Assembly: GCF_002846365.1 (NCBI RefSeq)
Contig: NZ_PJMW01000002.1
Coordinates: 992,001 to 1,056,000, forward strand
Origin: Nocardia fluminea
GTDB lineage: Bacteria > Actinomycetota > Actinomycetes > Mycobacteriales > Mycobacteriaceae
Length of the DNA stretch: 64,000 nt
Direction of reading: 5' to 3'
Of this stretch, positions 1 to 64,000 are shown in pieces (position 1 is the first letter of the stretch; each line of letters begins with the position of its first letter). A model generated the notes under the pieces. That model was not told where the DNA came from. It made no database searches and worked only from the letters and a program-made list of their open reading frames with translations. Position numbers and translations under genes: made by a program.

Positions 1-186
1 GGGGCCGTCCAGATCACCGTCGCCCTCACCGTCAACGCCATGATCGTCCTCGGCGCGGCGGGGCTGGCCACGTTCCTCACCGCCCGCCCGCTGTGGCTGC
101 GCACCCAGCGCTACCTCATGGGCACCGCCCTCGGCACCATCGCCGTCCTCCTCGCCACCGACAAGGCCCGTCCCACCCCCGCCTGA
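1..186 (+). CDS. LysE/RhtB-family exporter, C-terminal fragment
   Basis: The window opens inside this gene; 61 residues of the C-terminus are visible, ending at TGA. Two hydrophobic stretches are separated by a short basic loop (PLWLRTQRYLMG), which is the usual end of LysE/RhtB amino-acid exporters, where the last transmembrane helix follows a conserved W-L/R-x-x-x-x-G segment. The family exports amino acids or other small molecules across the inner membrane. The substrate cannot be told. A complete paralogue lies at 6924-7541. The call is reasonable but rests on a fragment. Confidence 0.6.
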   Translation, partial: GAVQITVALTVNAMIVLGAAGLATFLTARPLWLRTQRYLMGTALGTIAVLLATDKARPTPA

Positions 187-299
187 GTTGCGCCGCCCGT
201 CGATCCCACGCGGAATCGGAACCGGCGTGGGACCGGTGGCGGTCGCCGCCCGCCCGCGTGTCACGCTGCTTCGGTGCGGCGAGGCGGAAGGATTGCGTG

Positions 300-986
300 G
301 TGAGCGTAGGGGTGCTGGTGGCGGCGTTGGCCGGGCCTTCGATCAGCGATCTGGATTCGGCCGTGAACGCCGTGCACCGGGGCGGCGAGATGATGGGGGT
401 CGTCTCCTTCGCCGCGTCGGGTGCGCTGGTCGCGGTGCGCAAGCGGCTCGACCTGTTCGGGATGGTGGTGCTGGCCTGCGCGACCGCGCTCGGCGGCGGC
501 ATCGTGCGCGACCTGCTGATCGGGCGAACGCCCCCGGCCGCGTTCACCGACCTGACCTATCTGTCCGCGTCGATACTGACCGCGCTGGTCCTGTACTTCA
601 TCGCGCCGTCACGCCGGCTCACCAAGGGACCGCTCGAGATCGCCGACGCGATCGGGCTCGGGCTGTTCTGCGTCACCGGGACCGTGATCGCCGACTCGGC
701 CGGACTCGGCGCACCCACCGCCGCCCTGCTCGGCATGACGACCGCCATCGGCGGCGGCGTGATCCGCGACGTGCTCAGCGGCGAAGTTCCCCTGGTCCTG
801 CGGCCGGATCAGGATCTCTACGCGGTGCCCGCCCTGTTCGGCGCGGCCGCCACCGCCGCGCTGCTGCATTTCGACGCCTATCGAGCCTGGAGCGGACTGC
901 TCGCCGCGGCGGGCGCGGTGGGATTCCGGCTGCTGGCCCGCCGTTATCAGTGGCACGCGCCGCTGGCCCGCCACGCCAGAGAGTGA
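300..986 (+). CDS. TRIC-type cation channel family protein (UPF0126, YicG/YadS-like)
   Basis: A 228-residue integral membrane protein with the duplicated glycine-rich hallmark of the prokaryotic TRIC/UPF0126 family: ALGGGIVRDLLIG near residue 65 and AIGGGVIRDVLSGEVP near residue 150. Each copy sits inside a three-helix repeat, as in the family. The family forms trimeric monovalent-cation channels; its physiological role in bacteria is unclear. The start is taken as GTG 300 because GGAAGG lies 8 nt upstream; GTG 297 is equally in frame. The open frame runs further upstream but that part is basic, low-complexity shadow sequence. The convergent aminotransferase gene ends 6 nt downstream. Confidence 0.85.
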   Translation: MSVGVLVAALAGPSISDLDSAVNAVHRGGEMMGVVSFAASGALVAVRKRLDLFGMVVLACATALGGGIVRDLLIGRTPPAAFTDLTYLSASILTALVLYFIAPSRRLTKGPLEIADAIGLGLFCVTGTVIADSAGLGAPTAALLGMTTAIGGGVIRDVLSGEVPLVLRPDQDLYAVPALFGAAATAALLHFDAYRAWSGLLAAAGAVGFRLLARRYQWHAPLARHARE

Positions 987-992
987 TCGCGG

Positions 993-2171
993 TCAGCGCA
1001 CCGCGATGCCGGTGCGGAGTCTGCGTACGCCTTCGTCGATCGTCTCGTCGCGTTTGCTGAAGGTGAAGCGCACCAGGTGTTTATAGTCAGCCGGGTGGTC
1101 GGCGAAGACGCTCACCGGCACGGCGGCCACCCCGAGCCGGGCAGGCAGTTCGCGGCAGAACGCCAGTCCGTCCTCGGCGCCGAGCGGTCCGATGTCGGCG
1201 CAGACGAAGTAGCCGCCGTAACTGGTGGCCACCCCGAACCCGCTGTCGCGCAGGGCCGCCGAGAGCCGTGTCCGCTTGTCGCTCAGGCCGTCGCGCTGGG
1301 CGAGCACCCAGTCCAGTTCCTCGTTGATCGCGTGCGCGACGGCAGGCTGGAACGGTCCGCCGCCGACGAAGGTGAGGAACTGCTTGGCCGTGAGTACGGC
1401 GTCGAGCAGCGGTGCGGGCGCGCACGCCCAGCCGATCTTCCACCCGGTGACATTGAAAGTCTTCGCCGCGCTCGACACCACGATGGTCCGCTCGCGCATC
1501 CCGGGCAGCGTGGAGATGCTGATGTGCTCGGTGCCGTCGTAGACGAGATGCTCGTACACCTCGTCGGTCAGCACGAGCAGATCGTGTTCGACAGCCACCT
1601 CGGCGATCGCGGTGAGATCGGCGCGGTCGAGCACGGAGCCGGTGGGGTTGTGCGGCGAATTGACCATCAGCATGCGGGTTTCCGGGGTGATCGCGGCGCG
1701 CAAACTGTCCAGGTCGAGCACGAATCGGTCGCCGTCGGGCACCAGGCGAGCAGTTCGCCGCCGCGCGCCGGCGAGGGCGATCGCGGCGGCGTAGGAGTCG
1801 TAGTACGGCTCGATCAGCACCACTTCCCGGCCGGGCTCCACCAGACCGAGCACGGCGGCGCTGATCGCCTCGGTGGCGCCGACGGTCACCAGGATCTCGG
1901 TGGCCGGGTCGTAGGCGGTGCTGTAACGGCGGGCGCGGTCGTCGGCGATCGCCTGGCGCAGCACCGGCATCCCGCGGCCCGGCGGGTACTGATTGAGCCC
2001 GTCGGCGATGGCCGCGCGTGCCACCGCGAGCATGCTCGCGGGTCCGTCGGTGTCGGGAAAGCCTTGGCCCAGATTCACCGCGTCGTGGCGCACGGCCAAT
2101 TCGGTCATCTCGGCGAAGATGGTCGATCCGAAGGGGCGCAGGCGGGCGACGGTGGGCGGCACAGGCGGCAT
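993..2171 (-). CDS. dapC: PLP-dependent aminotransferase, DapC-like (N-succinyldiaminopimelate aminotransferase)
   Basis: A 392-residue fold-type I class I/II aminotransferase. VNLGQGFPDTDGP opens the domain, VTVGATEAI forms the phosphate-binding turn, NSPHNPTG is the conserved Asn-Pro loop, TDEVYEHLVYD carries the PLP-ring Asp/Tyr, and SSAAKTFNVTGWKIGW holds the Schiff-base lysine. The whole resembles M. tuberculosis Rv0858c, annotated DapC in the lysine/diaminopimelate pathway, but close relatives include kynurenine and methionine aminotransferases, so the substrate is inferred. ATG 2171 is preferred over the upstream start at 2222: TACGCT lies 6 nt before it, the leaderless spacing seen repeatedly in this window. 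Confidence 0.78.
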   Translation of the reverse strand: MPPVPPTVARLRPFGSTIFAEMTELAVRHDAVNLGQGFPDTDGPASMLAVARAAIADGLNQYPPGRGMPVLRQAIADDRARRYSTAYDPATEILVTVGATEAISAAVLGLVEPGREVVLIEPYYDSYAAAIALAGARRRTARLVPDGDRFVLDLDSLRAAITPETRMLMVNSPHNPTGSVLDRADLTAIAEVAVEHDLLVLTDEVYEHLVYDGTEHISISTLPGMRERTIVVSSAAKTFNVTGWKIGWACAPAPLLDAVLTAKQFLTFVGGGPFQPAVAHAINEELDWVLAQRDGLSDKRTRLSAALRDSGFGVATSYGGYFVCADIGPLGAEDGLAFCRELPARLGVAAVPVSVFADHPADYKHLVRFTFSKRDETIDEGVRRLRTGIAVR

Positions 2172-2344
2172 CTTCGCAGCGTATCCCACTGTTCGCCGAC
2201 GTTGCCGAACGATAGCGAACACGCATGTTTCACAAACGTTCTCCCGCTTTGACCTGGACTATTGTGTGTTTCCCCAACCTCAGCTAGCCTCGCCGTGTTC
2301 TACCTCACACACCACTGCGTGGTGGTATATCGAAAGGGGCTCAC

Positions 2345-2560
2345 ATGGCCTCACCTCTGCTCGACTTCATCCTGCAACCGGCTGCGTCGGAGGTAGCCGG
2401 TTCGGCCCTGCGGTTCATCAGGGAACAGTTGTTCGGCGGCCAGATCGTCGACATATTCACCGGTTCGGCGACGCCGGACAACAACATGGGTTCCTCCACC
2501 GGCGACCACAACCTCGGTTCGTCGACCGGCGACCACAACTGGGGATCCACCTACCCGTAG
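2345..2560 (+). CDS. small hypothetical protein with GSSTGDHN octad repeats
   Basis: A 71-residue ORF that I do not recognise. The N-terminal half looks amphipathic-helical (LLDFILQP, ALRFIREQLFGG). The C-terminus is a polar repeat in which GSSTGDHN occurs twice in register and the tail closes with GSTYP. GAAAGGGG sits 7-8 nt before the ATG, a good ribosome-binding site, and the codon third positions are GC-rich, so it is probably translated. No signal peptide or membrane helix is seen. It stands alone between the divergent dapC-like gene and the convergent sigma-factor gene. Function unknown. Confidence 0.55.
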   Translation: MASPLLDFILQPAASEVAGSALRFIREQLFGGQIVDIFTGSATPDNNMGSSTGDHNLGSSTGDHNWGSTYP

Positions 2561-2611
2561 ACCCCTCGGCGAGGCACTGCCGCGCGGATCGGCCTCGTGC
2601 TGTGACGCGAA

Positions 2612-2648
2612 CCGCTGATCCCGCGGGACTTCCCCGCGGGATCAGCGG
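2612..2648. terminator. 16-bp perfect hairpin between convergent genes
   Basis: CCGCTGATCCCGCGGG pairs perfectly with its complement across a 5-nt loop. The right arm overlaps the stop codon of the minus-strand sigma-factor gene, so the hairpin forms as that transcript ends; it can also stop the plus-strand transcript of the 71-residue gene. There is no clear U-tract, as is common for actinobacterial terminators. Confidence 0.7.
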
Positions 2649-3541
2649 AGGCGGGCGCCGGACAGTTTTGTCACATTGGCGAAATCGTAAGTCGCCCAGA
2701 TCTTTCCATCTCGCACGGTGAAGGCGAGTACCCGCACCGGCCTGCCGAAGGGCGAGTTCGGGTCGGTGAGCACCAGCCCGGATTGCCCGTTGACCGTAGC
2801 GGCGCCCAGTTCCAGCCCGGGTTCTTCCTGATGCTTGCGCCAGAGTCCGAGCGCCAGCCGGGCGATCTTCTCTTGTCCGGCAACAACATCGAGTGCCGTC
2901 TTGGTGGTGCCGCCCGCGTCGGCGGTGAATGTCGCGTCCGGATGTAGCGTCGCGGCTACCGCGGCGACATCACCGGTGGCCAGTGCGGCGAGGAACCGCC
3001 GCACGGCGTGATCGTGTACGTCGTCGGCGACCGGCTCCGGCGCTGCGGCCACCGCCCGGCGCGCACGCACCGCCGATTGTCTCGCGGCGTCGGCGGAGAC
3101 GCCGAGGATCTCGGCGATCTCGTCGAACGGGACCCCCAGCCCCTCGTGCAGCACCAGCGCGACCCGCTGCTGCGGCGTCAACGCGTCGAGCACCACCATC
3201 GCCGCCATCCGGCTGTCCGCATCCCGCACCACCACGTCCAAGGGGTCCGGTGTGCGCGACGACGCGGCGGCGGAGACGATCGGCTCCGGAAGCCACTGCC
3301 CCACATAGGTTTCGCGGCGCACCGCGGCGCTTCGCAGGTGGTCGAGGCAGATCCGGCTGACCACGGTCGTGAGCCAGGCGCGCAGATCGTCGATCTCGGA
3401 CTGGTGCACCCCGGCCATCCGCAGCCAGCTCTCCTGCACCGCGTCCTCGGCGTCGCCGACGCTTCCGGTGAGCCGGTAGGCGACCGAAAGCAAGTGCGTT
3501 CGATGCGATTCGAACAGGTCGGCGAGAAACGGGGAAACCAT
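2642..3541 (-). CDS. ECF41-family RNA polymerase sigma factor with SnoaL-like C-terminal domain
   Basis: 299 residues. Sigma region 2 (about 5-75, with RLTGSVGDAEDAVQESWLR) and region 4 (about 120-175, with ALTPQQRVALVLHE and VSADAARQSAVRARR) are followed by a SnoaL/NTF2-like extension (about 190-299). The linker carries WLPEP at residues 83-87, the signature of ECF41 (SigJ-like) sigma factors; these have no anti-sigma factor and use the C-terminal extension to control activity. In the extension, DAGGTTK stands where ECF41 members have a DGGGK-type motif. ATG 3541 begins just before sigma region 2. Family members typically drive a carboxymuconolactone-decarboxylase-type gene; a matching promoter occurs at 9503-9529. 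Confidence 0.88.
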   Translation of the reverse strand: MVSPFLADLFESHRTHLLSVAYRLTGSVGDAEDAVQESWLRMAGVHQSEIDDLRAWLTTVVSRICLDHLRSAAVRRETYVGQWLPEPIVSAAASSRTPDPLDVVVRDADSRMAAMVVLDALTPQQRVALVLHEGLGVPFDEIAEILGVSADAARQSAVRARRAVAAAPEPVADDVHDHAVRRFLAALATGDVAAVAATLHPDATFTADAGGTTKTALDVVAGQEKIARLALGLWRKHQEEPGLELGAATVNGQSGLVLTDPNSPFGRPVRVLAFTVRDGKIWATYDFANVTKLSGARLR

Positions 3542-3677
3542 CGATCCAGATCCTACGGAGTACCCACTCGCACCCCCTCCCACGGGTCGGTGCCGGTGAT
3601 TTCGCGCACGTCATGTCGTCGGGCAGACCCCGGAAAAATACGGCGAGAATTGCGGCGCCGACTGCCAAGATGGCCGG

Positions 3678-4262
3678 ATGTACGAGCACACGCTCACCGA
3701 TGGCACCGTCTGGCTCACCCGCCCGACGGCAGCCGATATCGACCGTATCGTCGAGTGCTGCCAGGACCCCGATGTGCAGCGCTGGACCACGATCCCCGTC
3801 CCGTACCGCCGCCGCCACACCGAGGAATTCCTCGACCGCGTCGTTGCCCCCGGCTGGGCGGACAACGCGCCGGTCTGGGCCATCCGCACGGCCGAGGACG
3901 GCCGGGTCGAAGGCATGGTCGGTCTGCACACCCGCGGGCCCGGCACCTGCGAGATCGGCTTCTGGCTCACCCCCGCCCATCGTGGCCGCGGTCTGATGTC
4001 GCGGACGATCAACCTGGTCTGCGACTTCGGCTTCGCCGCCGACGGCCTCGGCCTCGACCGGATCACGTGGCGCGCGATCGTGGGCAACAAGCCCTCGGCC
4101 GCTGCCGTGCGCCGCAACGGTTTCCACTACGAGGGCCTGGCTCGCTCGGGCGGTTTGCAGCGCGGAGAGCGGGTCGACGAATGGGTCGCGGCCCGGCTCC
4201 CCGGCGATCCCGCCGAGCCGGTCGACGGGTGGCCGGCCGAGGCCGGTGCCGATGGCCGATGA
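3678..4262 (+). CDS. GNAT family N-acetyltransferase (RimJ/RimL-like)
   Basis: 194 residues with the arrangement of GCN5-related acetyltransferases of the RimJ/RimL/AAC(6') branch. LTRPTAADIDRIVECCQDP forms the opening strand-helix, EIGFWLTPAHRGRGLM contains the acetyl-CoA pyrophosphate-binding R/Q-x-x-G-x-G/A-like motif (HRGRGL), and ITWRAIVGNKPSAAAVRRNGF is the characteristic N-x-x-S-x-x-x-x-x-x-x-G-F tail. The acceptor substrate (protein N-terminus, aminoglycoside or small amine) is unknown. It is transcribed divergently from the sigma-factor gene and converges on hrpB. Confidence 0.85.
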   Translation: MYEHTLTDGTVWLTRPTAADIDRIVECCQDPDVQRWTTIPVPYRRRHTEEFLDRVVAPGWADNAPVWAIRTAEDGRVEGMVGLHTRGPGTCEIGFWLTPAHRGRGLMSRTINLVCDFGFAADGLGLDRITWRAIVGNKPSAAAVRRNGFHYEGLARSGGLQRGERVDEWVAARLPGDPAEPVDGWPAEAGADGR

Positions 4263-4279
4263 CGCGCGAGGTGAAACCG

Positions 4280-6862
4280 TCAGTTCGGGCGGTTGCCGGC
4301 TCGGCGAGCCGTGCCCCGGTGGGCGGAGATGGTGGTGGGGTCTTCGGGCCAGGAGTGTTTGGGGTAGCGGCCGCGTAGGTCGGCGCGGACCTGGGGCCAG
4401 CCCGTCTTCCAGAAGGAGGGCAGGTCGGCGGTGACGGCGACGGGGCGCTGCGCCGGGGAGAGCAGGTGCAGCAGGATCCGGGCGCGGCCGTCGGCGAGGG
4501 TGGGCGGGTCGGTCCAGCCGAAGACCTCCTGGACCTTGACCGCGAGAATCGGCTGATCGGCGGAGTAGTCGAGGCGAACGCGACTGCCGGACGGGACTTC
4601 TAGGCGTTCGGGCGCGAGTTCGTCGAGGCGGGTGGCGGTGGGCCACGGGAGCAGGCGGCGCAGCGCGGTGCCCGCGTCGACGCGGGCGAGGTCGGATCGG
4701 CGGCGAGCGGTGGACAGCTCGGGACCGAGCCAGGTATCGAGGTCGGCCAGGAGTGCGTCGTCGTCGACGGCGGGCCACGGCGCACCCAGGGTGCGGTGCA
4801 GGAAATCGAGACGTTGACGCAGACTTCGCGCGTCATCGGTCCAGCGCAGCAGACCCAGCCCTTCCATCTGAAGCCCTTGCCGCACAGCTTGTTCCATCAG
4901 CGCCTTGTCCGGCTGACGTAGCGGTTTCTCCGACAAGACGATCGCGCCCAATCGCTCCACGCGCCTGGCCACCACATCACCGCCGTCCCAGCGCACCTCA
5001 TCGGCCGCGACCACCAACCCCGGCGCCGCCTCCCGAGCGAGGTCCTCATCAGCGATGGCGGCCAACCGGATTCGTCCCTCGGCCCGCCCCGGATCACGAT
5101 CGGCGACCGCCACCGCGAGCCATTCCGCCGCTGCCAATCCCGACCCCGGCGGCAGCGTCACCGCGGTACCGCCCGCCATCAGATACGTGGACGACCCACT
5201 CGCCCGCTGCCGAGCCAACCGCTCCGGCTGCGCCAGCGCGATCAACAGCGCCGCGACATCTGTTCCGGCGCCCCCACTCTCGTTCCCGGCGACACGGTCA
5301 CCTCTACCCGGTCGCCCTGCCCCCGCACCCGGGTTCGTGAGATCCGGCGAGACATCGGCCGGCTTCGCGACGAGTCTCGTCAAGCGTTGTACTTCGCGGG
5401 TCCAGCGGGGTGGGCGTTCGGCGCGCAGGGCACGCAGGGCCGCGGCGGCGTCGGCCGTGCCGGCGAGGGAGTCGTCGTCCATCAGGACGACCATTTCGGC
5501 GGCGGCTTTCGCGCCGACCCGGGCGGCGCCGTCGAGGAGGGCACGGGCGAGGCGGGGGTGCAGGCCGAGGTCGGCCATGGCCTTGCCACGCGGGGTGATG
5601 TGGTCGGCATCGTCGAGAGCTCCCAGGGCGCGCAGGACGGTGCGGGCGGCCGCGAGGCCACCTTCGGGCGGGGCGTCCCACCAGGCGAGGCCGGTGCCGT
5701 CGGGGGTGCCCCAGTAGGCCAATTCCAGTGCGAGACGGGTGAGTTCGGCGGTGCGGATCTCGGGCTCGGGGTAGGCGGGCAGGGTCTGGTGTTCGTATTC
5801 GGGCCAGCAACGCCACGCGTGACCAGGTGCTTCGCGGCCCGCCCGCCCGGTCCGCTGGTCGGCCACGGCAGCCGAAACGCGCACTGTCGCCAGGCCCGAA
5901 AGGCCGCGCCGGTGATCGACACGAGAGACTCGCGACAGACCGGAGTCCACGACAGCCCGCACACCGGGAACTGTGAGGCTGGATTCGGCGACCGCGGTGG
6001 ACAGGACGACGCGGCGCCGTGGTCCCGGCCGCAGCGCGAGGTCCTGCGCCGCGCCCGCCAGCCTGCCGTGCAGCGGGACCACGTCGACGTCGTCGAGGTC
6101 GCGCAAGAGCCCGGCCGTGCGGTTGATCTCGCCGACACCGGGCAGGAAGACGAGTACATCACCGTCGATGGTGGCCAGCGCCGCGCGGGTGGCCCGCGCG
6201 ACCTGCGCTTCGATCCGCTCGCGGGGCAGGGCAGGCACATAGTCGACTTCGACCGGATAGGTCCGCCCGTGTACTTCCAGCACCGGGGCACGCGACCTGT
6301 CGACCGCATCCTGCCCGTCCGGAGTTCCGCTCCCGCTCTCCCCGGTGCCGAGCAGCTGTGCCAGACGATCCGCGGCCACTGTCGCCGATGTTGCCAGCAC
6401 CCGCAGATCCGGTCGCAACCCCGACCGCGCGTCGAGTAGCAGCGCCAGCAGCAGATCGGCGTCCAAATGACGCTCGTGACATTCGTCGAGCACGACCGTG
6501 CCGACGCCCGTCAATTCGGGGTCGCTCTGCAACCGCCGCACCAGCAACCCCGAGGTCACCACTTCGATCCGCGTCCGCGGCCCCACCTTCCGATCCCCCC
6601 GCACCGCGTACCCCACGGTCTCCCCCACTCGTTCCCCCAGCAACGCCGCCATCCGCGCCGCCGCCGCACGTGCCGCCAGCCGGCGAGGCTCCGCCACCAC
6701 GATCCGGCCCGGCGAACCGGCCGCCAGCGCCAACGGCACCAACGTGGTCTTACCGGTGCCCGGGGGCGCGACCAGCACCGCGACACCGCACTCGGCCAGT
6801 GTCGAGGTGATCCGCTGCAGTGCCGGTCGCACCGGGAGGTCAGGCAGTTCGGGAAGCTTCAT
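4280..6862 (-). CDS. hrpB: ATP-dependent helicase HrpB (DEAH/DECH-box)
   Basis: 860 residues, the usual length of HrpB. Motif I is APPGTGKTT (about residue 32), motif Ia PRRLAARAAAARM, motif II DECHERHLDADL, motif III SATV and motif VI QRTGRAGR. The HA2-like and HrpB C-terminal domains follow, ending with the diagnostic WPQVRADLRGRYPKHSWPED. HrpB is a putative RNA/DNA helicase of unclear role, non-essential where tested. The frame stays open upstream to 7384 over the divergent lysE gene, but ATG 6862 begins the conserved LPVRPALQRI segment, and the region beyond is shadow. It is transcribed alone. Confidence 0.93.
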   Translation of the reverse strand: MKLPELPDLPVRPALQRITSTLAECGVAVLVAPPGTGKTTLVPLALAAGSPGRIVVAEPRRLAARAAAARMAALLGERVGETVGYAVRGDRKVGPRTRIEVVTSGLLVRRLQSDPELTGVGTVVLDECHERHLDADLLLALLLDARSGLRPDLRVLATSATVAADRLAQLLGTGESGSGTPDGQDAVDRSRAPVLEVHGRTYPVEVDYVPALPRERIEAQVARATRAALATIDGDVLVFLPGVGEINRTAGLLRDLDDVDVVPLHGRLAGAAQDLALRPGPRRRVVLSTAVAESSLTVPGVRAVVDSGLSRVSRVDHRRGLSGLATVRVSAAVADQRTGRAGREAPGHAWRCWPEYEHQTLPAYPEPEIRTAELTRLALELAYWGTPDGTGLAWWDAPPEGGLAAARTVLRALGALDDADHITPRGKAMADLGLHPRLARALLDGAARVGAKAAAEMVVLMDDDSLAGTADAAAALRALRAERPPRWTREVQRLTRLVAKPADVSPDLTNPGAGAGRPGRGDRVAGNESGGAGTDVAALLIALAQPERLARQRASGSSTYLMAGGTAVTLPPGSGLAAAEWLAVAVADRDPGRAEGRIRLAAIADEDLAREAAPGLVVAADEVRWDGGDVVARRVERLGAIVLSEKPLRQPDKALMEQAVRQGLQMEGLGLLRWTDDARSLRQRLDFLHRTLGAPWPAVDDDALLADLDTWLGPELSTARRRSDLARVDAGTALRRLLPWPTATRLDELAPERLEVPSGSRVRLDYSADQPILAVKVQEVFGWTDPPTLADGRARILLHLLSPAQRPVAVTADLPSFWKTGWPQVRADLRGRYPKHSWPEDPTTISAHRGTARRAGNRPN

Positions 6863-6923
6863 CACCGCCCAGTCTGCCGTAAGGGTATTTCCCGATCGGC
6901 GATCGCTGGTTACCCTGCGGGAG

Positions 6924-7541
6924 ATGAGCATCGAGTTCGCGTTGACCACGCTTGTCATCGTCGCCACACCGGGTACCGGCGTCCTGTTCACCCTGGCGGC
7001 CGGACTTTCCCGAGGGACGAGGGCGAGTGTGATCGCCGCCTTCGGATGCACGCTGGGGATCGTTCCGCACATGATCGCGGCGGTCACGGGACTGGCCGCG
7101 CTGCTGAACACCAGCGCGGTCGCGTTCCAGACATTGAAGTATCTCGGTGTCGCGTACCTGCTGTACATGGCGTGGAATACGTTGCGGGACAAGGGCGCGC
7201 TGGCGATTCCGGAGGATCGCGGCGCGGGGGAACCCTCGGCGCGGCAGGTCGTCACCTCGGCGGTGCTGCTCAATATCCTGAACCCGAAACTGACGATCTT
7301 CTTCTTCGCGTTCCTGCCGCAGTTCGTGCCCACCGGAGCGCCGAACGCGCTGGGCCGCATGCTCGAGCTCAGCGGGCTGTTCATGCTCGCGACCTTCGTG
7401 GTGTTCGCGGGCTACGGGTGCGTCGCCGCCGCGATGCGCACGTATGTGCTGTCGCGACCGGTGGTGGTCCGGTGGATGCGGCGGGTGTTCGGGGTGTCCT
7501 TCGTCGCTCTCGCCGGACGCCTCGCGGTGCAGAACCAGTAG
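6924..7541 (+). CDS. LysE/RhtB-family translocator
   Basis: 205 residues, the standard family length, with about six hydrophobic segments. TPGTGVLFTLAAGLSRGTR near the N-terminus corresponds to the family G-P-x-x-x-x-x-x-x-x-x-x-G-x-x-x-G motif, and LLNILNPKLTIFFFAFLPQFV is the conserved N-P-K block. It exports amino acids or related metabolites from the cytoplasm; the substrate is not predictable. ATG 6924 has GGGAG directly upstream (5-6 nt). It is divergent from hrpB with only 61 nt between the starts. Confidence 0.88.
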   Translation: MSIEFALTTLVIVATPGTGVLFTLAAGLSRGTRASVIAAFGCTLGIVPHMIAAVTGLAALLNTSAVAFQTLKYLGVAYLLYMAWNTLRDKGALAIPEDRGAGEPSARQVVTSAVLLNILNPKLTIFFFAFLPQFVPTGAPNALGRMLELSGLFMLATFVVFAGYGCVAAAMRTYVLSRPVVVRWMRRVFGVSFVALAGRLAVQNQ

Positions 7542-7547
7542 ACACAG

Positions 7548-7580
7548 CAGTGCGGGCCCCGGATTCCGGGGCCCACACTG
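7548..7580. terminator. bidirectional hairpin terminator
   Basis: CAGTG-c-GGGCCCCGG pairs with CCGGGGCCC-a-CACTG across a 3-nt loop, between the convergent lysE-type gene (stop 7541) and the DAHP synthase gene (stop 7594). The very GC-rich stem lacks a U-run. Confidence 0.75.
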
Positions 7581-7593
7581 TCGATCGAAGGTG

Positions 7594-8682
7594 TTATCCG
7601 CGGCGCGTGGCGACCGCGTCGGCCAACCGGTCGAGCTGGGTGGCGGTGGTGTTCCAGTCGATGCACGCGTCGGTGATGGACTGGCCGTAGGTCAGGTCGG
7701 CGGCCTTACCGAGGGTCAGATCCTGGCGGCCCGCGACGAGGAACGACTCCAGCATCACGCCGACCACGCCCTGCTCGCCGCCGGCGATCCGGTCGGCGAT
7801 GTCGGTGACGACATCGACCTGCTTGTTGTGGTCCTTGTTGCTGTTGCCGTGGCTGGCGTCGACGACCAGGCGCTGGGCCAGCGACGACTTCTCCAGGCGC
7901 AGCTTGGCCTCGGCGCAGGACGCGGCGTCGAAGTTGGTGCCGTTGCTGCCGCCGCGCAGGATCACGTGGCAGTCGGGGTTGCCCGAGGTGCGGATCAGCG
8001 CGGAGCGGCCGTCGAGGTCCGTGCCGGGGAAGACGTGGCTGGCGGCGGCGGCGCGCACACCGTCGACCGCGACCTGCACGTCACCGTCGGTGCCGTTCTT
8101 GATGCCGACCGGCATCGACAGCGCCGAGGACAGCTGGCGGTGTACCTGGCTGGCGGCGGTGCGGGCACCGATCGCGCCGTAGGAGACCAGGTCGGCGATG
8201 TACTGCGGGGTGATCGGGTCGAGGAACTCGCACGCGACCGGCAGCCCGAGGGCGGTGATGTCGACGAGCACCTTGCGGCCGATGCCGAGGCCGGTGTTCA
8301 CGTCGAACGAGCCGTCCAGGTGCGGATCGTTGATCAGACCCTTCCAGCCCAGCGTGGTCCGCGGCTTCTCGAAGTACACGCGCATCACGATGTGCAGCCG
8401 GTCGCTCAGCTCCTCGGCCTTCTCGGCCAGCTTGCGGGCGTATTCCAGCGCGGCGGCGGGGTCGTGCACCGAGCACGGGCCGACGATCACCATGAGGCGG
8501 TCGTCGTCGCCGTTGAGCACGTCGATGGTGGCCTTGCGGCCGGAGCGCACGGTGTCGGCGAGGTCGTCGGTGATCCGGTGGACCATGCGGACCTCGGCGG
8601 GCGAGCGCAGCGGGCTCACGCTGAGGGTGCGCTGGTCGTCGAGATCGGAATGCCGCGAATCGACATCAACTGCGGTGGTCAT
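7594..8682 (-). CDS. aroG: 3-deoxy-7-phosphoheptulonate (DAHP) synthase, type I AroFGH
   Basis: 362 residues. It condenses phosphoenolpyruvate and erythrose-4-phosphate in the first step of the shikimate pathway. Type I signatures are VIVGPCSVHDP (about 69), MRVYFEKPRTTLGWKG, PVACEFLDPITPQYI, GARTAASQVHRQLSS, PVGIKNGTDG and VVDASHGNSNKDH, the last holding metal ligands. It is distinct from the type II enzyme typical of mycobacteria, so this may be a second, differently regulated isoenzyme. ATG 8682 is chosen because AAAGGA lies about 10 nt upstream; an in-frame ATG at 8718 has no such site. An aromatic leader peptide and three hairpins lie upstream (8688-8837), suggesting attenuation by Phe/Tyr/Trp supply. 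Confidence 0.95.
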   Translation of the reverse strand: MTTAVDVDSRHSDLDDQRTLSVSPLRSPAEVRMVHRITDDLADTVRSGRKATIDVLNGDDDRLMVIVGPCSVHDPAAALEYARKLAEKAEELSDRLHIVMRVYFEKPRTTLGWKGLINDPHLDGSFDVNTGLGIGRKVLVDITALGLPVACEFLDPITPQYIADLVSYGAIGARTAASQVHRQLSSALSMPVGIKNGTDGDVQVAVDGVRAAAASHVFPGTDLDGRSALIRTSGNPDCHVILRGGSNGTNFDAASCAEAKLRLEKSSLAQRLVVDASHGNSNKDHNKQVDVVTDIADRIAGGEQGVVGVMLESFLVAGRQDLTLGKAADLTYGQSITDACIDWNTTATQLDRLADAVATRRG

Positions 8683-8687
8683 GAGAT

Positions 8688-8756
8688 GTGGGTCCTTTGC
8701 GTTAAGAGGCCGACCCACGGAAATCGCTACCGTCGAGCCGGGCGTTATCCGGCTCG
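8688..8756 (-). promoter_or_regulatory. putative attenuator / RBS-sequestering hairpins of the DAHP synthase leader
   Basis: Between the leader-peptide stop and the DAHP synthase start there are two perfect inverted repeats. CGAGCCGG...CCGGCTCG (8734-8756, 7-nt loop) comes first in the transcript, then GACCCAC/GTGGGTC arms at 8712-8718 and 8688-8694. The second hairpin's 3' arm begins inside the ribosome-binding site AAAGGA (8693-8698), so folding would hide translation initiation. A third hairpin, CCGGCCC/GGGCCGG (8789-8807), lies inside the leader reading frame. Alternative pairing controlled by ribosome position is inferred. Confidence 0.6.
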
Positions 8757-8768
8757 AGGTGGAGGAAG

Positions 8769-8837
8769 TCAGCGCGCAGGGTCGCAGACCGGCCCACCCA
8801 GGGCCGGATAGCTAAACCAAAAATATGCGCGCTGCAT
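8769..8837 (-). CDS. aromatic-rich leader peptide upstream of DAHP synthase
   Basis: A 22-codon ORF whose codons 5-10 read YFWFSY, that is Tyr, Phe, Trp, Phe, Ser, Tyr. Such clustering of the three aromatic end products ahead of the first shikimate enzyme is the classic layout of a ribosome-stalling attenuation leader. The start appears leaderless: a TACAGT -10 element (8845-8850) lies exactly 7 nt before the ATG, so transcription would begin at the start codon. A 7-bp hairpin (8789-8807) overlaps the 3' half of the ORF, and 86 nt separate its stop from the DAHP synthase start. I recall an aromatic leader described for a Corynebacterium DAHP synthase gene; that was not checked. Confidence 0.72.
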   Translation of the reverse strand: MQRAYFWFSYPALGGPVCDPAR

Positions 8838-8999
8838 GCCGTGGACTGTACCACCGGTGAAACGCCGGACGGTGAGCCATGGTTGCCCGACGTGTGGACC
8901 GTCACATCGAGCCCGCCACCGAACCGGCGAACAGCCGATGGCTCGGCCGGCCCGCGCGCATCTTCGCGCAGCGGGTGGCCGAGCACGCACGCCGGTCGA

Positions 9000-9470
9000 T
9001 CAGTCCCACTGACCGGGGACGTAGTCACCGGCGGGGGTGTGGGCGATGGCGTTGAGCCGGTTCCAGGCGTTGATCATCGCGATGGCGGCGATCAGGGCCG
9101 CGATCTGGTCGTCGTCGTAGTGCTTGCGGACCTGGTCGAAGGTGTCGTCGGAGACGTGGCCGCCGTCGGCGGTGCGGGTCGCTTCCTCGGTGAGGGCGAG
9201 GGCGGCCCGTTCCGCCTCGGTGAAGACGTTGGTCTCCCGCCAGGCGGCGACCAGGTTGATCCGCACCGAGGTCTCACCCGCGTGGGCGGCGTCCTTGGTG
9301 TGCATGTCGACGCAGTAGCTGCAGCCGTTGATCTGCGAAGCCCGGATCTTCACCAGTTCGTGCGTGGACTTGGGCAGCGGCGAATCGTCGATGACCTTGC
9401 CCGCCATGCTCATTCGCTTGCTGAAGCTCGTGGTGATGGCGTTGCCGTAGAGGTTGAAGCGCGCTTCCAT
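9000..9470 (-). CDS. carboxymuconolactone decarboxylase / AhpD-family protein
   Basis: 156 residues. The core motif INGCSYCVDMHTKDA around residue 55 supplies the C-x-x-C plus downstream His of the AhpD/CMD family, whose alkylhydroperoxidase members reduce peroxides through the vicinal cysteines. The C-terminal block INAWNRLNAIAHTPAGDY is typical of the YcdB-like CMD subgroup. AAGGAG lies 5 nt before ATG 9470, so the longer frame to 9530 is rejected. An ECF41-type promoter (9503-9529) precedes it, pointing to control by the sigma factor at 2642-3541. A short hairpin (9529-9549) lies between this gene and the SDR gene upstream. Confidence 0.88.
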   Translation of the reverse strand: MEARFNLYGNAITTSFSKRMSMAGKVIDDSPLPKSTHELVKIRASQINGCSYCVDMHTKDAAHAGETSVRINLVAAWRETNVFTEAERAALALTEEATRTADGGHVSDDTFDQVRKHYDDDQIAALIAAIAMINAWNRLNAIAHTPAGDYVPGQWD

Positions 9471-9502
9471 GAGAACTCCTTCGTCGTGGGGTACACAGAG
9501 AC

Positions 9503-9529
9503 GACGAGGCAGCCGCGCGCGGTGTGACA
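9503..9529 (-). promoter_or_regulatory. ECF41-type promoter for the AhpD/CMD gene
   Basis: On the minus strand TGTCACA (9523-9529) is followed by exactly 16 nt and then CGTC (9503-9506). This is the -35/-10 pattern described for ECF41 sigma factors, and it sits 32 nt before the start codon of a CMD-family gene, the usual ECF41 target. The cognate-type sigma gene is at 2642-3541. Confidence 0.72.
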
Positions 9530-9556
9530 TCGGCGCGTGTGACGCCGATCACCGAA

Positions 9557-10420
9557 TCAGAGGAGGCCGCAGAGCTTCTCGGACAGCTCCCACAATTCGG
9601 TGGCGACCTTACGATCCCGCGCCGAGCGCGCACTGCCCGCGGGGCCGGGGTTGCCACGGAGCCCGAGGAAGCCGTCGGGGCCGTAGAACGCGCCGGGCAC
9701 CACCGCGGCGGTGGCGGCGAACAGCGTGGACAGCGCACCGTCCTCGGCGGTGGGGGCGAGCGTGCGGTTGCCCAGCCACATGATCGCGTCCTGGATGGAT
9801 TCGGTGTGCGACATCAGTTCGGTCGCGGCGTAACCGGGATGGGCCGCCACCGAGATCACCGCGGCGCCCTCGCCCGCAAGGCGGCGCTGGAGTTCGAAGG
9901 CGAACATCAGGTTGGCCAGCTTGGACTGGCCGTACGCGAGCCAGCGGTCGTAGCGGCGCTGCTCCCAGTTGGGGTCGGCCAGATCGATCCGGCCGATACG
10001 GTGCGCGACGCTCGACACCGTCACCACGCGATCGGTGATGCGGTCGAGCAACAGGTTGGTGAGCGCGAAGTGGCCGAGATGATTGGTGCCGAACTGCATC
10101 TCGAACCCGTCGGCGGTACGGCGCAACGGCAGCGCCATGACACCGGCGTTGTTGATCAGCACGTCCACGCGCTCGATCGAATCGGCGAAGGCGCGCACCG
10201 AATTGAGGTTCGCCAGGTCGAGTTCACGGACTTCGGTCGCCGCGCGCAGCCCGGCAGCCACCCGCTCCGCCTTGGCGGTGTCGCGGCAGGCAAGGATCAC
10301 TCGCGCACCCGCCTCGGACAGCGCCCGCGCGGTGGCGGCGCCGAGACCGCTGTTGGCACCGGTGACGATGATCGTGCGGCCGGTCTGGTCCGGCAGGTTC
10401 GCGGTAGTCCACTTGCTCAC
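9557..10420 (-). CDS. short-chain dehydrogenase/reductase (retinol-dehydrogenase-like SDR)
   Basis: 287 residues of classical SDR. The cofactor motif [10 protein letters not shown] is at residues 20-29, followed by NNAG (about 90), the [15 protein letters not shown] segment, catalytic Ser in VVTVSSVAH and the Y-x-x-x-K pair in [10 protein letters not shown]. The arginine-containing ACRDTAKAE loop after beta-2 suggests NADP(H). The substrate is unknown; relatives act on retinoids, lipids or xenobiotic carbonyls. It lies upstream of the AhpD/CMD gene in the same direction, separated by 86 nt that contain a separate promoter, so co-transcription is not required. Confidence 0.88.
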
Positions 10421-10586
10421 TGACAGAAGTCTAACGACCTGGGGGGAATGCGCGAATCGACATGGGGCGGTGCATGGTTCGCACGACCATTCGGGTATTC
10501 GACTCGCGACGGGCGGGCGGTCGCGTCCGCCGCCCGGCCCATCGGAGTCGAGGTTCGGGCGGCGACGCTCGGCGGGTGGCAGATCG

Positions 10587-13500
10587 TCAAGACTGCGCCA
10601 GGACTTCTTCGTCGGTCATCGCGGCCACTTCCAGATACATCGTGGCGACGAGTTCGAGCCTGCCCGTCTCGCCCGCCGCCTGTTCCCGCTCGAGCATCCG
10701 CCCCGCCAGCGCGCCGACGCTGCGCGCGGTGAACAGGTCGGCCACGACGGTGTCGGGAGCGTCGAGCCATTCGCGGATGCGGGCCACCGCGGTGGTGGCA
10801 AGCACCGAATCACCACCGAGGGCGAAGAAGTCGTCGGTGACGCCGATCCGTTCGGCCGCCAGCACCTCGCCGACGACCGCGGCCAGCGCACGTTCCAGAT
10901 CGGTGCGTGGCTCGACGAATTCCGCCGCGGTTTCGCTCTTCTCGAGGACCGCCCGGATGGCCTTGCGGTCCGGCTTCGCGTTCGGGGTGAGCGGCAGTTC
11001 GGGCAGCAGTTCCAGGTGCGCCGGCACCATGTAGGACGGGACCAGGTCGGCGGTGGCGGCGAGCACGGCGTCGACGCGCAGGGTGGTGCCGGGGGTCGGC
11101 ACCACCAGGGCGACCAGCTTCGGTGCGGCCTTTCCGACCACCGCGGCCACCGCGTGCCGAACACCGGGGACGGCGCGCAGGGCGCTCTCCACCTCGCCGA
11201 GTTCGACCCGGTAGCCCCTGATCTTGACCTGATGGTCGGCGCGGCCGAGGAACTCCAAACCGCCGTCGGGCAGGTAGCGGGCCAGGTCACCGGTGCGGTA
11301 CCAGCGCAGGCCCTCGTGCGTGACGAAGCGGTCGGCGGTGCGTTCCGGGTCGTTGCGGTAGCCGGCGGCCACGCCGTCCCCACCGATCCACAGCTCACCG
11401 CTGACCCAGTCGGGGCAGTCGTTGCCCGCCGGGCCGACGACGCGGCACCGCACGTTGCGCAGCGGGGTGCCATAGGGCACGGCGGTCCACTCGGCGGGGA
11501 CCCGCCCGTCGACGACCTCGCAGATGGTGGAGTGGATCGCGGTCTCGGTGGCCCCACCGAGACCGGCGAAACGGCTGTGCGGGGCCACGGCGGCGAGGCG
11601 CGCGGGCAGTGCCACGTCGACCCAGTCGCCGCCGAGGATCACCGCGCGCAGCGAGGTCAACGGCGCGGCGGCGGTCGGTTCGGTGGGCGAGTCGCCGACG
11701 GCCTGCGCCGAGCCGAGGGTGCTCGGAGCGGCGGTGAGCAGCATGTCCAGCAGGCTCGGGACGCAGTTGAGCATCGAAACCCGGTGGCGGCGAACGAGTT
11801 CGACCCAGACGGCGGGGTCGGTGCGCTGCGCGTCGTCGACGGTGACCACCGCACCACCGGCGGCGAGCAGCCCGAAGATGTCGAAGACGGAGAGGTCGAA
11901 TTCGACGGCGGACAGGGCGAGCGCGCGGTCGGCCGGGCCGAGTCCGAAGCGTTCGTTGAGGTCGTCGATGGTGTTCATGGCGGCGCGGTGCGGTACCTCG
12001 ACGCCCTTGGGCTTGCCCGTGGAACCGGAGGTGAACAGCATGTAGGCGATGTTCTCCGGATCGCCGAAGACCGGGCGGGTCAGCGGTTGCGCGTGGGTGC
12101 GAGCCTGCGCGAGGTCGATCGCGCGAACATCCGGAATCCGCGCCCCGCCGACGGTGAGCACGGCGAGCGCGCCCGCGGTGCCGAGGATCTCGGCGCGACG
12201 GGCGGCGGGCTGATCGAAGCCGATCGGCACGTACACCGCACCGGCGGCGAGCACGCCGAGCACCGCGACGATCTGGTCGGGGCCCTTCGGAAGCTGTACC
12301 GCGACCGAATCACCGGGTGCCACACCGGCTTCCCGCAACGCACCGGCCACAGCCAGCGCGTCGGCGGCCAACTCGCCATAGGTCAGCTCACCGGCGGTCT
12401 CCCACAGCACCGCGGGCGCGGCGGGATTCGTGGCCGCGTTCGCGAAGAACCCGGTGTGCAGCAGCCCGCCGCTCACCGGACCGGCCGTGGCGTTGACGCG
12501 CGCCCGAGTAGCGGCCTGCTCCACCGGAATTCGCACTCCGGCCTCGGCCTGCCACCCCGCACCGCCGGCGAAGCGTGGGTCCCCGCCGAGACGTTCGATC
12601 GCTTCGATGTAGCGGGTGAACATGGCGTCCACCACGCCCGCGGGGAAGGCGGATTCGCGAATGTCCCAGTTCAGCAGCAGACCGCCGCGGACCTCGGTGA
12701 TCTGGGCGTCGAGGAGGACCTGCGGGCCCTGGGAGATGATCCAGACGGGATCGCCGAAGGTGTCGGTGACGGTGTCGGGGAAGAGTTCGCCGAGGTTGAG
12801 GGCGCTGGTGTAGACGATGGGCGCCAGGACCGGTTCGCCGCGGTGACGGCCGAGGTCGCGCAGGACCTCCAGGCCCGAGTACGCGGAGTGCGCGCCCGCC
12901 TCGTGCAGGCGTTGCTGGAGGGCGCGGGCGCGGTCGGCGACGGTGGCGGGCTCGGTGACGTCGACTTCGAGGAGCACCGAGGAGGTGAAGTCGCCGACGA
13001 CACCGTCGACCTGCGGGTGCACCGGTTCACGGTGGAACAGCGGCAGATTCAGCAGGAAGCGGCGCTGGGCCGACCAGCCGCCGATGGTTTCGGCGAACAC
13101 CGAGGCCAGCGCCATGGCCGGGGTGATGCCGCGGGCGTGCGCGGCGTCGAAGACCTGCGCCTTGGCCTGCGGGGAGAGCCAGTGGTGCAGACGGATCGTG
13201 CGGTTCGGATCCGAAATGTGCTGGGCCAGCGGAAGTTCCGGCGCGCCGGGCAGCTCGCTCAGGCGTTCCTGCCACCAGGCGCGGTCACGGGCGCGTTCGT
13301 CGGCGAGGGTGGCCACCGTGCCCGGCCGGCCGGCCGCATCGGACTGTGGTGCGCCGCTGTCGCGCTGCTCGGACAGGTACTGACGGAAGGTGTAGTCCTG
13401 CGGTGGGAGCTGTTCGCCGTGGTAGAGCCGGGCGAGGTCGGTGATGAGGATGCGGTAGCTCATCGCGTCGGCGGCGAGCATGTCGACATCGAGGTGCAGG

Positions 13501-14357
13501 CGGGTGCGGCCGCCGGCGAGGCGGGTGAGCGCGATGTCGATCACCTGACCGTCCTCCACCGCCATCCGCTGATGCGTCCGCGCGCCGCGCAATTCCTCCA
13601 GCCGCCGCTCGGCCTCGTCGGTGGAGGCCTCGCGCAGATCGGTCACGCCGAACACCGCGCGGCCGGGCCGATCGAGGGTCTGCTGGGTGCCGTCGGGCAG
13701 AAACCGGGTGCGCAGCATGGGATGGCGCGACAGCAGTTGCTCGACCGCCCGCTCGAGCCGCTCGGGATAGACGTCGGCGCCGTCGAATTCGACGTACAGA
13801 TGTGCCGCGACACCGCCGAGTTCCTGCGCGTCGGACCGGCCGATCCAGTACGCGTGCTGCATGGGCGCGAGCGCGAAAGGGGTGCCGTCGTCGGGAACGA
13901 TCGGGGTTTCGCTCGCGGACGTGTCGGCCTCGCCGACGGCCGGGTGGACGACAGCCGGGTTGGCGACAGCCGGGTTGGCGACAGCCGGGTCGGCGACGGC
14001 CGAGTCGGCGACGGCTGGGGCCGTGACGGCTGGGGCGGTGACGACCGAGTTGCCGACGGCTGGGTCGACGACGGCCGGGTCGGCGACGCTTGCCGGGAGG
14101 TCCTCGGGGTCAGCCCCGTTGAGGAGGGCGTACCAGGCGTCGACCGTGGGGTTGGCGGCCAGCAGGGCGAAGTTCACGGCGATGCCGCGTTTGCGCCAGC
14201 CGCCCGCCAGCTTCATCGTGCGGATGGAGTCCAGGCCCAGCTGGATAAGATCGTCGGCCTCGGCGACGGCCTCGGGGGTGATGTCGAGATGGCGGGCGAT
14301 CGCGGCACGGATCTCGGCGCGGTCGATCCCGGCGCCGCCTGCGGGTGCTGTCTCCAT
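10587..14357 (-). CDS. mbtB: MbtB-like non-ribosomal peptide synthetase (ArCP-Cy-A-PCP)
   Basis: 1256 residues. An N-terminal aryl carrier protein carries its phosphopantetheine Ser at 44 ([14 protein letters not shown]). A repeat linker (about 88-142) leads to a heterocyclization domain with the Cy motif DMLAADAMS (about 290). Then come an adenylation domain ([11 protein letters not shown] near 779, [24 protein letters not shown] near 1024, [15 protein letters not shown]) and a C-terminal PCP ([11 protein letters not shown], Ser about 1182). No thioesterase follows. By analogy with mycobactin MbtB and nocobactin assembly, salicylate is loaded on the ArCP and condensed and cyclized with Ser/Thr to a hydroxyphenyl-oxazoline; residue specificity is inferred. 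It is divergent from the salicyl-AMP ligase gene across an IdeR-like box. Confidence 0.88.
13932..14096. repeat. 15-bp tandem repeat (about 11 copies) inside the NRPS linker
   Basis: Degenerate 15-bp units such as GACAGCCGGGTTGGC run in frame through the NRPS gene and encode a Val-Ala-Asp/Asn-Pro-Ala pentapeptide repeat at residues about 88-142. It joins the aryl carrier protein to the cyclization domain. Several adjacent units are identical or differ by one base, indicating recent slippage expansion. Confidence 0.85.
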
Positions 14358-14431
14358 CTGCCGATCACTCCTTGCTCGCCGCCCAGCCGGGACGGATTCG
14401 GTACTGCCCGGCGGCAGCCTACTCCATTGAG

Positions 14432-14450
14432 ATAGGGTTGCCTAACCTTT
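14432..14450. promoter_or_regulatory. IdeR/DtxR-like iron box between divergent siderophore genes
   Basis: ATAGGGTTGCCTAACCTTT matches about 14 of 19 positions of the IdeR consensus (TTAGGTTAGSCTAACCTAA). It lies 75 nt before the NRPS start and 33 nt before the salicyl-AMP ligase start, where it could repress both genes when iron is sufficient. Confidence 0.75.
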
Positions 14451-14482
14451 GCAAGTGTAGCGAGACTCGAGTGAGGCAGTAC

Positions 14483-16120
14483 GTGACGTCGACATCGGCA
14501 ACCGGCCACCGCGAGGGCTACGTCCCCTTCCCCGAAGCCGCCGCGCGGGAGTACCGGGCAGCGGGCTACTGGACCGGCCGCACGCTCGGCGACCTCCTGC
14601 GCGACACCGCGCGGACCCAGCCACAGCGGCCCGCGGTGCTCAGCGACGCCGGTGCGCGAAGCTACGCCGAACTCGACGCCGCCGCTGACCGGATGGCGCA
14701 CGGGCTGCTCGCCCTCGGCATCAATCCCGGCGACCGCGTGATCGTGCAACTGCCGAACATCCCCGAGTTCGCGACGGTGCTGTTCGGTGTGCTGCGCGCC
14801 GGGATCATCCCCGTCCTCACGTTGCCCGCGCATCGCCGCGCCGAGATCGAGCACCTGGCCGCGTTGTCGGAAGCGGTCGCCTATCTCATCCCCGACCGCC
14901 TCGGCGACTTCGACTACCGCGAGCTGGCCACCACGGTGGCGCAGGCCGTACCCGGCCTGCGCCACGTGCTGGTAGCGGGCGATCCGGGCACACAGGACGG
15001 CGGTACCGCCGGGTTCGTAGCCCTGGATTCGGTTGCCCGCGACGGTGATTCGCTGCCCGCGATCGACCCGTCCGACATCGCGGTGATGCTGGTCTCCGGC
15101 GGCACCACCGGCCTGCCCAAGCTGATCGCGCGCACCCACGACGACTATGTCTACAACGCGACCGCCAGCGCGCGGGTCTGCGAGCTCACCCCCGACGACG
15201 TCTACCTCACGACACTGCCCGCGGCACACAACTTTCCGCTGGCCTGCCCCGGCATCCTCGGCACCGTCGCGACCGGCGGCGCCATCGCCTTCACCCTCGA
15301 CCCGAGCCCCGAGGCCGCCTTCGCCGCGATCGAGAAGCACCGGGTGAGCGTCACCGGCGTCGTGCCGCCGCTGGCCCAATTGTGGAGTGCGGCAGTGGAT
15401 TGGGAGGACGCCGAGCTGAGCTCGTTGCGACTGCTCCAGGTGGGCGGTGCGCGACTGGCGGAGGTGAACGCCCGCGATGTCGAGCCCGCGTTGGGGTGCA
15501 CGTTGCAGCAGGTGTTCGGGATGGCCGAGGGGCTGCTCAACTACACCCGCCTCGACGACGACAAAGAACTGGTGTACACCACCCAGGGCCGGCCGCTCTC
15601 CCCCGCCGACGAACTGCGCGTCGTCGACGCCGACGGTAACGATGTCGCCCAGGGCGAAGAGGGCGAACTGCTCACCCGCGGCCCCTACACGCTGCGCGGG
15701 TATTACCGTGCGCCCGAGCACAACGCGCGCGCCTTCACTCCCGACGGCTTCTACCGCAGCGGCGACCTCGTCCGCCAGCTGCCCAGCGGCCACCTCGTCG
15801 TGAGCGGCCGGATCAAAGACGTGATCAACCGCGGCGGCGAGAACATCTCCTGCGACGAACTCGAGGAGCACCTGCTCGCCCACCCCGCCGTCCGCCATGC
15901 CGCCGCGGTCGGCCTGCCCGATGCCGCACTGGGCGAAAAGGCCTGCGTGTTCCTGGTAGTCACGGGCGAGCTGCCGACCCTCGGCGAGATCAAGACCTTC
16001 CTCACCGAACGCGGCCTGGCCACCTACAAGCTGCCCGACCTGATCCGGCAGGCGGACATCTTGCCGATCACCGCCGTCGGCAAGATCGACAAGAAGGCGC
16101 TGCGCCTCTCCGCGACCTAG
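14483..16120 (+). CDS. mbtA: salicyl-AMP ligase (MbtA/EntE/DhbE-type)
   Basis: 545 residues. It activates salicylate with ATP and loads it onto the aryl carrier protein of the adjacent NRPS. Motifs are SGGTTGLPKLIARTH (P-loop, about 205-219), the aryl-acid ligase signature LPAAHNFPLACPG, QVFGMAEGLLNYTRLDD, YRSGDLVRQLPSGHLVVSGR, IKDVINRGGENISCDELE and the C-terminal catalytic lysine in GKIDKKALR. GTG 14483 has GAGG about 8-10 nt upstream; GTG 14471 is an alternative adding four residues. It is preceded by the shared IdeR-like box and converges with the salicylate synthase gene. Confidence 0.93.
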   Translation: MTSTSATGHREGYVPFPEAAAREYRAAGYWTGRTLGDLLRDTARTQPQRPAVLSDAGARSYAELDAAADRMAHGLLALGINPGDRVIVQLPNIPEFATVLFGVLRAGIIPVLTLPAHRRAEIEHLAALSEAVAYLIPDRLGDFDYRELATTVAQAVPGLRHVLVAGDPGTQDGGTAGFVALDSVARDGDSLPAIDPSDIAVMLVSGGTTGLPKLIARTHDDYVYNATASARVCELTPDDVYLTTLPAAHNFPLACPGILGTVATGGAIAFTLDPSPEAAFAAIEKHRVSVTGVVPPLAQLWSAAVDWEDAELSSLRLLQVGGARLAEVNARDVEPALGCTLQQVFGMAEGLLNYTRLDDDKELVYTTQGRPLSPADELRVVDADGNDVAQGEEGELLTRGPYTLRGYYRAPEHNARAFTPDGFYRSGDLVRQLPSGHLVVSGRIKDVINRGGENISCDELEEHLLAHPAVRHAAAVGLPDAALGEKACVFLVVTGELPTLGEIKTFLTERGLATYKLPDLIRQADILPITAVGKIDKKALRLSAT

Positions 16121-16127
16121 GTCCAGA

Positions 16128-16162
16128 CCTGGGCGCCGGCTCAATTCACGTCGGCGCCCAGG
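16128..16162. terminator. hairpin between convergent siderophore genes
   Basis: CCTGGGCGCCG pairs perfectly with CGGCGCCCAGG across a 13-nt loop, between the stops of the salicyl-AMP ligase (16120) and the salicylate synthase (16167). Confidence 0.7.
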
Positions 16163-16166
16163 GCCG

Positions 16167-17489
16167 TCAAGCCTTGTATGCCTTGACCACGTAAGGGGCG
16201 ACGCTACCGAGCTTCTCGCAGGTCTCCTCGAACTCACGCTCGGGACGCGACTGCCCGACGATCCCGGCGCCTGCGCGCAACCACGCGCCCTCGCCGGTCT
16301 GGTAGATCGCCCGCAGGACCAGCGTCGCCTCGAGCGCGCCGGTCGGCGAAACGCAGACCACCGCACCGGAGTACAGCCCACGCGGATCGTGATCGTTGCG
16401 GAACACCGAGTCGACGCCCGCGCGCTTGGGGATGCCGGAGGCGGTCACCGAGGGGAACAGCACCTCGAGCGCGTCCCACGCGGTGCGGTCGGCGGCCAGG
16501 GTGCCGCGCACGGTGGACGCCAGGTGCTGCACGCTGCCGCGCTCGCGCACGGCCATGAAATCGGACACCGCGGACGTGCCGGGCACGGCCACCTCCGCGA
16601 TCTCGGCGAAGGAGGTCTGCACCGAGATCGCGTGCTCCACGATCTCCTTCGGATCGGCGAGCAGATCGGCGCGGGCGGCGTCGTCGGCCTCGGCACCGAG
16701 GCCGAATGCCCGCGTACCCGCGAGCGGTTCGGTGGTGACGATGCGATCGTCGTCCACCGAAGCCACCAGCTCGGGGCTGAAGCCGGCCGCTTCGAGCCCA
16801 CCCAGCCGCAGCAGGAACGAGCGGGCGGGCGTGTTGTTGGCCCGGCCGAGGCGATAGGTCGCCGGCACGTCCACCGGGAACGGCAGGTCGACTTTGCGCG
16901 ACAGAATCACCTTCTGGTAGCTGCCGGAACGGATTTCGGCGACGGCCGTGGCCACGCGCTCTTCGTAGTTCGTCGGGTCGGCGCGCACGTCGATCGGGGT
17001 CGGAACCGGCAGATCCATATCCTGCGAGCCGGCGATCAGGTCATGGATGTCGCACGCCTCGCTGGGGGTGGCGCCGCTGATCCGCACGCCGGTGGCGTCG
17101 ACGCGCACCTCGATCCGCGGAATCATCAGGTGCGCCAACGAGGTCAGCGGATTGAGATAGTGGGTCGCCGACAGCGAGTAGGCGCAGAATTCGAAACCGA
17201 TCCAGCCGTAGGCGTTGCGGCCGTCGAGCGGCAGGCCCGCCAGCGCGGCGTCGATGGCCGTGGCCGGGCTGCCGGTCCAGGCGCGCGCGGTGGTCTCACC
17301 GTCCCAGGTGGTGCGTAACTCACCGGCGTCGAGTTCCACGCTGCCGAGCGGATCGGCGGCGAACACCCAGACACCGGGCTGTTCGTACATCACGTACTCA
17401 CCGAATCGATCAGAGACGGCCAGACGTGACATTGCTGCCGCCGGGTCGGTCACGTACTCCACCCGCACGGGCTGTTCCGTCGACGACAA
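16167..17489 (-). CDS. mbtI: salicylate synthase (MbtI/Irp9/NbtS family)
   Basis: 440 residues, chorismate-utilising enzyme. The N-terminal half is variable; the C-terminal chorismate-binding domain carries YQKVILSRKVDLPF, FLLRLGGLEAAGFSPELV, VTTEPLAGTRAFG, DPKEIVEHAISVQ (metal-binding Glu), VQHLASTVRGTL, FPSVTASGIPK and GLYSGAVVCV. The family converts chorismate through isochorismate to salicylate and pyruvate in one active site. The start is the rare TTG 17489, supported by GGAGG 4 nt upstream; a GTG lies 7 codons later. Two IdeR-like boxes (17498-17545) immediately upstream imply strong iron repression. N. farcinica NbtS is the established functional counterpart. Confidence 0.94.
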   Translation of the reverse strand: MSSTEQPVRVEYVTDPAAAMSRLAVSDRFGEYVMYEQPGVWVFAADPLGSVELDAGELRTTWDGETTARAWTGSPATAIDAALAGLPLDGRNAYGWIGFEFCAYSLSATHYLNPLTSLAHLMIPRIEVRVDATGVRISGATPSEACDIHDLIAGSQDMDLPVPTPIDVRADPTNYEERVATAVAEIRSGSYQKVILSRKVDLPFPVDVPATYRLGRANNTPARSFLLRLGGLEAAGFSPELVASVDDDRIVTTEPLAGTRAFGLGAEADDAARADLLADPKEIVEHAISVQTSFAEIAEVAVPGTSAVSDFMAVRERGSVQHLASTVRGTLAADRTAWDALEVLFPSVTASGIPKRAGVDSVFRNDHDPRGLYSGAVVCVSPTGALEATLVLRAIYQTGEGAWLRAGAGIVGQSRPEREFEETCEKLGSVAPYVVKAYKA

Positions 17490-17497
17490 CGATCCTC

Positions 17498-17545
17498 CAA
17501 GGTAAAGCTGACCTAACTTTGCTCGGTTAGGTTAGCATTACCTCG
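17498..17545 (-). promoter_or_regulatory. tandem IdeR-like iron boxes upstream of salicylate synthase
   Basis: Two 19-bp matches lie 29 bp apart: CAAGGTAAAGCTGACCTAA (17498-17516) and TTAGGTTAGCATTACCTCG (17527-17545), each matching about 14 of 19 consensus positions. The first overlaps the region that becomes the ribosome-binding site, the second the likely core promoter. Confidence 0.8.
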
Positions 17546-17712
17546 CCGGATGGCCAGACCTGTCTCGCGTATTCTTCGCCACTCCCGCGCCACCGGGCAA
17601 ACCATCAGCACCGCCACTCGCGCCGGGCTTCCGCCTCCGCCCACGCGCCACGCGCCACGCGCTGTGGACCAAGTTCGATGCGCCGAACCAGATCTGCGGC
17701 TTGAATGGAGCA

Positions 17713-20130
17713 ATGATCGACAAAGGTAGGCGGCGCGGCCCGCAGGCAGACTCGGTGGTCGCCCTGGTCGACGCGGCGTCCGGCGTCGAACGCGAAGTGA
17801 TCGGCGACTGGATCGCCCAGGGTGGCCTCGGCAAGGAGATCGACTCCGCGGCCCCGGTGACCCAGCTCGACCTCGATGCCAAAGCCATCGCCAAGCGCCT
17901 CGTCGGCAGGCACGACGACCCGCTGGTGGTGCCCGTCCGGGTGCTGTGGCTGCCGCCGGAACGCGACGGCGTGCGCCGGGTGACCTTCGCCGATTTGGCG
18001 ATGCTCACCAATCCGCGCAAACCCAACCGCCTCGTCCAGCGCAGGCTGCTGCGCACCGAACCCGATCGCCACCGCGTACTCGTCGGCGCCCCGGCCCGGC
18101 TCAGCGCGCTGCGCACCAACAATCCCGAGGCCGCGGCGCTGTTGCGCGCGGGCTCGTCCGACCCGTTCGCGCGCGCGGTCGTGCGCGCGGCGGTGGTCGC
18201 GCTGGAGCGCGCCGAACGCACCGTCATCGGCGATCGGTACAAGGTGCCCCAGCTGGTGGCCGAGGAGATCCTCGACTCCCCCGAATTCCAGCGCAAACTC
18301 GACTACATCGCCGACGAGATCGGCTCCGAACCCGACCAGGTGTACCGCAACGCGGAGAAGGCGCTACGCGAGCTGGTCGCCGCGCAGAGCCGGCTGGTCT
18401 CGGACCTGTTCACCCAGGCGATGCGCCCGGTGCACGCCTCGACCTGGAAGGTCGACACCGACCTGCGCGGCCTCGACGCGTTGCGCAAACTCAACCGCAA
18501 ACACCCCCTGGTGTTCCTGCCCTCGCACCGCTCCTATGTCGACGCGTTCGTCCTGGGCGACGTGCTGGCGCGCAACGACTTTCCGCCCAACCACGTGATC
18601 GGCGGCGCGAACCTCAACTTCTGGCCGATGGGACCGATCGCGCGCCGCACGGGCACGGTGTTCATCCGGCGCAGCTTCGGCGACGACGAGGTCTACAAGG
18701 CGGTCGTGGAGGAGTACTTCGCCTACCTGCTGGCCAAGCGCTTCAATATGGAGTGGTACTTCGAGGGTGGCCGTACCAGAACGGGCAAGCTGCGCCCGCC
18801 GCGCTACGGACTCCTCAATTATCTTGCCGCCGCGGTCCGTTCGCGACGCGTCGACGATGTGATGCTGGTGCCGGTCTCGATCACCTACGAGCGCCTCAAC
18901 GAGCTGGGGGCGATCGCGAGCGAACAGGCGGGCGGCACGAAGAAGGCCGAGGGCATCGGCTGGCTCGCGAAATACGTTCGGCTCCAGCAGCACTCGGCGG
19001 GCCGGGTGTATGTGCGCTTCGGCGAGGCTATCTCGGCACGCGAGCGCCTCGGCGTGCACGGCGACCCGCTCGACCAGCGCCCGGTGACCATTCCGTTGCG
19101 CGACACCGAGACCGGCTCCGCCACCGTTCCCGACGAGAAAGCCGTCGCCGCCGCCGAGCACAAAGCAGTGCAGCGCCTGGCTTTCGACGTCGCGGTCGGC
19201 ATCAACGCGGTCACCCCGATCACCGTCAACGCGCTGGTCACCCTGGCCCTGCTGGGCGTGCACGAACGCGCGCTCACCCTCGGGCAGGTGCGCACGGTGC
19301 TCGATCCGGTGCTCGGCTATATCACCGCGCGCGGGCTACCGAGCGGCGAATTGTCCACGCTGCGTGACGAACAGGGCCTGCGCGTGGTGCTCGAGCAGCT
19401 CGCGCTCGCGGGTGTGGTCACCGTGTACCGCGGCGGCTTGGAGCCGGTGTACGCGATCGAACCCGGGGTGCACCTCGAGGCGGCGTTCTATCGCAACAGC
19501 GCGGTGCACTGGTTCGTCAACCGCGCCATTCTCGAACTGGCCGCCCTGACCGCGGTGGAGCACCCGGGAGACGACCCGCTGCGGGCGGCGTGGAAGGCGG
19601 CCTTCGCGCTGCGCGATCTGCTCAAGTTCGAGTTCTTCTTCCCGGAACGGCAGGAGTTCGCCGACCAGATCATCGAGGAAGTGCGGATCATCGTGCCCGA
19701 ATGGGACGAGCACACCCCCGACGACCGGCTGGATCGCCAATTCCTCGGCGCTGTCACCGAATCCGGGTTCGTGATGGCCCACCGGGTGCTGCGCTCGTTC
19801 TTCGACGCGCAGCTGGTGGTGGCCGAGCGGCTGGTCGCCCGACCCGCGGACGCGACCATCGACCGCAAGGAGTTCATCGAGGAGTGCGTGGCGGTCGGCA
19901 AGCAGATGCTGTTGCAGCAGCGGTTGCACAGCCCGGAATCGGTGTCGTCGGAACTGTTCACCAGCGCGTGGAAGCTGGCCGACAACCACGGCCTGATCGC
20001 GCCCGCCGCCCCGGGCGCCGAAGCCGAGTTGATCGGCAGGCGCCAGGAATTCGCCGACCAGCTGCGTGATCTCGGAGACCGCATCGCCAGGGCCGCCTCA
20101 CTCGATCCGTCGAACAGGAACACGCACTGA
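17713..20130 (+). CDS. plsB: glycerol-3-phosphate 1-O-acyltransferase PlsB-type
   Basis: 805 residues, membrane-associated. It transfers acyl groups to sn-glycerol-3-phosphate, the first step of phospholipid and triacylglycerol synthesis. The catalytic H-x4-D is in LPSHRSYVDAF (His about 272), followed by GGANLNFWPMGPIARRTGTV, FIRRSF and the glycerophosphate-binding FEGGRTRTGKLRPPRYG. Length and motifs match mycobacterial PlsB2 (Rv2482c). ATG 17713 is used; TTG 17701 is in frame but lacks a ribosome site. The stop overlaps the plsC start (TGATG), so the two are translationally coupled. It is divergent from the iron-regulated salicylate synthase gene. Confidence 0.9.
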   Translation: MIDKGRRRGPQADSVVALVDAASGVEREVIGDWIAQGGLGKEIDSAAPVTQLDLDAKAIAKRLVGRHDDPLVVPVRVLWLPPERDGVRRVTFADLAMLTNPRKPNRLVQRRLLRTEPDRHRVLVGAPARLSALRTNNPEAAALLRAGSSDPFARAVVRAAVVALERAERTVIGDRYKVPQLVAEEILDSPEFQRKLDYIADEIGSEPDQVYRNAEKALRELVAAQSRLVSDLFTQAMRPVHASTWKVDTDLRGLDALRKLNRKHPLVFLPSHRSYVDAFVLGDVLARNDFPPNHVIGGANLNFWPMGPIARRTGTVFIRRSFGDDEVYKAVVEEYFAYLLAKRFNMEWYFEGGRTRTGKLRPPRYGLLNYLAAAVRSRRVDDVMLVPVSITYERLNELGAIASEQAGGTKKAEGIGWLAKYVRLQQHSAGRVYVRFGEAISARERLGVHGDPLDQRPVTIPLRDTETGSATVPDEKAVAAAEHKAVQRLAFDVAVGINAVTPITVNALVTLALLGVHERALTLGQVRTVLDPVLGYITARGLPSGELSTLRDEQGLRVVLEQLALAGVVTVYRGGLEPVYAIEPGVHLEAAFYRNSAVHWFVNRAILELAALTAVEHPGDDPLRAAWKAAFALRDLLKFEFFFPERQEFADQIIEEVRIIVPEWDEHTPDDRLDRQFLGAVTESGFVMAHRVLRSFFDAQLVVAERLVARPADATIDRKEFIEECVAVGKQMLLQQRLHSPESVSSELFTSAWKLADNHGLIAPAAPGAEAELIGRRQEFADQLRDLGDRIARAASLDPSNRNTH

Positions 20131-21542
20131 TGAGCTCACTCGCCGAAGCCGTGGCCGCGATCCGGTCGGGTCCCCAAGGCGCGCGGGTCGCCGCGGTGTT
20201 CGATTTCGGTGGCACCGTCGTCGACGGACTGCCACGACGGGGACTGGCGGGCAAGGTGTTCCGTCGGGGTGACGAACGCCTGGCCACCCTGCTCGGCGGC
20301 ATCCAGCGCGGTGGCAGCGACGGCGAGTACAAACGCTTCCTGCACGCCGTGGAACGGACCTGGGCAGGCACCCCGGAATCGGAGCTCGAGCAGCTGGGCC
20401 GCAAGGCCTTCGCGAAGCAGATCTACGGGCGGATGTTTCCCGAGGCCTGGCAGCTGGTCCGCGCGCACCAATTGGCCGGGCACACCGTGGTCCTGGTCAG
20501 CGAACTCACCCGCTTCCAGGTCCGGCCCGTCGCCGAGCGGCTCGGCATCGACAAGGTGCTGTGCACGGAACTCGCCGTCCAGGACGGTGTGCTCACCGGC
20601 CACACCGTGGGCGCGCCGCTGTGGCGCACCGAAAAGTCCGCGGCGGTAGCCGAATTCGCCGCGAACCTGGAGATCGGCTACGTCTACGCCGACAGCGTGA
20701 CCGACCTGTCCCTGCTGGAACTCGCCGCACGGCCGACCGTGATCGACCCGGACCCGGCCCTGGCCGCGATCGCCATCGGCAACAACTGGCCCACCCTCAC
20801 GTTCCGGCTGCGCCGGGCCCCGCGCCCGGTCGACTATCTGCGCACCATCGCCGGCTTCGCCGGACTCATCGGCGGCGCGCTGATCGGCGTACTCCGCAAG
20901 TCCTACACCGGCAAACGCCAGACGATGGCCGACGCGCTCATGCACGACGCCACCACCGTCACCCTGCGCGCGATCGACGTACGGCTGCGCGTGGTCGGCG
21001 CCGAGAACGCCCGCGCACCGAGGCCCGCGGTGTTCCTGTTCAACCACCAGAGCCAGTTCGACGTGATCATCGTCCCGAAGGTGCTCGACGGCGCGGTGAC
21101 CGGCATCGGCAAGAAGGAACTCGCCAACCACCCCCTGTTCGGCCCGCTGATGCGGTTCGTCGGGGTCACCTTCATCGACCGCACCGATACCGAACGCGCG
21201 AAAGCCGCGCTCGCCCCGGTCGTTTCGACCTTGCGCGACGGGCTCTCGATCGCGGTCGCACCAGAGGGAACTCGCTCGTTCACCCCCGGCGTCGGGCCGT
21301 TCAAGAAGGGCGCCTTCCATATCGCCATCCAGGCGGGCGTACCGGTGATCCCCGTGGTGGTCCGCAACGCGGGCGAGATCGCCTGGCGGGATTCACCGAT
21401 CGCCCGCTCCGGCATCGTCGACGTCGCGGTGCTGGCGCCGATCGACGTCTCCAGCTGGAACCCGGCCGACATGGACGCCGAGGTGGAAGGCGTTCGGCAG
21501 CTGTTCGAGAACACCCTGCTGAACTGGCCGGAAGCCGACTGA
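20130..21542 (+). CDS. plsC: HAD-like / 1-acyl-glycerol-3-phosphate acyltransferase fusion (PlsC)
   Basis: 470 residues. An N-terminal HAD-IB domain (about 1-210) is followed by a hydrophobic helix near 235-255 and a PlsC acyltransferase domain (about 275-465) with the H-x4-D block FLFNHQSQFDVIIV, the IDRTDTERAK segment and APEGTRSF. The second step of phosphatidic acid synthesis is the expected role. In HAD motif I the sequence is VFDFGGTVV: the second Asp of D-x-D-G-T is Gly, whereas motif IV (YADSVTDLSLL) is intact, so phosphatase activity is doubtful. The arrangement matches M. tuberculosis Rv2483c next to plsB2, with a 1-nt overlap here. Confidence 0.9.
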   Translation: MSSLAEAVAAIRSGPQGARVAAVFDFGGTVVDGLPRRGLAGKVFRRGDERLATLLGGIQRGGSDGEYKRFLHAVERTWAGTPESELEQLGRKAFAKQIYGRMFPEAWQLVRAHQLAGHTVVLVSELTRFQVRPVAERLGIDKVLCTELAVQDGVLTGHTVGAPLWRTEKSAAVAEFAANLEIGYVYADSVTDLSLLELAARPTVIDPDPALAAIAIGNNWPTLTFRLRRAPRPVDYLRTIAGFAGLIGGALIGVLRKSYTGKRQTMADALMHDATTVTLRAIDVRLRVVGAENARAPRPAVFLFNHQSQFDVIIVPKVLDGAVTGIGKKELANHPLFGPLMRFVGVTFIDRTDTERAKAALAPVVSTLRDGLSIAVAPEGTRSFTPGVGPFKKGAFHIAIQAGVPVIPVVVRNAGEIAWRDSPIARSGIVDVAVLAPIDVSSWNPADMDAEVEGVRQLFENTLLNWPEAD

Positions 21543-21579
21543 TCCGGCCGGGCGCGGCGTGCGCCCGGCCGGACTCCCG

Positions 21580-22779
21580 TCAGTTCTCGAACAGTTGCTG
21601 TCCGAGGTAGTGCCCGGCGGCGGGGACGCCGGGCGGGATGACGAACACGGCCGAGCCGATCGGGGTCGTCCATTCGTTCAGCGCGTCGAACTCCGCCAGC
21701 CGCTGCTGCACAGGCAGGAACTGGGCGTCGACGTCGCGCTGGTAGGCAACGAACAGCAGTCCCGAATTCGACAGCTGACCCGGCGCGGGCGCCTCGTCGT
21801 AGTTGAAACCGCGACGCAGGAACCGTTCACCGTCGTGGGTGTGCCTGGCGCGGGCGACATGCGACGACGGCGGGATCACCGGGATGCCGTTGCGGTCGAC
21901 CGCCGTCAGGTCGGGTTCGTCGTCCTCGGCGGTGCCGGTGAGCGGCGCACCGGTGGTGACCTTTCGGCCGACGGTCAGTTCCCTGCCGTCGGCGTCGAGT
22001 TCGTCCCAGCTGTCGAGATCCATCGCGATCCGGCGCAGCACCATCGAGGAGCCGCCCGAGAGCCACGGCGTCGACGCGCCGTCGTCCCACACCAGACGAT
22101 CGAAGTCGGCCGTGCCGGGGGCGATGGTGACGGTGCCGTCGACCTGGCCCATGAGGTTGCGCATGGTCCGGCCGCGTGGCGCGTCCCGGAAGCCGCGCTG
22201 CACCCACCGCGGCGTCACCAGCGACTTCACATGCTTGGACAGCACCCGCACCGCGTGCGCTACCGTCGTCGCTTCCTGCGCGCAGACCTGGAGTACCAGG
22301 TCCGCGCCGGTGTACGCGGGCTCCAGCCGGTCGACGGGAAACGACGGCAGCTGCCGCAGCCAGCCCGGTCGTCGTGCGGTGAGACCGGTGGCGGTGAACA
22401 GCTCGGGGCCGAAACCGACCGTGACCGTGAGACGGGCGGGCCGGGCGGCGAGTTCCGGTTCGGTGTCGGCCAGCGCGGGAATGCCCTGGGTGAGCCGGGC
22501 GGCGTCGTCGGTCCAGATCCGGAGCAGACCGATGACGTCCTCGCGTCCGACGCCGGGCGCGAGGTCGAAACCGGCGAAGGCCACGTGCGCGGGGGGCGTC
22601 GTCTCGATGCCTGCCTGGTGCGTGCCGTAGAACGGAACAACGTCGAGCGCGTCGTCGGATTCTCGTTCCCGCGGACCAGCCGCGCCCCAGCCGATGCCGG
22701 CCGCGCCTGCGACACCCACTGCCGCCGCTCCCCCGCCGAGCAACCGGCGGCGGGAGAGCCCGGCATGCGGATCAGCCAC
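21580..22779 (-). CDS. Tat-exported DyP-type heme peroxidase (DtpA/EfeB-like)
   Basis: 399 residues. A Tat signal (SRRRLLGGG followed by an alanine-rich hydrophobic stretch) starts near residue 8. The mature part is a DyP fold, with GFGPELF, the MRNLMGQVDGT segment (Q-V-D-G-T, variant of the G-x-x-D-G motif with distal Asp), proximal-side residues near SHVARARHTHDGERFLRRGF, and GLLFVAYQRDVDAQFLPVQQRL. These peroxidases act outside the membrane. GTG 22779 overlaps the upstream chaperone gene by 8 nt; ATG 22818 is an alternative. Together with PCuAC it resembles the Streptomyces dtpA/ecuC copper-trafficking operon (established there, inferred here). Confidence 0.87.
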   Translation of the reverse strand: MADPHAGLSRRRLLGGGAAAVGVAGAAGIGWGAAGPRERESDDALDVVPFYGTHQAGIETTPPAHVAFAGFDLAPGVGREDVIGLLRIWTDDAARLTQGIPALADTEPELAARPARLTVTVGFGPELFTATGLTARRPGWLRQLPSFPVDRLEPAYTGADLVLQVCAQEATTVAHAVRVLSKHVKSLVTPRWVQRGFRDAPRGRTMRNLMGQVDGTVTIAPGTADFDRLVWDDGASTPWLSGGSSMVLRRIAMDLDSWDELDADGRELTVGRKVTTGAPLTGTAEDDEPDLTAVDRNGIPVIPPSSHVARARHTHDGERFLRRGFNYDEAPAPGQLSNSGLLFVAYQRDVDAQFLPVQQRLAEFDALNEWTTPIGSAVFVIPPGVPAAGHYLGQQLFEN

Positions 22780-23332
22780 CGTGCGTGGGGTTCTCGGTGC
22801 CCGGCGCGTAATGCTCATTGCCGCCCGCGAAATCGCGCACCTGGGCAGTGACGACCGTGCTCGAGCCGTCGGAGAAGGTCAGGGTGAGCGAGGTTTCCGC
22901 ACCCGTGCGCAGTGGCTGCTTCAGATCCATGAACATCAGGTGTTCGGTGCCGGGCTTCAGCGTCACTTCACCGTTCGCGGGGATGGTGATGCCGCCTTCC
23001 TTGGGGCGCATGGTCTTGGCCCCGGTGCTGTCGGGCACGACCTCGTGGATCTCGACCCGGTCCGAGGCCGGGCTGGTCGCCGCGACCAGAGTCACCGGCG
23101 CATCGCCGGTGTTACGCAGATTGCCGAAAGCGGCGGACATGCCGGAGTCGGCGGCCTTGATCCACTGGTCGCTCATCGTGATCCCGTCACCCGCCGACGC
23201 GGAAGCAGCCGGTGCGGGTTCGGAATTCGAGCAGGCGGTGGAGAAGAAGGCGAGCACCGACAGTGCGGTCGCGGCGCCGAGACGGCGGGCGGCGCGGGGT
23301 GAACGCAAAGGGGTACGCGGGTACGCGGACAT
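22772..23332 (-). CDS. periplasmic copper chaperone PCuAC (DUF461), lipoprotein
   Basis: 186 residues. A lipoprotein signal ends in the lipobox FSTAC (Cys about 34). The mature domain has the PCuA(C) copper-site pattern: MSAAFGNLRN, VEIHEVVPDS with His, TMRPKEGG with Met, and EHLMFMDLKQPL with His and Met, giving an H-M-H-M set. The family delivers Cu(I) to extracytoplasmic cuproenzymes such as cytochrome oxidase or, in Streptomyces, a radical copper oxidase. It lies between a membrane protein gene upstream and the DyP peroxidase gene, with which it overlaps by 8 nt. Confidence 0.92.
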   Translation of the reverse strand: MSAYPRTPLRSPRAARRLGAATALSVLAFFSTACSNSEPAPAASASAGDGITMSDQWIKAADSGMSAAFGNLRNTGDAPVTLVAATSPASDRVEIHEVVPDSTGAKTMRPKEGGITIPANGEVTLKPGTEHLMFMDLKQPLRTGAETSLTLTFSDGSSTVVTAQVRDFAGGNEHYAPGTENPTHGG

Positions 23333-23426
23333 GGAGAACTCCGATCATCGGGGTGAGGTTGGCCCCGGACCGGACTGACGGCACAGCGAATCATCCACCG
23401 GGACGGCGGGATTCAGCGGCGTCGAG

Positions 23427-23975
23427 CTACGCCGGAACGGGGGTGAGTGCGGTCGCGCGCACCCCGGGCGGACCACGCAGCCCGATGTCCGGTCGCAGGA
23501 GGTGTTGCCGGAGCACCGCGCGCTCGTCGGCGGCGGGCAGCGGGGCCGGGCGCGCGGGCGGGCACACCACCCCGGCCAGCACGAGGACCAGCTGACGCAC
23601 GCTGGTGACCGCCCGGCCTACACCGACTTCGGCCGCGCGAATCGCGATCGCGCCGACCGGGATCGCGACCAGGTGGGCGAGCAGCATCGCGGCCGAAAGG
23701 GGATGGTGCTGGACATGTCCCAGCGACATCGCGGTGTGCCCGACGCACTGGCCGACGGCCAGCACCGCCATGGTCGACCCCGGACTGTTCCCGCGTGGCA
23801 GCGCGGAGACCACCACACCGATCAGGGCGCAGGCGGCGAAAAGCAGGGCCGTCGACGAGCCGGTGGGAAAGGCGGTAGCGCCACCGAGTCCGTGCGCGAA
23901 CACGGCGACCGCGCCGGACGCGGCACCCACCGCGGCGCCGCGTAAGCGCGCGGTGTGATCCGTCGGTGAACGCAC
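23427..23975 (-). CDS. hypothetical integral membrane protein of the copper locus
   Basis: 182 residues with about four hydrophobic helices and no recognised domain. A histidine-containing stretch, GHTAMSLGHVQHHPLSAAMLLAHL, lies in the middle and could bind metal. Similar unnamed membrane proteins often sit beside PCuAC/DyP genes in actinobacteria (recalled, not checked). It begins with GTG 23975 only 9 nt after a palindromic putative operator (23985-24003). It precedes the copper chaperone gene by 94 nt in the same direction, so the three genes probably form one operon. Confidence 0.7.
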   Translation of the reverse strand: MRSPTDHTARLRGAAVGAASGAVAVFAHGLGGATAFPTGSSTALLFAACALIGVVVSALPRGNSPGSTMAVLAVGQCVGHTAMSLGHVQHHPLSAAMLLAHLVAIPVGAIAIRAAEVGVGRAVTSVRQLVLVLAGVVCPPARPAPLPAADERAVLRQHLLRPDIGLRGPPGVRATALTPVPA

Positions 23976-23984
23976 ACCGACATG

Positions 23985-24003
23985 CTACGACTACGTGTCG
24001 TAG
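23985..24003. promoter_or_regulatory. palindromic operator CTACGAC-N5-GTCGTAG
   Basis: Perfect 7-bp arms around TACGT. The site lies 9 nt upstream of the GTG start of the copper-locus membrane protein gene, where a bound repressor would block transcription or a leaderless start. TAC-rich dyads of this kind are used by BlaI/CopY-family repressors; the assignment is inferred. Confidence 0.5.
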
Positions 24004-24127
24004 ATACCGGGATCAGGGCGTATGACCGGGATCTCATCGATGCCGTACCCGAATGCCGAGGAAGGACTTGACCTTAACCATTGTTCGGGTTTGACGATGG
24101 TCTCACCACCGAATGAGGGAGAACATC

Positions 24128-24562
24128 ATGACCACCACCACCGCCCCCACTGCCTACACCGTCCCCGCGCTGAACCGGCCCGCCGCCGTGCTGGGCGCCG
24201 TGGTCGCGGCCGTCGTCCTGAATCTGATCGTCTGGGCGATCGGCGCCGCCGCGGGCGGCTCGTTCGTCACCGTCGACAACGGCAAGCTGCTCGATGTGGC
24301 GCCCGGCGGGGTGATCCTGATGTCGACCGTGCCGCTGCTGATCGGCCTGACCGTGGCCGTGCTGGTGTCCTACCTGTGGACCGGCGTGCTGCGGACCGCC
24401 GCCGTGGTCGGGTCGGTGCTCTCGATCGGGACCATCGCGATGACCGTCTCCTCGAACTTCGACACCGCCTCCACCATCGCCCTGTCGGTGATGCACGTGG
24501 TGCTGGTGCCGATCATGGTGATCGCGCTGGAAGGTGTGCGCCGCGGCATCACCGCGAAGTGA
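24128..24562 (+). CDS. DUF6069-type four-helix membrane protein
   Basis: 144 residues with four clear transmembrane segments (about 18-42, 62-82, 92-112, 118-138). A short periplasmic loop, GGSFVTVDNGKLLDVAPGGV, sits between the first two. This is the layout I associate with DUF6069 proteins, whose function is unknown. ATG 24128 has GGGAG 8-9 nt upstream. Upstream, TTGACC and GACGAT are separated by 19 nt, the over-long spacing used by MerR-activated promoters, but no convincing dyad lies between them. A strong terminator follows. Confidence 0.7.
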   Translation: MTTTTAPTAYTVPALNRPAAVLGAVVAAVVLNLIVWAIGAAAGGSFVTVDNGKLLDVAPGGVILMSTVPLLIGLTVAVLVSYLWTGVLRTAAVVGSVLSIGTIAMTVSSNFDTASTIALSVMHVVLVPIMVIALEGVRRGITAK

Positions 24563-24577
24563 CCCGAGCACACAGCG

Positions 24578-24607
24578 AAGGCCCCGCCGGAACATCGGCG
24601 GGGCCTT
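24578..24607. terminator. bidirectional Rho-independent-like terminator
   Basis: AAGGCCCCGCCG pairs with CGGCGGGGCCTT across a 6-nt loop, flanked by A- and T-containing ends, between the convergent DUF6069 gene and ppm1. Confidence 0.85.
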
Positions 24608-24621
24608 TCGCGTGTCGGGTG

Positions 24622-25341
24622 CTAGACCGAACGGCCGAACAGCAGCTTCCACGGCATGAGCGCCGATTCGAGCTGCACCTTCAGGCTCATCTTCGACGCG
24701 CCGATGGTGCGCTCCTCGAAGCGGATCGGGACTTCGGCGATCGTGTAGCCCTTCTTGATCGCGCGGTAGTTCATCTCGACCTGGAACGAGTAGCCGTTGC
24801 TGCGGATCGAGGCCACGTCGATCGCGCGCAGGGTGTCGGCCTTCCAAGCCTTGAAACCGGCGGTCGCGTCCTTCACGCCGAGGCGCAGGATCAGATTCAC
24901 GTAGAAGTTGGCCCAGGCCGACAGCGCCTTGCGGTACCACTTCCACTCCGCGGCGGTGGAACCACCGGGCACATAGCGCGACCCGAGCGCCACGCCGACA
25001 TCCCCGGAGCTCAGCTTCTCGAGCATCGACGGGATCACCTCGGCGGGGTGCGACAGATCGGCGTCCATCTGGATCACCACGTCGGCGCCCTCGTCGAGTG
25101 CCGCGGTGATGCCCGCGATGTAGGCGCGGCCGAGGCCGTCCTTCTCGGTGCGGTGCAGCACGCTCACCACATTCGGCAGCTCAGCAGCCAGTTTGTCGGC
25201 TACGTCACCCGTGCCGTCGGGTGAATTGTCATCTACCACCAGCACGTGCAGATCGGGCACCGGCAGAGCCGTCAGCCGCTCCACCGCCACCGGCAGATTT
25301 TCCCGCTCGTTGTAGGTCGGCACAACAACGGTAACCCTCAA
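24622..25341 (-). CDS. ppm1: polyprenol monophosphomannose synthase (GT2)
   Basis: 239 residues, soluble GT2 glycosyltransferase. VVPTYNERENLP opens the nucleotide-binding domain, followed by VVDDNSPDGTGDVAD, QMDADLSHPAEVIPSML (metal-binding D-x-D variant), GSRYVPGG and VPIRFEERTIGASKMS, the dolichol-phosphate-mannose-synthase signature. It makes polyprenyl-phosphate mannose from GDP-mannose for lipomannan and lipoarabinomannan assembly. In M. tuberculosis the enzyme carries an extra N-terminal apolipoprotein N-acyltransferase domain; here only the glycosyltransferase is encoded. GTG/ATG 25341 opens directly on the first beta strand. Confidence 0.92.
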   Translation of the reverse strand: MRVTVVVPTYNERENLPVAVERLTALPVPDLHVLVVDDNSPDGTGDVADKLAAELPNVVSVLHRTEKDGLGRAYIAGITAALDEGADVVIQMDADLSHPAEVIPSMLEKLSSGDVGVALGSRYVPGGSTAAEWKWYRKALSAWANFYVNLILRLGVKDATAGFKAWKADTLRAIDVASIRSNGYSFQVEMNYRAIKKGYTIAEVPIRFEERTIGASKMSLKVQLESALMPWKLLFGRSV

Positions 25342-25465
25342 GGGTCGCCCTCCCTGCTCACCTGGATAGCCCCGCGGCCCAGGATGCGGGCACGGGGCAT
25401 GTCATCGATTCGTTATGACGGTACTCGATGGTCCTGACGCTTTCCTGAGTGGCCGTGCCCGGTCC

Positions 25466-26152
25466 TCACCACAGCCGACCCGCGTGGACCAGCGCGTCGA
25501 CGATCAATCCGATGCCGAACACGACGAAAAGCACCCTGATCACCGGCGGCCCGAAGCGGGTGATGCCCCGCACGAGCAGGCGGTACACCCGCCGCGCGCG
25601 GGGGGTGCGCCGCATGGCCAGCGCGAGCACGACCAGCGGCAGGATCAGGGCGATCGCGCAATAGCCCGCCACGATCACCGGCCACACCACCGGCAGCGGG
25701 CGCTGCGCGGACAGCAGGGCCAGGGCGGCGAGGTAGGGCACCGAGGTCGGCACCTTGGCCAGACCCAGCGTGAATCCGATCACGCCCATCAGCCACGGAT
25801 GCCTGCGCACCGGCCCGACCCAGCGCCCACCGGTGGACACGGTGGTGTCCACCGGCAGCGCCGCGACCGCGATCAGCACCAGGCCGATCACCAGCTCGCC
25901 CCAGTACCGCAGGGTGGGCGTCAGCTCGAAGTCGAGGAGCCGGACCAGGAAGTCGATGCCGAGCACGGTGCACACACCGAAGGCCACGGAGATCGCGAAA
26001 ACACCGCCGAGGAAGCTGAGCACACCCGTCATCGGCGAGCGCCGGGTGAGCCTGGCGTCCGCGACCACGGCCGTGGTGATCGCCACCAGCAGCACGTCGA
26101 GCGCGTCGAGCAGAGCGAACCCGAGCAGGGCCAACAGTCGATAGCCATCCAT
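25466..26152 (-). CDS. GAP-family (Sap-like) membrane protein
   Basis: 228 residues with six predicted helices in the LysE-like topology of the GAP/Sap family. In mycobacteria members accompany glycopeptidolipid or sulfolipid export. Visible features are GFALLDALDVLLVAITTAVV at the start, a conserved internal GFTLGLAKVPTSVPY segment resembling the substrate-path proline of the family, and a basic cytoplasmic loop RRTPRARRVYRLL. Which lipid or small molecule it moves is unknown. It is divergent from the ESX-like cassette and downstream of ppm1 in the same direction, 124 nt apart. Confidence 0.75.
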   Translation of the reverse strand: MDGYRLLALLGFALLDALDVLLVAITTAVVADARLTRRSPMTGVLSFLGGVFAISVAFGVCTVLGIDFLVRLLDFELTPTLRYWGELVIGLVLIAVAALPVDTTVSTGGRWVGPVRRHPWLMGVIGFTLGLAKVPTSVPYLAALALLSAQRPLPVVWPVIVAGYCAIALILPLVVLALAMRRTPRARRVYRLLVRGITRFGPPVIRVLFVVFGIGLIVDALVHAGRLW

Positions 26153-26364
26153 GACGTGGCTGACCCTACTCGCCGGTCATGTTTCGATCGCCGACCCGCC
26201 AGTCACACCAGCACCACCCGAACGTCGTGGCGAAAGTCGTTGACCTGCGCGGTCTCGAGATCGATCCTGCCATCTGGACTGGTCTCCCCCGCAAACGGCG
26301 CTCGGTGGTTACGCTTTTCAGCACCGGCTGTGCCGGGATCCGCGATCGTGAAGGGGCAGACATC

Positions 26365-26682
26365 GTGGCAGAAATGTCATTCGACCCGTCAGCGCTCGAC
26401 GCTTATCAGCGTGCGGCAGCTCGGGTTTCCGAACTACTCGGCACAGCGGCCACAGAGACGACGACCGCGGCCGGGGTCGACCTGTCCGGGCTCGGCGTGC
26501 TCGGGCGTGAATTCGCGGCAGCCTGGACACAGGCCGCGGGCGACCACGCCTCGACGCTGAGCACGGCGGGCAATCTGGTCACGGCCTATCAGGACATCTT
26601 GAATCGCTTCGGCGCCAGCGTGACCGGGATCGATACGGGGCTGGCCGGAGATCTGCGAGCAGCCGAGGGTGAGGTGGCGTGA
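26365..26682 (+). CDS. ESX/type VII-associated small helical protein (EspC/WXG100-like)
   Basis: 105 residues, two predicted long helices. The pattern FAAAWTQAAGDHASTLSTAG, followed by NLVTAYQDILNRFG, matches the C-terminal half of EspC-like (T7SS_ESX_EspC) proteins, with a Trp in place of a strict W-x-G turn. Such proteins are co-secreted with a larger partner. GTG 26365 is supported by AAGGGG 8 nt upstream. The stop overlaps the start of the next gene (TGATG), so the two products are probably made in equal amounts and may pair. No ESX core genes (eccC, mycP) occur in the window. Confidence 0.68.
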   Translation: MAEMSFDPSALDAYQRAAARVSELLGTAATETTTAAGVDLSGLGVLGREFAAAWTQAAGDHASTLSTAGNLVTAYQDILNRFGASVTGIDTGLAGDLRAAEGEVA

Positions 26683-27974
26683 TGCGCTCCAAGTCGCTGG
26701 TCACCGAGACCACGGTCAGCACGATCACCCCCGCGGAGGCCGAGGCGAAGATCGCGCCGGTGATCGCGCTGCTCGAGGTGCCGTTGCTCGAATTGCGCAG
26801 ATCGCTGGGCAGCAACACATCCGCCGATCCCGACGCGTCCGTGGTCGCCGCGCTGACATCGGCGACCGCCGCGACCACGGCCACCGAAGACCCGCACCGG
26901 CTCGGGCTGTACGCCCTCGAGTCGACCGAGACCGCCGCACCGGCCACGCCCGCGCTGCGGCAGACCGCGACCGAGGTCTCGGCCGCAGCCGATCGTGGGA
27001 CGAGTCTGAGCTCGCTGCTCGGGCAGGCGTATTCGACGCAGTCGAGCGCCGCCGCCAAGGTCGACGCGATCATCGCCGACTTCCGGGCCAAGGCGAAGAA
27101 GGCCGCGCCCGCGGTGAACGAGAACAACCTGGACGCCATCGTCGAACTGGCCGAAGAAGCCCTTTCGGAGGCGGTCGGCGTGGTGGGCAACGCCAGCACC
27201 GAGATGGATGGGTACACCCGGGACACGAAGGGGCTCACCAGCGATCTCGGCGGCACCAACGGGGTCACCGTTCCCACCGGCGCGACGGAGGTGGCGCCCG
27301 GGGTATACGTGCTGGGCACCGGCGGGTCCGATACGTCCTCGTGGGACGACTCCTCGTGGGATGACGACGACAACATCGATCCGGCGACAGCGGCGCAGAT
27401 CGCGTTGCAAGAAGCCTTGATCGACGGCGGGGTGTCGCTGGGGACCGCGGCGATCGATGCCGGTGTCAGCTTCGGAACGCGGCTGATCGACAAGATCGCC
27501 GAGGTCGCGATGTACGGAATCGACAAGGGCGCCGAGCTGGCGACGACCGGAATCGATACGCTCGCCGCGAATGTCACCGGGACCGAGGGCACCACCTCCA
27601 CCACCCCCGCGGGCACCGCGCCCACCTCGCCGTCGACCAATGGCGGTGGAACCGGCACGAACACGTTGTTCGGCGGATTGGGCGGTGGAACCAGCACCGG
27701 TGGCGGTGCCGGTACCGGCACCGGGGCGAACAACGACAGTGGCGCGTCGGCCAAGCCGGATACCCCCGCCGCGCCGGCCGCGCCGTTCCAGTCGAACCAG
27801 GTCCCGAAAACCGAACCGCCCCAGCAGGCTCCGAGCACACCGGCGCCCGCACAGCAGCCGATGCAAGGCGGGGTGGTTCCGCCCGGCAGCCGTCCGCAGC
27901 AGGATCAGGAGACCGAAAAACCCTCCGCCGCACCTAAACACGGTCAACCGGGAGTCGTCCCGGCGCCGGCATAG
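26682..27974 (+). CDS. putative secreted partner of the EspC-like protein (Pro/Gly-rich C-terminus)
   Basis: 430 residues. The first ~210 residues are alanine-rich and largely helical with heptad-like stretches (AKVDAIIADFRAKAKKAA, VELAEEALSEAVGVVGNA). An acidic WDDSSWDDDDNID linker follows near residue 225, then a short helical domain (about 230-300) and a disordered tail rich in Gly, Thr, Pro and Gln (PQQAPSTPAPAQQP). No Sec signal is present. The layout recalls EspB- or PPE-like type VII substrates without a diagnostic PPE motif. It starts at ATG 26682, overlapping the EspC-like gene; GTG 26679 is also possible. Confidence 0.55.
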   Translation: MRSKSLVTETTVSTITPAEAEAKIAPVIALLEVPLLELRRSLGSNTSADPDASVVAALTSATAATTATEDPHRLGLYALESTETAAPATPALRQTATEVSAAADRGTSLSSLLGQAYSTQSSAAAKVDAIIADFRAKAKKAAPAVNENNLDAIVELAEEALSEAVGVVGNASTEMDGYTRDTKGLTSDLGGTNGVTVPTGATEVAPGVYVLGTGGSDTSSWDDSSWDDDDNIDPATAAQIALQEALIDGGVSLGTAAIDAGVSFGTRLIDKIAEVAMYGIDKGAELATTGIDTLAANVTGTEGTTSTTPAGTAPTSPSTNGGGTGTNTLFGGLGGGTSTGGGAGTGTGANNDSGASAKPDTPAAPAAPFQSNQVPKTEPPQQAPSTPAPAQQPMQGGVVPPGSRPQQDQETEKPSAAPKHGQPGVVPAPA

Positions 27975-27982
27975 GACCCGGC

Positions 27983-29014
27983 ATGGAGAATCCGTTCGGT
28001 GCCTACTTCACGTCGCCGGACGCCACACCGCCCGGTCGCCGTCGCCCGCAGGGTAAACGGCGACGCAGGCGGCGACGCGAGGCCGAGCCGCAGACGATCG
28101 GCACGAACCCCGAGATCTGGCCGCCACCCGACCCGGAACCGTTCGACGACATCGACGACCCGTTCCAGCCCGCCCCCGTCCAACCGGTGTACCGAAATCC
28201 CGACGACGACGACGGGTTCACCGGCGACTGGAACGACTGGAACGACGGCGACGCACCGGTCGAGGCGCGGCGCGGCGACGATGTCGACTGGAACGACTGG
28301 GCCACCGCCACCGCCACCGAACAGAGCGGGGACCACGTGGAGATGCCGGTGTTGCCGCGCCTCAAGGACTTCGGCGGCGGCGGTCGGATCGCGCGGCGCC
28401 CCCGGAAGAACTTCGACGACGAACGCTACGACGACAGCGGCGGGCGGGCCAAAGCCGCCGCCGCGATCAAGGGCGTCGTCGGCGCGCTCGCCTTCGTCGT
28501 GGTCCTCGGCGTGGCCGCCACGATCTTCCTCGGCCCCGCCGAGACCTCCAGCACCACCACCCAGGCCGCCGTCCCCGGCTCGCGGGCGACCACGTCCTCC
28601 GTGGTTCCTCCCCTACCCGCCCACGCCCTGTCCGGCTGCGAGTCCTTCCGCACCCCCTCGATCACCATCAGCGCCGAGCGCGGCGACACCGCCAGCCCCG
28701 AGGGCGCCATCCTCGGCTTCGAATACAGCTACTACGTCGACCGCGACGCCGCCAAGGCCCGTTCCTTCGTCACCGACAACGCGCACGTGGGTGACGCCTC
28801 CGCGCTGGCCGCGGGCATCGGCTCGCTGCCCCTCGACGTCAAGTACTGCGTCTACATCACCAAGGCCGACGCCACCGACGCCGCCCTGTGGAACGTCACC
28901 ATCCACCAGAAATGGCCGGGTGACGCCACCACCGAGAAGATCGACCAGGTCATGCGCACCACCGAGGTCGCTCCCGGCCGCTACCGCATCACCAGCATCG
29001 ACCACCGCGGCTGA
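27983..29014 (+). CDS. single-pass membrane protein with acidic/basic cytoplasmic tail (DUF8176-like)
   Basis: 343 residues. A cytoplasmic region of about 160 residues contains a polybasic patch (GKRRRRRRRE), acidic repeats (DDIDDPFQP, GDWNDWNDGD, DVDWNDW) and ends in KAAAAIKGVVGALAFVVVLGVAATIF, one transmembrane helix. The ~170-residue extracytoplasmic part has two cysteines (SGCES and KYCVY) and looks like a folded NTF2/Mce-associated-type domain, comparable to DUF8176. It begins 8 nt after the Pro-rich gene and is surely co-transcribed. It may anchor or receive the two upstream products at the membrane. The family name is tentative. Confidence 0.6.
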   Translation: MENPFGAYFTSPDATPPGRRRPQGKRRRRRRREAEPQTIGTNPEIWPPPDPEPFDDIDDPFQPAPVQPVYRNPDDDDGFTGDWNDWNDGDAPVEARRGDDVDWNDWATATATEQSGDHVEMPVLPRLKDFGGGGRIARRPRKNFDDERYDDSGGRAKAAAAIKGVVGALAFVVVLGVAATIFLGPAETSSTTTQAAVPGSRATTSSVVPPLPAHALSGCESFRTPSITISAERGDTASPEGAILGFEYSYYVDRDAAKARSFVTDNAHVGDASALAAGIGSLPLDVKYCVYITKADATDAALWNVTIHQKWPGDATTEKIDQVMRTTEVAPGRYRITSIDHRG

Positions 29015-29039
29015 ACTCCGCCCCGCGTAGATTGTGCTC

Positions 29040-30209
29040 GTGTCGATCCCGATGGACGGCCCTCGGCCGTTCGGGCACGGGCCACAGCTGGCACTGGCCG
29101 TGGTCACGGCCGCGGTGTTGCTGCCCGCGAGTCTGCAATCGGTTCGGGTGAGCGGGGTTTCGGCCCCGTGGCTGTTCGCGTTGACCGCGTCGTTGCTCGC
29201 GCTGCACGGCTGCGTCGCCACGGCCCGCCGCTGGGCGATTCCGTCGTTCACGATCGGCGTTGCCGGGTGTGCGGCGCTGCTTGCCGCACCCGATATCGAC
29301 GGTGTCACCGACTTCTCGGAAGCGAGCCGCTACAGCCCGATCCTATTGCCGAGCGTGCTGTGCTTCTTCGCCCTGGTGTACGCGGTGAGCGCGCACACGG
29401 CGCCGCCGTGGCCGTCTATCGCGCTCGGCGTGGGACTCACCGGCAGCCTGCTCACGCTGGCACGGCTGTGGGAATTCACGGCGGCGCCCATCGAGGCGTG
29501 GGCATGGTGGCTACTGCTGTCCACCACGGCGTTCGGCGGCACCACGGCCGCGTGGGCACTTGGCCGCTACCGCGTCACCCGCGCCGCGTGGACCTCGCAG
29601 CTCGCCGAACAGGCCGCCGCGGGCGAACGTCGCCGGATCGCGCGTGAGATGCACGATGTGGTCGCCCATTCCCTGGCGGTGATGGTCAGCCATGCCGAGG
29701 CCGGTCGACTGGTGGTGCCGAACTCACCCGAGCGCGCCACCGAGATCCTCACCACCATCGCCGACGCGGGTCGCGAAGCGCTCACCGAGATGCGCGGTCT
29801 GCTCGGCGTGCTCCGCGACGACGCGGCGCCGACCGAGCCGCAACCCGGACTGGTCGATGTGCCCGCACTCGTCGAGCGTGTCCGTGCCAGCGGCGTCGTG
29901 GTGGAGCTGTCGATGGACGACCGGCTGCGCGTCACGCCCGCGGTGGGCCTCACTGTCTACCGTGTCGTCCAGGAGGCGCTGACCAACGTGACCCGCCACG
30001 GCGGCCGACGACCACGAGCTCGGGTCGACCTGTCCACGGTCGGCCCGGAAATCATTGCGCGAGTGACCAATACCGGCACGTTCACGGCGTCGACCGGTTC
30101 GGGAAAGGGACTGATCGGCATGCGCGAACGAGTCGACGCGGTCGGTGGAACGCTGTCCGCCGGGCCCACCGGCGACGGCTGGGCAGTCGAGGTCCGGGTG
30201 CCGTGCTGA
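29040..30209 (+). CDS. sensor histidine kinase, NarL/DesK-type (HisKA_3)
   Basis: 389 residues. Four to five N-terminal membrane helices (to about 170) carry no large sensor domain. The dimerization helix has RRRIAREMHDVVAHSLAVMVSH with the phospho-acceptor His about 203, then the ATPase N-box VQEALTNVTRHG and G-box GKGLIGMRERVDAVGG. This intramembrane-sensing layout is typical of kinases that respond to envelope stress. GTG 29040 is preferred because TAGATT (29028-29033) lies 6 nt upstream, a leaderless arrangement; GTG 29034 is in frame. The 3' end overlaps the response regulator gene by 7 nt. Confidence 0.9.
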   Translation: MSIPMDGPRPFGHGPQLALAVVTAAVLLPASLQSVRVSGVSAPWLFALTASLLALHGCVATARRWAIPSFTIGVAGCAALLAAPDIDGVTDFSEASRYSPILLPSVLCFFALVYAVSAHTAPPWPSIALGVGLTGSLLTLARLWEFTAAPIEAWAWWLLLSTTAFGGTTAAWALGRYRVTRAAWTSQLAEQAAAGERRRIAREMHDVVAHSLAVMVSHAEAGRLVVPNSPERATEILTTIADAGREALTEMRGLLGVLRDDAAPTEPQPGLVDVPALVERVRASGVVVELSMDDRLRVTPAVGLTVYRVVQEALTNVTRHGGRRPRARVDLSTVGPEIIARVTNTGTFTASTGSGKGLIGMRERVDAVGGTLSAGPTGDGWAVEVRVPC

Positions 30210-30883
30210 GCGACACCGAGCCCATCCGGGTCCTGATCGCCGACGACCAGGAGCTGATGCGATCGGCCCTGCGCATGATGGTGCAGAGCCGGCCCGATCT
30301 GGACCTGGTCGGCGAGGCCGCGGACGGCGAAGAGGCGGTGGCGGCGGTGCGCACCCGCCGGGTCGATGTCGTGCTGATGGACCTGCGGATGCCGAAGCTC
30401 GACGGCATCGAGGCGACCGCGACGATCACCGCCGAACAACCGCGCTGCCGCGTGATCGCCCTGACCACCTTCGACCTGGACGACTATGTCTTCCCTGCCA
30501 TCCGTGCCGGTGCGAGCGGCTTTCTGCTCAAAGACGCACGAGGAGAGGAGATCATCGACGCGATCCGCATGGTCCATGCCGGTCACGGCGTGGTCGCTCC
30601 GTCGACGACGCGCCGCCTCATCGCCCATGTCGCGGCCGCACCGAGTACGAATTCCGCCGCCGCGGCGCGGATCCGGGCCGCACTGACGCCGCGCGAGTTC
30701 GGCACTCTGCTCGAGATCGCCACCGGCGACACCAACCGCGACATCGCCGCGCGCCTGCATCTGTCGGAGGCGACGGTCAAGACCCATGTCGGTCACGTCC
30801 TCGCCAAATTGGGCCTGCGCGATCGGGTTCAGGCCGTTGTGCTCGCCTACGAATCCGGTGTGGCCGGGCCGTCCGGGCGCTGA
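30203..30883 (+). CDS. LuxR/NarL-family response regulator
   Basis: 226 residues. The receiver domain (about 7-125) shows IADDQELMR acidic pair, phospho-acceptor Asp in VVLMDLRMPKLDG, Thr in IALTTFD and Lys in FLLKDARGEEI. The C-terminal LuxR helix-turn-helix (about 160-222) has LTPREFGTLLEIATGDTNRDIAARLHLSEATVKTHV. It forms a pair with the overlapping sensor kinase. A cluster of repeated TGTTCTCAT half-sites immediately after the gene (30884-30926) is the likely target site, controlling the DUF3995 gene. Confidence 0.93.
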   Translation: MLSDTEPIRVLIADDQELMRSALRMMVQSRPDLDLVGEAADGEEAVAAVRTRRVDVVLMDLRMPKLDGIEATATITAEQPRCRVIALTTFDLDDYVFPAIRAGASGFLLKDARGEEIIDAIRMVHAGHGVVAPSTTRRLIAHVAAAPSTNSAAAARIRAALTPREFGTLLEIATGDTNRDIAARLHLSEATVKTHVGHVLAKLGLRDRVQAVVLAYESGVAGPSGR

Positions 30884-30926
30884 GCTGTTCTCATTTTGGC
30901 TGTTCTCATCCTGGAGGAGGAGAACA
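30884..30926 (+). promoter_or_regulatory. direct and inverted TGTTCTC repeats, putative response-regulator operator
   Basis: GCTGTTCTCAT occurs twice (30884-30894 and 30899-30909), 15 bp apart, followed by the inverted half-site GAGAACA (30920-30926). The array fills the gap between the response regulator stop and the DUF3995 gene. Confidence 0.55.
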
Positions 30927-30977
30927 TCGAGACCAGCGGCCGAAGACCATCGTCGCCGCAGCCGCGATCGTTGAGGC

Positions 30978-31412
30978 ATGAGCGCAATCGCTGCCACGAC
31001 CGCCGTGCTGCTGACCGGTGCCGGCCTGCTCCACGCACTGTGGACCGTCTCCCCGTGGCCCTGGAAAACCCAGCTCGACCTCGCCCACGCCGCCATGGGA
31101 TGGACGGGCGACGAACCGCCGGGGCGCTGGTTCGTCCCCGCCTGCCTCGCCGTCACCGCTGCACTCACCGCCGCGAGCTACGCCCTGCTGCTGCGCGCCG
31201 GAGTCTGGGACTCGCCGTTCCCCGATTGGATGGTCACGGTCGCGGTATGGACGGTGGCGGGCGTCCTGCTCGCCCGCGGGGCATCGGGTCTGCTCGATCC
31301 GAGCAGTGGGTCGGCGGATGCCCCGGCGGTCTACCGGCGACTCAACAAGCGCGTCTACGCGCCGCTGTGCCTGGTCCTCGGCGGCCTGACCACAGTGGTG
31401 GCCGTCTCCTGA
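30978..31412 (+). CDS. DUF3995 four-helix membrane protein
   Basis: 144 residues with four predicted helices (about 5-20, 48-70, 82-98, 122-143). The N-terminal signature GAGLLHALWTVSPWPW and the AAMGW-EPPGRWFVP block are what I associate with DUF3995. Function is unknown. It follows a NarL-type two-component system and a repeat array that looks like the regulator's binding site, so it may be the effector gene of that system. A 16-bp terminator hairpin lies 28 nt after the stop. Confidence 0.75.
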   Translation: MSAIAATTAVLLTGAGLLHALWTVSPWPWKTQLDLAHAAMGWTGDEPPGRWFVPACLAVTAALTAASYALLLRAGVWDSPFPDWMVTVAVWTVAGVLLARGASGLLDPSSGSADAPAVYRRLNKRVYAPLCLVLGGLTTVVAVS

Positions 31413-31440
31413 CGCCCGCGCCCCGAGTCCGCTGATACAG

Positions 31441-31478
31441 CGAAGTCCCCCGCACCGGAATCGGTGTGGGGGACTTCG
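31441..31478. terminator. 16-bp hairpin shared by DUF3995 gene and tRNA-Asp
   Basis: CGAAGTCCCCCGCACC pairs with GGTGTGGGGGACTTCG (one G-U) around a 6-nt loop. It lies just beyond the 3' end of the minus-strand tRNA-Asp and after the plus-strand DUF3995 gene. Confidence 0.85.
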
Positions 31479-31486
31479 TGGTGTTG

Positions 31487-31560
31487 CGACCCTGACGGGA
31501 CTCGAACCCGCGACCTCCGCCGTGACAGGGCGGCGCGCTAACCAACTGCGCTACAGGGCC
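31487..31560 (-). tRNA. tRNA-Asp (GTC), copy 1
   Basis: A 74-nt cloverleaf. The acceptor stem GGCCCTG pairs with CAGGGTC (one G-U) and the discriminator is G. The anticodon loop is CTGTCAC with anticodon GTC, and the T arm contains GGTTCGAGTCC. No CCA is encoded. The 76-bp block 31485-31560 is identical to the second tRNA-Asp at 40207-40280, in the same orientation. Confidence 0.95.
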
Positions 31561-31638
31561 TTGCTTCGTTACGTCGGGGGATATTACCCGGTCGGCATCG
31601 GTTTCGGTAACCGAACAGGTCAGGCCGCGAATCGGTCA

Positions 31639-31660
31639 TTGACACTGACGTCAACGTCAA
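31639..31660. promoter_or_regulatory. 22-bp imperfect palindrome with GACGTC core upstream of the acyl-CoA carboxylase genes
   Basis: Outer arms TTGAC (31639-31643) and GTCAA (31656-31660) flank a central GACGTC (31647-31652); 18 of 22 positions are symmetric. The site is 8 bp before the GTG of the 87-residue gene. It shares the TTGACGTCAA-like core with the palindrome at 35190-35205. Confidence 0.6.
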
Positions 31661-31668
31661 CAACACTC

Positions 31669-31932
31669 GTGCCGGTGACCACGCAACTCGTGGTGGACGT
31701 CGAGGTCCGCACGGCCGCCGAGGTCATCGGGGCCACCACGCGGGAAGCCGTGTTCGCCAACGGCGCGGATCGTCGAAGCCTTTCCGACGCGCTGCCGATC
31801 GGCGCCTCCCGGCTGGCCGAAGCCGCCCACGACCGGCGCGAACAGTTCGTCACCGACCACATCGCCATCGCCGAACGGCTGATCGGCTTCACCGGTCGGA
31901 CCCACACCACCGAATCGAGGACCTCGACGTGA
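31669..31932 (+). CDS. hypothetical 87-residue protein preceding the acyl-CoA carboxylase
   Basis: An 87-residue ORF I do not recognise. Sequence features are QLVVDVEVRTAAEVIGATT, a cationic middle (NGADRRSLSDALP) and a helical end (DRREQFVTDHIAIAERLIGF). No membrane segment or signal is seen. The start is GTG 31669 or GTG 31675; the frame continues upstream into the tRNA and cannot begin there. Its stop overlaps the carboxylase GTG by 4 nt (GTGA), indicating translational coupling and a shared role. It does not look like the known small AccE subunits. Confidence 0.5.
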   Translation: MPVTTQLVVDVEVRTAAEVIGATTREAVFANGADRRSLSDALPIGASRLAEAAHDRREQFVTDHIAIAERLIGFTGRTHTTESRTST

Positions 31933-34900
31933 AGCTGCTCATCGCCAACCGTGGCGAGATCGCCCTGCGCGTCCTGCGCACCGCCGCCGAACTCGGCATC
32001 GACACCGTGGCGGTCTACGCCGAGGACGACGCGGGCAATCCCGACGTGCACGCGGCGGGCGAGGCGATCAGGCTGACGGGCTCCGGTGCGGCGCCCTACC
32101 TCGACCAGGCCGCGATCCTGGCCGCCGCCAGGGAATCCGGGGCCGGCTACCTCCACCCCGGCTACGGATTCCTCAGCGAGAACGCCGAATTCGCCCGTGC
32201 CTGCGCCGCCGCCGGCGTCACCTTCGTCGGCCCCGATCCCGCGGCACTCGACCTGTTCGGTGACAAGTCCGCCGCCCGCGCGACCGCCGTGGCCGCCGGC
32301 GTTCCCGTCTTGCCCGCCACTTCGGGACCGGCCACCGTCGAGGAGGTCCGGGCGTTCTTCGGCGCGCGATCCGGCGCGATCATGATCAAGGCGCTGGCCG
32401 GTGGCGGCGGGCGTGGCATGCGGGTGGTGCGCACCGCCGAGGAGATCGACGACGCGTACCGGCAGTGCGCCGCGGAAGCGCAGCTCGGTTTCGGCGATCC
32501 GGCGGTCTTCGCCGAGACGCTGCTCGAGAACGCCCGGCACATCGAAGTACAGATCGTCGCCACCGGCGGCACGGCGCTGGCGCTGGGCGATCGCGATTGC
32601 AGTGTTCAGCGCAGGCAGCAGAAACTGATCGAAATCGCTCCCGCGCAGGGCCTTTCGGACGGGCTGCGCAGAGAACTGCACGCGGCGGCGGCCCGGCTGT
32701 GCGCGCAGGTGGGCTATCGCGGGCTGGCGACCGTCGAATTCCTGCTCTCCGGCGACGAATTCGTGTTCCTGGAGGTCAATCCGCGCATCCAGGTGGAGCA
32801 CACCGTGACCGAGGAGGTGACCGGCGTCGACCTGGTCGCCGTACAGCTCGCGATCGCCCAGGGCACACCCTTCGGCGAACTGGGGTTGCCGAGCGGCATC
32901 GTGTCCACCGGAGCGGAATGCACCGGCGATCCGGCCGCCGCGGACGGCATCGCGATCCAGGCCAGGGTCAACATGGAAACGATGACGGCCGACGGTACGG
33001 CGGTGCCCACCACGGGCACCCTGAGCACGTTCGCCCCACCGACCGGCCCCGGCGTGCGGGTCGACACCTTCGGCCGCAGCGGGCTCACCCCGAGCCCGCG
33101 CTACGACTCGCTCCTGGCCAAGGTGATCACCCGCACCCGCGGCCGGTCCTTTCCCGCCGCCGCCCGCAAGGCCGCGACGGCACTCGCCGAGTTCACCGTG
33201 ACCGGCATCGGCACGAACATCGCGTTCCTGCGAGAAATCCTCACCGACAGCACCTTTCAGTCGGGCCTGACCACCACCGGCTTTCTCACCGAACGATCGA
33301 CCGAACTCGCGGCGGCGGCACATACCGAGCAGCCCGAGGCCGCGATCGCCGCGATCGAGCTGTATCCGGGACAGGAGGCCGTGCGCGCTCAGCTCGCGGG
33401 CACGGTGGTCGAGGTGACCGGCGAGGGTGTCGACGTCGGCGCGAGCGGTCAGCTCGCCGTGCTCGAGGCGATGAAGATGCAGCATGTGCTCACCGCGCCC
33501 GATGCCGTCAGGACCGTGCGGGTGCTCGTCCGCCCCGGCCAGGTCGTCGCGCCCGGCGATCCGCTGGTCGTCATCACCCGCACCGGCGCGGACGACACCG
33601 GCGGCGCGCGCACCGAGCTCGATCCCGGCCGGGCCCGCGCCGATGTCGAGGAGATCCGCGCCAGGCACCTCGTGACGCTGGACGAGTCCCGCCCCGCGGC
33701 CGTGGCCAAGCGGCACGGGCTCGGACGGCGCACCGCGCGGGAGAACATCGCCGACCTGGTCGACGCGGGCAGCTTCGTCGAATACGGCGCCCTCGCGTTC
33801 GCCGCGCAGCGCAGCAGGCGCGCCGAAGCCGACCTGATCGCCAATACCCCCGCCGACGGCCTGGTCACCGGCTTGGCGACCATCGGCGCCGACCGCTTCG
33901 ACCACGCCGAGGCGGTGGTGATCTCCTACGACTACACCGTGCTCGCGGGCACCCAGGGCAAGAACAATCACGCCAAGACCGACCGCGCCTTCGAACTCGC
34001 CGAACGCAAGCGCGTGCCGGTGGTGCTGTTCGCGGAGGGCGGCGGCGGCAGGCCGGGCGACACCGACTGGACCGGTATGGGCCTGGACGTGACGACCTTC
34101 CGCGCGCTCGGCGCGCTGCGCGGCAAGGTGCCGCTGGTGACGATCGTGTCGGGGCGCTGCTTCGCGGGCAACGCCGCCCTGGCCGGGGTCTGCGATGTGA
34201 TCATCGCGACGCCGGAGGCCAATATCGGCATGGGCGGCCCGGCGATGATCGAGGGCGGCGGGCTCGGCGCCTACCGCCCCGAGGACATCGGCCCGGTCGA
34301 CGTACAGCGACGCAACGGTGTCGTCGACCTGGTCGCCCGCGACGAAGCCCACGCGGTGGCGCTGGCCAAGCAGTACCTCGGCTATTTCCAGGGCAGCGTC
34401 GACGACTTCGAGGCACCGGATCCACGGCTGGCCCGGCACGTGGTGCCGGAGAACCGGCTGCGCGCCTACGACATCCATCACGCCATCGACGCGATCGTCG
34501 ACGTGGGCTCAACACTCGAGCTGCGGCCGGACTACGGGGTCGGCGTCGTCACCGCGCTGGTGCGGGTACACGGCGAACCGTTCGGCTTGATCGCCAACAG
34601 CAGCCACCATCTGGGCGGTGCGATCGACGCCGAGGCCGCGGACAAGATGGCCGAGTTCCTCACGCTGTGCCAATCGTTCGGGCTGCCGGTCGTCTCCCTG
34701 TGTGACACACCGGGTTTCATGGTCGGGCCCGAAGCGGAGAAGACCGCGACGGTGCGCAGGTTCAGCAAGCTGTTCGTGCTCGGCGCGCAATTGAGCGTCC
34801 CGTTCGGCACCGTCATCCTGCGCAAGGGCTACGGACTCGGCGCGATGGCGATGGCGGCGGGCCATTTCCGCGCGCCGCAGTTCACCGTCGCCTGGCCGAC

Positions 34901-35144
34901 CGGTGAGATCGGGCCCATGGGGCTGGAGGGCGCCGTTCGCCTCGGCTTCAGCAAAGAGCTCGCCGCCGTGGCGGATCCGGGCGAACGCGAGACGCTGTTC
35001 CAGCAATTGCTCGCCATGGGCTACCAGCAGGGCAAGGCGCTCACCGCCGCGACAGGTTTCGAACTCGACGATGTGATCGACCCCGCCGACACCCGCACCT
35101 GGATCGCCACCCTCGGCAACGGCAGGGCACGCGCCGGATCCTGA
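31929..35144 (+). CDS. single-chain acyl-CoA carboxylase (biotin carboxylase-BCCP-carboxyltransferase)
   Basis: 1071 residues combining all activities. The biotin carboxylase (about 1-450) begins KLLIANRGEIALRVLR and contains the ATP-grasp loop KALAGGGGRGMRV and the active site EVNPRIQVEHTVTEE. The biotinyl domain (about 480-550) has the biotin lysine in EAMKMQHV (about 515). The carboxyltransferase (about 570-1071) has TDWTGMGLDVTTFRALG, GRCFAGNAALAGVCD, the oxyanion segment GGPAMIEGGGLGAY and CDTPGFMVGPEAEKT. It resembles single-polypeptide long-chain acyl-CoA carboxylases rather than the usual AccA/AccD pairs. It heads a cluster with acyl-CoA dehydrogenase, SDR and APH-like kinase. Confidence 0.93.
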   Translation: MKLLIANRGEIALRVLRTAAELGIDTVAVYAEDDAGNPDVHAAGEAIRLTGSGAAPYLDQAAILAAARESGAGYLHPGYGFLSENAEFARACAAAGVTFVGPDPAALDLFGDKSAARATAVAAGVPVLPATSGPATVEEVRAFFGARSGAIMIKALAGGGGRGMRVVRTAEEIDDAYRQCAAEAQLGFGDPAVFAETLLENARHIEVQIVATGGTALALGDRDCSVQRRQQKLIEIAPAQGLSDGLRRELHAAAARLCAQVGYRGLATVEFLLSGDEFVFLEVNPRIQVEHTVTEEVTGVDLVAVQLAIAQGTPFGELGLPSGIVSTGAECTGDPAAADGIAIQARVNMETMTADGTAVPTTGTLSTFAPPTGPGVRVDTFGRSGLTPSPRYDSLLAKVITRTRGRSFPAAARKAATALAEFTVTGIGTNIAFLREILTDSTFQSGLTTTGFLTERSTELAAAAHTEQPEAAIAAIELYPGQEAVRAQLAGTVVEVTGEGVDVGASGQLAVLEAMKMQHVLTAPDAVRTVRVLVRPGQVVAPGDPLVVITRTGADDTGGARTELDPGRARADVEEIRARHLVTLDESRPAAVAKRHGLGRRTARENIADLVDAGSFVEYGALAFAAQRSRRAEADLIANTPADGLVTGLATIGADRFDHAEAVVISYDYTVLAGTQGKNNHAKTDRAFELAERKRVPVVLFAEGGGGRPGDTDWTGMGLDVTTFRALGALRGKVPLVTIVSGRCFAGNAALAGVCDVIIATPEANIGMGGPAMIEGGGLGAYRPEDIGPVDVQRRNGVVDLVARDEAHAVALAKQYLGYFQGSVDDFEAPDPRLARHVVPENRLRAYDIHHAIDAIVDVGSTLELRPDYGVGVVTALVRVHGEPFGLIANSSHHLGGAIDAEAADKMAEFLTLCQSFGLPVVSLCDTPGFMVGPEAEKTATVRRFSKLFVLGAQLSVPFGTVILRKGYGLGAMAMAAGHFRAPQFTVAWPTGEIGPMGLEGAVRLGFSKELAAVADPGERETLFQQLLAMGYQQGKALTAATGFELDDVIDPADTRTWIATLGNGRARAGS

Positions 35145-35189
35145 GCACCGGAGGCAGCGTGATGGCACCGAGCGAGGGCCGCATACTTG

Positions 35190-35205
35190 AAGTTGACGTC
35201 AACTT
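35190..35205. promoter_or_regulatory. 16-bp perfect palindrome AAGTTGACGTCAACTT
   Basis: A perfect dyad centred on GACGTC, 48 nt upstream of the SDR start and 45 nt after the carboxylase stop. The same TTGACGTCAA-type core occurs at 31639-31660, so one regulator, possibly the TetR protein at 39357-40046, probably binds both. Confidence 0.7.
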
Positions 35206-35252
35206 TGAATACATTTAGCTCGGAGCGGGCTGAAAAACCGGAAGGATTTCTC

Positions 35253-36074
35253 GTGAGAGTTGCCGACAAAGTGGCCATCGTGACCGGCGGCGGCGCGGGC
35301 ATCGGTGCCGCGCTGGCCACCGCGCTCGCCGCGGCGGGCGCGAAGGTGGTGGTGTCCGACCTCGACGAGCCCGCCGCGCTGGCAGTGTCCGAGCGGATCA
35401 ACGCCGACCACCCCGGCGCCACCGTCGGCGTCGGTGCCGATGCCGCCGTCACCGAGGAGATCCGCGGTCTGATCGCCGTGGCACAACAGCACTACGGGCC
35501 GGTCGACCTGTACTTCGCCAACGCGGGCATCGTCGGCGCGCCCGGTCTCGACGTCGGCGACGACGACTGGGACCGCGCACTCGACGTGAACCTGCGCGCC
35601 CACATCCGCGCCGCGCGACTGCTGGTGCCCGAGTGGGTCGAACGCGGTGCGGGCTACTTCGTCAGCACCGCCTCGGCCGCGGGCCTGCTCACCCAGATCG
35701 GCTCGGCCACCTACTCGGTGAGCAAGCACGCCGCCGTGGGGTTCGCCGAGTGGCTCAGTATCACCTACGGCGACCAGGGTGTTCGCGTCAGTTGCCTGTG
35801 CCCGATGGGCGTCAACACGAAACTGCTCTACGCGGGCCAGGATTCGGGTTCCGAACTCGGTGCCACGGCGACCCGCGCCGTCGTGTCGGCGGGCCATGTC
35901 CTCGACCCCGCCGACGTGGCCGACATCGTGCTCGCGGCCGTCGCCGCCGAGGAATTCCTGATCCTGCCGCATCCCCAGGTGCTGGACATGTACCGCCACA
36001 AAGGCGCCGACTACGACCGCTGGCTGCGCGGCATGCGCCGCTACCAGGCGTCGCTGTCGGCCGAAACCCACTGA
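35253..36074 (+). CDS. SDR family oxidoreductase of the acyl-CoA cluster
   Basis: 273 residues, classical SDR. Cofactor motif [12 protein letters not shown] (about 12), acidic residue in [11 protein letters not shown] favouring NAD(H), NAGIVGAPG, catalytic Ser in [14 protein letters not shown] and the Y-x-x-x-K pair in [15 protein letters not shown] 35253 has GGAAGGA 7 nt upstream; the longer frame to 35187 runs through the palindrome and is rejected. The first gene after the palindrome, it probably begins a transcript continuing through the dehydrogenase, kinase and quinone oxidoreductase genes. A role in oxidizing a hydroxyacyl intermediate is inferred from context. Confidence 0.9.
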
Positions 36075-36091
36075 GCGAGAGAGAGAAAGCC

Positions 36092-37306
36092 ATGTCACTG
36101 TTCGATCCGAGCGAGCGCGCGAAGAAGTACTCCGAGGACCTGCTCGACTTCATGGACGCGCACGTCTACCCGGCCGAGTCCGTCTACGACGCGCAGATGC
36201 GCGAATCCGGTGACCCGCACTTCCAGCCGCCGATCCTGGAAGAACTCAAGGCCGAAGCCAAGCGGCGCGGACTGTGGAATCTGTTCCACCCGCATCCCGG
36301 ACGCGGCCCCGGCCTGACCAACCTCGAATACGCGCCACTGGCCGAGATCATGGGCCGCAGCCACCTCGCGTCGGAGGCCTGCAACTGCAACGCCCCCGAC
36401 ACCGGCAACATGGAAGTGCTCGAACTGTTCGGCACCGAGGAACACAAAGCGAAGTACCTGAAGCCACTGCTCGACGGCACCATGGCGTCGGCGTTCGCGA
36501 TGACCGAACCGCGGGTGGCCAGCTCCGATGCCACCAATATCGAACTGTCGATGGTGCGCGACGGCGACGACTACGTGCTCAACGGCCGAAAGTGGTTCGC
36601 CACCAACGCCTTGCACAAGAACTGTCGCGTGCTGATCGTGATGGGCAAGACCGATCCCACCGCGGCGCCGCACCGCCAGCAGACCATGATGGTGGTCCCG
36701 ATGGACGCACCGGGCGTCACGATCCTGCGCGGGCTGCCGGTCTTCGGCTACCAGGAGCGTGAAGGCCACGCCGAGATCGAGTTCGCCGACGTGCGGGTGC
36801 CCGCCACCGACGTGCTCAAAGGCGAGGGCGAGGGCTTCGCCATCAGTCAGGCCCGGCTCGGGCCCGGCCGCATCCACCACTGCATGCGCAGCATCGGCAT
36901 GGCCGAACGCGCGCTGGAGATGATGTGCAAGCGCGCGCAGGCGCGGGTCACCTTCGGCCGTCCCATCGCCGACAACGCCAACATTCAGGACTGGATCGCC
37001 GAGTCGCGCATCGAGATCGAGATGATCCGGCTGCTCACGCTCAAGGCCGCGCACCTGATGGACACCGTCGGCAACAAGGCCGCGCGCACCGAGATCGCCG
37101 CCATCAAGGTGGCCGCGCCGAACATCGCGCTCAAGATCGTCGACCGGGCGATTCAGGTGCACGGGGCCGGGGGCGTCACCGACGACTTCCCACTCGCGGC
37201 CGCCTGGGCGCACCTGCGCACCCTCCGGCTCGCCGACGGACCCGACGAAGTGCACAAGCGTGCCATCGCCCGCCAGGAACTGCGTAAGTACAAGGAGAGC
37301 AACTGA
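36092..37306 (+). CDS. acyl-CoA dehydrogenase (ACAD10/11-like)
   Basis: 404 residues, flavin-dependent acyl-CoA dehydrogenase. [18 protein letters not shown] is the FAD-binding T/S-E-P-x-x-x-S-D signature, [15 protein letters not shown] follows, [22 protein letters not shown] is the R-I segment of the ACAD10/11 branch, and [16 protein letters not shown] is the C-terminal FAD motif. There is no clear catalytic Glu of the usual type, as in ACAD11-like enzymes. It lies 17 nt after the SDR gene and 1 nt before the APH-like kinase gene. In ACAD10/11 of animals the same kinase and dehydrogenase are fused in one protein. Confidence 0.92.
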
Positions 37307-37307
37307 G

Positions 37308-38366
37308 ATGACCGGACCGGATCCGGTGCCTGACGCGCGCGAGGTGGTCGGTGTCGACCCGGTCGCCGTCGGCCGATGGTTCGCCACGATCGGCCTCGAG
37401 CACACCGCGCCACTGCGATTCGACCGGATCGGCCTCGGCCAGTCGAACCTGACCTATCTGGTGCGCGACCACGCGGATCGCCGGTGGGTGCTGCGCAGGC
37501 CACCGCTGGGGCACCTGCTCGCCTCCGCGCACGATGTGGTGCGCGAGGCCAGGATCATGGCGGCGCTCGAAACCACCGAGGTACCGGTGCCGCGGGTCCT
37601 CGGTGTCGTCGACGATCCGGCGGTGTCCGAGGTCCCGATGGTGCTGATGGAATTCGTCGACGGGCAGGTGGTCGACACCATGGCGATCGTGGAATCGCTG
37701 ACCCCACAGTGTCGCCGGGCCATCGCCGAATCGCTACCGCGCACGCTCGCGAAGATCCACGCGGTCGACCTGGCCGCCGTCGGCCTCGCCGACCTGGCCG
37801 GTCACAAGCCCTACGCCGTCCGCCAGCTGAAACGGTGGGGCGGGCAATGGGAGCACTCCAAGACCAGGGAACTGCCGGAACTCGACGAGCTCACCCGCAG
37901 GCTGACCGCCGCCGTCCCGGAGCAGCGGGAGGTGACGCTCGTGCACGGCGACTTCCACCTGCGCAACGTGATCACCTCGCACGACACCGGCGAAGTCGTG
38001 GCCGCGCTGGACTGGGAACTGTCCACCCTCGGCGACCCGCTGGCCGACATGGGCAGCCTGCTCGCCTACTGGCCGGAACCGGGCGACAACACCGGCGGCG
38101 ACTTTCCCGCCTCCACGCTGCCCGGTTTCCCGGACCGCGCGCAGATGTCGGCGGCCTACCTCGCGCTGACCGGGCGCGACCCGGCCGCGCTGCGCTACTG
38201 GCACGCCTTCGGGCTGTGGAAGCTCGCCGTCATCGCCGAAGGTGTCCTGCGCCGAGCGCGGGACACCCCGCAGAACAGGGCCGCCGCGGGCACCCCGACG
38301 GTCGAACGTATCGACGCGATCGTGCACAAGGCACTCGACGTCACCGAGAGGATTGATCGACGATGA
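37308..38366 (+). CDS. APH-family phosphotransferase (ACAD11 N-domain / LvaA-like acyl-CoA kinase)
   Basis: 352 residues with the aminoglycoside-phosphotransferase fold. FDRIGLGQSNLTYLV is the glycine-rich loop, LRRPPLGHLLASAHDVVREARIM contains the ATP-binding Lys/Arg and Glu, VHGDFHLRNVIT is the catalytic loop (Asp about 206) and ALDWELSTLGDPLADMG holds the metal-binding Asp. Relatives next to ACAD genes phosphorylate 4-hydroxyacyl-CoAs (Pseudomonas LvaA, animal ACAD10/11). ATG 37308 follows the dehydrogenase stop by 1 nt, and its stop overlaps the next start (ATGA), so coupling is tight. An antibiotic-resistance role is unlikely in this context. Confidence 0.9.
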   Translation: MTGPDPVPDAREVVGVDPVAVGRWFATIGLEHTAPLRFDRIGLGQSNLTYLVRDHADRRWVLRRPPLGHLLASAHDVVREARIMAALETTEVPVPRVLGVVDDPAVSEVPMVLMEFVDGQVVDTMAIVESLTPQCRRAIAESLPRTLAKIHAVDLAAVGLADLAGHKPYAVRQLKRWGGQWEHSKTRELPELDELTRRLTAAVPEQREVTLVHGDFHLRNVITSHDTGEVVAALDWELSTLGDPLADMGSLLAYWPEPGDNTGGDFPASTLPGFPDRAQMSAAYLALTGRDPAALRYWHAFGLWKLAVIAEGVLRRARDTPQNRAAAGTPTVERIDAIVHKALDVTERIDRR

Positions 38367-39349
38367 GAGCATGGCAGGTGACCGAACTCGGTGAACCGCG
38401 GGATGTGCTGCGGTTCAACGATATCGACGACCCGGTGGCCGGACCGGGACAGGTGCTGGTGCGCGTCCTCGCGGCGCCGGCCAACTTCCCCGACGTGCTG
38501 CTGTGTCGCGGGCAGTACCAGGTCAAGCCGGCGCTGCCGTTCACGCCCGGTGTCGAGCTGTGCGGTGAAGTGGTGGCGGTCGGAGCGGGCGCCGGCTTCG
38601 CGGTAGGCGACCGGATCGTCGGCACCACGAACCTGCCCGGCGGCGCGTTCGCCGAGCTGGCCGTGCTCGATGCCGACAGCGCGTTTCCCGCCCCGGATTC
38701 CCTCGATGACGCCGAGGCCGCCGCCCTGGTCATCGGCTATCAGACGAGCTGGTTCGCCCTGCACCGGCGCACCCAGGTGCGGCCGGGCGAAACGCTGCTG
38801 GTGCACGCCGCCGCGGGTGGCGTCGGCAGTTCCGCCGTGCAGCTGGGTAAGGCGGCGGGCGCGCGGGTGATCGGGGTCGTCGGCGGGCCGGAGAAGGCCG
38901 AGTACTGCCGCAGCCTCGGCGCCGATCTCGTAATCGACCGGCGCACAGAGGATTTCGTGCCGATCGTCAAGGAGTTCACCGAGGGGCGCGGCGCCGACGT
39001 GATCTACGACCCGGTCGGCGGCGAGGCCTACGCCAAGTCCACCAAATGCGTCGCCTTCGAAGGCCGCATCCTGGTGATCGGCTTCGCGGGCGGCACCATC
39101 CCCCAGCCCGCGCTCAATCACGCGCTGATCAAGAACTACTCGATCATCGGCCTGCACTGGGGGCTCTACAAGCAGTACAACCAGCAGGCGATCGCCGACT
39201 GCCACGCCGAACTGTCCCGGCTGGCCGCGGCGGGCGAGGTGCGGCCACTGATCAGCGAACGACTTTCGCTCGGTGATGTGCCCGACGGCCTCGGCCGCCT
39301 CGGCGACGGCGACACCGTCGGCAGACTCGTCTTCGGTCCCCCGCTATAA
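38363..39349 (+). CDS. NADPH:quinone oxidoreductase family protein (zinc-independent MDR)
   Basis: 328 residues. The GroES-like N-domain has PANFPDVLLCRGQYQVKP and PFTPGVELCGEVVAVG; the Rossmann part has LLVHAAAGGVGSSAVQLGKAAGARVIG (glycine motif about 150) and DVIYDPVGGEAY. There is no structural-zinc cysteine set, as in quinone oxidoreductase/enoyl reductase members of the medium-chain superfamily. It overlaps the kinase stop by 4 nt. The reaction may be reduction of an enoyl intermediate in the pathway; this is inferred. Its stop codon lies inside the TATAAA promoter of the following TetR gene. Confidence 0.9.
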   Translation: MRAWQVTELGEPRDVLRFNDIDDPVAGPGQVLVRVLAAPANFPDVLLCRGQYQVKPALPFTPGVELCGEVVAVGAGAGFAVGDRIVGTTNLPGGAFAELAVLDADSAFPAPDSLDDAEAAALVIGYQTSWFALHRRTQVRPGETLLVHAAAGGVGSSAVQLGKAAGARVIGVVGGPEKAEYCRSLGADLVIDRRTEDFVPIVKEFTEGRGADVIYDPVGGEAYAKSTKCVAFEGRILVIGFAGGTIPQPALNHALIKNYSIIGLHWGLYKQYNQQAIADCHAELSRLAAAGEVRPLISERLSLGDVPDGLGRLGDGDTVGRLVFGPPL

Positions 39350-39356
39350 ATAGGGC

Positions 39357-40046
39357 ATGGAACGACGTGCGGAGACCGAGGGCGACAGCGCGCCGCCCTC
39401 GATGGCGCGCACCTCGCTGCTGCGCGAGCTGCCCGCCACGCCGCGCGGGCTGCGCACCAGGACAGCGCTGATCGACGCGGGCCGGAAGGTGTTCGAGCGC
39501 TTGGGGTATCTCGATACCCGGCTCGTGGACATCACCCAGGAGGCCAAATGCTCCTCGGGCACCTTCTACACCTATTTCGCCGGCAAAGAGGAGATCTTCG
39601 CGGCGATCCTGGAGCACGCCCAGGAAGACATGATGCATCCCGGCATGGAGCGCGTGGCGGGCGACGACGATCCCGTGTCGATCATCGAGGCCAGCAATCT
39701 GGCCTACTTCGAGGCCTACAAGCGCAACGCCAAGCTGATGGGGCTGCTCGAACAGGTCGCCAACATCGACCCCGAGTTCAGCAAGCTCCGCCAGGAACGG
39801 GCCGACGCGTTCATCCGGCGCAACGCGCGCAGCATCGCCGATCTCCAGCAGCGCGGTCTCGCCGATCCAGGGCTGGACCCGATGCTGTCCTCACGGGCAC
39901 TGTCGGGGATGGTCAGCAGGCTGGCGTTCAACTATTTCGTCACCGGCGACGGGCTCCTCGACGGCACACCGCTCCCGCTCGAGGAACTCGTTTACACGGT
40001 GACCCGCCTCTGGGCGAACGCACTGCGCATGCCGACGCGGAACTGA
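39357..40046 (+). CDS. TetR family regulator of the acyl-CoA cluster
   Basis: 229 residues. The N-terminal helix-turn-helix (about 32-80) reads TRTALIDAGRKVFERLGY, DITQEAKCSSGTFYTYFAGKEEIF; the remainder is a helical ligand domain of TetR_C type. It has its own promoter: TATAAA (39345-39350) lies 6 nt before the ATG, predicting a leaderless mRNA. Position at the end of the catabolic cluster and the presence of two related palindromes at 31639 and 35190 suggest it represses the cluster and is released by an acyl-CoA; this is inferred. Confidence 0.88.
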   Translation: MERRAETEGDSAPPSMARTSLLRELPATPRGLRTRTALIDAGRKVFERLGYLDTRLVDITQEAKCSSGTFYTYFAGKEEIFAAILEHAQEDMMHPGMERVAGDDDPVSIIEASNLAYFEAYKRNAKLMGLLEQVANIDPEFSKLRQERADAFIRRNARSIADLQQRGLADPGLDPMLSSRALSGMVSRLAFNYFVTGDGLLDGTPLPLEELVYTVTRLWANALRMPTRN

Positions 40047-40060
40047 CCGGCGGCGCGACG

Positions 40061-40096
40061 AAAAAATCCCCTCACCGAGTTGTCTGGTGAGGGGAT
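40061..40096 (-). terminator. Rho-independent terminator of the tRNA Glu-Asp-Phe transcript
   Basis: ATCCCCTCACC pairs perfectly with GGTGAGGGGAT (40066-40076 and 40086-40096). On the minus strand the hairpin is followed by a T6 run, so it ends the tRNA operon; it may also stop the TetR transcript coming from the other side. Confidence 0.9.
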
Positions 40097-40102
40097 CGAA
40101 GG

Positions 40103-40176
40103 TGGCCAGAGCCGGGATCGAACCGGCGACCTACCGCTTTTCAGGCGGTCGCTCGTACCAACTGAGCTACCTGGCC
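40103..40176 (-). tRNA. tRNA-Phe (GAA)
   Basis: A cloverleaf with acceptor GGCCAGG/TCTGGCC (last pair G-U), discriminator A, anticodon loop CTGAAAA with anticodon GAA, and T arm GGTTCGATCC. It is the last of three tRNAs in a minus-strand Glu-Asp-Phe cluster. Confidence 0.95.
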
Positions 40177-40206
40177 GGAAGTACCGGATTGCTCTGGTAC
40201 TACGTG

Positions 40207-40280
40207 CGACCCTGACGGGACTCGAACCCGCGACCTCCGCCGTGACAGGGCGGCGCGCTAACCAACTGCGCTACAGGGCC
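40207..40280 (-). tRNA. tRNA-Asp (GTC), copy 2
   Basis: Identical over its whole length to the tRNA-Asp at 31487-31560. Here it sits between tRNA-Glu and tRNA-Phe, the arrangement common in actinobacteria, so this is probably the ancestral copy. Confidence 0.95.
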
Positions 40281-40318
40281 ATGCTTCTGCAGTACTGCTA
40301 GACACAGTCCGAAGACTG

Positions 40319-40391
40319 TACCCCCTACGGGATTCGAACCCGCGCTACCGCCTTGAAAGGGCGGCGTCCTAGGCCGCTAGACGAAGGGGGC
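40319..40391 (-). tRNA. tRNA-Glu (TTC)
   Basis: A 73-nt cloverleaf. Acceptor GCCCCCT/AGGGGGT, discriminator A, anticodon loop CTTTCAA with anticodon TTC, T arm GGTTCGAATCC. It is the first tRNA of the cluster. About 50 nt upstream on the minus strand TTGGAA and TAAGCT are separated by 18 nt, a plausible promoter. Confidence 0.95.
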
Positions 40392-40482
40392 TCGTTCCGA
40401 ATCTCTTCGGGGCGGCTTCAACGTTTCCGTTGGGAGCTCGCATAGCTTATGACAGGTGTGCGCGGACTTCCAAATCGCCTGG

Positions 40483-41154
40483 TCAGGCGCCCAAACCGAG
40501 GTCATCCAGGCGTGCTTGCTCCCGCCAGCCCTCGACGCGGAAGTTCTGGATCCACAACGGCGTGGCCATCGCCTCCACGATAACCTCCAGCACCTCGGCG
40601 AAGCGGGCGCGCAGGTCGGCGGCGGAACCGTTGGAGATCGGGTCGACCAGATAGCGCTGGCCGGCCAGTGCCGCGGACAGGGTCCGGGTGAAGCGGTCGG
40701 GGTCGGCGTCGGCGCGCAGCTGGCCGTGGTCGATGGCCCGGACCGCGAGCACGCGGGTGGCGCGGCCGACGATGCGTCCCCCGCCGTTGCCGGTGTCTCG
40801 ATGGAAGTCGGGTTCGATCACGAGGCGGTACTCGGCTTGCACGATGGTGTCGTGCTCGAGGCGCAGGGCGATCTCGTCGACCATGCCGTGCAGTACGTCG
40901 AGTGGACCGAGGTCGGCGCGCGCGAGCCAGCGCTCGGCGCAGATCCGGTACCGCTCGACGGCGGTCTCGAGCACCGCGCGCGCCAGGTCTTCCTTGGAGT
41001 CGAAGTGGAAGTACATCGCCCCTTTGGTGGCGCGCGAACCCTCCAGAATGCGGTTGAGCGATGCCGCGGCATATCCGCTCTTCCCGAACTCGACGGCCGC
41101 GGACTTGATTATCGCCGCGCGTGTCCGGCGCGCCCGCTCTTGCTGCCGTGCCAT
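40483..41154 (-). CDS. ScbR/ArpA-type gamma-butyrolactone receptor-like TetR regulator
   Basis: 223 residues. The N-terminus MARQQERARRTRAAIIKSAA, the turn SGYAAASLNRIL and the recognition segment TKGAMYFHFDSKEDLARAVLE are the hallmarks of Streptomyces gamma-butyrolactone autoregulator receptors (ScbR, ArpA, BarA). The C-terminal part is a ligand-binding domain. No AfsA-like synthase gene is nearby, so it is an orphan receptor or pseudo-receptor. ATG 41154 opens the conserved domain; the longer frame to 41265 crosses a dyad (41187-41205) that probably serves as an autoregulatory operator. Confidence 0.82.
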   Translation of the reverse strand: MARQQERARRTRAAIIKSAAVEFGKSGYAAASLNRILEGSRATKGAMYFHFDSKEDLARAVLETAVERYRICAERWLARADLGPLDVLHGMVDEIALRLEHDTIVQAEYRLVIEPDFHRDTGNGGGRIVGRATRVLAVRAIDHGQLRADADPDRFTRTLSAALAGQRYLVDPISNGSAADLRARFAEVLEVIVEAMATPLWIQNFRVEGWREQARLDDLGLGA

Positions 41155-41186
41155 GCTCGAAACGCCTCCGAACCTTCTCGACGCCG

Positions 41187-41205
41187 ACGGTCGAATACAG
41201 ACCGT
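41187..41205. promoter_or_regulatory. ACGGTC-N7-GACCGT dyad, putative autoregulatory element
   Basis: Perfect 6-bp arms around GAATACA, 32 nt upstream of the receptor start codon. Gamma-butyrolactone receptors usually repress their own gene from such a site. A weaker dyad, CTTTC-N5-GAAAG, lies about 30 bp farther upstream. Confidence 0.5.
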
Positions 41206-41869
41206 TGGTGCGAATTGTGGTTTTAATTCAAACTTTCGGTATGAAAGACTCGCGGTGCCTCGCACTGCGGCTCCGCCACCAGTGAGAACCGCCTCCTCCT
41301 GCGGTAACGACTACCCCTTTGCCGGGAGTTCGCGCACCCATCGCGATCACCTCGGCCTGCGATCCGCCGGTGAATTCCGAAACGCCGCACCCTGCACCGA
41401 AGCCACGGAAAACGCGGCACCGGTGATTGTTTCGAAATTCACCAGGCGATCACCGTACCCGCATTCGCGAGTCGACACGCGGCGATTGGAGTACCCATCC
41501 GAACATCCGGTCCGGTTATCCAAACCAGCAAACGAAGCGCAATCGACACGGTTACTTCGGGTACCAATTCCACAGGCGCACAGCCCGGTTGACCACCGCG
41601 CCGGCACCGCCGACGTTCGCCGAACGGTCGCGAGACCGGCGCCCACCTTGGACCTCTCCATCGCTGCTGCACCCCTGCTTGTCGAAAGATGTTGCGATAC
41701 AACATTATTCGAAGACCATACGCAACCCGTAGCGCGAACGCCGCTGGGCACCAGGTGTTTACCGGGAATCGTCGCGGACGCCCACCTCGTTACCGGCCGC
41801 CACCAGGGGCGATCAGCCGCCCGCGACTCGACCGGGGGCCACTGTTGGGCTGTTCGGCACAGCGTCCGC
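41206..41869. other. gene-poor spacer of about 660 bp
   Basis: No convincing gene is seen on either strand between the ScbR-like gene and tRNA-Lys. The sequence is less GC-rich than its surroundings and open frames lack the GC3 pattern and ribosome sites of neighbouring genes; short frames encode Arg/Ser/Pro-rich nonsense. A TAGACT element (41870-41875) near its right end, 9 nt before tRNA-Lys, is probably the tRNA promoter. It may be a remnant of a lost gene, for example a butyrolactone synthase partner, but nothing recognisable remains. Confidence 0.5.
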
Positions 41870-41884
41870 TAGACTCCGCTGCGC

Positions 41885-41960
41885 GCCCCTTTAGCTCAGT
41901 TGGTAGAGCTGGTGACTTTTAATCACTAGGTCGTAGGTTCGAGTCCTACAGGGGGCACCA
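41885..41960 (+). tRNA. tRNA-Lys (TTT)
   Basis: A cloverleaf with acceptor GCCCCTT/AGGGGGC, discriminator A and an encoded CCA at 41958-41960. The anticodon loop is ACTTTTAA with anticodon TTT, and the T arm has GGTTCGAGTCC. A TAGACT -10 element lies 9 nt upstream. Confidence 0.95.
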
Positions 41961-42098
41961 CGACCACCACCGTGACCACCGTCACGTGGCGACGCGCCAA
42001 GCCCAGACGCCGCCGAAACCAGGGGTTTCCGCCCCGGACTCACCTACCCTGAGCGCGACCCGGGCTTCCGGGCGCCCACAACCTCAGGCGGAGTTGAG

Positions 42099-42686
42099 AT
42101 GACTTCCTTCGACGATTTGCTCTCCCAAGTACCCATCGCCCAGATCGCCGACCAGCTCGGTGTCGACCAGGCGACGGCCACCACTGCCGTGCAGGCGGCA
42201 CTGCCGACGCTGCTCGGCGGCCTCCAGGTGAACGCCGCCGAGCCACAGGGCGCGGCCTCGCTGCTCGGCGCGCTGGACGACCACGGCGGCCTCGTCGAGG
42301 GCGAAGGCGCGGTGGATCTGGGGCAGGTGGACGTCGGCGACGGCGAGAAGATCGTCGACAACGTCTTCGGTGACGAGAAGAACACCGTCATCAGTGCGCT
42401 CGGCGCGGGCGGCGGAGCCGGTGGCAACGACCTGATCGCCAAGTTGCTGCCGATTCTCGCCCCGATCGTGCTCGCCTACCTCGCCAAACAGCTCACCGGC
42501 GGCGCGGCGCCCGCACCGCAGCAGACGCAGTCCTCGGGCGGCGGTCTCGGCGACCTGCTCGGCGGTCTGCTCGGCGGCAGCAGCAACAGCGGCGGGCTCG
42601 GCGGGGTGATCGGCGAGGCGCTGTCGAAGAACGCCGGCGGCGCGCTGGGCAGCGTGCTCGGTGGCCTGCTCGGCGGCAAGCGCTGA
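42099..42686 (+). CDS. DUF937 domain protein
   Basis: 195 residues. The N-terminus MTSFDDLLSQVPIAQIADQLG and the ALPTLLGGLQVNAA segment are the DUF937 signature (YidB-related). A hydrophobic helix, LPILAPIVLAYLAKQL, follows near 130, and the tail is glycine-rich with repeated GGLLGG and LGGLLGGK units. Function is unknown; such proteins are often highly expressed in stationary phase in actinobacteria. It has a separate promoter region after tRNA-Lys and precedes desA by 230 nt. Confidence 0.85.
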   Translation: MTSFDDLLSQVPIAQIADQLGVDQATATTAVQAALPTLLGGLQVNAAEPQGAASLLGALDDHGGLVEGEGAVDLGQVDVGDGEKIVDNVFGDEKNTVISALGAGGGAGGNDLIAKLLPILAPIVLAYLAKQLTGGAAPAPQQTQSSGGGLGDLLGGLLGGSSNSGGLGGVIGEALSKNAGGALGSVLGGLLGGKR

Positions 42687-42849
42687 GATGTTCATCTACC
42701 TGTAGTTAACGTCGCGAGGCCCGCGGCGATAGTCCCTATGCTGCGGGCCGAACGCCTAGACTCGTCAGCACGACCATCGGATCTACCGACGAGTTGTGGC
42801 GTTGCTCAATATCGTCGGAAAACCGCTCTGTTGCGTTTCGCATCACACC

Positions 42850-42861
42850 TACGGTGCCGTA
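42850..42861. promoter_or_regulatory. TACGGTGCCGTA palindrome upstream of desA
   Basis: A perfect 12-bp dyad, 55 nt before the desA start codon, in the expected promoter zone. In mycobacteria desA genes are controlled by the TetR-type repressor MadR; whether this is an equivalent site is inferred. Confidence 0.45.
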
Positions 42862-42916
42862 AGGTATGGCCGCATCGCGACGTTCGACCGCAAGCACGAC
42901 AGCGAAGGGTTTTTAC

Positions 42917-43873
42917 ATGGCAAGGGATCTGACTCAACTCGAACTGCTCACGGAGTTGGAGCCGGTTGCCGAGGAAAACGTCAACCGGCACATGTCGCTG
43001 GCCAAAGAATGGCATCCGCACGACTACGTCCCGTGGGACGAGGGCCGCAACTTCGCCGCCATGGGCGGCATCGACTGGGATCCTGAGCAGTCCAAGCTCA
43101 GTGAGGTCGCCAAGGCGGCCATGATCACCAATCTGCTCACCGAGGACAATCTGCCGTCCTACCACCGCGAGATCGCCGAGAACTTCTCCCAGGACGGCGC
43201 CTGGGGTACCTGGGTCGGTCGCTGGACCGCCGAGGAGAACCGGCACGGCATCGTGATGCGCGATTACCTGGTGGTCACCCGTGGCGTGGACCCGGTCGCC
43301 CTCGAAGAGGCCCGGATGATCCACATGACCAACGGCTTCGCCTCCCCCGCCGAGGTCGACGCCGGCTTCCTGCACTCGGTCGCCTACGTGACCTTCCAGG
43401 AACTGGCCACCCGCGTGAGTCACCGCAACACCGGCAAGGTGTGCGACGACCCGATCGCCGACCGCATGCTGCAGCGCGTGGCGGCCGACGAGAACCTGCA
43501 CATGATCTTCTACCGCAACCTCTGCGGCGCGGCGATGGACCTGAGCCCCGACCAGACCATCGAGGCCATCTCGATGATCGTCGAGAACTTCCAGATGCCC
43601 GGCGCGGGCATGCCGAACTTCCGTCGCAACGGCGTACTGATGGCCAAGCACGGCATCTACGACCTGCGTCAGCACCTCGAAGAGGTCGTGCAGCCGGTGC
43701 TCAAGAAGTGGAACGTCTTCGACCGCACCGACTTCACCGCCCGTGGCGAGGCCACCCGGGAGCGGCTGGCCGGTTTCCTGGAGAAGCTGGGCGAGGACGT
43801 GCTGAAGTTCGAGGAGCAGCGCGACCGGATGCTCGCTCGCGAAGCCAAGAAGCGCGAGATGGTCGGAGTTTAA
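42917..43873 (+). CDS. desA: acyl-ACP desaturase (DesA-type diiron enzyme)
   Basis: 318 residues of ferritin-like diiron desaturase. Iron ligands lie in WTAEENRHGIVMRDYL (E-x-x-R-H, about 105) and VAADENLHMIFYRNL (D-E-x-x-H, about 191), with further Glu in EENVNRHM and TFQELATRVSH. Homologous to M. tuberculosis DesA1/DesA2, which introduce double bonds into long acyl chains during mycolic acid synthesis. ATG 42917 has GAAGGG 8 nt upstream; the open frame back to 42866 lacks a ribosome site and would run through the promoter zone. An 18-bp terminator follows 10 nt after the stop. Confidence 0.93.
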   Translation: MARDLTQLELLTELEPVAEENVNRHMSLAKEWHPHDYVPWDEGRNFAAMGGIDWDPEQSKLSEVAKAAMITNLLTEDNLPSYHREIAENFSQDGAWGTWVGRWTAEENRHGIVMRDYLVVTRGVDPVALEEARMIHMTNGFASPAEVDAGFLHSVAYVTFQELATRVSHRNTGKVCDDPIADRMLQRVAADENLHMIFYRNLCGAAMDLSPDQTIEAISMIVENFQMPGAGMPNFRRNGVLMAKHGIYDLRQHLEEVVQPVLKKWNVFDRTDFTARGEATRERLAGFLEKLGEDVLKFEEQRDRMLAREAKKREMVGV

Positions 43874-43883
43874 TTCTTCAGAG

Positions 43884-43925
43884 AAAGCGCTGCGTACCTT
43901 GTTTCAAGGTACGCAGCGCTTTTTT
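43884..43925 (+). terminator. strong Rho-independent terminator of desA
   Basis: AAAGCGCTGCGTACCTTG (43884-43901) pairs perfectly over 18 bp with its complement (43905-43922) around TTT, followed by a T-run to 43925. It also separates desA from the convergent Mce-associated gene. Confidence 0.95.
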
Positions 43926-43949
43926 GTGGATGTCTACTGGAGCACTCGA

Positions 43950-44519
43950 TTATTTGGTCGGGAGGGCGCCGTCGGTGCTGCCGACGTCGGTGATCTTCCA
44001 GTCCTGAGCCGCGTCGACGGTGATGTTGTAGGTGACCGTGTTGCGCAGGCCGTCGGGGTTCTGCGCGTTGGTGGTGCTCACGTCGACGAACGCCGCGACC
44101 TTGTAGACCTCGCCCTCCTGCGAGAGCACCTTGGCGGTGATCGGGGTCGCGGTGGAGGTCCACTTCAGCGGGATGATGATCTGCTCGAGCTTCGCGCCGG
44201 TGGCGTCGAACTTCTTCGACAGCTCAGGTGCGGTTCCGGCCTTGAGCTTGGCGACCCAGGCATTGACGTCCTGGTAGTTCAGCGTGGCCGAACCGACGGA
44301 GTAGTCGAGGGCGATCTGTTCGGCCTTCGCGTTGCCTGCGGCCTGGTCCTTCATGTCGGAGATCTCCGAGCGGGCCGAGCCGAGCAGCGCGCCGAGCACC
44401 AGCGCGAGGATCGCGAGGACGGCGATCACCGCACCGCCGACCAGCGACGAGACGCGCACGGCGACCGTGCCCTTGTCGGGCGTGGCAGGGGTTTTCGTCA
44501 GGTCGGTGGCGTCTTCCAT
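43950..44519 (-). CDS. Mce-associated membrane protein-like (single TM plus extracytoplasmic domain)
   Basis: 189 residues. A short cytoplasmic N-terminus is followed by one helix (VSSLVGGAVIAVLAILALVLGALLG region, about 23-46), then a helical stalk (SARSEISDMKDQAAG) and a ~110-residue NTF2-like domain. Segments such as NYQDVNAWVAKLKAGT, FVDVSTTNAQNPDG, RNTVTYNITVDAAQDWKITDV match the outer Mce-associated family, thought to stabilise Mce lipid transporters. No mce genes are in the window. It is convergent with desA and divergent from dusB. Confidence 0.7.
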   Translation of the reverse strand: MEDATDLTKTPATPDKGTVAVRVSSLVGGAVIAVLAILALVLGALLGSARSEISDMKDQAAGNAKAEQIALDYSVGSATLNYQDVNAWVAKLKAGTAPELSKKFDATGAKLEQIIIPLKWTSTATPITAKVLSQEGEVYKVAAFVDVSTTNAQNPDGLRNTVTYNITVDAAQDWKITDVGSTDGALPTK

Positions 44520-44723
44520 GAGGATCTTCTCCGATTACGTGGGGACAGCGCACCGCCGGAGGCGACGATGCCAGCAGAGTAAGGCTACTGAGGTCGCGGA
44601 CCTGTTCCGGACACGGCGTAGCAGGTAAACGGTGTCATCTCGGTCGCAGGGGCGGCGATGACCCGCGGATAAGCACCAGGACGCGAGATCGATCACATCG
44701 GGGCGGATGAGACAATCGTGTGC

Positions 44724-45878
44724 GTGACCACCACGCTGCCCCAAGCGCCCACCGCGCTGCGGATCGGGCCCTACCCGGTCGATCCGCCGGTTGTGCTCGC
44801 GCCGATGGCGGGCATCACCAACCGCGCCTTCCGTAGGCTGTGCCGGGAGTTCGGTAGCGCGACCTCGATCTACGTGTGCGAGATGATCACCGCACGCGCG
44901 GTGGTCGAGCGCAACGAGAAGACGCTGCACATGATGTCGTTCGACGCCGACGAGCATCCGCGCTCGATGCAGCTCTACGGCGTGGACCCCAAGACGCTCG
45001 GCGAAGCGGTGCGGATCATCGTCGGCGAGGGCTGGGCCGACCACATCGACCTCAATCTGGGCTGCCCGGTCCGCAAGGTGACCAAGCTCGGCGGCGGTTC
45101 GGCACTGCCGTACAAGCGCAGGCTGTTCGCCAACATCGTCCGCGAGATGGTGGCCGCGGCCGAACCGGCGGGTGTGCCGGTGACCTTCAAGTTCCGCATC
45201 GGCATCGACGACGACCACCACACCTACCTCGACACCGGCCGCATCGCCGAGGCCGAGGGCGCGGCCGCCGTGGCGCTGCACGCGCGCACCGCGGCCCAGC
45301 TCTACTCCGGCGCGGCCGACTGGTCGGCCATCGCGCGCCTCAAGGAAGCCGTCACCTCCATCCCGGTGCTCGGCAACGGCGACATCTTCACCGCCGACGA
45401 CGCCCTGCGGATGATGAACGAGACCGGCTGCGACGGCGTGGTCGTCGGCCGCGGCTGCCTCGGCCGGCCGTGGCTGTTCGCCGAACTCAGCGCGGCGCTG
45501 CGCGGCGAACCGATCCCGGAGGGGCCTGCGCTCGGCCGCGTGGGTGAGATCCTGGTGCGCCACGCCACCCTGCTCACCGAGCACGACGGCGAGGACAAGG
45601 CCATGCGCGATATCCGCAAGCACATGGCCTGGTACCTGATGGGTTTCCCGGTCGGCTCGCAGCTGCGGCGCAGCTTCGCCACCGTGTCGAAACTGTCGCA
45701 GATCGAGGACCTGGTCGGGCAGCTCGACCCGGACGTGCCGTTCCCCACCGACGCGCTCGGGCCGCGCGGACGGCAGGGTTCGCCGCAGACCAAGGTCGTG
45801 CTCCCGGAGGGCTGGCTCGACGACCCGGAGGACGACACCGTCCCGGCCGCGGCCGATGTGATGCACAGCGGCGGCTGA
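44724..45878 (+). CDS. dusB: tRNA-dihydrouridine synthase DusB-type
   Basis: 384 residues, FMN-dependent TIM-barrel enzyme reducing uridines in the tRNA D loop. LAPMAGITNRAFRRLCREFG is the opening Dus motif, DLNLGCPVRKVTKLGGGSAL contains the catalytic Cys, then KFRIGIDDDH, ALHARTAAQLYSGAADW with the FMN-contacting His, IPVLGNGDIF and VVGRGCLGRPWLF. GTG 44724 is preferred: GACAAT (44711-44716) lies 7 nt upstream, consistent with a leaderless mRNA; GTG 44718 is in frame. A small terminator hairpin follows the stop. Confidence 0.93.
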   Translation: MTTTLPQAPTALRIGPYPVDPPVVLAPMAGITNRAFRRLCREFGSATSIYVCEMITARAVVERNEKTLHMMSFDADEHPRSMQLYGVDPKTLGEAVRIIVGEGWADHIDLNLGCPVRKVTKLGGGSALPYKRRLFANIVREMVAAAEPAGVPVTFKFRIGIDDDHHTYLDTGRIAEAEGAAAVALHARTAAQLYSGAADWSAIARLKEAVTSIPVLGNGDIFTADDALRMMNETGCDGVVVGRGCLGRPWLFAELSAALRGEPIPEGPALGRVGEILVRHATLLTEHDGEDKAMRDIRKHMAWYLMGFPVGSQLRRSFATVSKLSQIEDLVGQLDPDVPFPTDALGPRGRQGSPQTKVVLPEGWLDDPEDDTVPAAADVMHSGG

Positions 45879-45936
45879 CCCGCCGCAGGCAACGGGTCGA
45901 CACCAATTCGTAAGCCGCCGCGCTTTCGCGCGATCG

Positions 45937-45957
45937 CCCCCGCTCGAGCAGGGGTTT
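45937..45957 (+). terminator. hairpin terminator of dusB
   Basis: CCCC and GGGG close around the self-complementary GCTCGAGC, followed by TTTT. Confidence 0.65.
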
Positions 45958-46124
45958 TCCGCAGCGTTTCGAACTTCGCAACCAGATCGTCAGCGATTCC
46001 CGTGTGCACTGGAGTGGCCACTCGTGGCGGAATCGTTATCATTGCGGGATCGTTCGACTCCGGTTCGAATCGGAGGCGCCCGATGACGCGCAGGCTGCGC
46101 CAGATAGAGAAGTGAGGTTCGTTG

Positions 46125-48212
46125 GTGGGTGACGATCGGCGCGGGCGTACGCCCCGGCCCGGAAATCGCGCCCCCTGGGAGCGCTACCCGACGGCCGAAC
46201 CCACCGAACAACCCGAAAGCGGCACTCGCCGTTCGCGTCACGTCGACGCGACACCGGACGCCGGTTCCACGCCGCTGACGGTGGCCGATCTGGTGAACCG
46301 GGTCGACAGCGAACGCACCAGACGCGGTAGACGCGTTCCGCCCACCGAGAGCGCCGACCCCAGCTCGCGCGCGGGCCGCCGCGCCCGCGAACAGGCACCG
46401 CGCCCCACCCCCCGTCCCGACATCGCGCCACGCACCGACGGCTCCCCCGTCGTCAACGACATCGCGGGCACTTCACCCCATCGCGCCGAATCCCCCGCCG
46501 ACCGCACCGCGACCACCGCGCTGCCCGCCCAGTCCCCCGCCTCGGTACGCACGGGCGTCCCGGCACGACGGGTCAACGGTCCGGTCGATCCGCCGACGGA
46601 CATCCTGCCCACGGTCGACACCGCCGCCGAGCGCAAGCGCGCCAGGCCGGTCAAGACCGCATCCGAGGCACCGCCGCGTCGTCCGGGCGGCCGTGCGGGC
46701 ACAGGAGAGCGCAGGAACAAGCAGGCACGGATGGCGGGGCGCGTCACGCTCACGTTCGTCGCGGTGCTCACGCTGGTGATCACCGGCGGCGGCTGGAGCT
46801 ACCTGCAGGCCACCAACAACAGCTTCACCCAGGTCGACGCGCTCGGCGGCGGCGCCACCGGCGACGTGCTCGACGGCGACATGCAGCTCGGCGACGAGAA
46901 CTACCTCATCGTCGGCACCGACACCAGAGCGGGCGTCAACGCCCAGATGGGCGCGGGTTCCGCCGCCGACACCGAGGGCGCCCGTGCCGACACGGCGATG
47001 CTGGTGCACATCCCGAAGAACCGCTCGCGCGTGGTGGTCGTGTCGTTCCCGCGCGACCTGGACGTCACCCGGCCACAGTGCGCGGGCTGGGACAACGAGA
47101 AGGCCGCCTACACCGACCAGAAGTTCCCGTCGGCCATGGGCGACAAGCTCAATGCCGTGTACGCCCTCGGTGGCCCCAAATGCCTCGTCGACGTGGTGCG
47201 CAAGATGTCGGGCCTGACCATCGGCCACTTCATCGGCATCGACTTCGCCGGCTTCGAGGCCATGGTCGATCAGATCGGTGGCGTCGAAGTGTGCTCCACC
47301 AAGCCGATCATCGACGGTGTCCTCGGTCCGGTGCTCGAGACTTCCGGCAAGCAGCGGGTCAACGGCGAGACCGCGCTCAACTACGTGCGCGCCAGGCACG
47401 TGATCGGTGAGGAACGCAGCGACTACGACCGGATCAACCGCCAGCAACGCTTCCTCGCCTCGCTGTTGCGCGGGGCGTTGTCGAGCAAGGTGCTCTTCGA
47501 TCCGGGCAAGCTCAACGGATTCATCCAGGCGTTCACCGCCCACACCTTCGTCGACAAGGTGACACCGCAGGACCTGCTGCTGCTCGGCCGTTCGCTGCAG
47601 AAGATGGACGCGGGCGCGGTGACGTTCCTGACCATCCCGACGGCGGGCACCACCTCCTACGGCAACGAGATCCCGCGCGAGTCCGACATAAAGGCCATCT
47701 TCCGCGCCGTCATCGACGACCTGCCGCTGCCGGGTGAGACCAAGGCCCCCGAGGTGCAGAGTTCGGCGCCGTCGCCTGCCCCCACCGCACCGAAGCAATA
47801 CGCGGTTTCGCCGGGCACGACATCGCTGCTGGTGTCCAACGGTTCGAGCACGCCGGGCGCTGCCAAGACCGTCGCGTCCAAGCTCAGCTACCAGGGCTTC
47901 GGGATCTACAACACCGGCAACTACGCCGGCGGCACCTCGCAGACCTCCAAGATCCGTTTCGCCGCCGGGCTGGAGGCCGAAGCCGCCACCGTGGCGAGCA
48001 CCATCCCCGGCGCGGTCCTCGAGCAGGCCAACGAGTTGGGCAGCATCATCGAAGTGGTGGTCGGCACCGATTTCGCAGGCATGGTGCGCACGGCGACGCC
48101 GGTCGGATCGGAGCTGCCGAGTGTCCCGATGGGCGAACCGCTCAGCGCGGGCCCGATCGCCCTGCCCTCCGACCTCGAGCACATGAACGCCGCTGACGAC
48201 ACCTGCAAGTGA
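46125..48212 (+). CDS. LytR-CpsA-Psr (LCP) family protein with LytR C-terminal domain
   Basis: 695 residues. A long, disordered cytoplasmic region rich in Arg, Pro and Thr (1-200) leads to one membrane helix (about 205-225, RVTLTFVAVLTLVITGGGWSYL region). The extracellular LCP domain (about 255-450) has TDTRAG, ADTAMLVHIPKNRSRVVVVSF, PRDLDV, IGIDFAGFEAMVDQIGGVEVC and YVRARHVIGEERSDYDRINRQQRF, including the phosphate-binding Arg/Asp residues. A LytR_C domain follows (about 565-660, LLVSNGSSTPGAAKTVASKL). These ligases attach arabinogalactan or other polymers to peptidoglycan. GTG 46125 is chosen; TTG 46122 precedes it. Confidence 0.9.
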   Translation: MGDDRRGRTPRPGNRAPWERYPTAEPTEQPESGTRRSRHVDATPDAGSTPLTVADLVNRVDSERTRRGRRVPPTESADPSSRAGRRAREQAPRPTPRPDIAPRTDGSPVVNDIAGTSPHRAESPADRTATTALPAQSPASVRTGVPARRVNGPVDPPTDILPTVDTAAERKRARPVKTASEAPPRRPGGRAGTGERRNKQARMAGRVTLTFVAVLTLVITGGGWSYLQATNNSFTQVDALGGGATGDVLDGDMQLGDENYLIVGTDTRAGVNAQMGAGSAADTEGARADTAMLVHIPKNRSRVVVVSFPRDLDVTRPQCAGWDNEKAAYTDQKFPSAMGDKLNAVYALGGPKCLVDVVRKMSGLTIGHFIGIDFAGFEAMVDQIGGVEVCSTKPIIDGVLGPVLETSGKQRVNGETALNYVRARHVIGEERSDYDRINRQQRFLASLLRGALSSKVLFDPGKLNGFIQAFTAHTFVDKVTPQDLLLLGRSLQKMDAGAVTFLTIPTAGTTSYGNEIPRESDIKAIFRAVIDDLPLPGETKAPEVQSSAPSPAPTAPKQYAVSPGTTSLLVSNGSSTPGAAKTVASKLSYQGFGIYNTGNYAGGTSQTSKIRFAAGLEAEAATVASTIPGAVLEQANELGSIIEVVVGTDFAGMVRTATPVGSELPSVPMGEPLSAGPIALPSDLEHMNAADDTCK

Positions 48213-48303
48213 GGCACAGCCGCTGACCTGCCACGACACTGCCATGTGGCATTAACCCGGCGTTGGGTGACAGGGCTGCGGGTACCTACTAGGGTCTGCA
48301 ATC

Positions 48304-48969
48304 ATGCGTGTCATCTACAACGAGCAAATGGCCGACCTCGCCAACCTTCTTGGTGAGATGGCCGGTCTCGCTGGCCAGGCCATGGAACAGGCCACCCAAT
48401 CGCTGCTGCAGGCCGACCTGGCTCTGGCCGAGCAGGTCATCGGCGAGCAGGACCGGATCTCGGTGATGATCACCGAGGCCGAGGAGAAGGCCTTCGCGCT
48501 GCTCGCACTGCAGGCCCCGGTCGCGGGCGACCTGCGCCAGGTCGTCAGCGCGATCCAGATCGTGGGCGACGTCAACCGGATGGGCGCGCTCGCGCTGCAC
48601 GTCGCCAAGGTGACCCGGCGCCGCCACCCCGCCCACGCCCTGCCCGAGTCGGTCAACGGCTACTTCGCCGAGATGGGCCGCATCGCGGTGAACATGGGCG
48701 CGGGCGCCAAGGAGGTGCTCGAGTCGCGCGACCCCGAGCGCGCCGCTCAGCTCAACCAAGACGACGAGGCGATGGACGACCTCCACCGCCACCTGTTCAC
48801 CCTCCTGATGGACCGTGACTGGAAGTACGGCGTAGCCGCCGCCGTCGACGTCACCCTGCTGGGTCGCTACTACGAGCGCTTCGCCGACCACGCCGTGGAG
48901 ATCGGCCGCCGCGTGATCTTCCTCGTCACCGGCGTCCTCCCGGGCGACGAGGACATCGAAACCAGCTGA
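48304..48969 (+). CDS. phoU: phosphate transport system regulator PhoU
   Basis: 221 residues, two three-helix bundle repeats. Metal-binding signatures are [17 protein letters not shown] near 40 and [18 protein letters not shown] plus the C-terminal [22 protein letters not shown]. PhoU couples the Pst transporter to the phosphate-sensing kinase and keeps the Pho regulon off when phosphate is plentiful. A TAGGGT element lies 8 nt before the ATG. It is convergent with pstB, with two terminators in the 111-nt gap, so it is expressed separately from the pst operon. Confidence 0.95.
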
Positions 48970-48981
48970 GCAGTCGCGCGA

Positions 48982-49010
48982 AAGCCCCCGCTTCCCCGCG
49001 GGGGCTTCTT
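48982..49010 (+). terminator. terminator of phoU
   Basis: AAGCCCCCGC pairs with GCGGGGGCTT across TTCCCC, followed by a short T-containing tail. Confidence 0.85.
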
Positions 49011-49030
49011 CGTGTCGGCGGGACAACGAG

Positions 49031-49066
49031 AAAGCCCCGCACTCCTTTCGGGGAGGCGGGGCTTTC
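49031..49066 (-). terminator. terminator of the pst operon
   Basis: AAAGCCCCGC pairs with GCGGGGCTTT, with extra pairing of the intervening CTCC/GGAG. It lies 15 nt beyond the pstB stop on the minus strand. Confidence 0.8.
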
Positions 49067-49080
49067 GTCGGTGTGCTGTT

Positions 49081-49857
49081 CTACCCGAAGCGGCCCGAGA
49101 TGTAGTCCTCGGTGGCGCGCTGGGTGGGGTTGGAGAAGATCTTCTCGGTGTCGTCGATCTCGATCAGCTTGCCGGGCTTGCCCTGGGCCTCGAGGTTGAA
49201 GAAACCGGTCTGGTCACTCACGCGCGCGGCCTGCTGCATGTTGTGGGTGACGATGACGATCGTGAACTCTTTCTTGAGCTCGGTGATCAGGTCCTCGATC
49301 GCCAGGGTGGAGATCGGGTCCAGCGCCGAACACGGCTCGTCCATCAGCAGGACGTCGGGCGAGACCGCGATGGCGCGGGCGATGCACAGACGCTGCTGCT
49401 GACCACCGGAGAGGCTGCCGCCGGGCTTGTCGAGCCGGTCCTTGACCTCGTTCCAGAGGTTGGCCCCCTTGAGCGAGCGCTCGGCGACCTCGTCGAGTTC
49501 CTTCTTGTTGCGTACACCCTGCAGCTTGAGCCCGGCCACCACGTTGTCGCGAATCGACATGGTGGGGAACGGGTTCGGGCGCTGGAACACCATGCCGATG
49601 GTGCGGCGCACGCCGACCGGGTCGATCGAGGAGCTGTAGATGTCCTCGCCGTCGAGCAGCACGGCGCCTTCGACGCGGGCGTTCGGGGTCACCTCGTGCA
49701 TGCGGTTGAGCGAGCGCAGCACGGTGGACTTGCCACAGCCGGAGGGACCGATGAAGGCGGTGACGCTGCGCGGCAGCACGGTCAGTTCCACATTCGCCAC
49801 GGCGTGGAAGCTGCCGTAATAGATGTTGAGATCTTTGACGTCGATCCGCTTGGCCAT
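49081..49857 (-). CDS. pstB: phosphate ABC transporter ATP-binding protein PstB
   Basis: 258 residues. Walker [10 protein letters not shown] (about 33), Q-loop [13 protein letters not shown], signature [14 protein letters not shown], Walker [17 protein letters not shown] and switch His in [15 protein letters not shown]. It hydrolyses ATP to power phosphate uptake by PstSCA. The arrangement pstS-pstC-pstA-pstB on the minus strand, with small gaps, is a complete operon; pstA ends 19 nt upstream. Confidence 0.97.
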
Positions 49858-49876
49858 CTGAGTATTCCGTTCGCTT

Positions 49877-50782
49877 CTATCGGTTCCGGGTGAGCAGCTT
49901 GTTGACGCCGGCGGCAGCCAGGTACAGCACCGCGATCATCAGGATCAGCGTGAGCGCCGCACCCCAGACACGTTCGCGGCCCGCGGCCTCCGGGTTGGCC
50001 AGCTCTTGGTAGATCAGCAGCGGCAGCGAGGCCATGTTGCCGTCGAAGATGTTCTGGTTGATCGACTTCGAGTAGCCGACCAGCACCAGCACCGGCGCGG
50101 TCTCACCCATCACGCGAGCGAGCGCCAGCAGGATGCCCGAGATCATGCCGGGGGCGGCGGTGGGGATCACGATCCGCAGGATGGTCTTCCACTTCGGCAC
50201 GCCGAGCGCGTAGGACGCCTCACGCAACTCGTCGGGTACCAGCTTCAACATCTCCTCGGTACTGCGCACCACCACCGGCAGCATCAGCAGCACCAGCGCC
50301 AGCGAGACGGCGAAGGAGCTCTGCGGCATACCGAACGTGGCGATCCACAGCGCGAAGATGAACAGCGCGGCGACGATCGAGGGCACGCCGGCGAGGATGT
50401 CGACCATGAAGGTGGTGACCTTCGCGAGCCTGCCACGACCGTATTCGACCAGGTAGACCGCGGCCATGATGCCCAGCGGCACCGCGATGATCGAGGCGAC
50501 CAGCGATTGCACGATGGTGCCGTAGATCGCGTGGTAGACGCCGCCGCCGGTCTGATCCGGCAGGATGCCCTTCTGCGAGTTCATCCACCAGTCCGCGGAG
50601 AGGATGGTGCTCAAACCCTTGGTGATCACCAGGCCGAGCACCCACACCAGCGGGATCAGCGCGATCACGAAGCAGAGGGTGACCAGGCCGGTCGCGACGT
50701 TGTTCTTGATCCGTCGGCCTGTGCTGACGTGGCGGAACGTCGGCGCTTTGACCGGCTTGTCGAGGACGGTTGTCGGAGGCAT
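49877..50782 (-). CDS. pstA: phosphate ABC transporter permease PstA
   Basis: 301 residues with six predicted helices. The permease EAA-like loop is [28 protein letters not shown] (around 190-215), and [19 protein letters not shown] is the typical mid-protein segment of PstA. With PstC it forms the membrane channel. Its start overlaps the pstC stop by 1 nt, indicating coupling. Confidence 0.96.
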
Positions 50783-51831
50783 CAGCCGTTCACCTTTCCA
50801 CCGGAGGCCAGGCGGGCCAGCGCGTTGACGATGAAGGTCAGCGCGAAGAGAACGAAACCGGCGGCGATGTAGGCGCCGGTGGGCAGCGGTGAACTGAATT
50901 CCGAGGCCGCCGAGGCGATCTTGGAGGCGAAGGTGTAGCCGCCGTCGAACAGCGACCAGGTACCCGCGTTGCTCGCGGTGCGCAGCACGACCAGGACGGC
51001 GATCGTCTCACCGAGCGCGCGGCCGAGGCCGAGCATGGAACCGGCGATCACGCCGCTGCGGCCGTAGGGCAGCACGGTCATCCGCACGACTTCCCACTTG
51101 GTGGCGCCGAGCGCCTGCGCCGCTTCGATGTGGGCGCGCGGGGTGAGCGCGAACACTTCGCGCGACACCGAGGTGATGATCGGCAGGATCATCACCGCCA
51201 GCACGACGCCCGCGGTGAAGATCGTGCCACCGCCGGCGATCGAGACGTTGCCGTCGGAGAACAGGAAGAACCAGCCGAGATTGCGGTTGAGGAACTCCTG
51301 CACCGGCGAGATCTGCGGCGCCAGCACGAGGAAGCCCCACAGGCCGAACACGATCGAGGGCACCGCGGCGAGCAGGTCGATCAACATCGTGAACGGCTTG
51401 CCGAGCCGCGACGGCGCGTAGTGCGTCAGGAACAGCGCGATACCGACACCGATCGGCACCGCGACGATGAGCGCGAACACCGAGCTCAGCACCGTGACCA
51501 TGAACAGGTCGCGGATACCGAAGCGCAGGTTGTTCGCGTCACCGGTCGAGAATTCGGTACTGGTGAAGAAGTTGACCTCGTCAGCCCTGATCGAGGGGAC
51601 CGCGCGGATCAGCAGGAACAGCGCGATCAACGCGATGGCCGCGACGATCGTCGCGCCGGCCGCGGTGGCCGTCCACCGGAAGATCGTCTCGGCGTTCAGG
51701 CGGCCGGTACGACCCCCGTCAGGGGCCTTGTCGATTTTCGGTTCGGTCGGCATATTCGCAGTATCTCCGGCCGCCCGTGGGCTCGTCGAATTCGACGAGC
51801 CCACCGCGGTCACCTCAGGGTGCATGGTCAT
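50782..51831 (-). CDS. pstC: phosphate ABC transporter permease PstC
   Basis: 349 residues with six helices. Conserved blocks are [36 protein letters not shown], and the EAA loop [26 protein letters not shown]. The N-terminal ~45 residues are polar and variable. ATG 51831 lies 14 nt after the pstS stop without a clear ribosome site; an internal ATG at 51753, with GGAG upstream, gives 323 residues, closer to other PstC proteins and equally plausible. Confidence 0.95.
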
Positions 51832-51844
51832 GGCCAGGACGCGA

Positions 51845-52957
51845 TCAGGAAATGGCGTTGATCGCGGTGGTCAGCTTGGTCTTGAACGCGTCGGGCAGCG
51901 GCACGTAGCCCGCCTCGGTCAGACCGTTCTGGCCGTTGGTGACGGCCGAGGTCAGGAACGCCTTGACGGCCTTGCTGGTCTCGGCGTCGGCGTACTTGGA
52001 GCACACGATCTCGTAGGTGGCCATCACGATCGGGTACGAGCCCGCGGCGGTCGGCTTGTAGAACGAGCTGGTGTCGAGGACGAGGTCGTTGCCCTCACCC
52101 TTGATCTTCACACCGTCGATGGCCTTGGCGGCCGACTCGGCCGACAGCTTGACCGGGTCCTTGCTCGCGGAGGTGATGATCTGCGAGATGGACAGGTTCT
52201 GCGCCTTGGCGAAGGACCACTCGTTGTAGGTGATCGAGTTCTTGGTGTTCTTGATGGCGGCCGAGGTGCCCTCGTTGCCCTTGGCGCCTTCACCGATGCC
52301 GCCGTTGAAGGTCTTGCCGCCGCCCTTGCCCCACGCGCCGTCCGAGGCCGCGTCGAGGTAGAGCTGGAAGTTGTCGGTGGTGCCCGACTCGTCGGAGCGG
52401 AAGATCACGGCGATCTTCTCCGAGGGGAGCTTGGCGTTCGGGTTGAGCGCCTTGATCTCGGGCGCATCCCACGTGGCGACGGAGCCGTTGAAGACCTTGG
52501 CGGCGGTCGGGCCGTCGAGCACCAGGTCGGTGACGCCGTCGACGTTGTAGGTGATGGCGATCGGGCCGAAGACGGTCGGCAGGTTCCACGCGGGGGCGCC
52601 GCAACGCTCCGCGGCCTTGGCCGGCTCTTCCTTCTTGGAGCTCAGCGCCGAGTCGGAGCCACCGAAATCGGTCTGGCCGCCGAGGAACTCGTTGACGCCC
52701 GCGCCCGAGCCACTGGAGGTGTAGTTGAGGGTGAAGCCGTCGCAGTTGGCCTCGTACGCGGCGACGAAACGCTCCATGGCGTTCTTCTGCGACGAAGCAC
52801 CCGACGCCTTGAGCGCCTTCTTGCCACCGCAAGCGACGCTGGTGTTGGCCGCGTTGCTCGGATCCCCACCGGTGTTGTCGTCACTGCCACAGGCGGCCAG
52901 GGTCATGGCGCCCGCGGCGAGGACGCCGACCAGGGCACTGGTGCGCTTGAAGTTCAC
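51845..52957 (-). CDS. pstS: phosphate-binding lipoprotein PstS
   Basis: 370 residues. A lipoprotein signal ends in LAAC (Cys about 23). The mature protein has the PstS phosphate-binding pattern: [46 protein letters not shown], the [17 protein letters not shown] block (Arg and Asp ligands) and [12 protein letters not shown]. It captures phosphate outside the membrane and delivers it to PstCA. It is first in the operon; a Pho-box-like direct repeat lies about 150 nt upstream at 53111-53131. Confidence 0.97.
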
Positions 52958-53110
52958 TTTTCCTCCGACAATGCTGGGTGTCTCACTCGGTCCCTCACCG
53001 GCCCGAGCGAGGCTGGCTGGCGTTCGCTCTCCCGAAGGAATGCGCGCACCAGGCGGCGACGGTGCCGCCCAGAAGTAACCTAAGGTCGTCCGGTTGACAG
53101 TTGGCCCGAT

Positions 53111-53131
53111 GTGGGTTAACGGAGAATGAAC
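53111..53131 (-). promoter_or_regulatory. Pho-box-like direct repeat upstream of pstS
   Basis: On the minus strand GTTCATT and GTTAACC occur 11 bp apart (GTTCATTCTCC then GTTAACCCAC), the 11-bp periodic GTT-A/C-A spacing of actinobacterial phosphate-response-regulator boxes. A TAGGTT -10-like element lies downstream at 53077-53082. Confidence 0.55.
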
Positions 53132-53227
53132 AGCCCGGCGCGATCGATGCCGCGAATGTGACGTTAGCCCCAGTTTTACTCGCTCTTACCCGGTCATCCT
53201 CGCGATATTCTCCTCGCGCAGCAGAAT

Positions 53228-53247
53228 TCACCTCGGATGTGAGGTGA
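53228..53247 (-). terminator. possible terminator after mshD
   Basis: TCACCTC and GAGGTGA form a perfect 7-bp stem with a 6-nt loop, a few nt beyond the mshD stop. The tail is AT-containing but lacks a T-run, so terminator function is uncertain. Confidence 0.4.
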
Positions 53248-53253
53248 CTCGCA

Positions 53254-54162
53254 TCAGGGCAGGGAGTACGCGACGTCGATGTGCGCGGGAGCGAATCCGA
53301 GCTTGGTATAGGTGTGCACGGCGGCGGTGTTGTCGGCCTCTGTGTAGAGCAGGACCTCCGTCGACCCGGCCGCGCGCAGGTGCCGCAGACCGGCCAGGGT
53401 GAGCAGTCTGCCCAGGCCACGCCCCTGTGCGGACGGGTCCACCCCGACCACGTACACCTCGCCGGCGGGAGCGGCGTCGGGGTGCTGTTTGGTCCAGTGG
53501 AACCCGAGCAGGCGGTCCGGGTCGGCGATGTCGAACGCCAGGAACAGACCGGCCGGTTCGAACCACGACTCGGCCCGGCGCGCGGCGATATCGCGCTCGG
53601 TCCAGCCGCCCTGTTCGGGGTGCCAGGCGAATGCCGCGTTGTTCACCCGCAGGATCTCGAGGTCGTCGACGGGGCCCGCGTAGGTGCGCAGGATCAGGTC
53701 CGCCGGCAACACGAGTTCCGGTAGCTCCGGGGTTGCCAGCGATCGGCGCATCTGCCACAGCTCACGAGCCGTGACCAGTCCCAGGCCGGTCGCCAGCGCC
53801 TTGGCGGCGGGCAGGTCACCGTGTGCCCACACCCTGGCACCCGTGCCACCCTCGGCCAGTGCGGCACGGACCAGGTCGGTGCCGATGCCGACGCCACGTG
53901 CGCCGGGATCGACGGCGGCCTCGGCCATCGCGGGGTGTTCATCATGTGCCGCAACGAGATTGGCGTATCCCACCAGCTCGCCACCGCGAACCGCCAGCAG
54001 ATGCCGCGTGGCCGGATCGGCTTCGGCGAGCGAGAGCACCGCCTGCTCCGAGACCGGGGCGACACCGTCGGCGTCGGCCGCGCGTTCGAGCAGTGCGCGC
54101 ACCTTGTTCACGGTGCCGGGCTCGATCTCATCGGTCCAGGTCAGGGTTGCTGTATCCGGCAT
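53254..54162 (-). CDS. mshD: mycothiol synthase MshD
   Basis: 302 residues made of two tandem GNAT domains. The N-terminal domain contains EAAVDPGARGVGIGTDLVRAAL and the active C-terminal domain contains GEVYVVGVDPSAQGRGLGRLLTLAGLRHL, with family blocks LLGFHWTKQHPD and EVLLYTEADNTAAVHTYTKLGF. It acetylates Cys-GlcN-Ins with acetyl-CoA in the final step of mycothiol synthesis, the main thiol of actinobacteria. It lies downstream of glnR in the same direction, as in mycobacteria, with 135 nt between them occupied largely by a tandem repeat. Confidence 0.95.
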   Translation of the reverse strand: MPDTATLTWTDEIEPGTVNKVRALLERAADADGVAPVSEQAVLSLAEADPATRHLLAVRGGELVGYANLVAAHDEHPAMAEAAVDPGARGVGIGTDLVRAALAEGGTGARVWAHGDLPAAKALATGLGLVTARELWQMRRSLATPELPELVLPADLILRTYAGPVDDLEILRVNNAAFAWHPEQGGWTERDIAARRAESWFEPAGLFLAFDIADPDRLLGFHWTKQHPDAAPAGEVYVVGVDPSAQGRGLGRLLTLAGLRHLRAAGSTEVLLYTEADNTAAVHTYTKLGFAPAHIDVAYSLP

Positions 54163-54202
54163 CGCCGGGCCTCCTCGATACGCTGCTAGTGCGCGCTGAA
54201 CT

Positions 54203-54318
54203 GCTACTGCGCTGTGCCGTTGGACCGCTACCGTGCTGTGCCGTCGACCGCTACCGCGCTGTGCCGTTGAGCGCTATTGCGCTGTGCCGTCGAAACGCTA
54301 TTGCGCTGTGCCGTTAAG
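54203..54318. repeat. five-copy 23-24 bp tandem repeat at the 3' end of glnR
   Basis: The core GCTGTGCCGT recurs at 54211, 54235, 54258, 54281 and 54305 (period 23-24 bp). On the minus strand each unit reads AACGGCACAGCGCAATAGCG or a close variant, which includes the last codons and stop of glnR (N-G-T-A-Q-stop). The coding end is therefore the first unit and the other four are downstream copies ahead of mshD. Confidence 0.85.
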
Positions 54319-55062
54319 CGGGGCGAAGGAGTCGTCGCCGTCGATGTCCTCGTCGACGAAGGTCACCGCGGGCTCGCCCTTGGCCGTGGCCGTGCGGGCC
54401 GGGCGCACCGCCTTGTAGCCGACGTTGCGCACGGTGCCGATCAGCGACTCGTACTCGGTGCCGAGTTTGGCGCGCAGGCGCCGCACGTGCACGTCGACGG
54501 TGCGGGTGCCGCCGAAGAAGTCGTAGCCCCAGACCTCCTGCAGCAGCTGGGCGCGGGTGAACACCCGGCCCGCATGCTGCGCGAGGTACTTGAGCAGCTC
54601 GAATTCCTTGTAGGTGAGGTCGAGCGGGCGACCACGCAGGCGCGCGGTGTAGGTGCCCTCGTCGATCACCAGCTCACCCAGGGTGATCTTGCCGGTGTTC
54701 TCCGGGCTGGCGACCCCACCGTTGCGGCCGACCAGCAGCCGCAAGCGCGCGTCGAGCTCGGCGGGACCGGTCCCGGGCAGCAGGATGTCGTCCAGACCCC
54801 AGTCCGCGTTGACCGCCACCAGGCCGCCCTCGGTCAGGACCGCGACGACCGGCACCGAGGAGCCGGTGCTGCCCAGGAGCCGGCACAGACCGCGCGCGGC
54901 GGCCAGGTCGGTTCTGGCGTCGACCAGCGCGACATCGGCGCTGCTCGCTTCCAGCAGGGACGACACCTCGGTCGGCGCGGGCCGGACGTTGTGCGCCAAG
55001 AGCGTCAACGACGGCAGCACCGCATCGGGGTTGGGGTCGGAGGTCAGTAGGAGCAGCTCCAT
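54298..55062 (-). CDS. glnR: nitrogen-response regulator GlnR (OmpR-type winged helix)
   Basis: 254 residues. The N-terminal receiver-like domain begins [19 protein letters not shown] and contains [10 protein letters not shown]; it lacks the full phosphorylation pocket, as GlnR orphan regulators do. The C-terminal winged helix has [40 protein letters not shown] and [18 protein letters not shown], nearly identical to mycobacterial GlnR (Rv0818). It controls ammonium assimilation genes. AGGAGGAG precedes the ATG by about 6 nt. The acidic C-terminal tail ends inside a tandem-repeat array. Confidence 0.93.
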
Positions 55063-55331
55063 GGGGCTCTCCTCCTATCTCGTTGCTCCGCGGACGACAG
55101 CAGCCGCGTAGCTACGTCGCCGAAACACAGGTTAAGTCGTGTGCAACATTAGCGCCTCCACAGCCACTACCTCGCAACACGGCGTCCATTTTGTGTCGTT
55201 CGCTCCGGCCCCGGCTGCGGGCCGTCCCGCTTCTGGACTGACCGGAGGGTGCGACGAAGGAGTGCCCGCAGGGAGGGAAGAAGCGAGACCAGGGGCCCGC
55301 GACCCGCGGCGCCAGCCGCTAGTCTCACAGC

Positions 55332-56180
55332 ATGCGCAAGCTGATCATCGGGCTTCTCTGCCTGGCCGGTTTGGCGGTGGTCATCGATTTCGGCGCCGCC
55401 GCCTATTCGGAGTACCACGTCTCCCGTCAACTGCGGGCGGGCGCGGATCTGTCCGCCGATCCGGAAGTCACGTTCCACGGATTCCCGTTCACCGCCCAGG
55501 CGATGAGCGGGCGCTACGACGACGTGACGATCCGCGCCCGCGCCGTGCGCCCCGACATCCCCGGCGAGGTCGGCATCGAGGCCAAGCTGCAGGGCTTGCA
55601 CGCCTCGGCCGGTGAGTTGCTCGACGGCGCGGCGCGCACCGCGCAGGTCGACCGGATCGACGCGCTGATGCGTTTCGAGCCCACCGAGCTCGGCAAACTC
55701 TTCGGCATTCCCGACCTGCAGGTCCACACCCCGCCGGCCGACAAGTCCGACGGCACCGGCGGGTCCGGCGGCTCGGGGATGACCACCGCGGGCGTCCTCG
55801 TCCTCAAGGGCACCCTGCCGACCGCGGCCAATGGGCGGGTCCTGCCCGCCGGTGTCACCCCGTCCAGTTCCGCGACGCGGGTGCCGGTGCAGATCCAGGC
55901 CGACCTGCTGCTCGAGGGCGACAAGGTCCGCATCCAGGCGACCGGGTTCTACACCGACACCACCAGCACGGTCGACACCACCGCCGCGGTGAAGACCGAG
56001 TCGAAGATCCCCGAGACCGATCATGCCGCTGTCCTCGCCCGATTCAGCCGTACGATCGATATCAAGGAGTTGCCGTTCGGTGTCGCACCGACCGAGGTGT
56101 CGGCGCTCGGCGGCCAGATCGTCGTCGAGGGTGTCGGCCGCAACGTCACCATCGACCTGGACCGATTGCAGCAACCATGA
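55332..56180 (+). CDS. lmeA: LmeA family (DUF2993) phospholipid-binding protein
   Basis: 282 residues. An N-terminal signal or anchor helix (LIIGLLCLAGLAVVIDFGAAA) is followed by the LmeA/DUF2993 fold: YSEYHVSRQLRAGADL, VTFHGFPFTAQAMSGRYDDVTI and the C-terminal IDIKELPFGVAPTEV segment. In mycobacteria LmeA is a periplasmic factor needed for lipomannan mannan-chain elongation. TAGTCT (55320-55325) lies exactly 6 nt before the ATG, predicting a leaderless transcript. Its stop overlaps the thiX start by 4 nt. Confidence 0.88.
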   Translation: MRKLIIGLLCLAGLAVVIDFGAAAYSEYHVSRQLRAGADLSADPEVTFHGFPFTAQAMSGRYDDVTIRARAVRPDIPGEVGIEAKLQGLHASAGELLDGAARTAQVDRIDALMRFEPTELGKLFGIPDLQVHTPPADKSDGTGGSGGSGMTTAGVLVLKGTLPTAANGRVLPAGVTPSSSATRVPVQIQADLLLEGDKVRIQATGFYTDTTSTVDTTAAVKTESKIPETDHAAVLARFSRTIDIKELPFGVAPTEVSALGGQIVVEGVGRNVTIDLDRLQQP

Positions 56181-56611
56181 TCGAGATCGTCATTCTGGCC
56201 GCCGTCATCGCGGCCGCCGTCGCGGTCGGCGTGTACCTGTCACGCAGGCAGGGGCAGGTTCGTCCCGCCACCCTCGACCCCGAGACCGAGCAGCGCGCCC
56301 GCCTGCTCGACGCCGCCGGTGTGACCGGGCAGGCCCCCGCGGTGCTGCACTTCTCCGCCGATTGGTGCGGCCCGTGTGACGCGGTCCGCCGGGTCGTCGC
56401 CGGGGTCACCGCCGACCTGTCGGAGTCCCCGAATGCCCCGCGCGACATCGAGATCGATATCGACGCCGATCCCGCGCTGGCCCGTGAGCTCAACGTGCTC
56501 TCCCTGCCGACGACCTTCGTCTTCGACGCCGAGGGCAAAGAACGCTTCCGCATCTCCGGCGTCCCCAAGGCGGGCGATCTGCGCACCGCCCTCGAGCCCC
56601 TGACGGTGTGA
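56177..56611 (+). CDS. thiX: membrane-anchored thioredoxin-like protein (ThiX)
   Basis: 144 residues. An N-terminal helix (VILAAVIAAAVAVGVYLS) anchors a thioredoxin fold with active site WCGPC at about residues 63-67 (FSADWCGPCDAVRR) and the cis-Pro segment LPTTFVFD. It probably reduces disulfides or sulfur intermediates near the membrane. The adjacent genes for sulfurtransferase and DUF4395 suggest a link with thiosulfate/cysteine metabolism, as in Rv0816c of M. tuberculosis. ATG 56177 overlaps the lmeA stop. Confidence 0.9.
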   Translation: MIEIVILAAVIAAAVAVGVYLSRRQGQVRPATLDPETEQRARLLDAAGVTGQAPAVLHFSADWCGPCDAVRRVVAGVTADLSESPNAPRDIEIDIDADPALARELNVLSLPTTFVFDAEGKERFRISGVPKAGDLRTALEPLTV

Positions 56612-56660
56612 TCCAGCCCCGTATTCAAGGGGGGCCGAGACATTCTCCGTGGAGACCGGG

Positions 56661-56666
56661 TAAACT
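56661..56666 (+). promoter_or_regulatory. -10 element of the leaderless Cys-leader transcript
   Basis: TAAACT lies exactly 7 nt before GTG 56674, the spacing expected if transcription starts at the G of the start codon. Confidence 0.65.
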
Positions 56667-56673
56667 ACTCCTC

Positions 56674-56760
56674 GTGCAAACCGACCACGAGCTGATGCTC
56701 ACCCGACGCCGCACAGTTGATCTGTGTCGCCTCGGTGGTTGTTGCTGCCTGTGCTGCTGA
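56674..56760 (+). CDS. poly-cysteine leader peptide (Cys-responsive attenuator)
   Basis: A 28-codon ORF whose end reads GGCCCLCC, six cysteines in the last eleven codons, after an RRRTVDLCR motif found in actinobacterial leader peptides. Leaderless poly-Cys sORFs that attenuate downstream sulfur genes when cysteine is abundant are established in mycobacteria, in front of the equivalent sulfurtransferase operon. The DUF4395-cysA2-sseC genes start 124 nt downstream. GTG 56674 is 7 nt after TAAACT, so the mRNA should be leaderless. Confidence 0.85.
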   Translation: MQTDHELMLTRRRTVDLCRLGGCCCLCC

Positions 56761-56884
56761 TTGATCGGCTTTTTCTCTCCCGAGATTTCTGACGTCGATC
56801 CATGCCCGCCGTGCGAGTGATCCTCTGGATCCCCCGGTGACCAGGCAGATCCCCCTGACTTACCCAAGCCCAGGAGTTCGCACA

Positions 56885-57355
56885 ATGACCCGTTCCTCTG
56901 ACTCTCCCCCTCGCGTCGATGTTCGCGGGCCGCGTTTCGTGGCCTGGATCACCACCGGCGTGCTGGTTCTCGTCCTCGCCGTCAGCGCTCTCTCGACCGC
57001 CGCGGCCGCGATCCTGATCGGCCTGCAGGCCGTCGTGTTCGCGATCGGCGCGATCAGTGGCCCTGCCAAGCACCCTTACGGCCGGATCTACGCCGCGCTC
57101 GTCGCGCCACGCAACGGTCCCCCCACCGAGACAGAGCCCGTGCCCCCGCTGCGTTTCGCGCAAGCGCTCGGCTTCGTGTTCGCCGGTCTCTCCCTGCTGG
57201 GCTTCGCGCTCGGCTCCTCGATCGTCGGCGCGGTGTTCGCCGGCTTCGCCCTGTTCGCGGCGTTCTTGAACGCGGCGTTCGGGGTTTGCCTGGGCTGCCA
57301 GATCTATCCCCTGGTTGCCCGTTTCCGCCGGTCACCAGCCCCGGCACCGAACTGA
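56885..57355 (+). CDS. DUF4395 membrane protein of the sulfur operon
   Basis: 156 residues with four hydrophobic segments (about 18-36, 38-56, 88-104, 106-128). The DUF4395 motif is VDVRGPRFVAWIT at the N-terminus and a conserved C-L-G-C pair in FGVCLGCQIYPLV at the C-terminus. The dithiol suggests transport or redox handling of a sulfur compound. ATG 56885 has AGGAG 8 nt upstream; a longer frame from 56837 is not supported. It lies 49 nt before cysA2 and downstream of the poly-Cys leader. Confidence 0.85.
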   Translation: MTRSSDSPPRVDVRGPRFVAWITTGVLVLVLAVSALSTAAAAILIGLQAVVFAIGAISGPAKHPYGRIYAALVAPRNGPPTETEPVPPLRFAQALGFVFAGLSLLGFALGSSIVGAVFAGFALFAAFLNAAFGVCLGCQIYPLVARFRRSPAPAPN

Positions 57356-57403
57356 GCTACGGCTTTGAACCGACCCCTGCACGTCATCTCTGAAAGGAAC
57401 AAC

Positions 57404-58237
57404 ATGGCTCGCTCCGATGTCCTGGTCTCCGTTGACTGGGCCGAAGAGAACCTCAACGCCCCCGGCGTCGTCTTCGTCGAGGTCGACGAGGACACCTCCG
57501 CCTACGAAGGTGGCCACATCGAAGGCGCCATCCGCCTTGACTGGAAGACCGACCTGCAGGATCAGGTCCGTCGCGACTTCGTGAACCAGGAGCAGTTCTC
57601 CGACCTGCTCTCGGCGCGTGGCATCGGCAACGACGACACCGTGGTGCTCTACGGCGGCAACAACAACTGGTTCGCGGCCTACGCCTACTGGTACTTCAAG
57701 CTGTACGGCCACAACGACGTCAAGCTGCTCGACGGCGGCCGCAAGAAGTGGGAGCTCGACGGTCGTCCGCTCTCGCGTGACGCGGTCACCCGCCCGGCCA
57801 CCCAGTACAAGGCCGCCGCTCCCGACCTGAGCATCCGCGCGTTCCGTGACGAGGTCATCGCGGCCATCGGCACCAAGAACCTGGTCGACGTGCGCAGCCC
57901 CGACGAGTTCTCGGGCAAGATCCTCGCGCCCGCGCACCTGCCGCAGGAGCAGAGCCAGCGTCCCGGCCACATCCCGGGCGCGATCAACGTGCCGTGGAGC
58001 AAGGCCGCGAACGAGGACGGCACCTTCCGCAGCGACGCCGATCTGGCCGAGCTGTACAAGGACGCGGGCCTGGACGGCGAGAAGGAAACCATCGCCTACT
58101 GCCGCATCGGCGAGCGTTCCTCGCACACCTGGTTCGTGCTGCAGGAGCTGCTCGGCCACCAGAACGTCAAGAACTACGACGGCAGCTGGACCGAATACGG
58201 TTCCCTCGTCGGAGCGCCTATCGAGTTGGGAGCGTAA
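57404..58237 (+). CDS. cysA2: thiosulfate sulfurtransferase (rhodanese) CysA2/SseA-type
   Basis: 277 residues, two rhodanese domains. The N-terminal inactive domain has VSVDWAEENL and GHIEGAIRLDWKTDLQD; the C-terminal active domain has NLVDVRSPDEFSGKI and the catalytic cysteine loop IAYCRIGERSSHTWF (Cys about 233). It transfers sulfane sulfur from thiosulfate or mercaptopyruvate to thiol acceptors. ATG 57404 follows GAAAGGA. It is co-transcribed with sseC 5 nt downstream, and both probably respond to the Cys leader. Confidence 0.94.
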   Translation: MARSDVLVSVDWAEENLNAPGVVFVEVDEDTSAYEGGHIEGAIRLDWKTDLQDQVRRDFVNQEQFSDLLSARGIGNDDTVVLYGGNNNWFAAYAYWYFKLYGHNDVKLLDGGRKKWELDGRPLSRDAVTRPATQYKAAAPDLSIRAFRDEVIAAIGTKNLVDVRSPDEFSGKILAPAHLPQEQSQRPGHIPGAINVPWSKAANEDGTFRSDADLAELYKDAGLDGEKETIAYCRIGERSSHTWFVLQELLGHQNVKNYDGSWTEYGSLVGAPIELGA

Positions 58238-58242
58238 TCAAT

Positions 58243-58548
58243 ATGTGTGCAGCACCTACCCAGGGTCAGGCCATCCCGGCGGGCGTCGATGTGGAGAAGG
58301 AAACGGTCATCACCGGCCGTGTCCTGAGCACCGACGGCCAGCCCGTCGGCGGCGCGTTCGTGCGTCTGCTCGACGGCAACGGTGACTTCACCGCCGAGGT
58401 CGTCGCCTCCGGCACCGGTGACTTCCGCTTCTTCGCCGCGCCGGGTTCGTGGACCCTGCGCGCGCTGTCCTCGTCGGGCAACGGCTCCGCCGAGATCAGC
58501 CCCGAGGGCGCGGGCATCCACTCGGTCGACGTCGCGGTCGCCAAGTAA
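58243..58548 (+). CDS. sseC: SseC family protein (DUF1416)
   Basis: 101 residues. It begins MCAAPTQGQAIPAGVDVEKE and contains the family core GRVLSTDGQPVGGAFVRLLDGNGDFTAE split by a beta-rich segment; the fold is a transthyretin/CnaB-like sandwich. It always accompanies cysA-type sulfurtransferases in actinobacteria and is presumed to act in sulfur transfer, without a proven activity. The start is 5 nt after the cysA2 stop. A strong terminator follows. Confidence 0.9.
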   Translation: MCAAPTQGQAIPAGVDVEKETVITGRVLSTDGQPVGGAFVRLLDGNGDFTAEVVASGTGDFRFFAAPGSWTLRALSSSGNGSAEISPEGAGIHSVDVAVAK

Positions 58549-58558
58549 GAAAGCTCAC

Positions 58559-58602
58559 AACGGCCCTGGTAGTCCCTGTGCGGGAACTACCAGGGCCGTT
58601 TT
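58559..58602 (+). terminator. Rho-independent terminator of the cysA2-sseC operon
   Basis: AACGGCCCTGGTAGT (58559-58573) pairs perfectly with ACTACCAGGGCCGTT (58586-58600), followed by T4. Confidence 0.93.
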
Positions 58603-58636
58603 CGTATCTGTCGCGAGCAGTAGCTAGACTCCGATT

Positions 58637-58732
58637 GTGGTCATCTTCTTCGAGGTACTCCTTGTCGCCGTGTCGATTCTCATCGGCTGGTTCGGCCTGT
58701 ACGTCTTCTACCGGCTCTTCACCGAGTCATGA
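58637..58732 (+). CDS. 31-residue leaderless small membrane protein
   Basis: A 31-codon ORF that is almost entirely one hydrophobic helix ([20 protein letters not shown]) with a short polar end (YRLFTES). TAGACT (58625-58630) lies exactly 6 nt before GTG 58637, predicting a leaderless mRNA. Its stop overlaps the start of the nitrobindin-like gene by 4 nt (ATGA), so translation is coupled. It may anchor or regulate that protein, or act chiefly as a translated upstream ORF. I do not recognise a named family. Confidence 0.6.
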
Positions 58733-59421
58733 GCGGGCTCGCTGGCGAAGGTAACGAACCGGCCGAGCGAGCGAGCACAGAGCAGGACGCTCCGGCCGAG
58801 CGTCGTAGTGGCGACGAGGCGGTGAACGTCGCGGCTGAACGGGCGAAAGAGACCGGCGCCCGCAATATTTCGGTCCTGCCGGGTCTTCCCGTGCCCGAAG
58901 ACACCGCCAATCTGCGCCTCGGGCCGGATCTGAACCACGCCATGCTGGCGCTGCTGCCGCTGGTCGGTGTGTGGCGCGGCGAGGGCGAGGGCAATCACCC
59001 CGCCGACGGTGACTACCGGTTCGGCCAGCAGATCATCGTCTCCCACGACGGCGGCGACTACCTGGCCTGGGAATCGCAGACCTGGAAGCTCGACGCCGAG
59101 GGTAAGTACACCGGACCGGATCTGCGCGAGAGCGGCTACTGGCGGGTCGGCGGCGAGGGCACCGAGGAGATGCTCGAACTGCTGCTCACCCACAGCAACG
59201 GCGTCGTCGAGCTGTACTACGGCAAGGCCCGCAATCAGGCCTCCTGGGAGCTCGCGACCGACGTCTCCATCCGCAGCACGTCCGGCGCGGTGGTGGGCGG
59301 CGCGAAACGCCTCTACGGCATCGTCGACAACGGCGACCTCGCCTACGTGGAAGAGCGGGTGGACCCCGACGGCGCGCTCGTCCCTCGCCTGTCGGCGCGG
59401 CTCGTCCGCTATATCGGCTGA
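58729..59421 (+). CDS. nitrobindin / FABP-like beta-barrel protein (UPF0678, Rv0813c-type)
   Basis: 230 residues. A polar ~70-residue extension precedes a 10-stranded barrel with the signature [17 protein letters not shown] (G-x-W-x-G-x-G-x-G). In heme-binding nitrobindins the proximal His lies in a C-terminal H-L-x-A-x-L-x-R segment; here that segment is [12 protein letters not shown], with Arg in place of His. Heme binding is therefore uncertain, and a fatty-acid-type ligand, as suggested for the Rv0813c structure, is possible. It is coupled to the 31-residue membrane peptide upstream. Confidence 0.85.
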
Positions 59422-59432
59422 GATTCTTCGCG

Positions 59433-59470
59433 AACGGCCCGTCCGGATCATTCCGGGCGGGCCGTTCTCG
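59433..59470 (+). terminator. hairpin after the nitrobindin-like gene
   Basis: AACGGCCCG-t-CCGG pairs with CCGG-g-CGGGCCGTT across ATCATT, 11 nt after the stop. It would also end a minus-strand transcript from 59680. Confidence 0.8.
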
Positions 59471-59483
59471 TCGGGAAATGGAG

Positions 59484-59680
59484 CGACCCCCGAGCCGTTC
59501 CAGCGCATTCTGTGAACGCGATGGTCCCGGTTGGATCGTCCGGGGGCTCGGGGGTCGGGTGACTGCCTGGGATTCGCTCAGCGCACCGCTGGGGAACCTT
59601 CCGCAGTGGAGCTGCTAGCGGGCAGCCACCTCACGCATCCGATGAACATACATTCTTCAGACCACCTCCTCTCTTGTGTA
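59484..59680 (-). ncRNA. candidate structured small RNA with three-way junction
   Basis: A minus-strand promoter (TTGCCG at 59710-59715, 17-nt spacer, TAGATT at 59687-59692) predicts transcription from about 59680. The 3' part folds into an outer perfect 13-bp stem, CGACCCCCGAGCC (59545-59557 on this strand) with its complement at 59484-59496, enclosing CCCGG/CCGGG and CGCGTTC/GAATGCG inner hairpins. The 5' part holds a 12-codon ORF with a strong ribosome site. The 343-nt space between the convergent nitrobindin and cydC genes contains no other gene. Function unknown; the RNA identity is inferred. Confidence 0.5.
59615..59653 (-). CDS. 12-codon ORF with strong Shine-Dalgarno inside the candidate RNA
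   Basis: Encodes MYVHRMREVAAR. An extended Shine-Dalgarno, AGGAGGTGG (59662-59670), precedes the ATG with about 11 nt from the AGGAGG core. The promoter at 59687-59715 gives a 5' leader of about 27 nt. The peptide is basic and has no hydrophobic stretch. It may be a leader peptide or the ribosome site may serve another purpose. Confidence 0.45.
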   Translation of the reverse strand: MYVHRMREVAAR

Positions 59681-59764
59681 CTGATGAATCTAATGGTCCG
59701 CGGCGCGGTCGGCAATCGAATTAATTGCGGCTTTGACCTGTGCGAATACAGACCCTCGGCCGGT

Positions 59765-61606
59765 CTATTTCGTCGCGGCCCGCAAGTGTTCGACGGTGCA
59801 GCGGCCGGAAGCGTCGACGGTGACGACCGTGTCGGCGTGATGGCCGGCGGGGAGCTGATGGGTGACGACGACGACCGTCCGGTCGGGGGCGACGAGGCCG
59901 CTGTTCGCGTCGAGGAGATCGCGCAGCAGCTGATCGCCTTCGGCAGCCGCGAGATGTTCGGTCGGTTCGTCCAGGAGCAGGGTGTGCGCCGGGGCGACGA
60001 GGGCGCGGGCGAGCAGGATGCGGCGACGTTGACCACCGGATACCGCGGCCGCGCCGGCGGTGAGCGTGGTGTGTACACCCTCCGGCAACGATGCCAGCCA
60101 TGCCCCGAGACCGACCGCGCGCAGGGCGCTTTCGGCTTCGCCGAGGGTGAGGTCACCGCGCGCCACGCGCAGGTTCTCCAGAATCGAGGTGCCGAACAGG
60201 TGCGCGTCCTCCGCGAAAAAGGTGACGCGGTCCTTCGGCGTGCCGAACAGCCCCGCCCACACCATCAACAGTGTCGTCTTCCCCGCCCCGCTCGGCCCGA
60301 CCACAACCACCCGTCGCCCCGTCGGCATCGGTATGGCCGTGGCCCATGGATCCGTCCTGGATCCTCCGGTAGCGACCGCGGGTTCCGGAGCCGCCGCGGA
60401 TCTCCGGTCTACCTCAGCAGGCTCGTCCGCCGCCCACTCGCGTCGCGCGTTCCCACCACCATCGGCGCCCAGAGTGCCGTGTGGTTCCGCCGAGACGCCA
60501 CGGAGGCGGTGCAGGGCCGCGCGCGAGGTGGTGAGGGCGGTCGCGGCGGCGGGCAGCGCACCCACGGCTTCGAAGGCGGACAGCGGGACCAGCACCAGGA
60601 TCGTCAGTGCCATCGGAGTCATGCCCCCGGGCAGGCCGCCGGTCGGCCCGTAGGCCGCGATGCCGACCAGCAGCGCACCGAACGCGCTGATCCCGATCGA
60701 CAGCGGGGTGGCCGCGGCCGCCCACGCACTCCGCGAGGCAGCCGAGTCCTCCGAGATCACCGCCCGCTGAGAAGCCCTGTCCGCCACCGCGAGCGCCGCG
60801 TCCAGCCGCCCCGCCACGCGAAGCTCGGCGGCATGGTCGAGCACCGTGAGCCCCTCGGCGGCGAACTCGGCCCGATCGGCCCGCACCGCCCGCTCGGCAT
60901 CCCGCGCGGCCACCGCCGACAACCAGGGCGCGAGAATTCCCGACACCCCCAGCGCCACAGCGAGAATCACCGCGGCAAGCGGCGAGATCGTCGCGATCAG
61001 CCCGACCGCGGCCAGCGACAACACCACGGCGACGGCCACGGGCACCAGCACCCGAACAACCACCGCCCCTAGATCGTCGATATCGGCACCGATCCGGACG
61101 AGCACGTCACCGCGCCGCAACGCATGACCCGCGCCGCCTGCCCTCCCCTGCGGCTCGCCCACGCCTTTCGCCGCGCCACGCTGCCCAGGGCCGACTCTCT
61201 TCACCGGGCCGGAGCTCCGGTCGGCACCGGCCCGGCCTGTGACAACACCGGTTCGCGTCTCCGGTCGACCGCTCCGATCTCGCCACCACCAGACATCCGA
61301 CTGCGCCAACGTGCGATACACCGAGGTCCGCGCGGTCGTCATCGCCCGTAACGCCACGTCGTGGGTAGCCAGCCGCTCCAGGTACCGGCACAACCCCCGC
61401 GAGATGCCGAGTGCCCGCACCGCGACCACCGCGACGCTCAGATCCAGCACCGGCGGCATCTGCCAGGCCCGCGCGATCAACCACGCGGCGAGCGCGGCCA
61501 ACCCGAGGCCGCTGCCCAGCGCCGCGACGCCCCAGGCGATCGCGACCGCGACCCGCGCGGGCGACAACGCGAGCAGCCGCCACATCTGCCGCAGATCGCC
61601 GATCAT
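59765..61606 (-). CDS. cydC: cytochrome bd biogenesis ABC exporter subunit CydC (atypical)
   Basis: 613 residues of fused membrane and ATPase domains. Walker A VGPSGAGKTTLL, signature VSGGQRRRILLARAL, Walker B HTLLLDEPTEHLA and switch His in VVVVTHQLPAGHHAD. With CydD it exports reduced thiols (glutathione/cysteine in E. coli) needed for cytochrome bd assembly. Two oddities: a ~55-residue Gly/Arg-rich insertion (about 108-163) in the first membrane domain where others have a short loop, and loss of the normal first strands and A-loop before Walker A, replaced by a Pro/Ala/Gly-rich linker (about 400-450). ATG 61606 overlaps the cydD stop (ATGA). Confidence 0.88.
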   Translation of the reverse strand: MIGDLRQMWRLLALSPARVAVAIAWGVAALGSGLGLAALAAWLIARAWQMPPVLDLSVAVVAVRALGISRGLCRYLERLATHDVALRAMTTARTSVYRTLAQSDVWWWRDRSGRPETRTGVVTGRAGADRSSGPVKRVGPGQRGAAKGVGEPQGRAGGAGHALRRGDVLVRIGADIDDLGAVVVRVLVPVAVAVVLSLAAVGLIATISPLAAVILAVALGVSGILAPWLSAVAARDAERAVRADRAEFAAEGLTVLDHAAELRVAGRLDAALAVADRASQRAVISEDSAASRSAWAAAATPLSIGISAFGALLVGIAAYGPTGGLPGGMTPMALTILVLVPLSAFEAVGALPAAATALTTSRAALHRLRGVSAEPHGTLGADGGGNARREWAADEPAEVDRRSAAAPEPAVATGGSRTDPWATAIPMPTGRRVVVVGPSGAGKTTLLMVWAGLFGTPKDRVTFFAEDAHLFGTSILENLRVARGDLTLGEAESALRAVGLGAWLASLPEGVHTTLTAGAAAVSGGQRRRILLARALVAPAHTLLLDEPTEHLAAAEGDQLLRDLLDANSGLVAPDRTVVVVTHQLPAGHHADTVVTVDASGRCTVEHLRAATK

Positions 61607-63720
61607 GAGACCTCCGCTCCGAACCCGGCCGACTCGCCGGAGGAACCCAGCGCGCGCGAGGAGGCCGAGTCGAGTCGCGCCTGCGGTTTGCCCGGTACCC
61701 CGGCGGCGGCCGGCCTGCTGGTGTTCGTGTCGGTCCCAGGTGTGGAATTGCTGGTCACCACCGCGCCCGGATCGACAATCGCCGACGTGTCCGCCGCGAC
61801 TACTTCGATCACCACATCGGCGGCCGCCAGCACGGTCGAACGGTGGGCCACGACCACGACAGTCGCGCCGCCGGCGGCGCGCTCGCGCAGGGTGCTGAGC
61901 ACGCGTTGCTCGCTCTCGGGGTCGAGATGGGCGGTGGGTTCGTCGAGGAGCAGGATCGGGCGCTGGGCGGCCAGGACGCGGGTCAGGGCGAGGCGCTGGC
62001 GTTGGCCGAGGGAGAGGCCGGTGCCGTTCTGGCCGACGACGGTGTCCCAGCCGTCGGGGAGTTCGGCGAGCACGCTCGCGAATCCTGTCGCGGCGCTCAC
62101 CGCTCGCAGATCCTCGGCGGCCGGGTCGGGGATGGCCCCGAGCAACTCGACATTGTGGCGCAAGGTGCCCGGAACCAGCACCGGCCGCTGGGGCAGCCAG
62201 GCGATCCGGCTCCACCAGCTGTCGGAGTCGAGTTCCCGAACATCGACACCGTCGACGCGGACAGCGCCTTCATCAAGTCGGACCAGCCCCAGAATCGCCT
62301 GCACCGTAGTCGATTTCCCGCACCCGTTCGGTCCGGTCAAGACGGTCACCAGGCCGGGTTCGAGCACGGCTGACAGCTGGTCGGGCGCGGTGCCCGTCCT
62401 GGCGGCAACCGACAATCCGCGCAGGGTGATTCGCGCGGGTCCCGTATTGGCGCGCGCACCCGTCGCGAGGCCGGCGTCTACCGTCCCCGGCTCCAGCGCG
62501 GTACCGCCCGCGCCCCCGTGCAGCACCACGTCGCGCACCGCACGCGCACCGGGCAGGCCGGACCCACCGCGCGCCGACCGGGCACCCGAAGCGACGACCT
62601 CGCCGCAAGCGGCGCGAGGCGACGCGGACTCGTCCCGCCTGCGCGGTTCGAGTACCGCGAAAGCTTTGTCGGCGGCCGCCATTCCGTCCTGCGCCGCATG
62701 GAACTTCTCCCCCACCTGCCGCAGCGGCCAGTACACCTCGGGCGCGAGAATCAGCGCCACCAGCCCGCTGTACAACGCCATCTCCCCGAACACCAACCGC
62801 AGCCCGATCGCGACCGCGATCAGCGCGACACTCAGCGTCGCGAGACTCTCCAGCACCATCGACGACAGGAACGCGATCCGCAGCGCGCGCATGGTCCGCT
62901 GCCGCAGGGAATCACCGAGAGCCCGCACCTGATTCGTCATCGACGGACCGTCCGCCCCCTCGCGCCCGAGGGCACGCAGGGTGGGCATTCCCGCGAACAG
63001 GTCGAGAATCTGGTCCGACAGCCGGGTCGTCGCGGCGAGCGTCGCCTCGGCGCGGCCCTGGGTGAGCAGGCCGATCAACACCATGAAGACCGGAATCAGC
63101 GGCACGGTGATCACCGCGATCAGCGCCGAGGTCCGGTCGTGCAGGGCGATGACCACCAACACCACCGGTGGCACCAGACAGGCCAGCAACAGGGCGGGCA
63201 GATAGCCCGTGAACCATCCGCGCAACCCGCTGAGACCGTTGCCGACGACGACCGCGATCTCCGTGCGCCGCAAGTCCAGTTCCCGCGGCGGCAGTTCGGC
63301 GCCCGCCCGCAGCACCGCGGTCTCGAGCTCGGCGACCACCGCGCTTCCGGCCCGGTGAGCCAGTCGCGCCTGCCACCAACTCGCCAGCCCCCGCACGCCG
63401 ACGGCTACCGCCAGGATCACCAGTTCCGTGGTCCACGCACCGAACTCACGCTTGCCCGGATCCGTGATGACTCCGGCGAGTACCCGTCCCAGCACGATCG
63501 CGATCACCACGATCGTCGCCGTGATCACCAGCGCCAGCGCGACAGCGATCACCAGATGCGGCCGCGCCGACCGCGCGTACCGCCACAACCGGGGGTCGAC
63601 CGGCCCGCGCCTCGACCGTGCCGGTGCGGCCTCGTCCGGGCCCTCGTGCGACAAGCTCTCCGGCACCACAGCGTCCGACCTTTCGCGAGCGACGATGTCC
63701 CGAGACGGGGCCGACGCCAT
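61603..63720 (-). CDS. cydD: cytochrome bd biogenesis ABC exporter subunit CydD
   Basis: 705 residues, longer than usual. Six membrane helices (about 50-330) are followed by a low-complexity linker (about 345-425) and an ATPase with Walker A TGPNGCGKSTTVQA, signature LSLGQRQRLALTRVL, Walker B PILLLDEPTAHLD and His in VVVVAHRSTVL. A ~65-residue Ser/Ala/Gly-rich tail follows the ATPase. Partner of CydC; together they supply thiols to the periplasm side for cytochrome bd maturation. It lies just downstream of cydB and overlaps cydC by 4 nt. Confidence 0.93.
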   Translation of the reverse strand: MASAPSRDIVARERSDAVVPESLSHEGPDEAAPARSRRGPVDPRLWRYARSARPHLVIAVALALVITATIVVIAIVLGRVLAGVITDPGKREFGAWTTELVILAVAVGVRGLASWWQARLAHRAGSAVVAELETAVLRAGAELPPRELDLRRTEIAVVVGNGLSGLRGWFTGYLPALLLACLVPPVVLVVIALHDRTSALIAVITVPLIPVFMVLIGLLTQGRAEATLAATTRLSDQILDLFAGMPTLRALGREGADGPSMTNQVRALGDSLRQRTMRALRIAFLSSMVLESLATLSVALIAVAIGLRLVFGEMALYSGLVALILAPEVYWPLRQVGEKFHAAQDGMAAADKAFAVLEPRRRDESASPRAACGEVVASGARSARGGSGLPGARAVRDVVLHGGAGGTALEPGTVDAGLATGARANTGPARITLRGLSVAARTGTAPDQLSAVLEPGLVTVLTGPNGCGKSTTVQAILGLVRLDEGAVRVDGVDVRELDSDSWWSRIAWLPQRPVLVPGTLRHNVELLGAIPDPAAEDLRAVSAATGFASVLAELPDGWDTVVGQNGTGLSLGQRQRLALTRVLAAQRPILLLDEPTAHLDPESEQRVLSTLRERAAGGATVVVVAHRSTVLAAADVVIEVVAADTSAIVDPGAVVTSNSTPGTDTNTSRPAAAGVPGKPQARLDSASSRALGSSGESAGFGAEVS

Positions 63721-63723
63721 CTG

Positions 63724-64000
63724 TCAGCCCTTACCGCTGCGGGGAAGACCCACCGGCGGCGGGATCTGTTCGACCCGGATCCGCTGCCGGAAAACCCAAT
63801 ACGTCCACCCCTGATAGATCAGCACGACCGGCGTCGCGAACAGCGCCGCCCAGCTCATCACCTTCAACGTATACGGCGACGAGGACGCGTTGTGGACGGT
63901 GAGGTCGTAGAGCGGGCTGATGGTCGAGGGCAGCACGTTCGGATACATCGACCCGATGATCAGCACCGTCGCCGAGACGACACCGAGCGTCGTGCCGACG
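63724..64000 (-). CDS. cydB: cytochrome bd ubiquinol oxidase subunit II (CydB), C-terminal fragment
   Basis: About 92 residues are visible before the window ends. They include the family segment GSMYPNVLPSTISPLYDLTVHNASSSPYTL split by a turn, the last membrane helix (WAALFATPVVLIYQGWTYWVF) and a short basic tail. CydB is the second structural subunit of the high-affinity quinol oxidase. The order cydB-cydD-cydC on one strand implies a cydABDC operon whose first genes lie beyond the right edge. Confidence 0.93.
   Translation of the reverse strand, partial: VGTTLGVVSATVLIIGSMYPNVLPSTISPLYDLTVHNASSSPYTLKVMSWAALFATPVVLIYQGWTYWVFRQRIRVEQIPPPVGLPRSGKG

What the first reader, a model, noticed from the sequence alone, without database searches (positions are those of the whole stretch)
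8688..8850. Aromatic-residue leader peptide and mutually placed hairpins ahead of DAHP synthase
A 22-codon leaderless ORF carries Y-F-W-F-S-Y, clustering all three aromatic amino acids, directly upstream of the first shikimate-pathway gene. Three perfect inverted repeats follow or overlap it (8789-8807, 8734-8756, 8688-8718), the last reaching into the AAAGGA ribosome site of the enzyme gene. The layout predicts ribosome-stalling control by combined Phe/Tyr/Trp supply, possibly at translation initiation rather than by a terminator, since no U-run is present. Attenuation by leader peptides is established; its use here is inferred.
Basis: partly seen in the sequence, partly recalled or inferred. 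Interest (0 to 1): 0.75.

Follow-up and report, generated by a model that had tools for sequence, protein, structure and literature searches.

The report
Aromatic leader-peptide switch before DAHP synthase
A tiny gene rich in tyrosine, phenylalanine and tryptophan codons sits just ahead of the first gene for making those amino acids, and comparison with related bacteria suggests that a ribosome pausing on it refolds the RNA so that the enzyme's start signal is exposed when the amino acids run short.

Summary
Confirmed: a 22-codon ORF (8837-8769, minus strand, MQRAYFWFSYPALGGPVCDPAR) and three perfect hairpins precede a type I DAHP synthase gene; no U-run. Not chance: a covariance model of the region (26 of its 55 rows from this genus) matches 146 of 148 genus genomes, once each, and the two misses also lack the gene. 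Of 142 leaders parsed on a Trp-Phe anchor all have Tyr too, and TANNNT 6-8 nt before the start; 147 of 148 distinct sequences keep frame through length changes. The last hairpin, enclosing the enzyme's ribosome-binding site, covaries across genera: none of 20000 swaps pairs as well. Terminators are absent here (0 of 90) but follow comparable leaders in mycobacterial-type relatives (8 of 11) and proteobacteria (28 of 29). Best reading: a ribosome-stalling attenuator acting on translation initiation through alternative helices, {2:2', 3:4, 5:6} off, {2:3, 4:5} on. Aromatic leaders are known (C. glutamicum aroR-aroF); I found no report of this translational form. Stalling and response are inferred; folding of the window's own sequence supports the switch only weakly.

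The parts
8845..8850 (-). -10-like box TACAGT, 7 nt before the leader ATG (leaderless layout, inferred)
   Evidence: TANNNT 6-8 nt before the start in 142 of 142 parsed leaders (start codons with such a box were preferred when parsing); no E. coli-type promoter found
8769..8837 (-). leader ORF, 22 codons, MQRAYFWFSYPALGGPVCDPAR
   Evidence: frame kept in 147 of 148 distinct sequences
8808..8825 (-). regulatory codons TAT TTT TGG TTT AGC TAT (Y F W F S Y)
   Evidence: YFWF or a close variant in 142 of 142 leaders, which were parsed on Trp-Phe as anchor
8826..8834 (-). helix 1, 5' arm CAGCGCGCA (codons 2-4), complementary to 8770-8778 at the leader's end
   Evidence: pair I4; CAGCG stands at base 4 in 133 and one base later, against the frame, in 7 of 160 sequences; absent from the first 16 nt in 19
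8770..8778 (-). helix 1, 3' arm TGCGCGCTG over the leader stop
   Evidence: pair I4
8801..8807 (-). region 2 CCGGCCC; complementary to 2' (local hairpin) and to region 3
   Evidence: pairs I6 and I1; no gap between the TGG codon and GGCCC in 55 of 55 aligned sequences
8789..8795 (-). region 2' GGGCCGG, 3' arm of the leader hairpin
   Evidence: pair I6; 96.6% of cells paired in 55 sequences
8746..8762 (-). region 3 with its extension, CCACCTCGAGCCGGATA; pairs with region 2 (on) or region 4 (off)
   Evidence: pairs I1, I2; 3:4 96.8% paired, 2:3 core 76.8%
8730..8741 (-). region 4 CCGGCTCGACGG; pairs with region 3 (off) or region 5 (on)
   Evidence: 4:5 88.4% paired; 17 of 20000 swaps as good
8708..8720 (-). 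region 5 CCGTGGGTCGGCC; pairs with region 4 (on) or region 6 (off)
8688..8694 (-). region 6 GACCCAC, overlaps the last two bases of AAAGGA (8698-8693); arm of the Shine-Dalgarno hairpin
   Evidence: pair I5; covariation across genera
7594..8682 (-). regulated gene: type I 3-deoxy-7-phosphoheptulonate (DAHP) synthase, 362 aa
   Evidence: TIGR00034, E 8.1e-147

Best explanation
A ribosome-mediated attenuator that senses the supply of charged Tyr-, Phe- and Trp-tRNA and acts on translation initiation of DAHP synthase. Transcription starts at the leader's first base and the leaderless ORF is translated at once. If a ribosome pauses with Tyr5, Phe6 or Trp7 in its A site, its leading edge stops at about the start of region 2, which stays largely free to pair with region 3; region 4 then pairs with region 5, region 6 and the Shine-Dalgarno are released, and the enzyme is made. 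If aromatic amino acids suffice, the ribosome runs over region 2 to the stop codon, region 2 refolds with 2', 3 pairs with 4, 5 pairs with 6, and the ribosome-binding site is closed off. Shown: conservation of the frame, codons, geometry and arms; covariation of 5:6 across genera and, more weakly, of 4:5. Inferred: stalling, direction of the response, leaderless start, and which on-helix forms.
For: Co-occurrence: model R1 (26 of its 55 rows from the genus) hits 146 of 148 genus genomes, one hit each; the two misses are the two without the enzyme gene; 145 of 145 compared hits end within -5 to 87 nt of the enzyme match on the same strand. In five genomes with two enzyme copies one copy has no such leader (L148-L150, L191, L245). 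Coding: 147 of 148 distinct sequences keep frame from TGG to TGA over eight distances, while stop-to-gene spacers fall in all three phases. Geometry: 0 of 55 rows gapped between TGG and region 2. Sequestor 5:6: 19 double-change cells against 7.7 shuffled, 0 of 500 as high; cognate against swapped arms -13.81 against -11.49 kcal/mol, 0 of 20000 swaps as good in 75 sequences and 2 of 20000 in 11 diverse ones, while two control pairings give 17007 and 19015 of 20000. 4:5: 17 of 20000 and 249 of 20000. Masked-ribosome folding of 56 representatives: opening the stretch from Shine-Dalgarno to AUG costs 4.9-5.3 kcal/mol with Tyr/Phe in the A site, 7.0-8.0 later or at the stop; shift 2.31 against 0.16 in shuffles, positive in 49 of 56, above the shuffles' 95th percentile in 27 of 56 (two of the 56 had a wrong gene start then). 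Terminator-like sites: 0 of 90 genus loci.
Against: In the window's own sequence equilibrium folding keeps the leader hairpin (0.97-0.99) and 3:4 (0.99) with the ribosome at Tyr/Phe; 2:3 and 4:5 are at 0-0.01, though 5:6 falls to 0.61-0.69 from 0.99 at the stop; the on-state is 5.4 kcal/mol above the off-state. Opening costs there are 6.1 and 4.7 at Tyr/Phe and 9.8 at the stop, but also 4.7 at codon W+6. In 26 genus representatives mean 5:6 occupancy barely moves (0.49-0.50 against 0.55 at the stop), and over the 90 genus leaders the opening cost, 4.5-4.7 at Tyr/Phe and 6.2-7.1 just after Trp, drops back to 5.4-6.5 for stalls further on. 2:3+4:5 is at least as stable as leader hairpin+3:4 in only 5 of 26 genus and 11 of 29 other representatives. 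Within the genus 5:6 shows no covariation (3361 of 20000), nor does 4:5 in the 30 other representatives (11991 of 20000); 3:4 and the leader hairpin are nearly invariant. 5:6 forms in only 65.4% of cells on the MAFFT alignment. No expression data.
Confidence: 0.72

Rival explanations
1. Same sensor, but the output is premature transcription termination (3:4 as an atypical terminator without U-run, or Rho acting on untranslated RNA), as reported for C. glutamicum aroR-aroF.
For: Comparable leaders in other lineages have terminator-like sites: 8 of 11 mycobacterial-type, 28 of 29 proteobacterial loci; 5 of 49 Rhodococcus-like loci do as well (0.4 in shuffles), one of them (L193) with seven T's directly after 3:4. 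A review describes C. glutamicum aroR as transcription attenuation (passages).
Against: 0 of 90 genus loci have a terminator-like site; covariation of the hairpin at the ribosome-binding site has no role in a pure terminator. Rho was not testable.
Confidence: 0.17
2. The on-state uses region 2 pairing directly with region 5 across an intact 3:4 hairpin, instead of the 2:3 plus 4:5 relay; sensor and output are the same.
For: Equilibrium folding prefers it with the ribosome at Tyr (0.30 genus, 0.52 others, against 0.17 and 0.19 for 2:3); 2:5+3:4 is at least as stable as leader hairpin+3:4 in 13 of 26 and 20 of 29.
Against: No covariation of 2 with 5 (17117 of 20000 swaps as good) while 4:5 has some (17 of 20000).
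Confidence: 0.3
3. The RNA is a protein- or metabolite-binding element, or the leader's conservation serves a peptide acting in trans; the aromatic codons are incidental.
For: Base-level conservation goes beyond the peptide (CAGCG kept though shifted by one base in 7 of 160 sequences); a trp leader peptide with a function in trans is reported in S. meliloti (PMC7298713, start of abstract in search listings).
Against: No Rfam match at the window or in 18 related loci; aromatic mini-ORFs, many of quite different sequence, precede 44 of the 80 best-matching type I DAHP synthase loci against 1.45 in shuffles.
Confidence: 0.06

Closest known systems
aroR-aroF attenuator of Corynebacterium glutamicum (Neshat 2014, known here through passages of PMC11802643 and PMC4046766; primary paper not read)
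   Same: Leader peptide with aromatic residues ahead of a DAHP synthase gene; ribosome stalling raises expression.
   Different: Reported there as Phe-Tyr-Phe, transcription attenuation, responding to Phe and not to Tyr; here Tyr, Phe and Trp together, no terminator, covarying Shine-Dalgarno hairpin. One other paper calls aroR a translational regulator (PMC7356990, passage). Homology of the two leaders was not tested.
Cysteine-responsive leaderless short ORFs of mycobacteria (Canestrari 2020; known from a citing passage in PMC13236596; the paper itself is not held)
   Same: Leaderless, amino-acid-specific short ORF said to control translation of biosynthetic genes in related bacteria.
   Different: Cysteine instead of aromatics; whether a helix relay like this one occurs there I could not read.
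Translational attenuators of resistance genes (ermC type; recalled)
   Same: Ribosome stalling in a leader ORF shifts helices and frees a downstream Shine-Dalgarno.
   Different: Those stall on a drug; here on amino acid shortage (inferred), with one more alternating pair between sensor and ribosome site.
trp-type transcription attenuators (E. coli trpL, recalled; actinobacterial trp leaders, passages of PMC1262725 and PMC8079986)
   Same: Regulatory codons in a short ORF and mutually exclusive helices.
   Different: No U-run terminator here; output at translation initiation.

Membership tests
Ribosome-mediated (leader-peptide) attenuator | Translated short ORF with clustered codons for the pathway's end products | tested here: met
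   Tyr, Phe and Trp in 142 of 142 leaders parsed on a Trp-Phe anchor; frame kept in 147 of 148. Translation itself not observed.
Ribosome-mediated (leader-peptide) attenuator | Directly upstream of a gene of that pathway | tested here: met
   DAHP synthase TIGR00034; 145 of 145 compared model hits abut the gene
Ribosome-mediated (leader-peptide) attenuator | Mutually exclusive RNA helices switched by ribosome position | tested here: inconclusive
   Arms present and conserved; masked folding shifts in the right sense on average but weakly in the window itself
Ribosome-mediated (leader-peptide) attenuator | Expression responds to charging of the cognate tRNA | not testable with these tools
   needs reporter assays
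Classical transcription attenuator (trp type) | Intrinsic terminator with U-run before the gene | tested here: not met
   none at the window; 0 of 90 in the genus
Translational attenuator with Shine-Dalgarno sequestration | Conserved helix closing off the ribosome-binding site of the regulated gene | tested here: met
   8688-8718; covariation across genera, not within the genus alone; effect on translation not observed
C. glutamicum aroR-aroF system | Homologous leader peptide and Phe-responsive transcription | not tested
   aroR sequence not fetched; no Corynebacterium record examined by name
Known RNA families (T-box, riboswitches and others in Rfam) | Match to a covariance model | tested here: not met
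   one chance miRNA hit of 16.9 bits against a cut-off of 100 in 8500-9100; 0 hits in 18 related loci at gathering threshold

The most novel reading that the evidence does not exclude
One type of aromatic leader-peptide sensor on DAHP synthase has exchanged its output between lineages: intrinsic terminators in proteobacteria and mycobacterial-type actinobacteria, but in Nocardia, Rhodococcus and the Amycolatopsis group a Shine-Dalgarno hairpin driven by a longer relay (2:3, 4:5 against 2:2', 3:4, 5:6), making a leaderless translational switch that reads Tyr, Phe and Trp together.
Probability: 0.55. Interest if true: 0.66.

Novelty: new variant of a known kind. Interest (0 to 1): 0.55.

Why it matters
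Amino-acid leader peptides are best known as transcription attenuators; here a conserved case seems to use the same sensor to control translation start of the committed step of aromatic biosynthesis. It points to an unannotated small gene and a regulatory RNA without an Rfam match in 146 of 148 genus genomes searched, bears on engineering of shikimate-derived compounds in these producers, and offers a natural series of lineages in which the output of one sensor differs (termination or translation).

Tried and rejected
Rejected: intrinsic terminator at this locus; known RNA family; chance ORF. Pairing 2:5 as the conserved on-helix has no covariation, though folding likes it. Covariation of the extended 2:3 helix was sought and not found (11051 of 20000 for all 56); a wider 2:3 test gave 1067 of 20000 overall and 91 of 20000 in the 30 non-genus representatives, so weak. 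The type II DAHP synthase of the same genome showed no aromatic mini-ORF in the roughly 400 nt looked at.

Corrections on the way: one search read some loci in the wrong orientation, mended. One search failed to find many gene starts because of an off-by-one, replaced. Two gene starts (L208, L209) were too early and corrected from then on. One search ran the 2:3 test with a wrong anchor in part of the set, replaced. In one search the stretches for the mycobacterial-type (10 of 11) and proteobacterial (26 of 28) sets still contained the leader; one search repeats them after the leader (8 of 11; 28 of 29).

Rows dropped: L081 (the window itself) and L148-L150 (second copies, no leader); 12 of 154 (L191, L245 second copies; L232-L238, L241-L243 with a leader lacking Trp-Phe); L240 (mycobacterial type) from the representatives; L239 from alignment A1; L275; G141 because its protein row was not listed. 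Named loci L003-L007 were read but not counted. Other genomes with two enzyme copies were not looked at.

Full report
What is there. On the minus strand a 22-codon ORF (8837-8769, MQRAYFWFSYPALGGPVCDPAR) ends 86 nt before the ATG (8682) of a type I DAHP synthase (TIGR00034, E 8.1e-147). TACAGT lies 7 nt before the leader ATG; an E. coli-type promoter scan found nothing. No terminator-like site is found. Two pairings had not been noted: leader start with leader end (9 of 9), and leader 8794-8810 with 8746-8762 (82% of 17 nt), which competes with both the leader hairpin and the middle hairpin.

Genus. 148 of 150 genus genomes have the enzyme. A covariance model built from 55 aligned leader regions, 26 of them from the genus, matches 146 of 148 genus genomes, once each; the two without a match, G054 and G109, are the two without the enzyme. 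Of the 146 matches, 145 were compared with the enzyme's coordinates; all 145 end within -5 to 87 nt of the enzyme match on the same strand. In a sample of the order 62 of 298 genomes match, some only weakly. In five genomes with two enzyme copies one copy (L148, L149, L150, L191, L245) has no such leader.

Leader. Of 154 upstream regions parsed, 142 gave a leader on the anchor Trp-Phe; 12 did not: 2 second copies and 10 loci with a related leader without that pair. In the 142: Tyr is also present in all; TANNNT stands 6-8 nt before the start in all (128 at 7 nt; the parser preferred starts with such a box); start codons ATG 63, GTG 79; Tyr codons TAT 142, TAC 12; Phe TTT 155, TTC 125, although five neighbouring ORFs of the window use TTT 1 of 61 and TAT 7 of 46 times. 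In 148 distinct sequences the distance from TGG to the TGA takes eight values, in frame in 147; the exception is L193. The stop-to-gene spacer and the 3:4 loop vary in all three phases. No row of 55 has a gap between the TGG codon and region 2. This is the pattern of a translated frame with a fixed distance from the stalling codons to an RNA arm. In 7 of 160 sequences the leader's CAGCG arm is kept while shifted by one base against the frame, in 19 it is absent; the RNA itself thus also seems selected.

Helices. On alignment A1 (55 sequences) the leader hairpin forms in 96.6% of cells and 3:4 in 96.8%, both nearly invariant; 4:5 in 88.4%; 2:3 core in 76.8%; 5:6 in 65.4%, with 19 double-change cells against 7.7 in shuffles, 0 of 500 as high. 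Because region 6 shifts by indels, an alignment-free test was used: duplex energies of arms from one genome against arms swapped between genomes. One search used 75 sequences: 26 genus representatives, 30 others (Rhodococcus-like, with the named Amycolatopsis and Pseudonocardia loci L008, L010, L011), and 19 from the order-level search (18 of one unnamed family, probably that of Amycolatopsis by similarity to L008 and L010, and one of the window's family). For 5:6 cognate arms average -13.81 against -11.49 kcal/mol, 0 of 20000 swaps as good; 2 of 20000 in 11 diverse sequences; 0 in the 19; 38 in the 30. In the 26 genus representatives alone there is no signal (3361 of 20000), since the arms hardly vary. 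4:5 gives 17 of 20000 overall, 0 in the 19, 249 in the 11, nothing in the 30 (11991). 2:5 gives nothing (17117). Controls 2':4 and 2':6 give nothing (17007, 19015). 2:3 is weak (1067 overall, 91 in the 30); 3:4 gives 9627 overall and 306 in the 30; the leader hairpin 7212 overall and 50 in the 19. So the hairpin at the ribosome-binding site is well supported across genera, its competitor 4:5 moderately, 2:3 weakly.

Switch. Folding with a ribosome mask (leading edge 13 nt past the first A-site base) in 56 representatives: opening the stretch from Shine-Dalgarno to AUG costs 4.90 and 5.29 kcal/mol with Tyr or Phe in the A site, 7.98, 6.98 and 7.26 at W+2, W+6 and the stop; shuffled spacers 5.4-5.8 throughout. 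The shift is positive in 49 of 56 (24 of 26 genus, 25 of 30 others) and above the shuffles' 95th percentile in 27 of 56. Over the 52 non-genus leaders the mean cost rises from about 4.0-4.7 before Trp to 7.8-9.1 after it; over the 90 genus leaders from 4.5-4.7 to 6.2-7.1 just after Trp, then 5.4-6.5, and 7.5 with a ribosome at the stop. The window itself is a poor example: 6.1 and 4.7 at Tyr/Phe, 7.1, 4.7 and 9.8 later, with the leader hairpin at 0.97-0.99 at Tyr/Phe. Forced-structure energies put 2:3+4:5 on average 3.4 (genus) and 1.8 kcal/mol (others) above leader hairpin+3:4. Equilibrium energies leave out co-transcriptional order and the ribosome's melting of the leader hairpin, so they neither prove nor exclude the relay.

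Output. A terminator-like site (stem followed by a T-rich tail) between leader and gene is present in 0 of 90 genus loci (0.2 in shuffles), 5 of 49 Rhodococcus-like loci (0.4; the set holds one Amycolatopsis), 1 of 21 Amycolatopsis-like loci (0.2), and, after the leader, in 8 of 11 mycobacterial-type (0.0), 4 of 8 other actinobacterial (0.2) and 28 of 29 proteobacterial loci with an aromatic ORF (1.1). Outside this lineage the same kind of sensor is thus mostly joined to terminators; inside it, to a covarying hairpin at the ribosome-binding site.

Known and new. C. glutamicum aroR-aroF is described as an aromatic leader attenuator (passages of PMC11802643 and PMC4046766). Seliverstov 2005 (PMC1262725, passages) reported no conserved RNA structures upstream of phenylalanine and tyrosine operons in Actinobacteria, but did report ileS T-boxes with Shine-Dalgarno sequestering hairpins. 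The S. lividans survey (PMC8079986, passages) lists eight leaders, none aromatic apart from two Trp ones; the C. diphtheriae survey (PMC5784534, passages) lists trp, ilvB and leu leaders. Mycobacterial cysteine ORFs are cited as translation attenuators (PMC13236596, passage). Ten full-text searches combining leader peptide or attenuation with DAHP synthase, aroF, aroR, Nocardia, Rhodococcus, Amycolatopsis, Actinobacteria and related terms (open-licence papers only, top 4-20 of each listing seen) showed no report of this element. I therefore call it a new variant of a known kind.

Confidence. Leader-peptide control of this gene: about 0.9. Output at translation initiation: about 0.75. The relay rather than a direct 2:5 pairing: about 0.55. 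These are judgements, not computed.

Noticed in passing
L001-L080 (the 80 best loci), 350 to 30 nt upstream of the enzyme match: Aromatic mini-ORFs precede 44 of 80 type I DAHP synthase loci, 15 actinobacterial and 29 proteobacterial (for example SYFWYFSYDSSLAAGG in Bradyrhizobium, FYFWYYGFPMPLAEEG in Xanthomonas), against 1.45 in shuffled sequence; 28 of the 29 proteobacterial ones are followed by a terminator-like site.
   Followed up: partly
L193 (unnamed relative, same family): Here the 3:4 hairpin is followed by seven T's, a canonical terminator, and arms of the Shine-Dalgarno hairpin are present too; the conserved CGCTGA is out of frame and the leader stops earlier. Possibly an intermediate between the two outputs.
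   Followed up: no
L148, L149, L150, L191, L245: Type I DAHP synthase copies without the leader in genomes that have another copy; their role was not studied.
   Followed up: no
window 10587-17489: A condensation/AMP-binding/carrier-domain NRPS gene, an AMP-ligase-like ORF on the other strand and a chorismate-binding-like ORF (both judged by eye) lie near the DAHP synthase; it looks like a salicylate-type siderophore cluster that would draw on chorismate.
   Followed up: no
window 8826-8834 and 8770-8778: Nine perfect pairs join the leader's codons 2-4 to its stop region; the 5' core is kept in most relatives. It may hold the untranslated leader in the off form; untested.
   Followed up: partly
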